Assembly (NCBI GenBank): GCA_963281255.1
Contig: OY725495.1
Location: forward strand, 1,798,001 to 1,862,000
Source of the DNA: Aphrocallistes beatrix
Taxonomy: Eukaryota; Porifera; Hexactinellida; Sceptrulophora; Aphrocallistidae
Length of the DNA: 64,000 nt
Direction of reading: 5' to 3'
Of the stretch, positions 1-64,000 are shown piece after piece. The notes under the pieces were generated by a model. The model was not told where the DNA came from and searched no databases. It saw only the letters and a list, made by a program, of their open reading frames with translations. A program made the position numbers and the translations under genes. Every line of letters starts with the position of its first letter. Position 1 is the first letter of the stretch.

Positions 1-59
1 TAATTGGTGACTGAGGCGTATGTATATGGTAGCATGTTTGCAGAGAAAAACGCGGCAAT

Positions 60-270
60 CAACATGCAAGAAAGATAGCACCTAACTTTACCTATTGCCA
101 AATGACATCTTTGTTGCTTTCAGCTCACTAAGGTTTTGCAAGATTGTAGGCCCATATTGCATTACCGAAGCAAAGTAATTTGGAGAAAAATGCAAATTGC
201 TAGGCCAAGTTTAGAACCCGAAACCTAAGTGCTCAAGCGCCTTAACCACTACACCACTCAAGCAGAGGAA
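60..270 (-). repeat. tRNA-derived SINE (head and part of body)
   Basis: Read on the minus strand, 246-260 gives TGAGTGGTGTAGTGG, matching an RNA polymerase III box A, and 211-225 gives GGTTTCGGGTTCTAA, a plausible degenerate box B. Spacing and order are those of a tRNA gene, but no cloverleaf can be completed, so a tRNA-derived SINE head fits better than a functional tRNA. The body downstream (towards lower coordinates) is AT-rich and I cannot place its tail; the left limit is approximate. Confidence 0.5.
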
Positions 271-529
271 ATTGTTTGATATCAATTTTTTTCTGGGCTA
301 TGATTAGGGTTGCAAAATTCCCGGTTTGAGTATGATAAGTTTTATACCTAATGAAGCTTGTAACAGAACTTAATTGTCAAACTGTACAATATTATAGTCG
401 GCACAGTAAAATCTTTGAATATTTCTCATTATTAAAGAAATTCAAAAATTCCCAAAATTCCCGGAAAGTTTCCCACTCTTTACAAACCTAGCTATGATAT
501 ATCATATTGAATTCAAATTTTGACCTAAT
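271..529. other. AT-rich sequence, nothing recognised
   Basis: No reading frame with coding character and no inverted repeat seen. It fills the gap between the SINE head and the first target-site duplication at 530. Confidence 0.4.
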
Positions 530-1512
530 CTTAAACCATAGCATTCTAATACACTAAGGCAATGGCGCAGACCTTTTTTTCTGGACCATGGATTGGTTAA
601 ACGAGCTAAGTGAATTTATCACTAATTATCAATTTAACATTTCTTCGCTTTCTATTTGTCCACCACACTTACTAAAGTCATATCATTGAGTCCAAAAGGT
701 TAAGTACTTAATAAATGAGCGTTTATAATCATAATATTAATTGCAAACAAACAAATACATTCGAAATAGATTCATAGCACAGCACGGCAAGACTAACAAT
801 TAGACACTAAGTACGAATAATAAATATTGAATTGGTGAATTACATGAATTAAAATTAGTAAACTGAGGGATGTTATGAAGAGAAGATATAAGATTAAGAA
901 AGATCAAAACGTTGTTATTCCGTTAGACATCACTTCTCTTTCTTCATCCTTTATCCGGTCTTGTCACACCATTCCTAAGAAAGAGAAGAATTATTATACT
1001 TCACAACAACACAATTCTCTCACACATATCAATCCATTTGTCATCAACTATGATTAAAATTAATACTAGTAATTTAGTACGAGTTGAACCGGGATAAAAC
1101 TGTTTTCGAAGAACTTGATAGTTAGCAATTTGATTAAAGTTTTATGGATAATACAAGTAGTAACGCAGTAGATAACAGCAATATATGGATACATAAGTGA
1201 CCCCTGTCTAATAAATATATGATAATTTATTGAGATCCCTTATCAGTTGTTAATTAATTTACCCTCGCCTGGCTATGTCTCAAAAGTATAAATAGAGAAA
1301 CTCCACTTTCATTTTCACTTTCAGTTCACTTTCAATGTACTTTCATTTTCACTTTCAACATTCCTAGCCAACCGCGGGTTAAATAGGTTAGATTTTTTGT
1401 ATAAGAGAAAACTGCACCACGTTATTTAGGTACTCAATTTGTGAATTATTAAATACATTTCATTAAAATCCCTGCAAACTATTCATGACCATTATCTCAT
1501 TATTTTATAATA

Positions 1513-1682
1513 TAGTAGAACTCGGTTAGTACGTACTCGGGATACAACGTACTTCGGCTTAGTACGTACTCATTTCTCTTTCCCAGAATTCATTTATTAT
1601 ATAGATTCCTATGTAATATCAACTCGGCTAGTACGTACTTTTTCCGCTTCCCGGAGGGGTACGTACTAACTGGGTTCTACTG
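1513..1682. mobile_element. 170-bp TA-flanked MITE, pogo/Tigger-like ends
   Basis: Inverted ends read (T/C)AGTAGAACTCGGTTAGTAC on the left and the complement of CAGTAGAACCCAGTTAGTAC on the right, with TA on both sides (1511-1512, 1683-1684). The GTACGTAC motif recurs internally. The short length, TA target and CAGT start point to a pogo/Tigger-derived non-autonomous element. It sits inside the 538-3304 element. Confidence 0.75.
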
Positions 1683-2035
1683 TATAATCAAGGCTGGTAA
1701 TTTGATATATAATTGACTACAAACATTCAATTCACGCATTGAAGTATCAATAACCATCAATATATTTTGAAATGCGGGTATTAGTAGTATATCGACTGTA
1801 TAACTCAATCTCTAGCAATACATCCTTGTACTTGAAATATAATGGGATACTGATCCCAAATGACAATCTATGCGGTAGCTAAATATTGATGCGGGCGAGG
1901 AGATAAAACACGGTCCCAATTAACAATCCAATACTAGGATTATTGGATTGTTGTTTAATCGAAAAAATATTTGAGATAATTGGATAATTGAAGTCGACGT
2001 TCACTATCCAAAATTTGACAATAAGAAATATTATA

Positions 2036-2211
2036 CAGTCAGGGTCGCGTATTGTGAACCACCAGGGGACCAAAAAATCTGTTCATAATATACTTCATAT
2101 TAAGCAAACTTGATTCAATACAAATCCTATCTAAAAAATGAAATTGGGACCAGGAGGTTAGTTCATAATAATGTTCATATTAAGCGGGTTCATAATAAAC
2201 GACCCTGACTG
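2036..2211. mobile_element. 176-bp TA-flanked MITE, copy A
   Basis: Terminal inverted repeats begin CAGTCAGGGTCG at both ends, flanked by TA (2034-2035 and 2212-2213). A second copy of the same family lies in opposite orientation at 18777-18961, sharing internal blocks such as GGGACCA next to TGTTCATAAT. No coding capacity. Confidence 0.85.
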
Positions 2212-3350
2212 TAGTTTGAACTAGATATCTGACAATATAAGCTGAAATGATGTTTTATTCAGTTTTAATGGGTCATTTTGTATTCGAGCCTGTTAGTAAA
2301 TATAGGTTTCTGAAATAATGATCTTAATTTTAAAAAAAGTTATTGGACACATGAGCTATCCAGGGGTTTCGTTGGTCGAGCGTCGAGGTCGCTAAGCTAA
2401 GAAAGAATGTCTGAAAATGAACTAAGAACTTATCTACCTATTCTTCGTTGTCAGTTATGCTCTTAGTAGAGTAGGCAGATTCCATCAGCAATCGTTCAGT
2501 GTGGTCCAAAGATAGTCCTTTAGGCTTGGAATTCCATTCAGAAAGATAGGAAGGGTAGTCGGGGAATATACTGGGTACTGAAGTTTTCTTTAGAGCTATT
2601 CTATCCTGGAAACTGTAACAGTACGAAGCCCGTCATTGTAGGAAATGGTTTCTCGATGTCATCTGGTTTGAAATAATGTATACATATCTAAACGGTGTGT
2701 AGAAGTGTAAATGTGACAATCAGTTAATACGTACACATAAATGATAGAAACTTGCTCACATCAGCGTGTTTACTTCCTAGTCTTTCCGTGGGCGTGGAAT
2801 TACCCTAAACGATTCTTTGGGAAATGAAAAGCAGAGGGATATTCTGCTTCACTTTTATAGTTGGACTTGCAGCCTGGAACAACACAGGACATGTCGTTCC
2901 GGATGAGTAATAAAGATTGATGATATGCTTATGTGGAGTGTTTCGGATCAACTTTGAGTTGTGTATAGGAAAATACAGTGATTTGTAAAACTTTACAACA
3001 AGGTAGCAAATAAATATATAATTCATGTGGTTGATTTTAAAACAAAACAAGTAAGTAGTATGTTAATATATAAGTAATATGGTTGCTTAAAATTAGTTTA
3101 ACCACAAATTCTCTACAGTGCCATCCTCGAACCAATTTAAAGAAAATCGATGCAGTATTAATTAAAAGGATCATTATATAATATACGAAGTTATATACCA
3201 GCATAATCCTACCATTTTCAGAAAAATTCATTTAGCTCGTTTAACCAATCCATGGTCCAGAAAAAAAGATCTGCGCCATTGCCTTAGTGTATTAGAATGC
3301 TATGCTTAAACCTATCCTTTGTGGCAGCGTTACTCAAAATCTAATCATCA

Positions 3351-6300
3351 TCCTTACTATTAAAACTCGATTAATATTTATATATCTATATCTATATCTA
3401 TATATATCTGTAACGAATTGATTGAAGAAACTGCCAGGCACATAAAGCTGATTTTTGGCATGTGAAAGTCTTTTGGCTATGGCTCCAGTAAGTTCTGAGC
3501 TCAGTGCAAAATGTCGTCTCATCATGGAATTATGACGCCATTGTCACATTTTTAAAAGTTAAGCAATACAGTTATTCGGGCATAACTCAGCCATTATAGG
3601 AGATAGAAGGCTGAAATTCTAATAGAATCTGTATACTAGCATACCTCACATATGATGCAACTATCATCAAAAAATGATGACTCACTTTATAATGACATCA
3701 TCATTACTCAACAAAATTTTAAAAATTGATAAATTTTGTAATTTTTCGTGCGATATCGATTATAACAGTAGGACAAACGTGTTTAGAGATGCTATCCCCC
3801 ATATAATTAATCAATTTGACTCCAGGCGCGTCCGGCGAGCACAAAGTGTCCGCCAGCCGCGCAACGCAAGCAACCGAAGGGCACTTGTCCTTACTATTAA
3901 AACTCGATTAATATTTATTTGTGTATATATACATACAAGCGAGCTTTGCTTGCTTGCACTGCGCGGCAGGCGGACACTTTGTGTCGCCAGAGGGTCCCTT
4001 CAGTCGCCTGGGGTCACATTGGTTATTTATAAGGGAGATAACATCTCTAAATACGTCTGTCCTACTGTTATAATCTATATCCCACGAAAAAGCACTAAAT
4101 TTATCAATTTTCAAAATTTTTATGAGTAATGATGACGTCATAACAAAGTGATGCGTTATCAATTTTTGATGATAGTTACATCATACGTGAGGTATGTTAG
4201 TATACAGATTCTATTAAAATTTCAGCATTCTATCTCCTATAATGGCTGAGTTATGCTCGAATAACTGTATTGCTTAACTTTTAAAAATGTGACAATGACG
4301 TCATAATTCCATGATGAGTCGACATTTTGCTCTGAACTCAGAACTTCCTGGAGCCATACCCAAAAGACTCCCACATGCCAAAAATCAGCTTTCTACGTTC
4401 CGCAGTTTCTTCAATCAATTCATTATAGGGATATAGTGTATATAAATAAATAAATAAATACGTAAATAAATAAATGTACTACATACATTGATCGAGTTTT
4501 AATATTAAGGATATACGTATATATATATATATATCTGTAACGAATTGATTGACGAAAATGCAAGGCCCAGAAGGCTGATTTTTGAAATGTATGAGTCTTT
4601 TGGCTATGGCTCCAGTAAGTTCTGATCTCAGAGCAAAATGTCAACTCATCATGGAATTATGACGTCAATGTAACATTTTTAAAAGTTAAGCAACACAATA
4701 ATTCGAGTATAACTCAGCCATTATAGGAGATAGAAGGCTGAAATTTTAATAGAATATGTATACTAACATGTCTCACATATGATGTAACTATCATCAAAAA
4801 TGATGGCTCATCACTTTATTATGACGTCATCATTATGCATCAAAAATTTTTAAATTGAAAAATTTTGTTATTTTTCGAGTGATATCGATTATAACAGTTG
4901 ATCAGACATATTTAGAGATGCTATCTCCCTTATAATGAACCAAAGTGACCCCAGGCGACCGAAGGGAGTGTCCGTCAGCCGCGCAGCGCAAGCAAGCGAA
5001 GCGAGCTTGTGTTAAATAATCTCGTTTATAAATACGTTCCGTTATTTCATCTACAAAATCACTCTTCGATTTTAAATGCATTTTCAAAAGTCGAATCCGG
5101 TTATTTTGAGAATAAAATCATTTGGTTGTTTTTTTTTAACCGGGATATCTTTTGATATAACAAGCGCGCTTCGCTTTAATGCGCTGTGTGGCTGGCGGAC
5201 ACTTTGTGTCCGCCAGAGGCGCCTTTAGGCGCATGGAGTCGCATTAATTAATTACAATGGAGCTAAAAATCTCTAAAACGTCTTTCCTACCGTTATATTC
5301 GATATTGCGCGAAAAATCGCCAAATTTGTCAATTTTTGAAATTTTTGTTGCGTAAAGATGACGTCATGACAGAGTGATAAGTTTTCATTTTTTCATGATA
5401 GCTACATCATATGTTAAGTATATTAATATACACATTTCCTTAAAGTTTCACTCTTCTATCACCTAAAATGACTGAGTTATAACCAAAAAACTGAAATTTC
5501 TAATTACATAAAAGGGTGACAATGACGTCATAATTTCCATGATGATTCGACATTTTCGCATTAGGTCAGAACCTAGTGGAGTCATACCCAAAATACTCCA
5601 AATGCCAAAAATCAGCTTTCTGTGCCTAGCAATTTCTTCAATCTATTCGTTGCATATATATAAGCGCACTTCGCTTGCTTGCGCTGCGCGGCTGGCGTGC
5701 ACTTTGTGTCCACCGGAAACCCTTTTAGGCGCCTGGGCTAACATTGATTAATTATAAGCTAGATAATAATCGATATCACTCGAAAAATCACCAAATGTGT
5801 CAACCTTTCAAATTTTAAAGCATCCTTACTATTAAAACTCGATTAACGTGTGTGTTTGTATATATATCTGCAACGAATTGATTGAAGAAACTACCAGGTA
5901 GAGGAAGCTGATTTTTGACATGTGGGAGTCTTTTCATCATTACAAATAAAATTTTTAAAAATTGACACATTTGGTGATCTTTCGTCCGATATATATTACA
6001 AGCGCGCTTTGCTTTTTTCAGCTGTGCGGCTGGCGGACAATTTGTGTCCGCCGGAGGCGCCCTTTGGGCGCCTGTGGTCACCATTGATTAATTATATTGG
6101 AGATAGCATCTCTAATTACGTCTGTCCTACTGTTATAATCGATATCGCACGAAAAATCACCAAATTTTTCAATTTTTCAATTTGATTACGTCACAACAGA
6201 GTAATGAGTCATCATTTTTTTGATGTAGTTGTACCATATGTGGGATATATTAATATGCATATTCTATTAAAATTTTACCCTTGTATCTCCTATAATGGCT

Positions 6301-7030
6301 GAGTTATGCTCGAATAACTGTATTTCTTAACCTTTCAAAATGCGACAATGACGTCATAATTCCATGATGAGTCGACATTTTCGTCTGAGCTCAGAACTTA
6401 GTGGAGCCATAGCCAAAAGACTCCCACATTCCCAAAACCAGCTTTCTGTATCTAGCAGTTTCTTCAATCAATTCGTTTCATTGATATATATAAATATATA
6501 CACGCACAAACAAACAAACAAACAAACAAACATTAATCGAGTTTTATTAGTAAGGATAACAGTAGGACAGACGTATTTAGAGATGTTATCTCCCTTACAG
6601 TGAATCAATGTGACACTAGGCGACCGAAGGGAGCGTCGGGCGGACACTTTGTGTCAGCCAGCCGCGCAGCGCAAGCAAGTGAAGCGCGCTTGTAATGATG
6701 ATAGCATAACAGAGGGGTGATGGGTCATCCTTTTTTGCTGAAAGTTTTATCATATTTGAGATATATTAATATACACATTCTATTAGAAATTCAATCTTAT
6801 ATCACCTATAATGGCTGATTTATAGTCGAAAAACTTGGAATTTCTATTTATAAAAGAGGTGACAATGACGTCATAATTCTATGATGATTCCACATTTTCG
6901 TCTCAGGTCAGGACTTATCGGAGCCATGGTCAAAAGACTCATACATGCCAAAAATCTGCTCTCTGTGCCTATCAGTTTCTTCAATCAATTCGTTACTGAT
7001 ATATATCTATAAACATTAATCTAGTTTGAA
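3351..7030. repeat. HT-repeat array: nine full or partial copies
   Basis: Forward (F) means GC-rich hairpin end on the left; R is the reverse. Copies: R 3351-3888; a 5' stub at 3889-3934 leading into F 3935-4512; R 4513-5010; F 5160-5660; F 5661-5820 (truncated); R 5821-5999 (internal deletion); F 6000-6557; R 6558-6693 (3' part); F 6694-7030 (lacks the GC end). The non-GC end reads TCCTTACTATTAAAACTCG, followed by a variable microsatellite: (TA)n, (AAAT)n at about 4440, (AAAC)n at about 6510. The core carries TGACGTCA sites. The GC end has two hairpins, for example 5194-5214 (9-bp stem, TTT loop) and 6056-6072 (7-bp stem, TTT loop), then a GCGCAGCGCAAGCAAGCG motif. 5011-5159 is unrelated AT-rich filler. 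Short open frames here are not genes. Class uncertain; see findings. Confidence 0.85.
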
Positions 7031-7142
7031 AGACTGCACCCCACCCCGTCAAATCTTTACCTTTTACTTTGATGACCTTGCCTCCACATATCCTCCTTTC
7101 TCCCTATTTCCTAGATCAAGGCCCACCTAACAGAACCCAACA

Positions 7143-7175
7143 TTGGCGTACCGTGGGGGGGGCGGCAAATTGCAT
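7143..7175 (+). repeat. Candidate left terminus of the hAT element
   Basis: CATTGGCGTACCGTGGGG resembles a decayed hAT terminal repeat (CAGTGGCGTA...). It lies about 400 bp upstream of the transposase pseudogene. No matching right end or 8-bp duplication was found, so the right side is probably lost. Confidence 0.35.
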
Positions 7176-7551
7176 TTACAACTTTAAATTAAATTTTCCT
7201 AATGCATGTAGAAACCCAGTGTTGAATTAAATTGATCAAAGTTTATTGTCTGTTGACAATTTGCACTATTGCCAATTCACAAATAACAATTGATAACTGC
7301 ACTTCTATAATTAAGAATCCCTCTAAATCAATTGTAATGATTTCAATTTCTGAAATAATTAAAACATATATTAGTATACCAACAACAACCCTACTGTAAT
7401 AACATAATAACATGAGAGTCATAATACTTGTAGAAGTGATATTATTAACTGTAAGAAATATAAATGACAATATTAAGTCGCATTTATAGATTTCTTGCGT
7501 GTTAAATAAATTAACTATTCAGATGTCATCATAAAATTGCAATTTCAAATA
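7176..7551. other. AT-rich leader before hAT pseudogene
   Basis: No gene on either strand; the minus-strand frame at 7243-7470 lacks coding character. Presumably the 5' non-coding part of the hAT element. Confidence 0.35.
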
Positions 7552-9016
7552 ATGAGCAGCAGTATTAAGAGGGTAAAGCTGAGTGGTGCTGCCTACAAAA
7601 GGCAACGAGAAAAGCGTAAAGAAGAAAATCAGCGCTCTGCACGTACAATGCACAATTTCTTGCTGCCTGTTGAGTCTGTAACGGTTCCAGTTCCTGATAT
7701 ATCTTTTGTAGAAAGCCCTACGATTGATTCCAATCTTGATGAGACTATAGCTAGCTCTTCAGTCAGATACACAGTTGGGATAGAATCCAATTCAGAGGAA
7801 TCAGATTCAATGACGGGACCTGAATCCGAAATACATGATGTTGATATAGTAGATCCTGATATCTTTCATGATGCTGGAGTTTGGAATATACCATTATCTG
7901 CCCCTATTCGGATCGAACTCGTATCCCGTGGGCCAGTAGATCTTCAAAACAAAGAGGGGCCATTTATATCACTAGAAAAACCTGGTTCAAGAGGAGAGAA
8001 TAGGACTCTTAGCAAGGAATGGTTTTATCGTATCTTAGAAAATGGTGAGAAAGTACTGAGATCTTGGATGTTGTATTCTCCAATTAGTGGATGTCTATAT
8101 TGTTTTTGCTGTCGCTTATTTTTGAGAAGTCCGATAGATCAAACACAAAGTGCTTTTGCACTAAACGGGTTCCGAATGTGGTGGAAACTTAATCCTAAAG
8201 TTAATGATCATGAAAAAAGTCGTGAACACCTGTTAGCATTTGTGAGTTGGAAAGAACTGGCAATGCGGTTGGACAAGGCTCAAACATTGGACAGGGATCA
8301 ACAGGGACGAATAGAATCACAAAAAAAGAGGTGGGCCAATATTCTTCATCGTATTATTGATGCAATTCTATTTTTGACTAAACAGAATCTCGCGGACACA
8401 GGGAGTTCCTTGATGGAGAAGGCAATCCTGGAATCCTTCATTGATTTTATTCAATTCAAAGGGATAACAGCTGAGGAAATAACGAAGGTTATTCTGCAAA
8501 AATTGAGCGAAGACGGATTAAACATAGAAGATTGTCGAGGACAAAACGCGGCTACTATGGCTGGAATCCACAATGGTGTGCAACAGCGGATCCGTAATGT
8601 GAATCCAAAGGCTGAGTTTGTCGCATGCACAAATCACAGTCTCAATCTAGCAGGAGTTCATGCAGCTGAAGAGACCATCAACTCTATCACATTCTTTGGA
8701 ACTGTAGAAATAGTTTATTCTTTCTTTTCTTCCTCCACTCATCGATGGGACATATTGCAAGCATTTGCGCCAAAAAGAGTGAAGCGAATAGTGCAAACTC
8801 GTTGGAGTGCCAGAAATAACGCAGTGAGTGTGCTATGTAACTATTTCCCTGAAGTGTTAGAAGTCTTGGAGAAACTTACGGGAGCAGAGGAGAATTTCGA
8901 CACAAGGTCAGGTGCAGGTATCCTCAGGTATCAGCTTAAATACATTCCCATTTTTCTGTCACCTGGGATTATGGGGGAAGATTCTCCCTGAAGTTGATGA
9001 CGTCCAGAAATATCTA

Positions 9017-9606
9017 CAGGGTGATCCATAAGTTCTGCAACAAATTTTGCTGAAGTATTATACTTACACGAGTAGATCTAACATCCGACATTTTGTTTTA
9101 CTTGAAAATTCTAAGGATTATTTTAATTATTTTGCAATCCAATTGCCTGTATTTCTGAATATATTGGCTAAGGTGGATCAAAAATGTTTGTGTGTTTAGA
9201 AAAAAGAGAAAAATCAAAAGAAAAAAATCTCGAATGCTATATATACATTCTATGATCATACTTTAAAAATTGTTGTTCTTATTGGTGATTTCCCGTCTAT
9301 AAACTAAAAGAAATAATCCTATTTTAGTATTTTGAATTAATAACTGACTGTAGGAACATATACATATATTTAATCAGGAGAAAAAAGTTATTTTCGAACT
9401 TGACATTTTTGAGGTCAGATTATTGGAGTCCCGGGTATATAATATTTCAAAAATTTGTTTTAAAATATTTTGCGCAATAAATAGTGTTCATTTTTAACTA
9501 GAAGGGTGGTAGATTCCATAGTTACAATTTGCAAACCGATTAAACTAAATTATCAGTCCAATCAATGAAGCAAAATTTATTGTTGCAGAACTTTTGGATC
9601 ACCCTA
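9017..9606. mobile_element. 590-bp TA-flanked mariner-like MITE inside hAT pseudogene
   Basis: Inverted ends read CAGGGTGATCCATAAGTTCT (left) and, complemented, TAGGGTGATCCAAAAGTTCT (right), with TA at 9015-9016 and 9607-9608. Joining the flanks across a single TA restores the transposase reading ...VQKYLQTKG, so this is a clean insertion. The interior is AT-rich without a transposase frame. Confidence 0.88.
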
Positions 9607-9839
9607 TACAGACCAAAGGACTCGGATTAGATCAATCTGTTTTTAAAATCCACTCACTTCGATAGTTTCTGGATGATGGACGAGATCGACTGGTTGAGGA
9701 ATCTATTATTTATGCGATCGCCAGATGCAATAACGCAACGTGTGAGAAAGCGAAAAGGATTAGATGGTGTGGCGATTAATGATGAAAATATTACTTTCCA
9801 AGAAGAGCTACGACGAGAGTTGTTTCAAGTGGTGGACAA

Positions 9840-9919
9840 ATTAAGGAATGAAATAACAAACGCTTTGAACAGATGGACACATTAAGGAATGAAAACAAAC
9901 GCTTTGAACAGATGGACAC
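9840..9919 (+). repeat. Tandem duplication of a 39-41 bp segment
   Basis: The segment starting ATTAAGGAATGAAA and ending CAGATGGACAC occurs twice (9840-9880 and 9881-9919). The second copy is two bases shorter. It lies within the decayed hAT coding region and shifts its frame. Confidence 0.85.
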
Positions 9920-10475
9920 AATTAACAAAAAATTTGGGTTTCTCCAACTTGAAATTATCATGGATACAAACCGGGACAAATTTATCGAACAAAGCATCAA
10001 TGCCCTCGCTGATGTATATAATGAAGTCGATGGTGATGAATTGGAACTTGAAATTCATAGACTTAGGAGATATGTGTTAGTCTCGCGTAATAATAATCAA
10101 GGTGTCATTTGCGGAAATTGCACTATTCCTGCTCTACTGCAATGGATGGTCAAATGAGGATTTATAGAGTCCCTTCCAAATCTTATTATCGCGATTCGAA
10201 TATTTCTGACCATGAGTATCAGCGTTGCAAGTTGCGAAAGAAGTTTTTCGAAGTTAAAACTAATAAAGAATTATCTGCGATCGACAATGAGTCAAATTCG
10301 GTTAACAAGCATTGCAATCTTGTCGATAGAGAGAGACATAACAGATAATACTAATTTTGATGATGTTATCAATGAATTCGCAGCATTGAAAGCGAGAAGA
10401 ACTATTTGTTAACCATTTGTAGAGAGTTATTAGAATATTGTTAAGCAATCCAGCCCCCATTCATTTATCATCTAA

Positions 10476-10676
10476 CCACCCATCGCGCAAACAGCTTTTT
10501 GGATCATTTATGCTGCAGTCCACAGATCCTCCAAGCTATCTTCCCACCCAAGAGAAGCCCTTGCATACTATTTCTCTCGCTACCTCCCCGCACTAACCCA
10601 AGCTGGACACAACGCCTCTGATATTGCAGCATCTATAACAGATCTATTCTATTTCCCCTCCATCACTGAGAAGTAA
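10476..10676 (+). pseudogene. Coding-like relic, unidentified
   Basis: An open stretch of 66 codons without ATG reads PPIAQTAFWIIYAAVHRSSK and continues through a tyrosine/arginine-rich segment to a TAA at 10674. The stretch is C-rich, unlike its surroundings, as is the sequence on to about 10860 and the stretch just left of the hAT element (7030-7140). That suggests the hAT element may have inserted into an older, pyrimidine-rich element. I do not recognise the family. It could be a fragment of a retroelement protein. Confidence 0.3.
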
Positions 10677-10989
10677 CCCCTCCCGAACTCTTTCCCAATC
10701 TCTTACTATTACTCTCAGACTCGCCCCACCCGACATTAGCTTCAACCCATAGCCAAGATCCCATTTCACTTGGTTCCTAAACTTCCCCTCGCATCCCTAG
10801 AAGCCACTATTTCCAGAAGTTTCCCAAAATTTTACCAAACCCACCACTATACCTCTTGTCGAAAACGCTGTAGAATTTGTGATAAATAAACATCAACTAT
10901 TATACTAGAATTTTCTAAACTAGGACGCATAAAAATCAAGCTATGTTCATCTGGGACCATAATGACCTGGTTTTAGGTAGATAAATAAG

Positions 10990-11330
10990 TGATAACTTAT
11001 CTTGCATTTCCAGGAAGGGGTTAACCTTGAATCTCTCTTTTTTTCTGCATCAGATCTCAGGCTAAGTTTCAAAGCTTGATTGAGGAACTCGTCATCTTTT
11101 GAGTCGAGAGACCGACGACTTCGCTTAGCTGCAGATTGGGAGTAGTATGAGGGACATCCTGGTAGAAAGACTGGTAGAGCATCATCCTTCAGCTTTGGGT
11201 TCACTCTAGGGATTTCGCGAAAAGTACCATCTCTATTGGGAACCTTGTGTGTGAACTCGATATATTTATTCCTAAAGTGCTTAACGCAGACGTAAACAGC
11301 CTTTAACTCGTATATATCATCTCTGCGTAG
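10990..11330 (-). pseudogene. THAP-domain protein fragment
   Basis: Minus-strand translation contains VYVCVKHFRNKYIEFTHKV, then FREIPRVNPKLKDDALPVFL and CPSYYS. The C..HF pair, the PR..P.L and the A(V)P(T)-like motif in this order are the second half of a THAP zinc finger, a DNA-binding domain common in P-element-like and other animal transposases and in THAP host proteins. The first C-x2-4-C of the finger is not visible and no transposase core follows, so this is a fragment. A short basic and acidic tail (SDAEKK) ends near 10990. Confidence 0.55.
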
Positions 11331-11912
11331 TGCCCGAACCCAAGCGTGTCACACGAGTTTGTAGCTCCTTAACTGCAATAATCGAGGCAAATTACTGAGA
11401 AGGCCGAAGAATCACTATTGAGGCAATACACCCAACCCTAGGGATATCATCATGAGCATTTAAGATGGTTCTCCAAGAAGAGCTGGGGCTCCACGATTTG
11501 ACTTGTCTCTGGAGCTCACATCTCTTAATTAATGATAAAGAGACCTGGTTAGACTGGTGTTTGCTAATCCTCGTTAACTTTGGTGTGGAGGCATCTATTC
11601 GAATTCTGAAATCATAACTGGTTTTGAAACGTGGATAGCCTCTTATGAACTTTGAAAAGAAGGCTCATTCACAAGTATGAGTGTTTCTGGTTGAGAGTGC
11701 TCCATTATAAGTGGTGCTTAAACATGTGACCGGAAAGCAGATAGTCACTATATTTATCAAGAAAAGGTAACATGTAGCATCTGCACTGTTAAAAGATCAA
11801 AAAATAGTTAATGCTGAATGGTATTTTATAGTTTGTATCCCTGAGGTATTAATAAAAACTTGAGTCGCGACCTCTAGTTTGTAAACAATACCTGAAGTCG
11901 GGACTCTACCTT
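11331..11912. other. No gene seen
   Basis: Intermediate-composition sequence between the THAP and mariner fragments. No open frame with recognisable motifs; probably decayed transposon DNA. Confidence 0.3.
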
Positions 11913-12065
11913 GATGCAAGTGAATACACTGCTGATATAATTCGAGATTTAATAACCGATAAACCGATCCAGGTCCTTTGCCATCCATCTTATTCTCCAG
12001 ACCTATCATCCTGCGACTATTTTATGTTCCCTAAAGTGAGATATCTGATGCGTGGGATCTTTTAA
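11913..12065 (+). pseudogene. Mariner-family transposase C-terminal fragment
   Basis: A 50-codon open stretch ending at a TAA contains VLCHPSYSPDLSSCDYFMFP, the mariner block around the third catalytic residue (normally HPPYSPDLSPCD.FLF), followed by PKVRYLMRG. The Asp of SPDLS and the following CDYF are present. Everything upstream of residue DASEY is lost. Beyond the stop, SPEAAVDAY continues in frame, so the stop is a late substitution. Confidence 0.75.
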
Positions 12066-12209
12066 AGTCTCCTGAAGCAGCAGTTGATGCCTATAACCAC
12101 CTTGATACCTTCACCAGGTCACAGTAGTGTAATCTCACTAAAAGGTGTTCTGGAAGGATGATACTTCGCATACAAGCTAGGTTTGAATATTTTGAAAAGC
12201 TGTGAAAAT

Positions 12210-12654
12210 TTGCCATTTTAAGATCAAATACTTTTTACGTGGCTAAAAGCTTTTCGCCTGCCATTCGTATGTCATATAGCCTTTAAATTATGTAATCCCT
12301 CTTCATGTTTGAATGGGACTATATTCCATCATTTATCCAAATATCAAACTTAATCATGCTTTTAAAATAATGAATTGCAATATAAATCATTGCCCAACTA
12401 TAATATATCGTAATGTGACTAACGTTCATTTCACCGCCTAATATTTTCTTTGCAGAATGAGACCACTCATTCAAAAAATATGAATCTCGGCCTCAGTTTG
12501 ACTAGATCTCTACTAATATTTCTCAGCAGTATTTGACTAATTCTAACTTCAGGATGTCGTAGTGCCAATGCGTAATATAATGCTTTGGGGTTGAATCTAT
12601 TTTACAGACGACTGATTCAGTAGCATTACAATGTAATATTAGCCTTCTTAAATC
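12210..12654. other. No gene seen
   Basis: AT-rich, no repeats or frames recognised. Confidence 0.3.
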
Positions 12655-12805
12655 ACCGAATTTGTCATTTGATCAATTTTTGATGCGTATTGATGACGTC
12701 ATAACAGACTGATTAGGCATCATTTTTTCATGGCAGTTGTATCATATTTGAGATGTAGTAATGTATACATACAATATGCCGCGCAGTGCAAGGAGTGCGC
12801 TTATA
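12655..12805 (+). repeat. HT-repeat fragment
   Basis: Matches the HT core (AATTTTTGATGCG, TGATGACGTCATAACAGA, then TCATTTTTTCATG). It ends with a scrap of the GC tail (GCCGCGCAGTGCAAGGAGTGC) in an order not seen in full copies, so the fragment is rearranged. Confidence 0.65.
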
Positions 12806-12819
12806 TATCTATATATTAC

Positions 12820-13620
12820 GGTGGTCCATAAAATTCGAAAGTTGAATCTTAAGCTGCACACTATTCAAATAGTTTACTTTGAACCCTCGTGCAGATTTAT
12901 GATGGGATTTGTCCTGGTTGGGGCATAAAAATACAAAATCCGTAATTTTCATATGCAAAGAAACTAGAAACTTCATTTTTGAGATAATTGTAGAGTTTTT
13001 TTATATCAATTGATAATAAATTTTAATGGCCTAGAATCATCCGGTTTGGAGATATTGATGAAAACAGTTTGTGAAAACAGTATCCATAATTTCAAGTACG
13101 AAGGCTGGTCCCTGTTTTCACCAATTTCTCCGAAACGGTAGATTTTCGACTTCAATTTCTTTATAGATTATCCATAATGCTAATGAATTTGTCACATTCA
13201 AAAAGAGTTGGATTGGTTAATCTTAATTAACCCGATTCATTAATCACAGCCCTCATTAATAACCATAATGCAATGCTATATCAAACCGTAAATTACATCT
13301 AAAGTTATTCGGATGCAAGTCTTTTCTAATCTGAAGCTAAACCCTCCAGATTTAGACAGTGAATTGTTTCTAGATTTTCACAGCCATTTCAAGATTTTTA
13401 GTGAAGTTATCATCGATTGATTCCTGTTTGAACAACCCATTACTTATCTTGTTTGAAATGTTGTTGCATGCCAAACAAGTACTGTGAGGCATTGAGACAA
13501 TCAGGTAGACTCGAATTGAATTAACAGCTTTTTCACGAACATTGCTCAAATTGTTCAATATTGTTGCACTCAATGAAACTATTCATATTCGAACCCAGTA
13601 GGCTTCACTAGTCCAAACCT
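12820..13620. other. No gene seen; possible old MITE at left edge
   Basis: Begins with GGTGGTCCATAAAATTCG, which looks like a mariner-type end, but I found no matching right end. Otherwise AT-rich without coding character. Confidence 0.25.
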
Positions 13621-13628
13621 ATCTAGAC

Positions 13629-13783
13629 CAGGGCTCTCCAACTATATTTACTTCGGGCCGCAACTGCTTCATACCATTTAGTGGCGGGCCGCAATACAGG
13701 GGCGTGCACTCGGTATGGGTATGGATAGAGGCATTTTGGAGAGATTGAAGCAGGCAACGCGGGCCGCCTGTTGGACAGCGCTG
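13629..13783. mobile_element. 155-bp hAT MITE with perfect 8-bp TSD
   Basis: The ends are CAGGGCTCTCCAAC (left) and the complement of CAGCGCTGTCCAAC (right). They are flanked by identical ATCTAGAC at 13621-13628 and 13784-13791. The interior is GC-rich with GGGCCGC motifs, typical of short hAT derivatives. No coding capacity. Confidence 0.9.
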
Positions 13784-13791
13784 ATCTAGAC

Positions 13792-13965
13792 TATCAGAAT
13801 CGCATTCCGATACATCTAACCTTTCAGAATTATCCAACCTATCTGCACATTTTGAATAATCTAATTTATCTATATTTGTAAGCATACTAACTTGTCTACA
13901 TTATCTAACTGGACTACACTAAATAATCTAACTAGACATTATCTAAGCTTCGTAGTAAAATCAAA
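13792..13965 (+). repeat. Degenerate tandem TATCTAAC-type repeat
   Basis: Variants of ATCTAAC/TATCCAAC recur about every 12-20 bases, interrupted by imperfect spacers. The same motif also lies left of the hAT MITE. An eroded minisatellite is the simplest reading. Confidence 0.4.
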
Positions 13966-14149
13966 TTGATTTCGATTTGATATTTAATTTAACATGAGGC
14001 GTAGTTTGCTTTATTGTTTTTCCAATCGAGGTTGTGAGAAGTACTATTATAATCTGTTTTTTTGTTTTTTTCTACATTCAAACGTATGACCAAAACGATA
14101 ATTTGAACTGAATAAACTGAACGCAAAGCTTTAAAGGGATTTACATTGA

Positions 14150-14520
14150 ACGAACTGAACGAACGCCAATATTTAACGACGAACGGACGATTGATCCGTA
14201 ACATTTGAAACTTACCTGAGCAAACTAACTAAATAATGATAAATATTGATTCATAAAATAGATATATATCACTAAGAGTGCTAATTCCAGAAATCTAACG
14301 CGACGTCATGTCTGCTTGTTGTACTTAATCACCGCCGGGTCCTCAAGAAGATATGCAGGCATCTTCGCGCGGGCGGGTCGACACAGTCTAGATGTGAACA
14401 AACTGAACGGACGTTAGTGGAGCTGAAGTTATGGGGTGAACGTGAATGTGAACGAGCGGAACGTGCGTCAATTTGAAATGAACTGAATTTACGTTTATTC
14501 AGTCCGTACGTGAACCTTTC
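14150..14520 (-). repeat. Degenerate GAACGAACTGAAC-rich segment
   Basis: GAACGAACTGAACGAACG, GAACGGACG and related words occur repeatedly between 14150 and 14520. The composition is higher in GC than the flanks. Motif iteration of this kind is common in subterminal regions of DNA transposons, but no ends were found. Confidence 0.35.
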
Positions 14521-14952
14521 TTTCCATGGTATCAACATAATTCCTTGGAGTTAAGTCTAGCACAACAAAATATCGAATCTATTGACTAAATAACTTTAAG
14601 GGTATCCAATCTTTAATCTTTGATTCCATTAAATTTGACATTTTAAGTGTTTGAAAATCCTCTTTAATACTTTCACCTCATTAATTAATCCGTGCACGTC
14701 CAGGAATGTTAAAGTGAAAGTGAAAGTGAATTGAAAGTATACTGAAAATGAAATTGAAAGCTGGGTCATTTCTATTTATACCTTTAACCCCAAGTATTCC
14801 TCGGGTTATTAATAACTTGTTAAGGAACCTGGATTGTATTTTCATTCTAAATCTAAATTCATATTTTGGGAGAATTGCTAAGTTGCGTTTCTAACTAAGC
14901 GAAAAAAAATCATCCACCAGCCAAATGTCATAATATGTGCCTATGCTCTACT

Positions 14953-16135
14953 GCAGTGGTCCGCGATTCTTTTTTTATTAAAGGACCCCTTCTAGATCAG
15001 CGATTTTCGAATTCCTATGGCGTCCAAATTAGCCATTGTTTTGAGCTAGCTATGATCATTTTTGTTTTGTATCATTTCCGAGAGTGTTGAAACCCTTCTA
15101 CATTTATTGAATCATCAATGCAAATATTTTAATGTAATAAAATAATGATTGAAACATTTGCGACTAATTTGATCGACATATCTGACTAACTAATTTGATC
15201 GACATATCTGACTAACTAATTGTTGAAACCTTTATTTAATGACTTCCTTGTCCTTGGGAAAGTCTCATTAAGAATATTAGTCAATGCAATTCTGAGATCG
15301 TTATGAAGAACGAGAAGATTACGAGCCTTAATTTTGATGACACTGACTGCACTGAAAGCAGTTTCCGCTAAGTATGTTTTTCAAACGAAAAGAAAATGCA
15401 TCTGTTATGATTAGGTCAGCTTAGCAATGAATAGCTCCCTATTGCGCTGAGAGAAAAAATGTAAATCAGCACCGCACAGACTATCATTTATGCTTTTGTA
15501 AGAATATAGATTTGATAGAATACTACTTTTATTTATATATTATGTTTCAAATTACGATTTCAAAACTTCTTACCTCAAAGTACGTTGAGTCTTAGCCTAA
15601 AGTGCTTGCATGTTTTGATTCCTGATGACGATTTAATATCCCTGGCTTCATGGCAGCATACGACAGTATATCTCCTCAGAAAATACATTCTGGTAGTTTA
15701 AGTCAACTCTTGATTTGATAAATCCAAAACTAAGGTATTCACTGCTTTAAATTCTTTTCTTTATCGCTGGATTAATTCCAGATGCCTTCCTCTTTGATGC
15801 CATTTTGTTTTTTATCAAATTCGCTGTCCAAATTATACCAATATGAAGTAAACTACATGGTTAGTGTAGTATTTATACATCATTCAAACTTAAGAAATCT
15901 ACAATATCAACTTGCGAAACATATAATACAATATATAACTACAATTACGTATATCACCTTGGGCAAAGTGTAGCGACAGAATAAATTATGTGCTACTTAA
16001 AACTGCATTCTCTTAATGAATGAATCAAATAGAGCCGTTTTTACAAAATATAGCTCATTAACGTTGCCAAATTCAAATATAATTCATGAATCCCATATTA
16101 TGCTTGCGGACCCATACATCGTGGCGATCCCTAAA
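14953..16135 (-). pseudogene. hAT remnant with C-terminal dimerisation motif
   Basis: The left edge (14953) starts CAGTGGTCCGCGATTC followed by GGACCCCTT, a hAT-like terminus. On the minus strand 15372-15241 reads AETAFSAVSVIKIKARNLL then NDLRIALTNI. This is the C-terminal hATC motif (normally E..FSALS.IKTK.RN.L...LR.ALS) seen also in the hAT element at 38.2-43.7 kb. No other transposase block survives, and the right end near 16110-16135 (GCGGACCCATAC) is poorly preserved. Confidence 0.6.
15163..15214 (+). repeat. Perfect 26-bp tandem duplication
   Basis: The unit beginning ACTAATTTGATCGACATA is present twice without change at 15163-15188 and 15189-15214. The lack of divergence implies a recent slippage or repair event inside the old hAT remnant. 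Confidence 0.9.
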
Positions 16136-16449
16136 TTTTCTCACCATTTCCGATAAGACACATAATATGCGATAAAACTAAATCAATAACTTATATATTC
16201 TATCGAAGTACGTGGCACATCACATCCATGGTTCGTTACTTCACTTTTCAGCATAAACATTACTTATAATAGTATAAAGTCACTTATCTGAACTCCAGTT
16301 TTTCGAACACACTCAGTTTGCAAGATTAGATTTTTATCGTTTTAAAGTTACTAGTACATATCTCATAGCAAGAAGGATTATAATATTCATTGATAATTAT
16401 TTCACTACCTATGGAATTAAGTTTTAGATCTTTATCATGTATCATTTTT

Positions 16450-17212
16450 CGAAAACCCTGACTGATTTTTGATTTTTGGCATGTGGCATGTGACGTGAGT
16501 CTTTTGGCTATGGCTCCACTAAGTTCTGACCTCAGACGAAAATGTCGATTCATCATGGAATTATGACGTCATTGTAACATTTTTTATTACATGAAATTTC
16601 AGTTTTTCGACTATAACTCAGCCATTTAAGTGATAGAAGGCTGAAATTTTAATAGAATGTATATATTATAATCCTTAAATTACCTGTGGTCATCTCTTTT
16701 TATCGCAAAGAATCCACACATTGGACACTTTGTGTCCGCCGGAGGCGCCCTGTGGGCGCTTGGGGTCACATTGATTAATTATAAGGGAGATAACATCCCT
16801 AAATACGCCTGTCCAACTGTTATAATCGATATCGCAACGAAAGATTACCAAATTAGTCAATTTTTGAAATTTTGATGCGTAATGATGGCGTCATAACAGA
16901 GTGATGAGTGATCCTTTTTTGGATGACAGTTGCATCATATGTCAGGTATATTAATATACATAGAAGGCTGAGATTTTAATATTTTATTAAAATCTCAGCC
17001 TTCTATCAGCTAAAATGTCTGAGTTATAGTCGGAAAACTAAAATTTCTAATTATAAAAAGGTGACAATGACGTCATAATTCCATGATGTGTCGACATTTT
17101 CGTCTGAACTTAGAACTTAGTGAAGCCATTGCCAAAAGACTCTCGCATGCCTAATATCAGCTTTCTACGCCTGACAATTTCTTCAATCAATTCGTTACAG
17201 ATATATATATAT
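16450..17212. repeat. HT repeats: R fragment and F copy, head to head
   Basis: 16450-16690 is an R-oriented partial copy. 16725-17212 is an F copy with GGACACTTTGTGTCC and GGCGCCCTGTGGGCGC hairpins near its left end. The F copy's final TTAATCGAGTTTTAATAG block is displaced to about 17600-17636 by two insertions at 17213 and about 17363. Its core has a unique 45-bp foldback at 16961-17005. Confidence 0.8.
16961..17005. repeat. Perfect 21-bp stem foldback inside HT copy
   Basis: TAGAAGGCTGAGATTTTAATA, a TTT spacer, then its exact reverse complement. Other HT copies carry only the right arm sequence (ATTAAAATTTCAGCCTTCTA), so the left arm is a local inverted duplication. Confidence 0.9.
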
Positions 17213-17344
17213 CAGGGCCGGCGGAATAGGCCCGGTCGGTCCACTTTTATGTCATTATGGCTTATTTTCATATGCAAATTTGCTTTTGGCCGGACCAACT
17301 TTCGCAATGGCCGGACCAATAAAAAGTTGCTTCCGCCGGGCCTG
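17213..17344. mobile_element. 132-bp GC-rich MITE in a TA microsatellite
   Basis: The ends CAGGGCCGGCGGAA and TTCCGCCGGGCCTG are reverse complements, and GGCCGGACCAA occurs twice inside. It is inserted within the (TA)n tract of an HT repeat, so the exact TSD is ambiguous. CAGGG ends suggest hAT. Confidence 0.75.
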
Positions 17345-17362
17345 TATATATACGTATATATG

Positions 17363-17584
17363 TATAAGTTGACTAATTCATGAACTATCAATGAATTACT
17401 CAAAATTTGAAACTAAAATAATGAAATAAATATTTGATATTTCGCTTAGGGACTGAGCAATGTTAGAGGTATATAACATGAGGAACCTTTTAACCACTTT
17501 TGGGCATAGAATCTGCACTAATGTTTGAGATTTTGAATAATTCTTAATTCTACATCATTTTTCAATGAATTAGTCAACTTATAT
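17363..17584. mobile_element. Short inverted-repeat element (about 220 bp)
   Basis: TATAAGTTGACTAATTCA on the left matches the complement of TGAATTAGTCAACTTATA on the right, within the same TA-rich tract as the preceding MITE. No coding capacity and no clear TSD. Confidence 0.6.
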
Positions 17585-17639
17585 ATACATACACGCACAT
17601 TAATCGAGTTTTAATAGTGAGGATAAGGTGCTTTAATTA

Positions 17640-18269
17640 AATTTGAGAAATAATACCAGAGGGTAGTAAGTGGACATTTATAACCAATCCTATTTTTAAT
17701 GATACTTGCGCCACAAAGGATCGGGGTTTACAATTGCAAAAAGATCTATTTACAAATTGTTGCTCCTTGTGGCAATTCTTTCATCCAAACTCCAAGTTTG
17801 GGGCTTTTGGGGCTTTTAGGTGGAGATTGAGAAATTCAATAATATATTTCTCTAATACAAACCTTTTTTGACATTCAAAATCGAGTCATTTGACCTAATT
17901 TCATATTAATGACTAACCCTCACCTACAATGGAATAATAGTGCGTTTCGACATTTTCTTACATGACAGCACATTATTTATGTAGCGTTCCTAACTCAAGC
18001 TTTGTGGGCCAACTCCTATCCATCTTTTTTGAACTCTCTCTCCTAATTATTTGTTTGATATACTTTACTTCAAAACGTATATATAAAATTGAATATATTT
18101 AAATAATTTCATAATTATTGCATAATTCAAGCATTAAACCTCACGCCTAATTCTCCCTTTTCACCTTTATGTTTTTTTGTCGTTTATTTTCTTTTTTAAA
18201 TAATTGTCGAGTTTCTATGTTATCCTTGTTGTTTATATACTGTTTGTTATAGAATTTATTTTTGTTTAG
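17640..18269. other. Intron-like AT-rich DNA upstream of first seen HTT exon
   Basis: No exon, repeat or inverted termini recognised. It ends in the pyrimidine-rich acceptor TTTTTGTTTAG at 18259-18269. Confidence 0.4.
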
Positions 18270-18480
18270 GTCAATTGATAGAAATTGGTCTATCACTAAG
18301 ATATTTGATTATGTATTGCTATCACGACCTTCTTTGGGTTATGAATCATTTGTTAATTTATTCAACCTAAACCAATTTGTTGAAATGATACCCATAGAAC
18401 AACTTGATATGTTGCTCTATATTATTGAGGGAGTAAATATTTTCTACAGTGAAAACTATAATTTAGAAAAATCAGATATG
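18270..18480 (+). CDS. HTT: Huntingtin homologue, exon (first in window)
   Basis: Flanked by an acceptor (TTTTGTTTAG) and a consensus donor GTAAGT at 18481. The first base completes a codon begun in an upstream exon. The 70 codons read SIDRNWSITKIFDYVLL, continuing to LNQFVEMIPIEQLDMLLYII. This resembles the huntingtin helical segment that in vertebrates reads along SMAQLPMEELNRIQEYLQ. Huntingtin is a large HEAT-repeat scaffold that works with HAP40 in vesicle transport and autophagy. This exon alone would be weak; identity rests on the later exons and on phase continuity. Ends in phase 0. Upstream exons must lie at lower coordinates or outside the window. Confidence 0.65.
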
Positions 18481-18776
18481 GTAAGTTTCTGACCATTCAT
18501 TATTTTATCTCTAATTTCTTTCATGCGTTAAGTTACCCAGCTCCATAAAATGCACTCAGTTTTTAAATAATTCAACCTTTTTCGGTTTATATTCCACTTC
18601 GTTGTTTGTTTAATTTGATTCGTTACAGAGTTTGTAAAATTTTGATATTTATCATTATCATTTACAGAATTAAATAATCTTTGACATTACATCTGAGATA
18701 TACCATTATATTTTTGTTTAGATATTTAATTGACATTTACTTAACTGATTGGATTGAAAATTTAATATTAATAATG

Positions 18777-18961
18777 CAGTCAAGGTCGCTTATTATGAAC
18801 TCGCTTAATATGAACATTCGTTTATTATGAACTAACCTCTTGGTCCCAATTTCAATTTTTAGATAGGATTTATATTGAATCAAGTTCATTTAATATGAAG
18901 TATCTCTATTATGAACAGATTTTTTGGTCCCCTGGTGGTTCACAATAAGCGACCCTGACTG
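18777..18961. mobile_element. 185-bp MITE, copy B of the 2036-2211 family
   Basis: Starts CAGTCAAGGTCGCTTATTAT and ends in the complement of CAGTCAGGGTCGCTTATTGT. TA lies on the right (18962-18963), a mutated TG on the left. Internal blocks match 2036-2211 in reverse orientation. It sits in an HTT intron. Confidence 0.85.
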
Positions 18962-19285
18962 TACCTCAAAAAAGAGATGTTTAATTCTAACAATTGGGAT
19001 TGTCGACAATTCTTGTGTATTTTTAAGATCAAATTTCACCCAGTCGTATGCAACCTGCATACAGGAGCATAAGTTTAAACCAACATTGTTCTAGGCGCGC
19101 CACAAATTGACTAAACTCCTATAACGTACTATTAGATGTTTACGCTTAGAGCATTATGGTAATCAAAGGGAAGTGATACAGTAATTAGGAATAAAAATCC
19201 AGTGTCAAAATCCCGACTTCGACTGATGTATTTCTTGTTATTTGTTCGAGGAAATGTCTGAAATCGAAAAACTCTTTGATTTTAG

Positions 19286-19438
19286 AGTGCTTCTGTAGGA
19301 CAAACTGCTCCTGTTTATGATGTTTGTGTAAAAGTTGACGAAAGATGTTATAAACTGATGAGTGATCATTTCTCTAAAATCTCACAACAAAACCCTGAAA
19401 TACTGTTAGCAGGCGTTTCGTCAGATTTACAAAATTAG
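19286..19438 (+). CDS. HTT: Candidate huntingtin exon with TAG at its end
   Basis: After the acceptor TTTGATTTTAG, 50 codons are open in phase 0 (SASVGQTAPVYDVCVKVDER, then CYKLMSDHFSKISQQNPEIL). This fits the phase of the exon ending at 18480, and YDVCVKVDERC loosely resembles the huntingtin segment around DWYVHLVKSQC. The last codon before the only plausible donor (GTGCAT at 19439) is TAG. Either the true donor is elsewhere, the codon is skipped, or this is not an exon. The flanking exons also join in phase without it. Confidence 0.35.
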   Translation, partial: SASVGQTAPVYDVCVKVDERCYKLMSDHFSKISQQNPEILLAGVSSDLQN

Positions 19439-19624
19439 GTGCATAATTTCAGAGTTTTTCAAATTAATCCTGGTTTTATACTGGTTTGGACTGATTGGGT
19501 GGTAACAATGTCAATCTTAAATATTTGACCCCGTTCATTGTAGTATAATTAAGGTTGCTTATCCTTGACTCACCGTTTGTTATATTCTAAATTATTTTTG
19601 AATTTTTATTCCTAATTTTTTTAG

Positions 19625-19858
19625 ATTGAGACTGATATTGACGCAATATATAAATTGTATAAATTATCTTCAAACCGGCTACTGGCGGCTCTTAATGTCA
19701 TTGTTTCTGGTGATAAAATTGTTTCATCTTATACTATATTAATTGCTTCTAAGTGCTTAGTTGCTTTAAATCAAAGACCTAATGTATTTTCATTATCGAA
19801 AGAATTTTCTGTTTCTGATTGCAGCTTATTATTGAGATTTGGATCTAGCAGCCTTCAG
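19625..19858 (+). CDS. HTT: Huntingtin homologue, exon
   Basis: The acceptor CCTAATTTTTTTAG and donor GTGATT bound exactly 78 codons, phase 0 on both sides. The sequence IETDIDAIYKLYKLSSNRLL leads to a helix-rich stretch ending CSLLLRFGSSSLQ. Its position matches the huntingtin region just before the block that ends in the PLVWKLGW motif of vertebrates. Helical periodicity without charged clusters fits HEAT repeats. Assignment depends on linkage to the next exons, with which it splices in frame. Confidence 0.65.
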
Positions 19859-20099
19859 GTGATTTTTCTAAATTCATTGTGTGTTCCTACTTTGTTATAC
19901 ATTTCATCCAAAAATTATTATCTGCATAGTATATCAGGTACAGTTGAAACCGTTTTTTCTCATTCCGGTTTATCCTTATCCGTTTTTTCTTTCTATTTCA
20001 GAATCTTAATTACGTAAAATTCCAAATCTATATTAATTTCCATCGGTTTTTTCATACTGTCTATTTTTCTTACTGTTTGACCCTGTAAATGGTAAGAAT

Positions 20100-20330
20100 A
20101 AGTAAGAAAGGATATAACATCTCTAAATATGTGTGTCATACTGTTATACTCGATGTCGCTAGAATCTTCAAATTTGTCAGTTTTTAAATTTTTGATGTGT
20201 AATCATAACGTCATAACAGGATGATGAGTAATCACTTTTTGATTATAGTTGTATCATATTTGAGATTTATTAATATACACATTCAATTAAAATTTCAGCC
20301 TTCTATCACTTAAAATTGCTGTTTCTGATT
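20100..20330 (+). repeat. HT-repeat partial copy (core only)
   Basis: From GATATAACATCTCTAAATA through AACGTCATAACAGGATGATG to TTTCAGCCTTCTATCAC. It lacks both the GC hairpins and the TCCTTACTATT end. Intronic. Confidence 0.7.
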
Positions 20331-20606
20331 TATAATACCTTCTTCACGTACTTATAACATAAGTTGTGCTTCTTCTACTATTCTGTAGGATTTATAATCT
20401 GAAGTATTAGTATGGGCATAGTTTTTGAAATTAGTTTTATGCCTGGCCTGGTGGCCGGCCATATTATCTTAGTTATAAATTATGGCTTGAAATTTGTTGT
20501 GGTACTATATAAATTTACATCTAATTTACTTAATTACACCTAATTTTATGTATTTCTCTTAATTTCATTTTTTATGGAATATTTTATATTATTGACCTTT
20601 CTTTAG

Positions 20607-20832
20607 TGCGCAATTCAGCTAAAGTCAATTTATAAAAGTCGGTTTGCTATAACTTTTGTATCTTTCAGTATAATTCTTGCAATGGATCAGATGCGAACGA
20701 TTTTAGTTGATGTATCTGATATTTTATTATTTGCTGTACAATCTCTTTTTGAATTTGTTACTTATATCCTGAAAAGTCAGATTTTAATGGATAAATCTTT
20801 GAACACTAATCCTAGAAACTTTCAAGATAAAG
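20607..20832 (+). CDS. HTT: Huntingtin homologue, exon
   Basis: The acceptor ACCTTTCTTTAG and donor GTATGT bound 75 codons plus one base (phase 1). It reads CAIQLKSIYKSRFAITFVSF and ends TNPRNFQDK. The split codon G|CC joins it to the next exon as ...NFQDKALKMLSFLL, aligning with the vertebrate NPKYITAACEMVAEMVESL stretch. The following intron is long (about 8.6 kb) and carries a foldback element, a Tc1 scrap and the RAG1-like transposon. Confidence 0.75.
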
Positions 20833-20839
20833 GTATGTC

Positions 20840-21270
20840 AAACAATTAAATTTAATCTTCTGATTATCTCATTTTTTAAGATTTAGCTTTTTTTATTATG
20901 GTAAAATCTATTTTTTTAATTTTAGTATTAATCACTCAGTGAAAAATGACTATCAAATATTAAATACTTCATTACACATAATCAAAACTCTTTTTAAACT
21001 TGCCTTTCAAATTAATTCAGATTTCATTTAGTATTTCACTGATGATTCTAGCAAACTAATCAATGAATATTCCAATGAAATTCTTGTTAGATAACTATGT
21101 ATGCATATTGAAATTCATTTCCTATTAAAATCTTGCTAAGTTTGAAAAATTATATTCTGAAGTACTAAACTTTCTAAAGTTTTGTTAAACTAGTTCAAAA
21201 TGGCCAACTTAAATTGTTCAATCTCAAAATTATTGCCGTATTGAACGAAATCGTAAAAGTTAGTTTATTT
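20840..21270. other. Intron sequence, nothing recognised
   Basis: AT-rich; no exon-like frame, no repeats seen. Confidence 0.35.
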
Positions 21271-21275
21271 ACATA

Positions 21276-22030
21276 GGGCATTCCAAAAGTTCTCGTCCCA
21301 AATCTGTATTTCAAATGAGAATGAAAATAGGATATTTTCAATTTGTCAATTGTATTCCTTAGGGGATCAGCTTCCAATTTATATATTGGTTTATTTTAAA
21401 AGGACAATTATTGTGGTTCCTATATTAGATCTTTATGCATCGGTTTAGGGTAGTGTCGAAAAGTTGGAATCTTCCCATTGAAAATGGCTTAAAACTAAAT
21501 TTGGAGAATAAAAGTTGTGAAAATCGTAGAATAAGGTCATTAAAAAATGAAATAATTAAGAACCAATGTGAAAAAGTAATCGGGAGGTGTTCAATAGTAT
21601 TGCTCGTGTTGAAAAAATATCATGCCACTTTTAGTGGATTTTTTGTCAATTTTCGCCACTCAAAAAGTGGGGCAAAAATGGTAGTAAACCATTTCAAAAC
21701 ACAATTATTCCCTCAGTCTCAAACTATAATACTTCAGAGAATTCAATCTATATGTTATTTGATGCGTAGAATTGAATGGCGGGATCAGTTTTAATCTAAA
21801 TCTGCTCAGAACTGAAATATATCAAAGGGACCCCAAAAATCACGTTCAAAGGCTGTGCCCTAAACCGATGCACAAAAATCTAATATAGGAACCACAATAA
21901 TTGTCCTTAAAATAAACCAATATACAAATTGGAAGCTGATCCCTTAAGGAATACAATGGACAAATCGAAAATGTCCTATTTTCACTCTCATTTGAGATAC
22001 AGATTTGGGACGAGAACTTTTGGAATGCCC
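21276..22030. mobile_element. 755-bp TA-flanked element with about 190-bp inverted ends
   Basis: The left arm (21276-about 21465) starts GGGCATTCCAAAAGTTCTCG. The right arm is its near-perfect complement, ending at 22030. TA flanks both sides (21274-21275, 22031-22032). The 330-bp centre has one open frame (21435-21794) with no recognisable domain. A decayed relative of one arm lies at 57280-57395. Long arms and a TA target suggest a Tc1/mariner-derived foldback. Confidence 0.8.
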
Positions 22031-22111
22031 TATGTATATTATTTTCATCAGAGTTTACTGAAAACAAGTTAGATCATATAATTTGACCATAAATTAAGTT
22101 TAAACTCTTTG

Positions 22112-22470
22112 AGAATGGATGTCCAAATAGACAAACTTGAACTTCGTAACAGGGCAATTGGGATGTTACTATGTGGTAAGACTGACACAGCTAAGTGTTG
22201 CTAACTTGTTGAAGAAAGATATCAGAACCATTCAAAGATGGTGTTAAAGATACCAGGGGAACCAGACGCTTCAGCATCGAATGGGGGCCGCACGTCCAAA
22301 AAAGCTCGATAGAGTCTCTCAGATTGTCATTTCGAAATCTTTGAGTAAAGCCACAAGTCAACATGGAATTTGGCGAAGAAAATTACCAGCATGGACAATC
22401 CTGTTTCAAAAGACACTATTCATCGGTATTTGACTAAGAACTTAGCTGTTAACCATTACAAGCGACGGTA
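22112..22470 (+). pseudogene. Tc1-like transposase N-terminal fragment
   Basis: Begins MDVQIDKLELRNRAIGMLLC and continues, with frame changes, as ...VANLLKKDIRTIQRW then RPKKLDRVSQIVISKS and HGIWRRKLP. This is the helix-turn-helix DNA-binding region of Tc1-family transposases (RNRAIGML..G.....VA..L....TI.RW). No catalytic triad remains downstream. Confidence 0.6.
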
Positions 22471-22499
22471 TTCATTACTGCTATAATTTGAGATACCCT

Positions 22500-24167
22500 G
22501 TAGTCTAGAGGCAGAAATTTATATGGTTAAGTTTAAATTGATGCTGTAGGGCACTTTTGATTTAAATATTATTCAAAATTCTAGTTATGTTCCAAAAATA
22601 CAATGGCAACCTTTTCGTAGTTTTTGAGAAGATTCTTACTTGTTTCGGGAATGTTGAAAGTAAATTTCAAATTTTCATCAGATTCCAACATAGAATCATT
22701 TCTGTCATCATGACTCAAAAATAATTCAATATTATAGTAAATGTCCCTGAAGAAAAATACGCAGTGTTGTTTGATCTCTGAAATGAGTGGTTTGGAATTG
22801 CGAGGTAATGCTTTACTGCATAGTTTTAGCGTTTCAAAATACAAAATACAAATTTATTCGTATACATAAATATTTTGAATGCAAATAATTGTAATGCTGA
22901 GTCAAAACCTGGAATCTTGTAAAAGAGAGAACGGGGGTCTTTTTGTACCGGAATGTTATTAGATTGTATCAATACCTTTTTAGACTACGAGACTTTTACG
23001 ACTATTGTCATGACTTATGCAGTAGCACAAAATATTTACTATTCGTAATTCCGGGTTTCACAATTGTTATATAGATCAGTCAAATTCTCTGATCTGGATA
23101 ATGTTGCTAAAAACTGAGAGCTTCAACGTATCACAATTATTTGGATTTAAGGTGTTTAGTCTTTGCGAATTCTTTTGCAGATGAGTTCACCTTCCAACCT
23201 AAAATTTACGCAGTTGCTATTTGGTGAATGTCAAAATATTGCAAACTAACAAGTCTAGATGAATAGCTTATGAATATTCCTTACCTATTGTAATAGTTTT
23301 TACGTGAAAACGGAAATATTCTCTTCACTTTCAGCAACTTTAAAGGCAAACATTCCTATTTTAAGCTAGATGTTCGAATGATGTTCGATATTAATATTGT
23401 ATCAGTTCAGTCCTCGATATAAATTTAACCGGATGATCACGCACATTTGTAGGATTTGCTATTTATATATTTTTACTAAATGATTTGATTTACGAAATTA
23501 CTATCCCAATTTTTTGCAGACTTAAGACTTGAATTTTCTAAAGGAGTTATACGTACTTGTAACATAACACGAATGTTGCTCTTCACACGGAGTTATGATC
23601 TTTATAACCGTTTGTAGAATTTTTTTTTCCAAAAAATTCATGATTCGTTGTGATTTAACCTTGTTAAACTTTCTTCAAAAGTTCAAAAGGATACGGATGA
23701 TTCAGTACGCGGGAAATTTCATGCAGGACAGTTTGGTACATCGATATTTCGGTACTAAACAATTCGGTGCAAGATAATTCAGCACGTGGATAATTCTGTA
23801 GATATTGTTATAATTATGTTTTACAGTTAAAGGAGATGAATCTCTCATTTTTTATTCTAGACCAGAACTTGACAGTATGTAATTTTCGAGACTCATCAGA
23901 ATGTTTCAATGTTATGAGGTTCTCAGTTTTTGGTTTGTAGATGGCACATTTAAAATTCCTCCTGGACTCTTTATAAAACTAATATCATTCATGAACTACT
24001 TCGAGAGCTGAATCCTTTGGGAGATGTTCATCTGCCTGCAATCTTGTTCGTGTTACTCACAAATAAAACAGAGGTGACTTATATAATATTTTTGGGGTGC
24101 AGATTCAAACCCTTTGTTCTGGTGCTCACCCACTCTTCTGATAGTGGATTTTGAAAAAGGGGGTATC
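22500..24167. other. Intron sequence, no gene seen
   Basis: AT-rich with scattered short frames. Around 23690-23800 words like TTCGGTAC and AATTCAGCACGTGGATAATTC recur loosely, perhaps an eroded repeat. No exon fits huntingtin here. Confidence 0.35.
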
Positions 24168-24171
24168 AATA

Positions 24172-24515
24172 CACGGGGGTAATACGATTGGAAGATAAAA
24201 TGGGAAAAATTCCCAGCGTAGATGAGCATTTATATTAGCTATTTTGGACAATATGGAATAAGAATTCGTGATTCTTTAACCTCTGTGACGTCAGAAAAAA
24301 AATTTTTCCGCAAAAATAGCCCGCCTGTCCGGAAAAAAATATTTTTTAAAAAAAATTCCTAAAAAATATTTTAGCACTACTTGTCAAATATTCCCATTCA
24401 CAGATTTATATTACTCGATTTTGGGTTCAAATATCTTCTTTGTTTGATTATATATTGTATATTGGCAAAAAATTTTAACTAAAATGCCTATTTATTGGAT
24501 ATTGCCGAATTTATT
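24172..24515 (+). repeat. Left terminal inverted repeat of Chapaev-like element
   Basis: Starts CACGGGGGTAATACG at the AATA duplication. It stays alignable with the right arm, including the AATATTTTTT/CCTAAAAAATATTTT tract and TTATTGGATA, to about 24515. Confidence 0.85.
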
Positions 24516-24886
24516 TCCGGTAATATTTACATATGAAAAATATGAGCTTTTGGTTCGTTCGCTCCACAACAAATTAATTTAACTATTTTTAGTATACTTT
24601 ATTCAATTAGTTTATTTCATAATATGTCCTTCAAATGAGTAATGTAATGCTGAATTCTTTACTATGGTAATTATACTAGCTGAAGAATTAATTGCTAGAA
24701 AGTTTTTATTAATCTTGTATATTTACAGTAGTTAATATATCATAATTCAATCTCCAAATCAGACAAACAACACAGAGAAGCAGACAAATAGCATTCTATT
24801 TAATGATATAGTAGATAACCAAACCTAAAATTTACTTATTTCAGTTAAATTTCCAAGTCATTTCAATAACTTACCTATCTATACTA

Positions 24887-27176
24887 TTATGTACTTATAT
24901 AGTTAAGAATTTTGTTAATCAATATCCGAGAAGAAGATTCTTCATCTGTGTCCCAATTATGAAGTTCTATCCTTTCTATATCACTTTCCTCATCATGACA
25001 GTCGCTGCAAGTATCAGCGAGTATATTCCCCTGTTCTTTAGAAAGCCTTTCTGCGTTATCCCACCGTAAATTATAATTATAGGTCACCATACATTCAATC
25101 AATCTCTGTGGGTATAGCTCGTGCTCTAACTTGGTCTTAAATCTAAGATCCCAAAGATTTTCTGGAATGCAGCATCTCTCCGCTCTGCTCTGAACTTATT
25201 GCTGCCCCTGCTGTTAGTTGAGGTTCATAATGGAAGAAGTATTCCATATAATGGTGGAAAGTATATGCGATTTTAATGACCAAGGTAAACCGGTTGCATC
25301 CCATGATTCTCTGAATAGGCAAATACTCTCTTCCCAACCAGGCTTTCTTAAAAGACCCAAACACCTGTCTTTTACCATCTTTATTGATTTTAGGGCGTTT
25401 AACAAGGAGGTGTGATGGCTAGAGAATGGTATAATATCCAAATTAGCCAAAAGTCGAGAGCAAGAGTTACCTTCTAGAGCGCCATCCCAGTACTCAGATC
25501 GATATACTTTGCATCTTTGCAAAGCTTGACAATGTTGTTTATACAGTAAACGATCATATCGATTAGTCGCATTTTGAGATGGCCTAGCTACACCATGCAA
25601 CCGATTGACGAGACCAAGAAGTATATGGAGAGGAGCAAGAGCAAGTATTTCCATAGGTGAATCTGACCACTTGATAGTTGGTTCATGAGATACGCTATTA
25701 GTTTTTGAATGAAAATCCTTAATTAATTCATTATACCTTCTTGCACGAAGAGGTGTTCCGGTACATTTTGTATTCTTCCGCCATATACAAAATGGGCAAG
25801 GATGCTTGCTAGATGCTTGCTGAATTCCAACGAGCATAGCAGCTACTTTAAAATCGCATGCAATTTGGATCGGAATATCCAAGTTAAAGATGTTTCGAAT
25901 AGATGTTAAATTTAGTAATGAGCGCAAGTTTTCTGAATTTTCGGATGCGTGACCCATCGCGATTACAAAGTTGGAAAGAACGCTATTAGGATTTGCTATA
26001 TACAGACTATTCGGAAGCATTGAAACTATATTGACAGACAGCTTGAGGAATTGTTTACCGCCATCCAGTTGTACTTTAAGTCTCGAAATTCTGTTCAATT
26101 GTTTATATGTGATTATATTCAATAATCTTTCAACATCGGTACAAATTCCCATTGGAACCAGTTCAAAGTTTTGTGTTTCTGAATGGATCATTTTGATGGA
26201 TACTGAAGTAAATATTTCTCCAAATATTGACCATTTTTCATCCCATGCTCCTTTTATTCCCCCCGTGGGAAAATGGATTCCTTCTTTGCGAAGAATTCTA
26301 CCCAGCTCAAAATACGACTTTTCCCCCAAACCAAGGTGACCTCTTCTGCATATCTCGGACTGCCTCTCTGCTTAAAACGTGATTACTAATATTATGTTTT
26401 GCACTCTTATACGGAATTGTAGCCACAGCTAATTGATTATTCGAATCGAATGGATGATATAATGATTGGGCATTAAATAGTGTAATAAAGCTATTGTCGC
26501 TAACTGAACCTTCGAGACTACTTACCAGGAAGTTAGCAGTGAGATATTCAGTGTATCCACGAGACTCTACCCTTTCTGCGAAGTGTTTTCCAGCCTGCCG
26601 AGAAGATTGTGGGCGTTTCATAACTCGTTTGCAAAAGTCGATATCATGGACATTAGTAGACATTCCACACTTGCTGCACATTAATCTGACAGGAGATTGT
26701 TCAAAAGGCCTACCAGGATTAGGGCCTTGTGTCTTGAGTTTTGAGAGATGATTATTCATGGAGGACGAGCATATTTTGCATATATGGCATCGATCTGTAG
26801 GGACACAAAGAATCGCCTTCCGAGTAATGTTACATGGAATTTCGACATTTAGGTTGGATTCAATATTAGATCTATCGGAATGCCATTTGTGTATGTTCAG
26901 TTTGCCACTTTCTAATTCTGATAACCGAGATCTACAACTACAACAAAATACCTTTGGCTTAAAGAGATCAATTATTTCAGCGCGAAGATCTATGTTGTAA
27001 AACTTATAAACTCTGTCAATCACCAGATTAGTAGGAGGCTGTTGCAAATTTTTCTTAGCTAAATCTTTTGGCGATAGGCGGATATAACAAAAACGGCAGA
27101 CTTTGTACAGTGAATCCACATGGTAATTATCCCAAATATTCAAGAGATTTTCTGGTATTAATAATGAAGAAGACAT
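24887..27176 (-). pseudogene. Transposase with RAG1-N-terminal-like zinc region, frameshifted
   Basis: Start chosen at 27176 (MSSSLLIPENLL); 35 upstream in-frame codons look non-coding. Residues 27-30 CRFC, 78-81 in VFCCSCRSRL, W98 and 130-136 CHICKIC follow the order C-x2-C, DxVxKxxxID, F-C-x2-C, W, C-x2-C of the RAG1 N-terminal region. The frame ends at 26307. It resumes one base over (about 26330) in a G5A4 run, giving a second segment to 25214. That segment has QLDGGK (first Asp), CDFKVAAMLVG (second Asp, 70 residues on), HPCPFC, APLHILLGL and ALEGNSCSRLL (presumed Glu, 127 residues further). Further frame changes near 25255 and 25145 separate FHHYMEYFF...SEQSGEMLHS and LIECMVTYNYNLRW, an expected transposase tail. 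Predicted intact length is about 760 residues. Cut-and-paste transposition is inferred from family features. Frame changes fall in homopolymers, so base-calling error should be excluded. Confidence 0.75.
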
Positions 27177-27549
27177 GTTACTGAAAAATGAATAAAGAAT
27201 TAAATTTTTGTGACACTTATATAGAAATGGTATAGATATGGTTCCTACATAATAACAATAGATTAGCAAGACAGCCAAATAGCATGCAATGAAGAAGTCT
27301 TAAAATCATACTCATATTTGTATTTTTATGTTATCAGGATATAATTTTATAGTTAGTGTTAGAATACAGATGTGGTATCATCCAACCGTTGGCTAAGCAC
27401 GAGTATACTATAACATAGCGTTACCCAACGGTTAATTACTTAAACTCATTATTTCAATAAAATCAGTTTTAGAACATAGGCATAGAGAATTGTCAAAGTG
27501 AATAAAATTGCAATGACATGCAGAAATTATACTCTGACTGACAGAGAAT

Positions 27550-27879
27550 ACATTTGGCATTATCCAATAAATGTGTATTTTTAGTTTAAATTAATTCAAA
27601 ATATAATCAAACAAAGAAGATATTTGCACCAAAAATAGTGTAATATAAATCTGTGAATGGTAATATTTGACAAGGACAGTTAAAATATTTTTTAGGAATT
27701 TTTTTTAAAAAAATATTTTTTCCGGACAGGCGGACTATTTTTGTGGAAAAAATTTTTTATGACGTCACAGAGGTTAAAGAATTACGAATTCTTATTCCAT
27801 ATTGTCCAAAATAGCCAACATAAATGCTCATCTACGTTGGGAATTTTTCCCATTTTATCTTCCAAATATTACACCTGTG
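27550..27879 (-). repeat. Right terminal inverted repeat of Chapaev-like element
   Basis: Reverse complement starts CACAGGTGTAATATTTGG and mirrors 24172-24515. AATA follows at 27880-27883. Confidence 0.85.
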
Positions 27880-27883
27880 AATA

Positions 27884-29342
27884 GTTTCCAGCATTTCTTG
27901 TCAACTACGGATGTTAAAATTTTTTTAATCTTACCCATAATATTTGACGTAAAGTACAAGTTGAAGGCATGCCAACACATTATAACAATGATGAAAACTT
28001 TGCTCTTAAGACACTTTTCTAACAAGTTGTGCTTTTGTCTCACCTTTCGACATTCGTCATTATTTCGAAGCTGCGGTAGAACAGCTTTCAATGACTGCAT
28101 CTCAACAAATTGATTTTATATTTTGGGTAAACCTACTTCGCGTGGTCCTATTGAAATGTGGAACCATCACCAAAAAGTCCTTCAGGGAATTCCTAAAACA
28201 ACGGAGTCGAAGCATGGCATATATTATATAATGCAGATGTCGGATGTTGCCTTCTAAATATCGAATACTCTACACACAAAATTTGATCGCAGAGGGTACT
28301 GAGTTTTCAGTTATAATAGAATCAGTTTCAAAGCTAAATTAGGCTAAAGAGGTGTAAATTCTAAATTGCAAAAAAGGGCACCTTTTGATCAAATCATGTA
28401 AAAACTTGTGGTTCTGAGAAAAGCATCAAAGGACATCTTTGGGGGCTTTGATACTCAATGTTGAAGTGGAATTTCTACAAATTCATAAACTAAATCCTTG
28501 CAAGAACAATAACTTCAAAGTATTCAAAATTTCGATAAATCTCCGCGTTGATAAATTATATATAATTTTTTTAAAAATTAAATGACCCCTTTAGAACTGT
28601 GATAAATTTATTTTAAGCTACTGTTGTACTTATCCAAAGTAAACCACAACAAAAAGATCTTGCGTATCTTTGACTTTGAAATGTTTCCTTTCTCGAAACA
28701 ATTCGATCGCATTTGTACTTTTGACATTTTGTTGTCGAGACAATACTATGTAGTTTTGGACTCACACATTCTTCAAATTTTAAAATGATTTTTGAGTAAT
28801 GATGATTAGCAAGGATGTAAGGTTGTTAATTTTTGTATTAGTTGTACTCCAATGGAATTGACCGAACAGAAATTTTAATTCCAGGATTTGATGAAATTGC
28901 TCTCTTGACGCTTTCTAGTATATAATAAATTTCAAAATCATTCTTATATTTCTAGTATAAGGAAGATGCCATTTGTGAGATTATGGAGTGCATTCTAGTG
29001 CTTATTGCAAGTTGATTGCGAATATAATGTGTCAAATGAACCAGTGGAGAATTATCGGAAAGATGGAGACAATGGTTTAAAAAGCTTAATATCGAGGATT
29101 TGATCGGTGATGATCCAAAATACATGAATCCAAAATACATGACCCGGAATTAATTCCCAATTTCAATAACATGAAACTGAATTTGATGACAAAATATATA
29201 ATCCATAGTTGATAATGCAGTGTAATTACTATATACTATTAATAGGTGAGTATCAGATGACTAAACATTTCGAAAACATTGTTTGCTTGATTCTTAAAGA
29301 ATCTTACAATTGACCTGGATTGGTAATTACTTTAAGCTTACC
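27884..29342. other. Intron sequence, no gene seen
   Basis: AT-rich with no frame or repeat I recognise. Open frames on both strands at 27802-28113 are mutual shadows without motifs. Confidence 0.4.
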
Positions 29343-29371
29343 TTCTCCAACATTTAAATTATGTTGGAGAA
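29343..29371. repeat. Perfect 11-bp stem hairpin before an HTT acceptor
   Basis: TTCTCCAACAT, a 7-base loop, then ATGTTGGAGAA, ending 57 bases before the exon that starts at 29428. In RNA it would form near the branch-point region. Function unknown. Confidence 0.7.
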
Positions 29372-29427
29372 AATTTCACAATTATTCTTATCTACCTTTT
29401 ACGAGTCTCTTTTTATTCTCATTTTAG

Positions 29428-29703
29428 CCCTTAAAATGTTATCCTTTCTGCTTACAAACCTATCTTCTGAGAAACTATTTCTCTACATTCCTCAATTTTT
29501 GATATATCCAATAAAATCTTTCCTAACTTCTTTATGTCAAATTCCACATTTTTATGATCTTCTCATAATTCCAGATTGTGTTTGGGAATCATTTTGGGTT
29601 GATGAATCAAGAAGAAAAGTGGGTACTTTTCCATTAATACCCGATGCTTATTTGCAAGATCCAGAATGTTTTAAAATGATCTTGAAGAGAATTATCACAC
29701 TTG
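29428..29703 (+). CDS. HTT: Huntingtin homologue, exon (diagnostic)
   Basis: The acceptor TTCTCATTTTAG and donor GTTTGT bound the exon; it takes one base from the previous exon and ends in phase 1. It reads LKMLSFLLTNLSSEKLFLY, then PDCVWESFWVDESRRKVGTF, ending LKRIITL. The VW...W....G.F..IP..FLQ....F...I.RI.TLGW pattern across this and the next exon is the vertebrate huntingtin pattern around PLVWKLGW and YRINTLGW. Spacing is also conserved. With the next exon this is the strongest evidence for the gene's identity. Confidence 0.85.
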
Positions 29704-29772
29704 GTTTGTTATGTTTTTTATAAAAAAATAGTCTTTTAAAAATATGTGCGCTCAAAATTACAAGAAAAATAT

Positions 29773-29990
29773 TTATTACAAGCACGCTTCGCATGCTTGG
29801 GCTGCGATGCTTGCGGATATAAAGTGTTCGCCTGAGGCGCCCTTTGGGCGCCTAGACTCACATTGACTAATTATAAGGTAGAAAACATCTCAACGTTTGT
29901 CTTACTGTTATAATCGATATCACTCAAAAATCACAAAATGAATCAATTTTTGATGCCTAATGATGAGACAATAACAGATTGATGTTCAGA
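29773..29990 (+). repeat. HT-repeat 5'-truncated copy with GC hairpins
   Basis: ACAAGCACGCTTCGCATGC leads into GAGGCGCCCTTTGGGCGCC (intact second hairpin) and the start of the core. The first hairpin is mutated (GGATATAAAGTGTTCGCC). It stops abruptly in the core near 29990. Intronic. Confidence 0.75.
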
Positions 29991-30522
29991 GCCAACATAG
30001 GTAATTTATTGCCATCATGTATAGTGATGAAAATAGTCAGGTGGCACTGATTGATAATTCTAAAAAGTTGATGATTGATTAGAAAAATTTAACTGTGACT
30101 AATTCGAATGTGTATTATTCGAATCTGGAATCCGATTAGCTGCATCTCATACAATTTAGAAGAATCCTCTTCATGAATAGACCCATTTTAGTTCAATTTA
30201 TATGTGAAATAATCGTATGTGAAATAATATGTGAAATATAAGTGTTTCGAATACTTTTGTCCCCTTGGTGTATTAACTCGTAGGATTATTCATTTTATTA
30301 ATCATGAATATTCATACATATTTTGTACATTAATATTTCTTAATTGTAGAGCATATACATTTAATTACTAGTAATATATTAAACTGAACTAAGATGAGAA
30401 TAAACGGGATTTTAACACCACCCATTAAGTAGATATCATTTTATAAATGCGGCAAACACCATTTCACTCCTTGTAACTCAGTTTCATATAGATATTATGT
30501 TAATTCATTTTTATATTTTAAG
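29991..30522. other. Intron sequence, no gene seen
   Basis: AT-rich, ends at the acceptor TTTTATATTTTAAG. Confidence 0.35.
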
Positions 30523-30620
30523 GTTGGAGAACTCAAGATCAATTTGAAGAGATTTGGAGTTTAATAATAAGAGTATTGATTCCTAATTTAAATACTGATG
30601 TTGAATTCATAAACACAGAG
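30523..30620 (+). CDS. HTT: Huntingtin homologue, exon (diagnostic)
   Basis: Acceptor TATATTTTAAG and consensus donor GTATGT. The split codon G|GT gives Gly, so the join reads ...IITLGWRTQDQFEEIWSLII. Vertebrate huntingtin has TLGW....QFEE.W..L.GVL at the same place. It ends INTE in phase 0, matching the next exon (EQTLMCKT). The vertebrate protein has an acidic E/D-rich stretch here, which is much shorter in this gene. Confidence 0.85.
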
Positions 30621-31517
30621 GTATGTCTGCACATTCGTTTGAATATTTGATAATATTAATATATTTTTAGTGAAGGAATACTATATTATTTCTAGCAGTT
30701 ACATAACAATTATTAACGATAATTACCTGTTAAAAATAGTGTTTTGAGTATAACCATCCCATTCTTTTTCAAGTTGGTTATGCTGTCGTTATTTTTAATT
30801 CCCATTAATTATTTATTTTAACACAGCTAATCGCTCTTTCAGCATTTCCAGAGCTTCTACCAATTGCTCTATTAATTAGATCAATATTTATTACTCTCTT
30901 AATTTAAATTGAGCATAAAATGGTGACAATGATGTCCCATAATGAAACGCATTATAAACAAGAATAATGTAAGGAAGTTTATTATGTATGTTTGTTTCAA
31001 TTACATTGATCATAGCATTTATCTTTTTCAGTTTTGAATATATTAGCTAATTAATATATTAGTTGATTTAAATGGGTAGTTATGTTGTGAAGAATTAATA
31101 ATGATTCTTATTTGGTGATATTACACTGGGCAAAAAGCCGATGTTCCCGACATTTTAGGAGGTATTTTCGTGCTAAATTTGAAGGTGCCATCTGTTTTGC
31201 CGTATTGGCTCGAGTAAAACAATGTCAACTTTTGCTTTTCGAAATGGTGCTAAAAGCAGCGAAGATCAAACTTCCATATTTTTCGAACGCCATAATAGGG
31301 ACTGTAACAGACTTTCTTGAAATTGCATTTGATATATTTTAAGTTCTGATTTTAATTTCAAAAATGTTTAGCACTATTATGTTTAGATGTTTAGAAACTG
31401 GCAACTGGTAATTTTTGGAATATAGCAAAAAATGGCAATAATCGAGAATTAAAAAACACCATTTGGTGTAGGTATAGAAATTAGCTGCTACAAATAAGAC
31501 TAATAGGAACTGTGATA
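30621..31517. other. Intron sequence, no gene seen
   Basis: AT-rich. The short frame at 31112-31342 has no motif. Confidence 0.35.
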
Positions 31518-31653
31518 GTAGAGCGGCATAGCTATAAAATTGTTCATTTAATGATGCAAGCATGAAAATTGAAACTGAGATAGATGAACATATTGAAAAA
31601 GATATGGATATGGAGGCATCGCGAATTTTCATTATTTTCAAGATGGCTGGCAT
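31339..31653 (-). CDS. Small hydrophobic ORF in an inverted-repeat arm (hypothetical)
   Basis: An ATG-started 104-codon frame, MPAILKIMKIRDASISIS..., with long hydrophobic stretches (FLLVLFVAANFY). The first 45 or so codons are paralogous to the frame at 35044-35196, in the opposite arm of an inverted repeat. Start codon, ILKIMKIRD and the AALL/YAAPL region are conserved between the two. It could be a duplicated small gene or just repeat sequence. Not recognised; low confidence that it is expressed. Confidence 0.25.
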   Translation of the reverse strand: MPAILKIMKIRDASISISFSICSSISVSIFMLASLNEQFYSYAALLSQFLLVLFVAANFYTYTKWCFLILDYCHFLLYSKNYQLPVSKHLNIIVLNIFEIKIRT

Positions 31654-31790
31654 TTTTATAGGGGCATATCCGCAGTTTTTGACCGGTATTTACATACTGT
31701 ATATCAATTTTATATTAGGCAATATCAGAAGCTGAGACTAGTGCCATTCAAAATAACACGGTCTACCTACTCTTCTATAAAATCGAGAGC
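31518..31790 (-). repeat. Left arm of a 3.7-kb inverted repeat
   Basis: Alignable to the complement of 34900-35200: GGCAATATCAGAAGCTGAG, AGGGGC near ATTTTTATA, ATTTTCATTATTTTCAAGAT and GCGGCATAGC occur in both in mirrored order. Spacer 31791-34899. No TSD found, so either a transposon with eroded ends or two inverted copies of one repeat. Confidence 0.65.
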
Positions 31791-34700
31791 CTTATAAAAA
31801 GGAAAGAATTTTTTCCTTTGGAGGCTACAGAGAAAAATTTCATTTTGTCCATCAAATATTTAAAAAATATACTTTTACATTCTTGATCAACTCAATAATT
31901 ACTGAAGTTAATGTTGATTACGAACATCAGCATTAAGAATTGATTTAACTTCATTTGATAAAGTTAATTGGATATTTGCATATTGCGTACTACGTATGTA
32001 TACATGCACCTCAAATGCACTAATTGATTATCCTGCACTAAGTATATTTTAAAACACTTGTACACAATATTTCTTCTTGCTAGTAGCACATGACTGTCTA
32101 AAGATCCTTTTTTGTATTCAACTATGGTTAGCGTCTTCCACGTTAAGTATAATGATGTGGTCTGGTCAAATATTCAATTCAATTATCAAGAATCAATGCC
32201 CATCAGATTCCAGTGTCCGTTTATCTGTTCTCTTCAGCATAATAAGCAGTGTTGTTGAATTTGAGTTGGAATTTCTTATGATACTTTGCTTTGTATACAA
32301 CCATGTCTAAATTGACAAAGTAACTAAATTTTGCTTAGAATTATATGTCATTAAAATTTTGATTAAGGAATAAAGATATTACACATATTTATCTTAACAC
32401 GTTGTTAGTTTACACTATTCAATACATCTTTACATCCGTAATATTAAAACAATGATCGCTCTTCAAAGAAGCTTCTCTAACCTGATGAGTTTTGCAACAT
32501 TTGTGGCAAATACACCCTTAAAGAATAGAGGATATCTATCGCTAATTTTGTTAAAAATAACTATTGCGCCTATTTTGGCATGAAATTTGGAGATCAGGAT
32601 AAGCCATTGGCTCCACATATTGTGTGCCAATCCTGCATTGTATCCCACATTAGCAACCGAAATAAAATGTGATTTATTAATATTGACAAAATTTACTGGG
32701 TGTTCCATACAACATTAATCTATTAATGTGTTTTTAATATATTAGAAATTTCCTGTTAGCGCTTTACGCATGTTAAATATTACAATGACTCATTGAGCAT
32801 ACACTCATTATTACAACATTTTTTAAATTCCGAAATTTTCGATTTTTGCTGTTTTTAACATTTTTAACAACCACCAATTGATCTATAAATATAAAGGCAA
32901 TAATGCAAAACGGTTCAGTTTTTGATCCAGCCCATAAAATGCATTATGTATATTTCCACTAAGTCTTTTACACCCCACTAGTATGGTATTTGAAAGAATC
33001 AAAGTTTAATTTCGCTATTTATCTACTTTTCGTAACTAAAGAATGACAGCGTCTTAAAAAATCAAGCCGATTTACACATATACATACCTACGCACATGCA
33101 AATGCATACACTGTATTATTATTGAATTATACTGCACACTTGAACATGTTAATATAGAATCCACGCTATATCAATGTATATTGTTATTGTTGCCATTATT
33201 AAATATTTGTCCAGTTAATGTATAAAGTCATAGCCAGCGCCATGTTTTATTGGCATTGGGTATCCTATGAGAGATTTCTCCGAAATTATGTGCATTTATG
33301 GAGGAATATATACTGTACAATTCGATAAAATAGGAGGTAGTGAGTATACGTGCACCAAGGACACACCCAGGGTCGCTGGCCTTGAAAGTATACAATTATC
33401 CAATTAAGGATACCGCCCGCGAACAATGCTTCAGTTTGGCTAGCAGCCTATGTAAAAAGATATATCTAAGATGTTGCGTGGGAACGTAGTAGATTTGAAA
33501 GATATTAACGATTCAAAACAGTTTTTAATTACAATTTCTAGTTTTTGAGATACAGCGTCTAAAAGTCTGTTTTTTTCGTTTTTCGCTTGCACATCTTAAT
33601 AGTTAAGCCCCCCGCACTCCCTGTATTTTTGAAAAAGGGTTTATCAAATTTTAAAAAAATTGAAAGATAGGTGGTCTACCATATCAAGTACCTTGAAAGA
33701 CCAGAAATAATGACAATAATCAAAAACTGTTAAATTAATAAGGATTTTTAAAAAGGCCCCAAAAATCACTGAAAATTTTTTTCTCTAAATCAACTATAAA
33801 ATTTATAATATATACAAATTCATAAATGTTCTGGTCTTTTCTATATTGCCAAATAAGTTCGAACAGCTATTGAAAATTTGAGCCTTCTATCTAAAGTCTA
33901 TTTTGGCCTTTTTTATTTAAAAGATGGTCAATTTTGTAATTTTAAAGTCCTTAGATATAGTGATTTTTAGTTAAAATATTAAATACCTTGTAAAATATGC
34001 CATTAATAGTTAATAAAAGCATTTACAGGCAAATATTCGCATTTAAGTTCATTATTTAACATATCGAACGAAATTTGGGGAAATATCAAAAGTAAGCTGA
34101 AAATCCATAAAGTCCCTTGAGTCGCATAATCCTAAATATTTTCAGGTCATTGTGAATAATAATTCATATTACTACTACTCCATAGTCTAATGTTTCTGTT
34201 TATAATGAATAACAAGAGTCTACGACTTTTTAGTTTTTAAGTTAGGATTTTTGAAAAATGCCACGTCACCACATGAAAATATGTTTAAAACTTAACTATC
34301 CATTGTATGTAAAGCAATTTTTATCAATAATCATATATATACCGTTATGAAAAGTAAATTAGGAATTGAGAAATAAGGATTTGCGCTTATATTAACAGAG
34401 ATGGAGAGATATCTCTTATCGGACCTTAAATGGGGGTTTTGAGCGAATATGGAAGGTCCAAGGCCAGAACTTCCAGAGTAATTATGAAAAATTTTCCATA
34501 GCATTATCCCCAACAATTGTAAAGATTCTTTAGCATAATATCCACACTTAGACATATATTTCTTGATTAGATTCGATATTTTCTAATTTATTCAAATTTC
34601 TCCATAGAGTTAGTATTAGTACAATAAACTCATTGATAAGTAATAAATGCGTTAAAAAGCATTATTTTAAATTTTCTGTTGCTCTAAACTTAAAGCGGGT

Positions 34701-34899
34701 AAAATCTTAAAAATCAAAATAGCACCCCTTTAAAGAGTACGATTAGATGAAAGACCACTCAGTAATACAATGAAATCAAAGATCAAAACTTTTTCATTTT
34801 TTTACTCTAAGAAAAGATTTTCGAGGGCGGTTTCCTTAATTTTATCAAATGATATTTAATCAATTTTAATGATGATATTCGTAATCAGCGTTAAATTTC
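31791..34899. other. Intron spacer, no gene; one dispersed repeat
   Basis: AT-rich. 33560-33900 (GTTTTTCGCTTGCACATC then TTAAGCCCCCCGCACTC) has a relative at about 55990-56150, so a dispersed repeat lies here. No exon compatible with huntingtin was found. Confidence 0.4.
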
Positions 34900-35200
34900 C
34901 TTTTAATCGGGCTGTCTATTTTATAAGTGGGCAGTTCAACCATGTTATTTCGATTGGCACTATACTCAGCTTCTGATATTGCCTAATCCTAAATTAATAT
35001 TTGCGAAAGACCGGCAAAAAACGCCGGACAGGCCCCTATAAAAATGGACTTCATCTTGAAAATAATGAAAATTCGGGATTCCTCCAAATCCAAATTGTTT
35101 TACAATATTTTTATCTGTATCTCTGTGCCTATTTCCATACTTGTATCAAAAAATGAACACTTCATATCAAATGGTTGCTATGCCGCTCCACTATAATACG
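34900..35200 (+). repeat. Right arm of the 3.7-kb inverted repeat
   Basis: Mirror of 31518-31790. Contains the small hairpin-forming GACCGGCAAAAAACGCCGG segment and the frame at 35044-35196. Confidence 0.65.
35044..35196 (+). CDS. Small ORF paralogous to 31653-31339 (hypothetical)
   Basis: 50 codons, MDFILKIMKIRDSSKSKLFY...GCYAAPL. Shares ATG position and ILKIMKIRD with the minus-strand frame in the other arm, so the two diverge from a shared upstream sequence. No known domain. Confidence 0.2.
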   Translation: MDFILKIMKIRDSSKSKLFYNIFICISVPISILVSKNEHFISNGCYAAPL

Positions 35201-35235
35201 TGCTGAAATAGTTAAAGTACATGGATCGAGATTCA

Positions 35236-35412
35236 TTTGTTTTACAACAGCAAGTAAATTTTGTCAACGTTAACAAATCGCAGGACTTTCTGTTTTGGGA
35301 AGCAATGAAAGTTTGTCACACATTTTTGTTTTAGAACAGCAAGTAAAATTTTGTCAACGTTAACAAATCGTAGGACTTTCTGTTTTGGGAAGCGATGAAA
35401 GTTTGTCACACA
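35236..35412 (+). repeat. Tandem duplication, about 89-bp unit
   Basis: The unit from TTTGTTTTA(C/G)AACAGC through GTCAACGTTAACAAATCG and GAAAGTTTGTCACACA occurs at 35236 and 35325. Only a handful of differences between copies. Intronic. Confidence 0.88.
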
Positions 35413-35698
35413 ATATGCCAAAGTTTATTCAGAAAAGCAAATTAAAACATTTACATACACCTACACACAAACTGTTAATACAAGTACAGGCATAAATGGA
35501 TTATATGTATGTTTCTTGACCCCTTTTTGCAAGTACCAAGTTTTCCAGAAGAATTCGAATATCGTAAATATGGAAGCCACTCACAGCTGCTATCTTCTTT
35601 ATCTGAGATGAATGTCCAAACCTTTCGTGCACTGGTTCGACCATTATGTAATTGCAATCTATTTTTCATCGAAGGAAAGTTTCTCTTGAAAATGTTCC

Positions 35699-35734
35699 AC
35701 CATAGCCTACTATATATATATAGTAGGCTATGGT
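35699..35734. repeat. Perfect 36-bp palindrome
   Basis: Each half is 18 bases: ACCATAGCCTACTATATA followed by its exact complement, with no spacer. The core is (TA)n. A partial relative (CCATAGCCTACTACATAC) occurs near 54346. It may be a minimal foldback element or a solo end-to-end pair. Intronic. Confidence 0.9.
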
Positions 35735-35739
35735 TCTAC

Positions 35740-36523
35740 CCATTCTTGCCAACCTAGCTCTGCAGAATGTACTTAGCTTAATGATGAATATATATTGCAA
35801 TACATAATTATTGCATATTCTCTGGTTATCTCTAGACTCGAATTCAGAAGATGATCAGGTTTTATTCGCCACTTCTGCTATGGAGGGCATTCCAGCAATT
35901 TGGACTGATCAATTAATCACAGTGTCCACCATAGTATTCATCAATGAGAACTTAGAGGTATACAATGCTCAATCAGTCTGCATTGACACGCCGCTGAATT
36001 CATTCGGAACTTGATTGAATTACTCGCTTACTCGCTGAATCACCAAGAGTTAGCACATTAACCATAAGTGGGGAAATGAGCAATGGGAAAATAAAGATTT
36101 AAGAAATTATTTCGCATTGAAATTAACCTCTGTAATTGGGATAGTGGTGTAAGACCGATTTCCTGTAAGAATTTGCTTTTCGTTATAGTTTTGGAGCTTT
36201 ACTTGACCCGATTTGAACTCGAAAGTTATTTTGAGGTAATCTAGGTTAACTATGTATTATTTCATTCAAAAGGCTTGAAAATGAACCGAATATATTGATT
36301 ATAAATCTAAAAATAGCAAATATATAACTAAATATTTATATTTGACATTAAAAACAATTTTTGATAAATATTTATTATTATACTACAAAATCATAACTAA
36401 AGAGTGGGGTGTAGATACATTTTGCATTCCCGAGTTCCCACTTGAGGAGTTTCTATCATACTAGTAAAATTGCGGGTGTTTATTTAAAACTTTGAAATTG
36501 TTGTCACGAATTTCTGTTTTTAG
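35740..36523. other. Intron sequence
   Basis: Contains a splice-bounded frame (35834-35955) that does not match the huntingtin phase and is listed under rejected items. Ends at the acceptor GAATTTCTGTTTTTAG. Confidence 0.35.
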
Positions 36524-36810
36524 GAGCAAACCCTAATGTGCAAAACAAGCTGTCTTGCAATTGAAGCAGTTTCCAGTCATTTGTATATGTATTTGTTGGT
36601 TCCAGATCCCGGATGCAGGCATCCTAATTTCGGTTTTGATCTTGTTGATTGTGGAGATACTGAATATGAATGGTCAGTTGGAAGGTTTGGGCATTTATTA
36701 AATGTATCGTTTATGCCCAAACTGACTATTTTAGATACTAAGATTGGGAGGAAGATATCCTTTTTGCAGAATATTCTTAATTCTTCTTGGATAAATTTTC
36801 ACCTTCAGAG
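36524..36810 (+). CDS. HTT: Huntingtin homologue, exon (diagnostic)
   Basis: Acceptor CTGTTTTTAG, donor GTAAAC, phase 0 in and 2 out (95 codons + 2). It reads EQTLMCKTSCLAIEAVSSHL and ends KLTILDTKIGRKISFLQNIL plus NSSWINFHLQ. The pattern T..N.LAVQAI...., then LDT.FGRKLSIIRGI, is the corresponding vertebrate huntingtin segment. The region between the two motifs (PDPGCRHPNFGFDLVDCG...) is longer than in vertebrates. The N-terminal splice joins INTE|EQTL in frame. Confidence 0.85.
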
Positions 36811-36829
36811 GTAAACCTTTTCATTTCTT

Positions 36830-37160
36830 CCTTGTATTTGAGCATACTATAATAAATATTCCTTACTGATCTAATTCTCTAGTTGATAGTATTCAATATG
36901 TAACAAATACACCAACCTTTGCTGCCAATTCGGCGGATCTACTTTTTACTTCATCTCTTTCAGCTAGATTGCATTCTTTCAAAGTTTAAAATTTACAGTA
37001 TATTGCCCTTGTTGCTATTCATCCCATTCTGTTGATTGTTGATTACTCGTTATTTGTATCACAAGGTGGCAATTATTGAGATCATATTAAACATTAATTT
37101 ATTTTTGTATCATGAAAACATTTGTAGCAAATGTGATATACTAGCTGCTGCTGATTAAAT
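36830..37160. other. Intron sequence, nothing recognised
   Basis: AT-rich. Confidence 0.35.
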
Positions 37161-37164
37161 TTGA

Positions 37165-37734
37165 GTACAAGCTCGCTTCGCTTGCTTACGCTGCACAGCT
37201 GACGGACACTTTGTCTTCCAGAAGCTCCTTTTGGGCTCTTAGGTTCACATACATATATTAATATATCATATACGACATTTATAAATACCTCTGGCTGACT
37301 GTTATAATCGATATCACTCGAAAAATGACAAAATGTGTTAATTATTTGATAACATGACAGAGTGATGAGTCATCCTTTTTTGATGAAAGTTTTATATTAT
37401 TTGAGATATATTAATATACACATTCTATTAAAATTTCAGCCTTCTATCCCCTAAAATTGCTGAGTTATTATAGTCTAAAAGGTGAAATTTCTAATTATAA
37501 AAAAGGTGAAGATGAAGTCATAATTCCATGACGTCGACATTTTCGTCTGAGGTCAGAACTTGGACTCATAGACAAAGACTCCCACTCATAGACACATTGC
37601 TGACTCCCACTAGACTCCCACATGCCAAAAATCAGCTTTCTGCACCTGGCAGTTTCTTCAATCAATTCGTTACATATGCATATATGTATATATATATATA
37701 AATGCAAACATTAATCGAGTTTTATAGTAAGGAT
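37165..37734 (+). repeat. HT repeat, full-length F copy
   Basis: ACAAGCTCGCTTCGCTTGC at the left. First hairpin degraded (GGACACTTTGTCTTCC), second degraded (GCTCCTTTTGGGCTC). Core, (TA)n at about 37680-37700 and the end ATTAATCGAGTTTTATAG-TAAGGAT at 37734. A 20-bp segment (CTCATAGACA..GACTCCCAC) is locally repeated at 37565-37620. Intronic, 43 bp before the next exon. Confidence 0.85.
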
Positions 37735-37777
37735 TCTTTAGCTACAGATTCGATTTACTCATTTTTGAAACTTTCAG

Positions 37778-38039
37778 CACAAATAATTATTCTTTTGCGG
37801 AAATTTATCTTCCTGTGTCACATTGTACCATATTAGCCATGTATAATAGCTGTAATAGGGCACAGTTCAAATTTTCGAAACAGAGGGGTGTACGTGGCCC
37901 GGAAGATTTATCCTTATTACAAGTGACTATGTATGAATGTCTATTATCCCCCAAATTTGGTTTGGGGAAATACTTATTCTCAAGATTTGTTGATTTATCT
38001 TTGATAATGCTATCAATCGAGTCTTCAGAATTTCTGAAA
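37778..38039 (+). CDS. HTT: Probable huntingtin exon (last recognised)
   Basis: The acceptor TTTTTGAAACTTTCAG follows an HT repeat. The first base completes AG|C (Ser) from the previous exon. It is open for 93 codons to a TAA at 38058, reading STNNYSFAEIYLPVSHCTIL, later DLSLLQVTMYECLLSP and SIESSEFLK. The part from SLLQ onward resembles the vertebrate stretch with SQFLLELYSRWILP and VVSDLFTERNQFE. The end is uncertain: a weak donor GTAGCT at 38040 would precede the stop in phase 0. If unused, the protein would truncate here. The hAT element starts 190 bp downstream. Confidence 0.5.
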
Positions 38040-38513
38040 GTAGCTACCGACATTAACTAACTTTCTGGTTATCAAGGAAGGTTTTGAAGTTGATAAAGTT
38101 TATTACCATTATTCATTTTCTACCTTGTCCATAGTCAATTTTCAAAAGAGTTGAATTTTAAAGAACTTTTCGAAATGTTGTTTTAGCCGCACTTTCTTAC
38201 TATTGATTACTTTGCTTCTATTTAGAGCAGTGTTTCTTAACCTTTTTAGATTTCCGCACCCTTCAGCTTTCGAAATCAACTCTCGCACCCCTTTTTATTA
38301 TTCACGAGCGCGCTATATTTACTAGCAGAAATACAAAAGAAATATAAGTGTATAATAAAATAACAATAAATCAGTGGCTCTTCTGTTGTTGTCTTTTCTC
38401 TCTAATTTCATTAAATCGCGGAACGGTCTTGGAAAGAGCCAACCTCATATCATCTCCAGGATTAAGTCGATTTCTTGCCTTCGTTTTTATGTGCAGGAGC
38501 GCCGAGAAACCAG

Positions 38514-38770
38514 GGGCCGTATTCACTAACATTTTAAGTTCGTACTTAAGTTCGAACTTAGTACTTAAGTACTAAGTTCGAACTTAAATGGTATTCACTA
38601 AGATCAACTTAAGTTCGTACTTAAATACGAACTTAAGTACGAACTTTAAGTAACCTAGTTAAGCACTAAGTTCGAACTTAACTCGTTTTTAACAAGATTG
38701 GTATTCACTAAGATTTAAGTTTGTGCTTAAGTTCAAACTTAAGTAATAACTTTAAGTAACCTCCAGAGGT
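38514..38770 (+). repeat. Left subterminal array of Harbinger
   Basis: GTATTCACTAA recurs at 38519, 38591 and 38701, each followed by runs of AAGTTCGAACTTAA and AAGTACGAACTTAA palindromes. Likely transposase or Myb-like protein binding sites (inference). Confidence 0.85.
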
Positions 38771-39063
38771 AGCTTAAATATTCGTTAGCTTTTAATTATC
38801 GACATATAGTCTATTTTTCTTTGATGTATCAACAATTTTGACATTATATTACATTGATATTATAATCTTACTTGTTTTGTTTTTCATTGTATTTGAAATA
38901 GAGCCTAAATTTAATATCATTGATGTACAAGTACTTGTAGATTGATTCATACTGATATGCCTAGTAATATACAATATTTCTAAATTAACCAATATATTAT
39001 GCTAAGTTGATCACGATAGAAAGATCTATGAGCCTCTTCTGCGTTCTAATGTTTTAATAGTTT

Positions 39064-39762
39064 TTACCTTTTTAATTTATAATAAGCCCTTTGCTCTTCG
39101 ATCAATTTCAGTTGCTCTGAGAAGACTGCCATTTGTTGATATAGTACTTCCTGTTGCAGAGGAACTAAATCGGATGCAGTCAACCTTGGCCTTGGCTCGT
39201 CAAAATCGGGAGAAGCTTCACGTTTCCGTTTTCGCCTTCTTTGACCCTTCCCCTTCTCTGAAGCATATGAAGTCTTTACTTCCACCACAGGAGATTCAAG
39301 GATCTCTTCACTTTCATGCTCAAGGGGTACTTGGAAGAGATCCGCTGTGCCTGAAATCCCCATGAAAGATGGACTGCTCTCAAACATTTGAGATATTCTC
39401 TCGGTGTTTGTTATGGTCTTATCTGCTGAGAGAATGAACGACTCAACATCTTCTACGACACCAGCAGAGTTAGAGCCACCGCCAGTTCTACTAGCCTCCC
39501 TATGACTAGCATCAACTTTTGATTTAGCGGCTAGTTTCAGGTTGTTCCACTTCTTTTTGACCTCTTCAACCCCTCGATTACTTCCATGTACCGAATTTAC
39601 TTTCCCTGCGATGTCGATCCACAGTGCCTTTTTTTTCTTATTGATTTCGGCGGTATTTCCTGACCCCCTAATTGAATCGCCAGCAATTTCAATGCATTCG
39701 ATCAGTGTGCATTCCTCTTCCTTCGTCCAATTTATTTTGCGTGCTTTTTCCATTTCTGTCAT
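39064..39762 (-). CDS. Harbinger Myb/SANT-like DNA-binding protein
   Basis: Start chosen at 39762 (MTEMEKARKINWTKEEE), which sits directly before the domain; the same frame runs 36 codons further upstream without coding character. 232 residues. Residues about 9-85 form a Myb/SANT-like (MSANTD/NAIF1-type) domain: INWTKEEECTLIECIEIAGD, ALWIDIAGKVN, VEEVKKKWNNLKLAAKSKV. A linker contains ESPVVEVK, then a lysine/arginine-rich patch (RRRKRKRE, likely nuclear localisation) and a C-terminal glutamine/leucine coiled-coil-like tail (LQQEVLYQQMAVFSEQLK). In Harbinger systems this partner binds the nuclease, carries it to the nucleus and contacts transposon ends. It lies about 350 bp downstream of the nuclease gene on the same strand. 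Confidence 0.88.
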   Translation of the reverse strand: MTEMEKARKINWTKEEECTLIECIEIAGDSIRGSGNTAEINKKKKALWIDIAGKVNSVHGSNRGVEEVKKKWNNLKLAAKSKVDASHREASRTGGGSNSAGVVEDVESFILSADKTITNTERISQMFESSPSFMGISGTADLFQVPLEHESEEILESPVVEVKTSYASEKGKGQRRRKRKREASPDFDEPRPRLTASDLVPLQQEVLYQQMAVFSEQLKLIEEQRAYYKLKR

Positions 39763-40117
39763 GGATATTATGATAATCATTCGCAATTTATATGAACCGG
39801 ATGAAAGACATGCAATTAGCGAGCTGTTTATGATATATTTTGGGAATCTTTGATATACTTGTATATACACAACATTTAGCCGTGTTATTTTGTTCGTTTG
39901 ATTTTGATTACTTGTGTCAAAATGAATGTATTTGATGTCTTTAGAATATCATACTTCAAAAATTGTAATGTTTTTACTTGTTACTAATATTTAATCATGT
40001 GCTTGAATCAGTCTTTGATTTTTAACTGTCAGCCGAAGAAAGCTTAATTCCCTGTGAGAATTTGAATTTCCTAATATTAATTATTAATTAAATTTGTACG
40101 ATATTATATTTAATATT

Positions 40118-41167
40118 TTAACTGAAATTATGGATAACAAATTGGTCCCTATAATGTTTAGCAGCCAATTGTCCAACTGCAGAAGATTCCTCTAAATTTA
40201 ACTCTTCATCCATAGCGATGTCATGAGGAGGTAGGTCTTCGGACATTGGTTGCTTCCAAGCAATTGCCATATTATGCACGACAGCACATGCGTTAATGAT
40301 GATGCAAACCTTGTCTGGAGCCATCCTGATTTCACCATGGAGACAATGAAATCGCCGCTTCCATCTTCCAAAAGTTTGTTCTATCAAAACACGCGTTTTC
40401 TTGTGTGAATAATTATAATTGTTTTGAGCTTCAGTAGTCGGTTGTCGATAAGGTGTTAAAAGAAGTTGTTTAAGCATATACCCACTGTCGCCCAATATAT
40501 GCTCTCCGACCAAGAAATTATTTTCAACATAAATTCCAACCTGTGATAGTTTCCAAATACGAGAATCATGTACGGATCCGGGAAATCTTGCCAAAACATC
40601 ACCGAACTGACCATCTGGCAGACACAAAGCTTGGACATTGATAGAATGGTAGAAATGTCGGTTAACATAATCAGCTTCGTTTTCGCTAGGCTTTTGAATC
40701 CTTATATGCGTCCCATCAACCAACCCAAGTACTCCTGGAAGGTGTGCAATGTCATACAATTGAGATTTAATATTAGGTTTCTCTGTAGATGAGGGCATCC
40801 TGACAAATTTTGAGTAATTCTCTTGCAAACCAAGCGCAACAGCGCTAATATAACGACTGGCCGAAGATTGACTCACTTGAACTCCATCTCCACAGATCAT
40901 TTGGAATGTACCCGAAGCAAAGAATTGCAAAGCTACACAAACTTGCACGTGTGGAGGTGCTGCATGGGACCGATCAGTTGAGTTTAAATGGTTTTTAAGC
41001 AAATCAGTAATTTGCAGTATCGCTGATCTTGAGAAACGGTACCGCTGGACAAGTTCAAAATCGTCAAAGCAATCCAATGGATCCCTACGATCTCTGAAAA
41101 CTCGCTCTCGACCTAGAGAGTTCTCCTCGTCTTCTTCAGCGATAAATATTGGAATTAATCCTGCCAT
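40118..41167 (-). CDS. Harbinger transposase (HARBI1-like DDE nuclease)
   Basis: The second Met, at 41167 (MAGLIPIFIAEEDE), is preferred; the frame opens at 41188. About 349 residues, the usual size for the family. Order: helical N-terminus with YRFSRSAILQI, LQFFASGTFQ and GVQVSQSSASRYI (helix-turn-helix-like); GLVDGTHIRI (first catalytic Asp); FPGSVHDSRIW (second Asp); LGDSGYMLKQLLLTPY; TRVLIEQTFGRWKRRF (catalytic Glu); NACAVVHNMAI. All catalytic positions of DDE_Tnp_4 proteins are present and there is no internal stop. It cuts and joins element ends together with the Myb-like partner. Likely functional by inspection. Confidence 0.92.
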   Translation of the reverse strand: MAGLIPIFIAEEDEENSLGRERVFRDRRDPLDCFDDFELVQRYRFSRSAILQITDLLKNHLNSTDRSHAAPPHVQVCVALQFFASGTFQMICGDGVQVSQSSASRYISAVALGLQENYSKFVRMPSSTEKPNIKSQLYDIAHLPGVLGLVDGTHIRIQKPSENEADYVNRHFYHSINVQALCLPDGQFGDVLARFPGSVHDSRIWKLSQVGIYVENNFLVGEHILGDSGYMLKQLLLTPYRQPTTEAQNNYNYSHKKTRVLIEQTFGRWKRRFHCLHGEIRMAPDKVCIIINACAVVHNMAIAWKQPMSEDLPPHDIAMDEELNLEESSAVGQLAAKHYRDQFVIHNFS

Positions 41168-41499
41168 TTTCAAAGATATAATAATCAAAATTGCATATTT
41201 CTGGAACTTATTATTTCATTTATACTTTCTGTCTTATGAGAATAATAGTTGCCTTAACAACGATTAGAATATTTACCATGTATTTAGATTACATTCCTAT
41301 TTCATAGATTAAATCACATATGTAATACTATATTTACATTCCTTACCAACAGTTAAATAGTTCACATGAATCTTTATAAATGCTTATATTATAGCGTATT
41401 TTAAGTAATGAAATTTCAATACTATTTGGAAGCCATTGTAATTAGTAAGAAACATTGATTGAACATTATTGATGCATTAGATAGTAAATTGATAATAAA

Positions 41500-41729
41500 A
41501 GTTGGTACTTAAGTTCGAACTTAGTTAAGTATAAACTTAAGTTCGAACTTAAATCTTAGTGAATACGAGTTAAGTTCGAACTCAACTAAGTTTAAACTTA
41601 GTACTTAAGTACGAACTCTTAGTGAATACGGGTTTTGCTCCTACTTAACTAAGTTCGAACTTAATACTTAAGTTCGAACTTAGTACTTAAGTTCGAACTT
41701 AGTGCTTAACTTCTTAGTGAATACGGCCC
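41500..41729 (-). repeat. Right subterminal array of Harbinger
   Basis: TTAGTGAATAC (complement of the terminal motif) at 41556, 41619 and 41714, separated by TTCGAA-centred palindromes; mirror of the left array. Confidence 0.85.
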
Positions 41730-43694
41730 CAGATTCACATAGATATGTTGTCACAAAAGGGACAACCAAATTCACTGCTCTTTCTGCCAATATAACAAAG
41801 ACATTTAACTGGTGACACAAAAAGGTTGTTAATTCCATTTTGACCTTTCGATTCTCCTTCAGCTCTATTAATTCATCCTTGGCCATATCTTCATCCTCAA
41901 TTGAATCCAAATTGAAAAGAAATAGATAGCGAATCCAGCCAGACGCCACATTAAGATCTCCATGAGAGAAATAACCATAAAAGGAAGTCATTAGTCCGTC
42001 CAAGTGAGTGCATATTTGATCAACAAGAGGCATATCTTCTTGCTCATCCTCATCCTCAATAATGCAGTCTAAAGTATGAAAGTTAGCAAAATTATGCTTT
42101 TCTGCGCTCCTTTTCCACAAACTGGGAGCTTATGTATGAATGCAGCCATTTCTCACTTGCTGTTATTATGTTGCCTCCTGATCCTTGAATAGAGGTATTT
42201 AATTCATTCAGATGTGTGAACAAGTCCGCCAAGTAGGGTAAACTCAAAATAAAGTGCCGACTCTTGAAGCTGCCTACCATTTCGTCGCCCTTATCCTGAG
42301 GAAATTGAGCAATCTCCTCATGAAGGTCCATTACACGGGTGAGCACTCGACCACGAGAAAGCCATCTGACTTCTGTGTGAAAGAGCAATACACTATGCTC
42401 GGATCCAATTTCTTTGCAGAAAACCTGAAAGAGACTGATTCAGCGCATGCCCTCGGATAAAGTTGACTGAACGCACAACAATCGACATAACATTCTTAAA
42501 CTCAGGAGGAAGGTATTTGGAGACAAGCGAGTGTTTGTGTAGAATATAATGTGTCACAATAATACTGTGAATGTCTTTCCTCATCAGGGCTACGAATCCT
42601 GATCGGTTGCCTAACATTGCTGGAGCTCCATTTGTGCAAATTGACCCACACCTCTGCAAGTTCAAAGCATGTTGTGTAAAGAATGCCTTCACCAACTTTA
42701 ATACATATATTGCCTTCGTAGTTTTTATGAGGGGTTCACAGAACAGAAATTCCTCATATACTCCTCATTCTTTCACATATCGGACGAATACCAGCAACTG
42801 ACTGCAATTAGCGACTTCTGTCGATTCATCGAGCTGGATACTGAATCTGACAGGAGTTGCTACAAGGTCGGTGACTAACTGCTGCAGTATATTTTGGCTC
42901 ATATAATCAATCCGAGACCGAATAATGTCTTTAGATAAAGGAACTTGCTGCAGTTTCTTCTCTACCTCTTTACCCAATACTATGTTTACCATCTCCATTG
43001 CACAAGGCTTCAGCAGTGTCTCAGCTATAACATGGGGCTTTTTTTCTTTAGCACATAAATAAGCAAACTTATAAGATGCCAACAACAGTGGTTTTTCGCA
43101 CGGCACAAATCCACACGCCGATAATGTGCCACCAGACTCAAACCGAGCTCTTTTAACCATCAAGGATTCAATATCATAACCGGATTCTAAACCACCATGC
43201 AGATTCTTAAAATGTTCATCTAGCCTAGATGGTTTGAGGTTTGAATTGGAAAATATTACATTACACAGTACACACTGTAGTCGCTGTGTTCCGTCTTTTT
43301 CAGTTGTACAGGTAGAACATATCGCACGTAGCTATCATTCCACTTTCGCTTTTTGGACATTCCAAATATTTATTTTTTTAATTGAAAAATCGGAGATATA
43401 AAAGACTATTCTAGATAATAATATACGTGTATATATACTATAGGCGTGTAGGGATTTTAATGCGAATTAGCATACTAATAAAGGTAGCGTCATTACGCCT
43501 ATTCGATAAAATGCATTAATTGATACATTATATGATTTTGAAAAAGCACTTCTAAGAATACAATAAAATGTGCAAAAGCTAAACAATGCACTTCATTGAG
43601 TAGGCAAAATGGAACAAATTTGTTATTACTTAGTAAATATTAATCAAGTGGCTATACTTTCCCGCACCCCCGGTTGAGAACCACTGATTTAGAG

Positions 43695-43886
43695 TCTCGT
43701 TTTTTCTTTACATAATTTACCTGACAATTCAACAATCACATAATTTTTCAAATTAGTAGGGGGAGTAGAGAGGGTGGCGTAACCTTAATTTTTCTACTGG
43801 CTACGCCTCTGCAAATTTGCTTCATTCCGCCTAAAATGTTACATTATACTTGTATTAATTTAAGTAATATACGCATGGCAATATGA
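43695..43886. other. AT-rich, nothing recognised
   Basis: Short gap between the hAT element and the next MITE. Confidence 0.3.
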
Positions 43887-44060
43887 CAGTAGACTCTCAT
43901 TCATAAGAACACGGATTAGTCGTAACTCAGGATAATGAGTGCACTTTTGAAATCCCATGTATAATAAAATACTTACGAATTACTCCGATTCCTACGAATT
44001 CCGGATAAGACGTACAAATTTCGACGGTCCCCTGGTGTATGTACTAACCAGAGTCGACTG
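43887..44060. mobile_element. 174-bp pogo-like MITE
   Basis: CAGTAGACTCTCATTCATAA at the left; right end complemented CAGTCGACTCTGGTTAGTAC. TA at 44061-44062, with a mutated GA on the left. Internal GGTCCCCTGG and TACGAATT(A/C)C words resemble the other TA-flanked MITEs in the window. Confidence 0.7.
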
Positions 44061-44062
44061 TA

Positions 44063-44862
44063 TTACAATAATGTAGTTTATGAATCATAGCTAATGGATG
44101 TTTATATTTGTTTCAAATTTCTCTGATAAATTTACAATGTTCAGCATTATAAGCTACTACTACTACATTACGTGGTAACTTACGTTCTCCATGGGAGTTC
44201 GAAAGGAATTTAGAATAATCCCGGCGACTACTTTTGAAAAGCCTGCTCCGAGAAAAATTGCAATTTTTAGAAGGATCTTCATTATGCCAAGAAGAGATAT
44301 GCTACAGCCTTGATATAACCTTTTGGATATTAGGAATACTTAGTTTCATTATCAATCTCAGTTGATTATTGCGATCTTAATTGATTCAATTGCCTCCCTA
44401 TGAAAGTTTGTCATTTTTAGAATGTACCAACGCAATATTATTGAAAAGATTATGCTTTAAATGTTTAAATTAAGCGGAGTATTTGGAGTATACTGTAAAT
44501 TGAAATACACGCATGTATTAACGATATTTTATATATTAAAACGCTAGGATTTTTTTTTGTTTGACCAAATTGATCGAAGAATTGGCAAGTCGTCGAGATT
44601 TGAAAATTGCCATGTAGGTATCAATTGATATGACTATGATTAATTTATAATAAGCGAATTTTACTCCTCTGCATAAAAATGGAAAACAATTTTTCACACT
44701 TTTTCTATACAATGTATATGACTACACCTTCACAATAGGAATCATTTACGACACGACAATAGACTATCATTTATATTCAAACTTCAACGCCAAAACATAT
44801 GTTAGATATCTCAATTTTATTAGTGTAGAGCATTAAAAAGGTTATCTGCATATTTCCTTTTA
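44063..44862. other. No gene; dispersed repeat at 44595-44765
   Basis: 44595-44765 (CATGTAGGT.TCAATTGATATGACTA through CAATTTTTCACAC) has a related copy at 56465-56640 in the same orientation. No ends identified. The remainder is AT-rich. Confidence 0.5.
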
Positions 44863-45274
44863 CAGTACCCGAACAAAAGTATTCGATCACCACGAAAACT
44901 TTTATACAAGTAGTATTGAAATAGAACTATTCACAGATGAATATGTTTTCAAACTGAAGAAATACTCTATTTTTGATTTCAAATTCGTAATCTCATATTC
45001 GAATTAATCAGAATTGAGAGCCGCCTCAACTCAATTACTAACTCCAAAGTTTATACCTTTGATACCTGATGTACTTGCCCCAAGTCACTGCCTTTATATA
45101 TGATGGCTATTAGTGACACAAAGTTGCACAAGTTGATAATTTTCTACATTAGAACGAGTATTTTTGATGAAGGTTCAAAAATGAGTAATTTGGATGTATA
45201 GTTTACGATTTAAAATAAAAAATAGAACATTTCTTACAGTTTCGAGGTGGTCGAATACTTTAGTTCGGGTACTG
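44863..45274. mobile_element. 412-bp TA-flanked MITE (first of three in a row)
   Basis: Ends: CAGTACCCGAACAAAAGTAT and, complemented, CAGTACCCGAACTAAAGTAT. TA at 44861-44862 and 45275-45276. A decayed right-end relative lies near 61790-61830 (GGTGGTCTAATACTTTTGTC). No coding frame. Mariner/Tc1-type by target and ends. Confidence 0.88.
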
Positions 45275-45276
45275 TA

Positions 45277-46046
45277 CAGGGTGGCTTTTAAGTTCTGTCC
45301 CAAGCTTCATTAGGTATAAAATCTCTTATACTCAAACAATCTTAGTTATTATGGTCTTTAAAGATTGTAATTCAAATATCCTCAATGATTTTAAAAGATT
45401 TTTCGAGTCTAAAACCTAGAACTGTGTTTTCTATGGTGTGTTTTGTGGAGAAAATATGTGTCCTGGCCGCAGCGAAATTCGAGAATCAGGGTCACTGCTT
45501 CTGTAAAAAAATGTCTCTATAATCAATGTTCCATGACGATTTAGCACCAGATACCTATCATTCACCATGAAAATATTTCACAAATCCATTGAATTCATTA
45601 TCAGAAACGAGATAAAGTTATTATTTCACGAGTTCAAATTACAATTTGCAAAATTACCCATAATGGCATTTTTTTTCACATCAAAAAATATGATCCAAAT
45701 GGTTGTCAATATATACTGATCTAAACGTCTTATATTTCTACAAATTGAGAGTGTTGGAGGAAAATGTGAGGGCTAATTTGTCCTAGAATTTGAAAACTCG
45801 AGAAAGATAATTTGAAAAGCAGTGGGCCCTGATTCTCGAAATTTTCTACGCGCCAGGACACATATTTTCTCCACAAAACTCTCCATACAAAACACAGTTC
45901 TAGGTCTTAGACTCGAAAAATCTTTAAAATCGTTAAGAATATTTGAATTATAATCTCTAAAGACCATAATAACTAAGATTGTTTAAGTACAAGAAATTTT
46001 ATGCGTAATCAAGCTTGGGAAAGAACTTAAAAGCCACCCACCTTGT
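45277..46046. mobile_element. 770-bp TA-flanked foldback element (second of three)
   Basis: Arms of about 230 bp start CAGGGTGGCTTTTAAGTTCT (left) and, complemented, CAAGGTGGGTGGCTTTTAAG (right). TA at 45275-45276, shared with the previous MITE, and 46047-46048. A single-arm relative is at 61850-62115. The frame at 45773-45967 is arm sequence, not a gene. Confidence 0.85.
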
Positions 46047-46052
46047 ATATAC

Positions 46053-46535
46053 AGTTGAAACCGGGTTTTTTTGACACCACATTTGCACGAAAAAATGTCA
46101 AAAAAACCCGATTGTCAAAAAAACCCAGTGTTGCGCATTGCACAACGAAGAAAATATATTTTAGATGTCATAGTAAGAATTATTAAGTATGTAAAGGTTA
46201 ATTTCTTGACTCCGTAGTCCTTGGCAATTACCGTCAGAGGGTGACCCTTGTTGAGACGCAGGACTATCTCGTGCCTTTCCGTCAGTGTCAGACGTTTCTG
46301 TTTTGTTATGGATGTCATGAACTAATTGCTGAAAATTGGGTGTCAAAAAAACACGGTGTCAACTGTACATAAAACTCAGATTTTTACACCAACAATTGTC
46401 AAAAAATACCGATTTTCAAAAAAAACCGATGGAAATTCTATAGTAGAAACATGAAAAAAACAATCTGCAGCAAAATATGTCAAAAAAATACGATTGTCAA
46501 AAAAACCCAGTGTAAAAAAAATCCGGTTTCGACTG
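46053..46535. mobile_element. 483-bp pogo/Tigger-like element (third of three)
   Basis: Ends CAGTTGAAACCGGGTTTTTT and, complemented, CAGTCGAAACCGGATTTTTT, with TA at 46051-46052 and 46536-46537. The motif TGTCAAAAAAACCC is iterated near both ends. It carries the transposase N-terminal fragment below. Confidence 0.88.
46115..46318 (-). pseudogene. pogo/Tigger transposase N-terminal HTH fragment
   Basis: MTSITKQKRLTLTERHEIVL followed by RLNKGHPLTVIAKDYGVKK is a CENP-B/Psq-type helix-turn-helix (K...LTL..K..II..L..G.....IA..YGV). The frame then runs into non-coding sequence; the HTH_Tnp_Tc5 and DDE parts are deleted. It confirms the superfamily of its host element. Confidence 0.75.
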
Positions 46536-46786
46536 TACTACATATTTTCACACCATTTGAAGAATTTTGAAAAATATACTAGAGACTAGTAGCTTCCAAA
46601 GTTGACATCGGGTCTTTAGAGGTGTAGAGCTTGAATATTGTATTTTTCGATCAATATAATAAATTATTTGTCTACTTTTTACATTAGATACATAAACTAA
46701 ACAAATTCCAAAATTATGCTAGAAACTCGCTTCCAGCGGTTGACGTGGGGTTTTGATTCCGAATATCGTGTTTTCGAATCTATATA

Positions 46787-47881
46787 CACTGCTTGAACAA
46801 AAATATTCGTACTCCTTGAATATTAAGAAATTTTGCCCCCACATACTAGTCGTATATTCAAATTACTCAAAGTGAAATTACTCAATCCAATGTAGGGTAC
46901 TTGTAATAAACACTCTTAACGTCTAAATGTAATGAAGTTCCAACTTCAGTATGTGTCTGCATGCCTCCTAAGTCTACGTAAGGTGACTCTCGTAAGTATA
47001 ACTGAAATGAATTCCTAACTTCAGTTTTTGTCTGCATGCTGTTTGATTTCTTCACGGCTTGCATTCTGTTGCTCATGCTTTCTACAAGTTGAGTTAGTGT
47101 CGATGATTGGATGTTGACCCATTCTTCCAAAAGGATATCTTCCAAGTCCTTTAGATTTTTTGGCAATGATTATCTTGCACCGATTTTTCTTTGTAAAATT
47201 CCCAGAGTGTCTCGATCGGATTTATGTCTGGACTTTGCGGGGGCCAGTCCATTACAAACGCACCGTTCCGATCGAACCAATTTCTGGATTGATTTGCTCG
47301 ATGAGCGAGTGCATTGTGCTGTTGGAAGATACAATTTCGCGAATATAACTTGACGAATTTAGTCTACCATTGACTGTGTAACAAGGGCCCAGTTGATCAC
47401 CACAAAAACAGCCCCAAATCTTCTAATGATAAAGATGCTAAACTCTAAATCAAGAGTAGAATGTGAAAAAAATGAAAATTACTGTGAGTACGACAATTAC
47501 GTACTAAACATTTGAATTCAAAACATTCTAGACAGTGAAAACTAAATGTACTATAGACATAGGCATTATTATGCACCTAGAATAAAACAGTTTGGTCTAG
47601 TAAGAACCATAACATTTCGCTTTTACAAGATCAAGGGGTGAGCTTACAATTCTTGCGATTTACAAACAAATCCTCAAGAATTGACATTTCTCTGAATTCA
47701 GAGAAACTGAGATATTGAGTGAAGATAAATGGAAAACAATATATGTCTTCAAAATAGTATTTTCTATTCATGATGGAACCTAAAAAGTATTAGAAAGCAT
47801 GCGCACAAAAATATAAAAATAAAATGCTTTACAAATGTAAGAGGTATTTGTAAATGTATGAATACTTTTGTTCAAGCAGTG
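46787..47881. mobile_element. 1095-bp Tc1-like element, TA-flanked
   Basis: Ends CACTGCTTGAACAAAAATAT and, complemented, CACTGCTTGAACAAAAGTAT. TA at 46785-46786 and 47882-47883. It carries only the rear part of a transposase gene, so it is an internally deleted copy, inserted in the tandem repeat. Confidence 0.88.
46985..47400 (-). pseudogene. Tc1-family transposase C-terminal part
   Basis: Minus-strand frames give FQQHNALAHRANQSRNWFDR, WPPQSPDINPIETLWEF, then, after a frame change near 47165, PKNLKDLEDILLEEWVNIQS and LVESMSNRMQAV. These are the second and third catalytic blocks (QQDNA.H, WP..SPDLNPIE) and the tail of Tc1 transposases. The second block has His instead of the catalytic Asp (QQHNA). 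The DNA-binding domain is gone. Confidence 0.8.
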
Positions 47882-48010
47882 TAATATTTTTGTTTACTTT
47901 TAAATACAATAGATACATAAAGTTAACAAATTCTGAAAATAGGCTAGATATTATATTCCAACGTTGACATGGGATTTTTAGTCGTGTAGATTTAGAATTC
48001 TTTTTATTAT

Positions 48011-48554
48011 GGACCAAACCTTTCTTCTCCAGTTCTGAATTCATTATTCACCGTAGATGAATGATCTTTTTAGTAGTAAATTATAATCAAAATCAACCGT
48101 ATTTGGTAGAACGCAGGGCAACTCTGCGGACATGCAGGAAATGTCCTTAAGTCGAGCAGCGCAAGCAAGCGAAGCTTATACATTATAATTTAATGATTTT
48201 GAATTAACAATCATTCGTATTTTTGTGTCAGATATTATATTTGAATCCCAATATGCTGATGTTGATTATCTAACAAAACGATTTTAATTGTGAAATTATC
48301 ACAAAAGGGATTTGCTTCAGTCAATTTTGAAAGAATCATACATTATTCATGTATTCATGGTTATAGTTAAAAATGATATTTACCCAACAAAAAGATATAC
48401 AATTTATTCAGTGATTATATCAATACTGCATTAGTTACTCCTCATTTCAATGAGGAATATCTTAACAATTCTAGTGGCTTGAATTTCAAAATTTATTTGT
48501 TATAGTGCATCAAATATATCGTTGTCTGGTCAACAGTATTTTTATTCAATAAAA
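48011..48554. other. No gene; HT-tail scrap at 48148-48178
   Basis: AGTCGAGCAGCGCAAGCAAG plus CGAAGC at 48148-48178 is an isolated HT-repeat GC tail in R orientation. The rest is AT-rich. Confidence 0.5.
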
Positions 48555-48912
48555 GATATCGGATCCCAGCATAGGCACCAAGTGTGGGTACTTGTGGGGG
48601 CAGCCCCCCCAGGTTTGGAGCGTGTGGAGGGCCGTGGTGCTGGGCAATGGAGCAGTGGAGGAAGCTGTGGTACGGTAGGACTGCACAGAAACTTATAGGT
48701 TACAACTAGGTTACAACTAAATTTTGTTAATTGAGTCTAAATATCTATCCCAATCACATTTTTCTTCCATTATAGTCAGAGATTTTATTTCCCTAGATAA
48801 CAACAATGGCTATATATCGATATTTGAGCATCTAAGATTCAAAAAAATTTCTGGGGGTCAAACTCCCACAGGTTTATTCCATTTTCCAAAACTTGGCACC
48901 TATGGATCCCAG
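48555..48912. repeat. Imperfect foldback around a GC-rich centre
   Basis: GGATCCCAGCATAGGCACCA near 48560 is loosely mirrored by TGGCACCTATGGATCCC near 48908. The centre has GTGGGGGCAGCCCCCCC and ACTCCCACAG. Possibly an eroded MITE; no TSD found. Confidence 0.4.
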
Positions 48913-48919
48913 GAATATT

Positions 48920-50722
48920 AAATGAATCGACATTAAAATACTCTTTCTTATCGAAGACACAGCTATATAAATTTAAGTCATATTGTGATTTACTATTATA
49001 AATCAACTACAGAATATAGATTTAATAAATGCAAATTTTAATCATGAATTCGAATTTTGAAACTTGGTACTTTGAAATCCAAATTGGGAGTTATTTGATG
49101 CTATTATTTAAATTTTAATATTAATTGTCTAATGCATAGTAAGTCGAGTTCATTTCTATGCTAGATGGGTGTTAGATTTCATTTTTCAGACTATTTTGAT
49201 TAAATCAAATGGTTTTATTCTAATTAAGAAATTTAAAATTGATTGTGTCAGAACCTTTGTGGCACCGTTTATATTATTACAATAAGTTAAAAGTACACTT
49301 TCTCAATCTGAATTACTGGCTTTATTATTGTTTCTTTTTACTTTATTTATTTCCTTCTTTTATTTAGAGATTTGATTCAATCTATAAATTTTGGTAATAA
49401 TGATGAAGTTTTTCGGTGGTGTAGTACATCAGTCCCATTTGATTATCATGGATATTCCACAAATCAAGTATGCTTTTATTTTACTTTTCATTGATATCCT
49501 TTTAGCTATTTTTGGAAGTAATTCTTGCTGGTCAATCGCATTTTCATTTATTTTTTATGGGAAACTTAAGATAAATAAAATTTATTCAATCCAGTTAATT
49601 ATTATTAGTCCAGAATAACTTTTTTAAAATTTAAACCCCAAAAATCTGAACAAGTCCTTAATATCACTGAAGCTATTCAAAGGCATCCTTGAAAACATAT
49701 CAAATGTCGGAAATTCCAATTCCTAACACATTTATTTTTTTAATTACTTAGAATTGGTGATATCAGCCAATTATAGATATTCTATGCAATTAAAATGTCA
49801 GGTAAGCCTCGCTATGTATGCATAGAAGAAAAAAAGATTTTTCAATTCGGACCATTCATTCAATAGTTATTACCAAATAATCACCCAGTACGGACAAAAT
49901 CTCCCGATTAGGCGATCCGTTGAAATACCATAACTTTAAAGCTATAAGTGTTTAGCGATTAAAATGGAAAAATCAGCAAGCAGTTTTCTATACCTTGATA
50001 ATATTATATTTAGAACTAAAACTATTTTAAAACTTTTTTTATATTGATTATGAAAAAGCCGTTGTCAAATGCCCAAAATCAACGAAATTAGCGAATATTT
50101 TTTAAATTTTCAATAAAATATTTTTCTGAATCGGGTCAAAAACAATGTCTACAGTTTGAAAATGTACTATTGCATTTGATTATTGATATTAATTCTCATT
50201 ATTATTGAATTTGATGTTAAAATCCACATTTTATGGTGAATATATGATGTAATTTTCGTCAAAGATTGATATAAGTAATTTGCTATACTTTTTATACTGC
50301 AAACCATGATCCTGGTTACTATAATACAACCTGAGATCCAGTACATTCGCTTTCATTTGATATTTAATTTTCCAATATATATAAGCAGCCCTCGCTGTTC
50401 ACGTAGTATTTAACTTTTCTCGAATATTCTCGGTTATATTGAACTTTATAAAACAGCAATAGCATTACAGCTATTTTGAATACTTAAAAATATGATCATT
50501 TTTGCGATATTATTAATAATCTCATAATTTAGCTGCGTCTTAAATCTAGGAACATAAACCCTGCTGTTTCCACTAGTAACTATTATTTCGCTGTTCCTGG
50601 TAATTCTCGTATTCGAAAACATCGACATTTGCCATGATTGTAAAGAACACGATTTCTCCCCTCTACCGTTAAGAATTTGGACTTAATAATTTACGAAGTT
50701 TCACTGAATTGGCATCGTCTCT
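48920..50722. other. No gene I can support
   Basis: AT-rich. A splice-bounded 33-codon frame near 49367-49470 is discussed under rejected items. No repeats recognised. Confidence 0.35.
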
Positions 50723-50724
50723 TA

Positions 50725-51938
50725 AGGTTGGTGTTTCCTTCCAGAACTAACTTTAAAAGTTTTCATTATTTTCTCCTGAAATTTTTTGTGGAAACTATTC
50801 TCGATGAGTTATCTGTAAAAATACACTTTTCGGGAGCCCAAGAAGTAAGAGAAAAATTGTTTTTTTCCCAAATGACCTAATTTATAGAGGACATTCAAGG
50901 AAACTTCAATGCCTTATGCCTCTTTTGCTCAATTATTCTTACACAAAATGGTTGAATAAAGAAAATAATAGGAATAGAATTTTCAATTTTAACCCAAATA
51001 ACTTTTTCTTTCAAATTTCGTTTATACAAAATTTAGAGGCAGATTTTCGTAAGGAAAAATATTTTAACTTTTTTCTAAAGTAGAATATCAAAAATCTGTC
51101 TCTATCATTTTGTTCTACGTGACGAGATCTTTCTAAAACCGTCGAGTTTTTAACTCTACGACCTTTGTAACTAGAGATTCCTCCTTTGTAAAATTGATTT
51201 TTTAAGTGCTAAAAACAGGCTACAAAGCAATTTTCTTCGGAAAGGCTTGATTTCCATTTGTTTTTACGGTATTCTGATAATATAAAACATCAAAACATCC
51301 TCAATCAACAACTTGTAGTAGTACTTAACTTCAAAATATGACATATCAAATATTTTCACATCATGACACCTTCAAAAGTGTAAAAAGTTGACAGTTATCA
51401 CTGGGGGCCCAAAAATGACCATGTCCGATAGTTTCCGCCGAAATCCCATACCTATAACTTTATTTGACTATGCCAGGTCGTTATTTTAATACTGAATTCG
51501 TACTTAGCACTAAATTTCCAGCAATTTGATATATATATTGACCATATTTGGAAATATTTGTGGTTGCCTTTTCCTAGCAACGGTCAGGAATGTTAAAAAA
51601 TTCCTGGCCGTTGCTAGGCACGGTCAAACAAAAATGTTTCCAAATATGGTCAATATATATATCAAATTGCTGGAAATCTAGTGCTGAGCATGAATTCAGC
51701 ATTAAAAAGATGATCTAGCACTGTTTAAAGAAGTTAGAGCTGTGGGACATTTCGCATTTAAAATGTGTCGTTTTTAGAGCGACACCAGGTGATACAAGTG
51801 GCTCAAAGTGGCGAAATATTGGGGCTGGACTTAATCGGGATTATTGTTTAGAACCCTTATAAGGATCTAAAAATGATAAAAAAGCAATTTGGGCACATTT
51901 TTAATAAAAAACAAGTTTCGCATGGGAAACACCAACCT
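50725..51938. mobile_element. 1.2-kb palindromic element, TA-flanked
   Basis: Ends AGGTTGGTGTTTCC and its complement GGAAACACCAACCT, with TA at 50723-50724 and 51939-51940. The inner 450 bp (about 51400-51790) folds back on itself almost end to end, with a tip stem TTCCTGACCGTTGCTAGG at 51583-51615. Arms diverge towards the outside. No transposase frame. Confidence 0.75.
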
Positions 51939-51940
51939 TA

Positions 51941-52471
51941 ACTACTTTGAGGCCATCATGCACGATGCAACCTTTTTTAATGCAAGAAATTTGTACTAGC
52001 ATCCAAAGAATTATCTAGGAGCGCGAGACGCTCCTTTAGGCGTATAATTCTAAGCCCTAAAGTGTTTAGGAGCGAGAAAATTTAGAATATTAGCCAATTT
52101 ACCCACTATTATAATGTTATTTATCGATTTAGGCGTATGAAAATTTATGGGTTTAAGAATAGGAGCGTATCTCTGGAAGGCTGTATAATGCCCTGCTGGC
52201 ATCTATGTGGGAGTTTTGTAAGCAATTTTTACATCATGTGTGTTGAAATATTACATGCGGCTTTGTTTTCAACGTATATGGTGACTTGAGATTCAGAATG
52301 AATTGTTCTGTTGAAAATTATAATTTTTTAATGCATCTTAATCAATAAATGGTAGTAATATATGTGCATAATATTGTAATATCATGGGGAAACGGGAGGA
52401 GGTCGGAAAATAGAAATTCCACCTTACATTTCTCAACCATAAATGCATTTTGTATTCAAATAATCGTATCA
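51941..52471. other. No gene seen
   Basis: AT-rich; 52020-52080 has CGCTCCTTTAGGCG-like words, otherwise nothing. Confidence 0.35.
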
Positions 52472-54515
52472 ACAAGCGCGCTTCGCTTGCTTACGCTGTA
52501 CGGCTTGCGGACACTTTGTGTCCGCCGGTGGAGCCCTTTGAGACGTCAATTAATTATAACGGGTATGACATCTCTAAATACGTCTGTCGTACTGTTTTAA
52601 TCGATATCGCACGGAAAATCACCAAATTCATCAGTTTTAAAAATTTTGTTTTGTACTGATGACGTCATAAAAGAGTGAGGAGTAATTATATTTTGATGAT
52701 ATCATAGGTGAGATATATTAATATAAACAGTCTATTTAAATTTCATCCTTCTATCACTTAAAACGGCTGAATTATGGTCGAAAAACTGAAATTTCTAATT
52801 CTAAAAAGGTGACAATGACGTCCTAATTTCATGATGAGTCGACATTTCCGTCTGATCTCAGAACTTAGTGGAGCCATAGTCAAAATACTCCAACATGCCA
52901 AAAATCAGCTTTCTGTACCTCGCAGTTTCTTCAATCACGTCGATACAGATATACGTATATCTTTACTATTAAAACTCGGTTAATGTGTATATTTGTTTGT
53001 ATATTTTTATATTTCTGTAACGAATTGATTGAAGAAACTCCCAGACACAGAAAGCTGATCTTTTGCATGTAGGAGTCTTTTGCTATGTCTCCACTAAGTT
53101 CTGAGCTCAGATGAAAATGTCAACTCATCATGGAATTATGACGTATTGTCACCTTTTTTATAATTAGAAATTTCAGTTTTTCGACTATAACTCAGTCATT
53201 TTAGGTGATAGAAGGCTGAAATTTTAACAGAATGTGTATATTAATATTCCTCACATGTGATACAACTATAATCAAAAATGATGACTCATCACTCTGTTAT
53301 CACGTCATCATTACGCATCAAAATTTTCTAAATTGGCTAATTTAGTGATTTTTCGTGCGATATCGATTATAACAGCAGGACAGACGTATTTAGAGATGTC
53401 ATCCTCTATATGATTAATCAATGGTTGGACATGAGAATATATATATATATATATATATATATACTTGTATATATATATATCTGTAACGAATTGATTGAAG
53501 AAACTGTCAGGCCCAGAAAGCTGATTTTTGGCATGTGGGAGTCTTTTGGCTATGGCTCCAGTAAGTTCTGAGCTCAGACAAAAATGTCGACTCATCATGG
53601 AATTATGACGTCATTGTCACATTTTTAAAAGTTAAGCAATACAGTTATTCAAGCATAACTCAGCCATTATAGGAGATAGAATGCTGAAATTTTAATAGAA
53701 TCTGTATACTAACATGCGTTACATATGATGCAACTATCACCAAAAAATGATGACTCATCACTTTGTTATGATGTTATCATTACTCATCAAATTTTAAAAT
53801 TGACAAATTTGGTGATTATTCGAGTGATATCGATTTTAAAACTAAGATGGACACATTTAGATATGATATCTCCCGTTTAATTAACCAATGTCACCTCCAG
53901 GCGACCGAAGGGAGCCTCCGGCGGGCACTTTGTGTCCGCCAGCCGCGCAGCGCATGCAAGCGAATATATATCTGTAACGAATTGATTGAAGAAACTGTCG
54001 GGCGCAGAAGGCTGATTTTTGGCATGTGGGAGTCTTTTGGCTATGGCTCCAGTAAGTTCTGAGCTCAGAGGAAAATGTCTACTCATCATGGAATTATGAC
54101 GTCATTGTCACATTTTAAAAAGTTAAGCAACACAGTTATTCGGGCATAACTCAGCCATTAAAGGAGATAGAAGGCTGAAATTTTAATAGGATCTGTATCC
54201 TAACACGTCTCACATATGATGCAGCTATCATCAAAAAATGATGACTCATCACTTTACTATGACGTCATCATTACTAATCAAAATTTTTAAAATTGACAAA
54301 TTTGGTGTTTTTTTGAGTGATATCGTTTTAAAACTAAGATGGACCATAGCCTACTACATACAGGATATCTATTTAATAATATCACTAAGATAGACATATT
54401 TAGAAAAGTTATTTCCTTTATAATTAACCAATGTTGCCCAAGGCGACCGAAGGGAGCCTCTCGCGGACACAAAGTGCCCGCCAGTCGCGAAGCGCAAGCA
54501 AGCGAAGCACGCTTA
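52472..54515. repeat. HT-repeat array: F, R, R, R
   Basis: F 52472-52970 meets R 52965-53430 at a shared TTTACTATTAAAACTCG end (head to head). R 53465-53967 is followed directly by R 53968-54515: the GC tail (GCGCAGCGCATGCAAGCGAA) abuts TATATATCTGTAACGAATTG of the next copy. (TA)n of about 40 bp lies at 53437-53480. The hairpin GGCGGACACTTTGTGTCCGCC is intact at about 52505 and about 53925. Copies share more than 85% of positions by eye. Confidence 0.88.
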
Positions 54516-54534
54516 TATATATACTTAGGTCATT

Positions 54535-55847
54535 TCAAAAGTACTGATCACTATTGATTTTTGACAGCTAGTGGTTATCGAATGTACCAATTAATATAAT
54601 CCAGATAGCATTACCCATTCTCTCCTAATATCTAAAAGAATTTTTAAGATAACATAAGTATTTTTCTTATAATCATCATTTCAATCTCGTCAGTTTTGGC
54701 TACTTATACATTTATGGCTTCAAAATCGTCTATTATTGAGCAAGAGCAAAGGGCGTATATCAAGTTTCGATCACTGCTAAAAGATTCGAACAGGAATATC
54801 CACAATGATCTCGTGGAAGTTTGTGGAGATCAAACACTAGATTATTCCACGGTTAGAAGATGGGCTCGACTATTTAGAGAGTGAAGAGGCAGCATTGAAG
54901 ATGTGCCTCGGACTGGTAGGCCTAAATCTGCAACCGGTGAACCCTCAATTGAGTTGGTTGGTGAATTTCTTCGAAATGACCCTTGTTGATCTATTGAAGA
55001 GCTTTCTAAGTATACGGATATCTTAACGGGAAATATTTATCACATTCTGAATGAAGGTCTCTGAGTAAGGAAGGTTTGCGCTCGGTGGGTGCCGTATTTG
55101 CTGTCAGAGGCCCGGATGAAACAGAGGGTAGAATGTTGTGAAAATCTTCTACATTACGAAAAATTTGATGCAAGGCGACTCTATGAGATAGTAACCATAG
55201 ATTAAACTTGGATTTACTATTCACAACCTAAATCCAAGGAAAAATCTAAGTGTTGGCTGCATCCCGGCGAACCCCGACCTAAAAGACCGCGTCCAGATTT
55301 CCGTGCCAAGAAGGTAATATACGCAATTGCGTTTGACGCCTACGGTTCAGTTGCTCAGGTTTGCGTTCCGAAGGGCCAGAATGTTACTGGAGACTTTTAT
55401 TGCACTCATGTGCTCGCAGAAGTCAGTAAACACTACACAGAGCGTCGGCCGAGAACTGGTCCTCGTGGAATAAAACTTCTGCATGATAATGCCAGTAGCC
55501 ATAAAACTAAACAAGTCACCGCATACATCAAGGATATAGGGATGAAAACACTGAATCACCCTCCCTATTCCCCTGACCTAAGCCCTTGTGACTTCTGGTT
55601 GTTTTAAAGCTGAAATGTCATCTCTCTGATAAGGAGTTCACTAGCCGAAAGGAGATCGGACTAGACCAGACCCAAATACCTCAATACAAGGTTTTTGGAT
55701 CCATTGCTTATACAAGAAGTGCTCTTATTGCAATTTTAGCCCTAAACCGGAAGATGCCATTATAAATCTGCACTTGAGAAGCCTACCTTACGCAACCACT
55801 AAATCATGTGAACTTTTGGTGATCAAAGTAAACTATTTGAAGGGTAA
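54535..55847. mobile_element. Mariner-family element, 1.3 kb
   Basis: The left end TTAGGTCATTTCAAAAGTAC-TGATCAC is matched by a more decayed right end (complement TTACCCTTCAAATAGTTTAC-TTTGATCAC). Inserted at the TA-rich end of an HT repeat. Contains a nearly full-length transposase gene. Confidence 0.75.
54714..55607 (+). pseudogene. Mariner transposase with four in-frame stops
   Basis: One frame throughout from MASKSSIIEQEQRAYIKFRS. Helix-turn-helix and linker (WARLFRE*RGSIEDVPRTGRP), then first catalytic block VTID*TWIYYSQP, where the Glu after the catalytic Asp is a stop. Second block LLHDNASSHKT, third LNHPPYSPDLSPCDFWLF (D34D type). Stops at 54882, and later within NDPC*S, NEGL*V and TID*TW, all one substitution from sense codons. 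After WLF a small frameshift leads into LKLKCHLSDKEF, the expected continuation. Decay by point mutation with length preserved implies moderate age. Confidence 0.88.
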
Positions 55848-56705
55848 TCATTTAAAGATTCAAGCTTTTTATCTTTTTGACACACTCTAATATGTATATA
55901 GCGAATCCTACTTGGCATTTTAATGGCATAGAATATCTATAATTAGCTGATATAACAAATTCAAAGTAATTCCAAAGAGAATTGTAACAAGGATTTTTTC
56001 GTTTTTCGCTAGCACATCCTAATAGTAAACCCCTATTCAAAATTTTTTTTGGACATGACATGAATACAAGTGCTTCTAAAATCGATTCATAGATACTCTA
56101 TCATATTTGCCACCTCTTATAAGACCAAAAGAAAGTTAAAATGACAAAAACTGTAAATTGTTTATTGGATCTGGAAAAAAGTACTGGTTGTTCATACATA
56201 TCGAAAATCGAGTGATCCTGTTATAAGATATCGAAAATCGAGTGATCCTATGTTCACCACATAATGATATGGATCAACTCTTGAAACCTTCAATCTCAAA
56301 ACAATTTTGACTTTTTTTATTTTAAATATGGACAATTTTGAAATGTTAAAGTTTAAAAGTTACGAACAAAGCAAAATGAGCTATTATGAATAAATAAGAG
56401 CATTCACATGCATTTCTTCGCATTTATACTCATGATTTAGATATATTCCAGCCAAATTCCCCCCTCAAGATGTGAAAATGGCATGTAGGTGTTAAATGAT
56501 ATGACTACGATGAAGTTCTAAGATCTAAGCGAAATGTTCGCACCTCTGCAAAAAAATGGAAACAATTTTTCACACCTTTTCTATACAAAATAAATGACTA
56601 CACTATTACAATAGAAACCATTGTACGACACTACAATATTTCGTTATTGTTATCAATACTTCAAAGCCACAACTTATGTTTGAATTTAATGGAAGGATCA
56701 GTTTT
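55848..56705. other. No gene; two dispersed repeats
   Basis: 55990-56150 relates to 33560-33900 (TTTCGTTTTTCGCT.GCACATC then AACCCC). 56465-56640 relates to 44595-44765. ATCGAAAATCGAGTGATCCT is repeated in tandem near 56202 and 56231. Confidence 0.5.
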
Positions 56706-56711
56706 AATCTA

Positions 56712-57266
56712 AACAAGCGCACTTCGCTTGCTTGCGCTGCGCAGCTGGCGAACACTTTGTGTCCACCGGTGGCTCTCTTCGGTCGCCTGGGGTCACATTG
56801 GTTAATTATAAGGGAGATAGCATCTCTGAATACGTCTATCATAATGCTATAATCGATATCGCACGAAAAATCGCCAAATTTGTCAATTCTTAAAATTTTG
56901 ATGAGTAATGATGGCGTCATAACAAAGTGATGAGTCATTATTTTTTGATGATAGTTGCATCATATGTGAGATATGTTAGTATACATATTCTATTAAAATA
57001 TCAGCCTTCTATCTCCTATAATGGCTGAGTTATGCTCGAATAACTATGTTGCTTAACTTTTTAAAATGTGACAATTACGTCATAATTCCATGATGAGTCG
57101 ACATTTTGCTCTGAGCTCAGAACTTACTGGAGCCATAGCCAAAAGACTCCCACATGCCAAAAATAAGCTTTCTGCGACTGGCAGTTTCTTCAATCAATTC
57201 GTTACAGATAAATATACTATATATATGTATGGACATACACATTAATCGAGTTTTAATAGTAAGGAT
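56712..57266 (+). repeat. HT repeat, full-length F copy
   Basis: ACAAGCGCACTTCGCTTGC, degraded hairpins (AACACTTTGTGTCCACC), complete core with ATGACGTCAT-derived sites, and the end ATTAATCGAGTTTTAATAG-TAAGGAT at 57266. Short frames on either strand are repeat sequence. Confidence 0.85.
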
Positions 57267-57279
57267 TTGCATATAAATG

Positions 57280-57420
57280 AAATACGGGACCCCTAATAAC
57301 TTTCGAAGGTAGTTTCCTGAACGGATGCACTTAAATCGGATGTAAGAACTGCGATTATTGTCCAATCACAGCAATTCTATATGTAAATCGAAAGCTGATT
57401 GCATGAACTAGTCCTCAAAT
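57280..57420. repeat. Decayed arm of the 21276-22030 family
   Basis: GGGACCCC, CGATTATTGTCC, TATATGTAAATCGAAAGCTGATT and related words follow the same order as 21830-21945. Confidence 0.5.
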
Positions 57421-57426
57421 GACCTA

Positions 57427-57797
57427 AGTAATGCCCTTATCATATCTCGTCTTAATTATTGTAACAGTATCTTGTATGTTTCCCCCTCAACCAGGGGCAC
57501 CGAACTTTTCGAAATCTAAGGACAATTTCGGGGTTCGAGGGGGGCTCAGCCCTAATTTTTGTACTGCGTCTATGGGCCATCTTCGAATCCAGGGGGGGCT
57601 CGAGCCCCCCAGCCCTCCCCGTGTTCGGCGCATATGCCCTCAACCCTCCTAGCTTGACTCCAACTAGTCCTAAACAGTGCGGCCAGACTTATCTCCACTG
57701 TCTCTCGTGCCTTCCCGAAATCTCTTCTTATCATCCTCTCCTCCTCAACTCACAAAGCTATCCATTCCCTCGCTCCAGATTATACCATCCAACTTAT
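57427..57797 (+). pseudogene. LINE reverse transcriptase C-terminal fragment (CR1/L2-like)
   Basis: Reading across the inserted MITE, the frame gives ALIISRLNYCNSILYVSPST then LQLVLNSAARLIS and STHKAIHSLAPDYTIQLI. The pattern SRLDYCNSLL..LP....LQLVLNSAARL, followed by K.LH.LAP.Y, is the thumb region of CR1/L2/Jockey-type non-LTR reverse transcriptases. One stop (LA*LQ) precedes LQLV. Upstream catalytic parts (FADD) are absent. The C-rich sequence to about 58030 may be the same element's 3' end. Confidence 0.8.
57493..57637. mobile_element. 145-bp hAT-like MITE inside the LINE fragment
   Basis: CCTCAACC is duplicated at 57485-57492 and 57638-57645. The ends (AGGGGCACCGAAC; complement GCATATGCGCCGAAC) are imperfect inverted repeats. 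Removing it with one CCTCAACC joins ...YVSPST to LLA*LQLV in frame. The centre has a GGGGGGCTCGAGCCCCCC palindrome. Confidence 0.8.
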
Positions 57798-58223
57798 ATA
57801 GGTTAAAACATCCAATAACACTCTACGAATATCTAATGTCATCTTCCTTTAATATCCCACTATCAAAACTTCCAAAACCCTGGGTGATCGTGCGTTTACT
57901 TTTCCGGCACCTTTTGAGTAGAATCTTCTCCCCCGATCATTCTGAATACCCCTTCAATCTCCCTCATCAAAAGATACTAAAATTCATCTTTTCAGCATTG
58001 CACACCCCACAGCCACTAAAACACTTAATATAACGTGTTAAACTAATTTCAATGCACACATATATACATGCCCGACTCTACCTGGCATCGTCGGTTATGG
58101 TCCGGATAGGCCCGGAGAGCCTACCTGGCTAGGTACAAGCTTACCCGATACATTTCCAAAGTCCTAGAACCGTGTATCATGCATTTTAACTACTGTATCC
58201 ACTAAAACATAGCAACAGACATC
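57798..58223. other. C-rich tail and hAT leader
   Basis: 57798-58030 is C/T-rich like the LINE fragment. 58060-58140 has GGCCCGGAGAGCCTACC-type words, possibly the decayed left end of the GC-rich hAT. Confidence 0.3.
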
Positions 58224-61103
58224 ATGACGGAGGAGCGGATAAAGCAGAAAGGTGGAGCGGAAAAGAGGAGAGAGAAGCTGGCCAATGAGGCCAAGAACAA
58301 AGATGCCAACGATCAGATGCGTGCACTCATGTCCCAATGCATGAAGAAGCCCGCGGCGAGGCGACTGTCTGGCGCGGAGAAGCCTGTATCCAAGCAGCCT
58401 GCGTTCGCTAGCGGCGGGGATGAGGCTCCACAGTATCGTCACTATCATGGCACCGAGGATCTGCAGCAGAGGACCCCGCTTCCCGAGTACCGCACCGTGG
58501 ACGTCTAATGAGGAAGAGCAGAACCTGCTCCGCCGCAGGGTGCTGAAGGTGTTGACGAAACCTTCCCGCGGCAGCAAGTTCAACTATGCTTGGTGTAAGA
58601 AGTTTGCCTGGCTGTACTACGATGAATAAAGGGCAAAGCCTTATGCAAGTGCTGCGTGAAGGCCCATAAGATCAACAAGCTCACTGAGGGAGTAGACAAC
58701 TTCGCCCTAGTAACCGGAAACAAGGGTACGTGGGCGAGCCACGACAGTCTTCCGGTCACAAGGAGGCGCTGCACGCCTACGAGGTGAGGCCGAACGCCCT
58801 CCACAAACTGCAGGCAACTGGTGTGCTCGAGGCGCGCGCTGCTGTCTCTGCTGGACATGTGCATACGGTCCTTCGCCAGAACATTCCGATGCGCAAACAG
58901 AAGGAAACTTCCAGCAACTGCTTGGATATCTGTGCCGCCACGAAGACAACATGAAATGGTGGACGTCGAGAAGCCACAAAGCGAAGTTCACAAGTGTGGA
59001 GATTCTAAACGAGATGTGCGAGCTGATCGGAATGCTGTGAACTATGTGGGTCAAACTCTGGATGGTGCAGCCGCCATGGTGGGCAGATTATCGGGTGTGA
59101 AAACTCGTATCAAGGCTAAGCAGGGTTGTTTTGATTTAAATCATTTGATTTAAATCATTGATTTAAATCATGATTTAAATCACTTAAAAAAATCAAAATC
59201 CTGTTATTTGATTTTTTTGGAATATATTTCCTTTTAGAAATTTCTTCAATGTTTCTTATTTGATAAAAGTGTGATGGCTTTTGTACATTAAAAAGTTAGG
59301 AATAGATTAGGTATAGCTAAAGCAGGAAAATTAGTATTTATATACAAGCTGCTGAATACTCATAAATAATTTCTTCTAGTTCTACGTACATTAATACATA
59401 CTCTAATTTTTTCGCTTTCTTCATTAATATTTATTCTAATTTTTCGTTTTCTTTCATTAAAACATTCTATTATACGTAGATAATGTTAAATTTATTCTAG
59501 AATTCTACTTGATTATGAGTAGATAAAAATAAACAGAAGACTAAATGAATTCATAGATAAAAATATATAAAAATCTAATTTAAATCAAAAAATCTGATTT
59601 AAATCAAATAAATCTGATTTAAATCAAATAAATCATGATTTTTGATTTTTTTAAAAGAATCATGATTTTTTTCCAACCCTGGCCCTGGCTAAGTACCCAG
59701 AGCCCTGTTCATCTATTGTGCTGGCCATGCTCTCAACCCAGTGATCAGGCACACTATCGACGACATTCCAGCCTGTAAGCCTTCCATGGCTGTGGTTGGC
59801 AGCATAGCTCGGCACGTGAAGCGCTCGAAGGGATGGACTGAGTTTCAGAAGGATAAACAGAGAGAGAGGGAAGCCGTTGCGCAACCGAACAGAGACCAAC
59901 CGAATCGGAGCAGAGCGAATCAGATGACTTTGATTACGAGAATGGGTGGATTCGGGTGTGTATTGGACCTGATCGGCGGTTCGAAGGGAAGAGAGCAACA
60001 CCAAAGCCCCAAAGAAGCCGAAACTGCCGACAATCAAACTTCTGAGCGAGACACGCTGGCTATGCAATGGCGTGGCGGTGGACAACATCCCGAAGAACTA
60101 TAAGCTGCTGCTGGTGGAATACTTTGCGTCAAAGGCTGGAGTCTACTTCGACGGGCCAAATCCGCGGAGGTGAATGTGTCGTTCGACGAGAAGACCGACC
60201 CGCGCTCTGGTGAGTCTGGTCTCAAACCTGCGAAGGCCCGCGAGTTTGTCAACCAGCTGGACAACATCGCAACTTCTACACCCTGCGTGTCCTTAGCGGT
60301 GTGCACGGCGTTATTTCTGTGCCGCACCGGCTCATGCAGTCTCAGAACATATCAATCATCGACGTGCGCGACTTGATTGCGGGTACCAAAGCTGAGCTCA
60401 AGAAGAAGGCTGACGACTGGACGACGCTCGTCAACTTCTACGAATCCACCAAGGACCTAGCTGAAGGAATGGACCCCCATGGAGTCTCCTAAGCTCGAGC
60501 GTGCTTCGCGTAGGGGACTCAAGAACCGGTACGTCACGAGCAGAGGGAGCAACTGCTGCTGGTGCAGTACGTAGCTTCCATTCACAAGAAGCTACTGCTG
60601 GGTTGCGTCGGATGGATCGAGAACAAGAACAACATAGAGGACCCGGTGATGGTCAGCCATATGGAGAAGGCTCTCACAACCGCTGAGGATGTCGACGAAT
60701 CTCTAGTCGCGCTACACGGGAATATCAACTGAGACATGTTCAAGGCCAAACGCACTGTTATTCTCGCAAAGTGTGAAGCTGACTCAGGCGATGGCACGCT
60801 AATGCTGGAGAAGGTGCGACAAGTCATGCGTGGTGTGCTGGGTCGGGAGCTTCTAGAGTACCGCAAACTCCTGGTGATCATCCTATCACTCCCATCCACT
60901 GTGTGCTCTGCGGAGCGTTCATACAGCGTTCTGTTCCGCATCAAGTCCAAGCTGTGAACGACCATGCGACAGACTGGAATGAACCCCTGTACCGTGTGCC
61001 ACCTGAACAAGAAGTTCACAAATCAGTTAGACTTAGAGTCTATCGCTGACGAGTTCATTCGGACTCGTGAGGGACGCTCGAACATATGCGCAACAAGCGA
61101 GTA
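58224..61103 (+). pseudogene. GC-rich hAT transposase pseudogene (TTF + DUF4371 + hATC)
   Basis: Clearly GC-richer than the rest of the window. Starts MTEERIKQKGGAEKRREK, with a basic N-terminus and then, after frame changes, FAWLYYDE, KALCKCCVKAHK (TTF-type finger) and GQTLDGAAAMVGRLSGVKTR (DUF4371). A MITE (59121-59685) interrupts. It continues as PRALFIYCAGHALNPVI, LLSETRWLCNGVAV and NYKLLLVEYF, and ends with the dimerisation motif AERSYSVLFRIKSKL*TTMRQ to TREGRSNICATSE* at 61103. The stop in KL* is one base from Arg (CGA to TGA). Overall order matches ZNF862/KIAA1586-like hAT proteins. At least five frame changes make it inactive. Composition suggests an origin in a GC-richer genome (inference). 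Confidence 0.8.
59121..59685. mobile_element. 565-bp AT-rich hAT-like MITE with GATTTAAATCA arrays
   Basis: The ends CAGGGTTG and CAACCCTG(GCCC) are inverted; GGCTAAG flanks both sides (59114-59120, 59687-59693; eighth base A versus T). TGATTTAAATCA palindromes are iterated four to five times near each end. It lies in the GC-rich hAT gene between KTRIKAK and the YPRALFIYC block. Confidence 0.8.
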
Positions 61104-61849
61104 GGTGGCTCACTAGGGAGTTTCCCATCTTGGGAAACCACTATCGCAATACAGTAGAGTAGATTATGATAATAGTCGATTTCTATAGAGTTTTAGTTAT
61201 GTTAGTGAATTGTGAGTGTGATATTTATTTATGCCGTGAATGTAGCGGCCCCGGAATCGATTGGGCCGACCCCGGAGCCTTCGAGCCGGGTAGCCTGAAG
61301 GGCTGGTGGGCCCATTTCCGACGTCTATGGGTCCTTGTAAACTAGCATCCTCAATTATCATGCTATAGTAAGACCACTCCAAAAAGTGATACGGCTTTCA
61401 CATACCCGACTAACCTGTTGTTTCGCCCTTGTATAGTATATATACGTATGTACATACTACACAGTCAGTCTGTCTCATAGGTATTACATTGATGACAGCA
61501 AAAAATTATACTTTGACACCCTTATCGTGGCACCCACACCCATATATGCTGTGTAACAACTCTTCATACATTAAGCATATACAAATTGAATGTTTTAAAC
61601 TAAAACATAATTTTGCAAAGAAAAATATCATCCTAACTCACCCCGGTTTTCGAACAAGCGCCCGGTTTCCGAGAGTAATTTGTATAGAACTTTACCATAT
61701 TTTCCGGATGCGCCTCGGTTTGTGGTCTGCCTCGTTTTTGAAATGTGACTGTAATTTGAAATTAAAAAATTTCTTACAGTACTATTTGTATCGAGTTTTT
61801 CGTGGTGGTCTAATACTTTTGTCGGGTAGTGTATCCTTAGTTAGGCATA
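61104..61849. other. No gene; GC-rich hAT trailer then AT-rich DNA
   Basis: 61240-61330 (GCGGCCCCGGAATCG...GGGCCGACCCCGGAG) keeps the GC-rich composition of the hAT and may hold its right end. 61790-61830 is a relic of the 44863-45274 MITE right end. Confidence 0.4.
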
Positions 61850-62115
61850 ACTTCTGCTCCAAGCTTTATTAGGCTTAAAATTTCTTATACTCAAACAATC
61901 TTAGTTATTATGGTCTTTAGAGATTGTAATTTGAATATTCTCAACGATTTTAAAATATTTTTCGAGTCTAAGACCTAGAACTGTGTTTTGTATGGGAAGT
62001 TTCGCGTTGAAAATATGTGTCCTGGCACGCAGCGAAAATCGAGAATCAGGGTCACTGCATCTGTAAAAGGTTGTCTCTATAATCGATGTTCCATGACGAT
62101 TTAGCACCAGGTACA
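61850..62115 (+). repeat. Single arm of the 45277-46046 foldback family
   Basis: From AACTTCTGCTCCAAGCTT through TTAGTTATTATGGTCTTTAG to GACGATTTAGCACCAG it follows the left arm of 45277-46046 closely. The opposite arm is missing, so this is a truncated copy. Confidence 0.8.
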
Positions 62116-63275
62116 TTTCATTCACCATGGAAAAATTTCACAAATCAATTGAATTCACTTGTTCAAATTAGGTACATTTTTTAAAATCACCAAAAATTCG
62201 CATCACTAAAGAATCTGATCCAAATGGTTCTCAATATATACTGATCTAAACATCATATAAACCTGTTAAAAAAGGTATGAATTATAATCTAGCTGGTATG
62301 ATAGTGAGAATAGGAGAGTTTGCATGATCTAATGCTAAGTTTCTCACCCTGTGATCCTTTGACCAAAAGTGATCAAACTTTGTATACGTTGAAATTTTCT
62401 TCTATGTATTTTGTAAATTTTTGCAATTCGAAAACAAAATTTCTCCGAGCAGTAGCGATTTAGTGATTTAGTACGAAATTTTATGTTTTAGCACATTGTC
62501 TAAATACGTACTAGTTAACTGGGATATTATAGTTGGACATATATATAATTAATATCTGTCGATCAAATAATGTCCCACATTTTCTTTAAATGTGGGCAAT
62601 TGTCGCCATGAGCCAGAAAATACCCAAGTTTACCTCCTCTTTTATCATGCAGTTATCATCCAGACACCGCATAGATGGACCATGATATCAAGTGAGTATC
62701 TTCTAGCACAGTGGGACTTATTTGAGCAATTCCTGTATCAGACTATACTCATTTCGTATCGCGTCGCAGTCGTCGGAATGTTTGGATGGCGACTGCATGA
62801 CAAAGGTGGCATGCATACTGGGGGATATCCTTCTGATAATTTTCTAATTTTTATACCATCATTGATGATTCATTATCATCCGTTTGGTGATACCTAAAAA
62901 CATTTTCCCCAAGTTCTCTAATATCTATCCCTTCTAGTTTTCAATTAATCCACTTTAATACTCGAGGTGTCAAAATTATGAACTTTTGGAGGAAAGCTTT
63001 TTGGGCAACATAGGAGAATATGTTTCCCATTTGAATTTGTCAAATATACTATATTTAAAAATTTTTAGCACATAACAACCAGAACATTATTTATAGTCAT
63101 TCAATGTAGTGTTAGTTTTTTGTGAATATTATCTAAAGGTTTGTCGATAAATTCCAGAAATAAATATGTAGACACATTTCAGATATTGTACCAATGTATT
63201 TAGTTATTTGTCAAGATTTAACAAAATATAATCACTACAAACATTATATCCATTATTTAAATACAACTACAAATA
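62116..63275. other. No gene I can support; one hairpin
   Basis: A perfect hairpin (CCCACATTT, 5-base loop, AAATGTGGG) lies at 62574-62596. The 101-codon frame at 62592-62897 lacks recognisable motifs. Otherwise AT-rich. Confidence 0.35.
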
Positions 63276-63933
63276 CGGTCAACTCCGCCTAGTCGGGTTA
63301 AATACGGCCTAGGATACCTTGTCCCGATTAAACGGAGTTTCATATTTTCATCGGTGTTATTTTAAGCAACATTTCTTAAGTGTGTGAAGTTGAGAATGTA
63401 TTACCAAAAATATGATTTTAAATATTACGTATAAGAATATATTGCTACTTGCGATTATTTTCATGAATCTATATCTTTTTGTACCAATTGTTTGAACAAG
63501 TAGCGACCGAATTCATATTCTTCCACTTAAGAGATATGAAGATACACTAATTCATATAGTAGTACAATGTAATGTTTATAAAGAATAGTTAACCATGCAC
63601 ATTTTCGCTCTAAAGATTACGGTGAAGTATCCCTGAGCAAAATTTACTTTTTGGCCATCCCAAATTTATTTTGAGCGATCCCTCTGAAATCAGGGAGTAT
63701 ATTCCAGTTGAGACTCTAAGAAGAGAGATAAATGAAAACGTGGCCTTCCTCTCATCGGGGATATCATCGCAAGAAAGTTCTTTTTAACTATAACTTAGTA
63801 TGCAATTTAGCTTCAAAAAAAGCTACCCTATCTACAATTTACAATTTGAGTTCCAATTAACCGATTTAGTCTTTGCTTCAATATATGGGAAACTTTCCGT
63901 TATGAAGACTTGTCCCAATTAAGCGGGGTTGAC
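63276..63933. mobile_element. Pogo/Tigger-like element, about 660 bp
   Basis: Left end CGGTCAACTCCGCCTAGTCG and right end complemented (TAGTCAACCCCGCTTAATTG) are diverged inverted repeats with TA at the borders. CCCGATTAAACGGAG repeats the terminal words inside. No transposase frame. Edges within a few bases. Confidence 0.6.
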
Positions 63934-64000
63934 TATATATCTCTGAAATAAATCAAGTCAGGGCTCGATTTTTTCGCTCGCTCCCCTTGTTCTCAATATA

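Follow-up and report, generated by a model that had tools for sequence, protein, structure and literature searches.

The locus described here raises the question of whether a zinc-binding region like that at the N-terminus of RAG1 forms part of a Chapaev-type transposase, and what such a protein would say about where the RAG1 N-terminus came from. It lies in a 64,000-nucleotide stretch of DNA from the sponge Aphrocallistes beatrix (contig OY725495.1), hereafter the window, and the original prediction, made from the sequence alone, read it as a protein in which the two parts are joined. RAG1 and RAGL proteins carry three N-terminal zinc motifs, named C1, C2 and C3 by Martin and others (PMC7204232), and the RAG1 N-terminal region is missing, for example, from a near full-length construct starting at residue 265 (PMC11844651). 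In 2015, Kapitonov and Koonin described the Chapa domain, which forms part of the RAG1 N-terminus, in Chapaev, Chapaev3 and, in truncated form, TransibSU; according to their account, a RING follows the Chapa domain in two Chapaev subgroups, an ancient fusion with the core was inferred, and Kapitonov and Jurka 2007 is cited for Chapaev with the Chapa domain (PMC4411706). The link between the Chapaev N-terminus and the origin of the RAG1 N-terminus had thus been published before.

Chapaev elements are characterized by CAC ends and 3-4-bp target site duplications and Chapaev3 elements by 3-bp TWA duplications (PMC4079192), while Transib and RAG transposons are reported to duplicate 5 bp (PMC8355894). 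Transposases of the CMCT group are described as having a DDE triad with C(2)C and H(3-4)H between the second D and the E (PMC12730594). We put at roughly 90% the probability that the feature in the window is an inactivated copy belonging to a multicopy cut-and-paste transposon of Chapaev type (CMC/CMCT). This assignment rests on ends, duplications, motifs and the predicted core.

Ends and copies of the element

The termini of the window element read CACGGG... and ...CCTGTG and are flanked by AATA on either side (Table 1), which bears out the Chapaev-type ends and 4-bp duplication of the original prediction. Its inverted repeats, also foreseen there, pair positions 24188-24515 with 27547-27865 at 88.5% identity over 330 columns. 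In the searched genome (100.5 Mb, 28 contigs), a 300-bp piece of the left repeat found at least 42 matches and the core ORF (371 aa) found 119, fragments and other clades counted. Where they align with the window element, the four sister copies L021-L024 show 94.6-95.2% identity to it.

Table 1. Positions of the element and its parts in the window
Feature	Position	Strand	Basis
Whole element, Chapaev-type DNA transposon copy, 3,708 bp	24172..27879	-	CAC...GTG ends, inverted arms, target site duplication
Left 4-bp target site duplication, AATA	24168..24171	.	read directly
Right 4-bp target site duplication, AATA	27880..27883	.	read directly
Left terminal inverted repeat	24172..24515	+	repeat pairing; outer bases read directly
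Right terminal inverted repeat	27547..27879	-	repeat pairing, direct reading
N-terminal transposase frame (zinc region, GRP motif, fourth zinc motif)	26307..27176	-	tblastn with L005 residues 1-289, 90.7%
First zinc motif, H-x7-C-R-x-C (HVDSLYKVCRFC)	27087..27122	-	sequence reading
Second zinc motif, P-x3-C-x2-C (PKVFCCSC)	26934..26957	-	sequence reading
Third zinc motif, CHICKIC	26769..26789	-	sequence reading
PGRPFEQSP, GRP motif common to clades A and B	26691..26717	-	sequence reading
Fourth zinc motif, C-x2-C-x6-H-x4-C	26631..26678	-	sequence reading
Core frame of transposase pseudogene, 385 aa stop to stop	25214..26371	-	ORF
First catalytic Asp, VQLDGGK	26054..26074	-	alignment, sequence reading
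Second catalytic Asp, ACDFKV	25844..25861	-	alignment, sequence reading
Core zinc C-x2-C, HPCPFC	25787..25804	-	sequence reading
ALEGNS, originally proposed catalytic Glu, judged not catalytic	25463..25480	-	Thr (YTG) in clades C, D
AISSEQ (SSEQ at 25185-25196), conserved probable catalytic Glu	25185..25202	-	frame differs from core frame
C-terminal transposase remains	24932..25256	-	tblastn with L005

Ends were sought at 21 loci (the window copy and L021-L040), and both were located in 12 elements, nine of clade A, two of clade B and one of clade C. All 12 have CAC/GTG ends; CAC was a condition of this search, and the separately found inverted repeats and duplications terminate at the same place. 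An exact 4-bp duplication flanks seven of the 12, five are without an exact duplication, and exact duplications of 2, 3, 5 or 6 bp occur in none. The ends and duplications are consistent with those of Chapaev, whereas neither the 3-bp TWA duplication of Chapaev3 nor the 5-bp duplication of Transib and RAG transposons was seen in any of the 12.

The genome holds four related transposase clades that are roughly 18-30% identical to one another and keep the same motif order. Element ends are CACGGGTGTAATATT in clade A, to which the window copy belongs, CACAGGTAACTAAAAC in clade B (L035, L036) and, as seen in L039, CACTATTCGTAAAACA in clade C (L039, L042, L043); clade D is represented by a partial copy, L065, whose sequence stops before the H-x4-H/SEQ region. 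In a subfamily of clade A (L029, L031, L033), the inverted repeats are 97-98% identical and span 841-869 bp, far more than in the window copy. In another clade A copy, a tandem array with a 24-bp unit sits in frame within the zinc region, after the first motif and before the second, and the remaining frame is open; the array comprises 50.6 copies in L028 (676-1890) and 34 units of the eight residues VVER[APH]TQL in L009 (1-870). Beside a clade B element, L037 (1042-1752) contains, on the minus strand, a piece of one more related transposase (SLEGNDCRKLL ... SETACESSHSAF).

Relatives were also found elsewhere. The matches that bear an organism name are four proteins of the glass sponge Oopsacas minuta, among 53 matches to a profile led by clade B, and two of the protist parasite Perkinsus chesapeaki, among nine clade A matches. 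The latter (P0009, P0010), partial proteins of clade A with 45% and 37% identity to L008, could reflect horizontal transfer or contamination. Among the literature matches listed there is no report of Chapaev in glass sponges; PMC4298943 mentions both Chapaev and sponge.

The window holds other elements as well. At 39064-41215, on the minus strand, lies a PIF/Harbinger-type pair of a Myb/SANT-like protein (PF13873, 1.7e-15) and a DDE_Tnp_4 nuclease (PF13359, 1.4e-40). We take the stretches at 7510-8991 and 42765-43331, judged by eye, to be fragments of hAT-like transposases; the former gave no Pfam match when scanned.

A single protein in the sister copies

All motifs named in the original prediction are present on the minus strand of the window copy, namely C27-x2-C30, D54-x-V-x-K-x3-I-D63, F77-C-x2-C81, W98 and CHICKIC (130-136), followed downstream by QLDGGK, CDFKVAAMLVG, HPCPFC and ALEGNSC. 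Some of these residues vary among the sister copies, V56 being Ala in L003 and L005, and W98 being replaced by Phe (L012) or Cys (L040). The window copy has no single open frame; the frames of its N-terminal part and core differ, and the stretch bearing SSEQ (25161-25256) is again out of the frame of the core. The proposed joining of the N-terminal region to the core is found in its relatives: of the 19 loci L002-L020, some of them fragments, five (L002, L003, L005, L008 and L012) have the CRxC zinc motif together with the regions of the second Asp and of SSEQ in one open frame. These sister copies encode a single protein of ~750 residues, and their open frames exclude that the N-terminal segment belongs to a separate gene.

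The core and its catalytic Glu

The core of the transposases contains D, D, C-x2-C (HPCPFC), H-x4-H (SHILSDH) and E (SSEQ), which fits the CMCT pattern as published (PMC12730594). The fold prediction called for in the original prediction gave a RAG1-like core, and the structure model and its fold matches point to a layout of the RAG1/Transib type, at 11-15% identity to RAG1 over the core. Model quality is moderate (mean pLDDT 65.0, pTM 0.54), with residues 651-664, SSEQ among them, scoring under 50. Comparison of whole-length profiles showed no similarity between the core and RAG1.

The original prediction had placed the catalytic Glu in ALEGNSC. The RAG1 Glu likewise precedes G-N (SEGNE), the ALEGNSC Glu is conserved in clades A and B, and the structure model has low confidence around SSEQ. 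However, L039 and L042 of clade C and L065 of clade D have Thr (YTG) at this site, whereas clade C retains H-x4-H and SEQ in L042 and L043, and also in L051 with the second His altered. In RAG1, H-x4-H-x15-S-E-G is found in 74 of 74 rows, its Glu being the E962 of PDB titles. In the transposases, H-x4-H is followed 17-24 residues on by S-E-Q (SHILSDH...SSEQ in clade A, HVVCRH...VSEQ in clade B and HFLFYH...FSEQ in clade C). The spacing rule used in the scan for clades A and B picked out 18 of 63 proteins, many of these 63 being fragments, and missed P0089, in which the spacing is 17. The structural alignment ends at RAG1 residue 1007 and model residue 710, and RAG1 E962, 45 residues earlier, would accordingly fall near residue 665 of L008, in which the SSEQ Glu is residue 659 and the EGN Glu residue 564. 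The catalytic residue is likely the Glu of SSEQ, and we consider its placement in ALEGNSC, the one error of the original prediction, very improbable.

The N-terminal zinc region and RAG1

The transposase N-termini share H-x7-C-R-x-C, then P-x3-C-x2-C and then C-x2-C. Of 18 transposase N-termini, 16 conform to the full pattern, H-x7-C-R-x-C-x25-60-P-x3-C-x2-C-x15-70-C-x2-C, the exceptions being P0010 (Perkinsus) and L043, and the corresponding RAG1 form of the pattern fits 74 of 74 RAG1s. The RAG1 set consisted of P0011-P0085 from a search that gave 78 proteins; 74 of these 75 are longer than 1,000 residues. The N-terminal alignment was built from the 48 that its cutting rule retained. His at -8 from the first Cys occurs in all 70 rows with CR[ILV]CG out of the 75 examined. 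As judged from sequence, the three N-terminal zinc motifs of the sister-copy protein match those of RAG1 in order and spacing, and in our reading they are the C1, C2 and C3 of Martin. In the proteins of clades A and B, the zinc region is followed first by a GRP motif and then by a fourth zinc motif. No RING gave a significant match behind the zinc motifs in the copies scanned, the best being zf-RING_4 at E 0.87 in one of 16 members.

Profile comparisons point the same way for clade A, whose profile scored 33.9 against RAG1 (P 9.3e-5, equalled by none of 250 column shuffles) and 34.1 in a second run (P 9.5e-5, 0/400 shuffles). Alone, the other profiles are weak, as 47 of 250 shuffles reach the score of clade B and four of 250 that of clade C/D. 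Pooling gave weaker results than clade A (all clades 2/250; 16 pooled rows 3/400). In an earlier untrimmed run, one, six and one of 200 shuffles reached the scores of A, A+B and all clades; one of the 200 scored an odd 133-134 for each of the three queries, which was absent from both later runs. With whole-length profiles and whole-length RAG1, the best stretch was N-terminal (clade A P 0.01; pooled P 0.0045), and for clade B (P 0.12) it was one with the third motif. None of the copies scanned was matched by a RAG1 model of Pfam; RAG1_imp_bd (PF12560) had zero matches in the sponge's own genome, where its controls were equally silent, so that this search was uninformative. Against PDB, the whole-protein profile A2 had a single match (E 0.35), with RAG1 absent. 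A phmmer search of PDB with the window N-terminus gave a best E of 0.036, which we took as chance.

Another candidate relative is the ZAD domain of insect zinc-finger proteins. The VIA second look at the N-terminal model contained ZAD entries only (Pita, M1BP, CG2712 and Grauzone). Each clade matched a profile of these four ZADs (A, P 1.5e-4; B, P 3.9e-3; C/D, P 9.9e-5). ZAD had been picked because it came up when sequences of clades A and B were searched against the whole library, and the P-values of these two clades are thus not entirely independent; clade C, whose sequence had no zf-AD match in the library scan, is the cleaner replicate. In the Pfam scan, ZAD (PF07776) appeared at E<=10 in five of 16 members (best E 0.029), and L008, at 13.1 bits, missed the gathering score of 28 bits. 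Foldseek with the N-terminal model gave eight matches at E<=10 (best E 3.0), none of them ZAD, and direct profile comparison of ZAD with RAG1 gave no significant match. A search of the sponge's own genome with zf-AD gave nothing at E<=0.01, its controls being equally silent. Both sides have a C-R-x-C ... C-x2-C module of like length, and P-x3 stands ahead of the second Cys pair in three of four ZADs; unlike the transposases, the ZADs show no His at -8 where residues are visible (in Pita and M1BP there is none at that distance or the sequence is too short). The comparison covers the first two motifs and stays below the Pfam cut-off.

How much of these resemblances reflects descent has to be weighed against simpler explanations. 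Generic C-x2-C zinc motifs might have converged on the RAG1 arrangement, a reading to which the unclear matches of clades B and C/D alone and the weak pooled profiles lend some weight. Against it, none of 180 shuffles with the Cys columns fixed reaches the clade A score, the RAG1 RING region used as a decoy gave P 0.19, both sides have the His at -8 and the P-x3-C-x2-C motif, and the same homology is already in print (PMC4411706); we regard convergence as improbable. Even less credit is due to an accidental fusion, by which the zinc region would be a separate host or transposon gene beside a Chapaev core. The frame break in the window copy would suit it, but both parts share one open frame in five of 19 loci and the same order is retained across the four clades. 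Homology of the zinc region with the RAG1 N-terminus, as originally proposed, remains the preferred reading. The case of ZAD is different. That its likeness is just the common treble-clef arrangement, arising without shared descent, seems to us a slightly better than even proposition, against which stand the four-ZAD profile matches of all three clade sets (0/250 shuffles each; 0, 3 and 0 of 180 for A, B and C/D with Cys held) and the fact that for each clade one of the four ZADs, not the same one each time, outscores 11 decoys. It is a tentative suggestion that the first zinc module of Chapaev (the first two C-x2-C motifs), via it that of RAG1, and the insect ZAD constitute one domain family. 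No paper treating ZAD together with RAG1 (whole words) was found in the literature search, and none treating ZAD together with Chapaev was among the literature matches listed, which are not exhaustive; the ZAD likeness of the Chapaev zinc module is a new lead.

Discussion

The observation behind the original prediction is confirmed, and its interpretation is partly supported, being right in outline. Homology between the zinc region and the RAG1 N-terminus is supported, and the bearing on RAG1 origin that was drawn from it had already been put forward (PMC4411706). In this study, we obtained from a sponge open-frame members of the RAG1-related Chapaev group, added model-based support for a Chapaev-type core with a RAG1/Transib layout, and reassigned the likely catalytic Glu. 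If the ZAD lead is true, the RAG1 N-terminal region would gain a testable fold and role.

From the ends, duplications, motifs and structure model, together with RAG1, Transib and ZAD biology, a transposition route may be sketched. Two transposase subunits would bind and pair both element ends, the RAG1/Transib-like core would cut them, probably by a hairpin route as in the analogous systems, and the ends would be inserted at target sites with a stagger of 4 bp. By the same analogy, the N-terminal zinc region may be a non-catalytic dimer or protein-contact module and may aid end recognition.

Among known systems, N-RAG-TP of Aplysia, mentioned in the original prediction, is reported by two secondary sources as a mobile element with a RAG1-N-terminal-like protein (PMC8355894, PMC2996935); compared by description, it differs in being presented there as an N-terminal part only. 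Transib (HzTransib) is described as being without a RAG1-like N-terminal region (PMC7204232) and has a 5-bp duplication (PMC8355894). RAG1 and RAGL share with the present family the order of the three N-terminal zinc motifs, the predicted core layout, H-x4-H and the SE Glu. They differ in the RING and the RAG2 partner of RAG1, in the 5-bp duplication of Transib and RAG, and in the low core identity given above. Chapaev is the closest counterpart, with the same CAC/GTG ends and 3-4-bp duplications (PMC4079192) and the same C2C and H(3-4)H motifs in a DDE core (PMC12730594), and its members with the Chapa domain have the same RAG1-like N-terminal zinc region (PMC4411706). The zinc region described here is a Chapa zinc domain as judged by sequence through RAG1, with the clades other than A weak alone. 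In contrast to the two Chapaev subgroups with a RING, the present family, in which none was found, adds the GRP motif and the fourth zinc motif, and while the Chapaev hosts given in PMC4411706 are lancelet and sea anemone, its host is a sponge.
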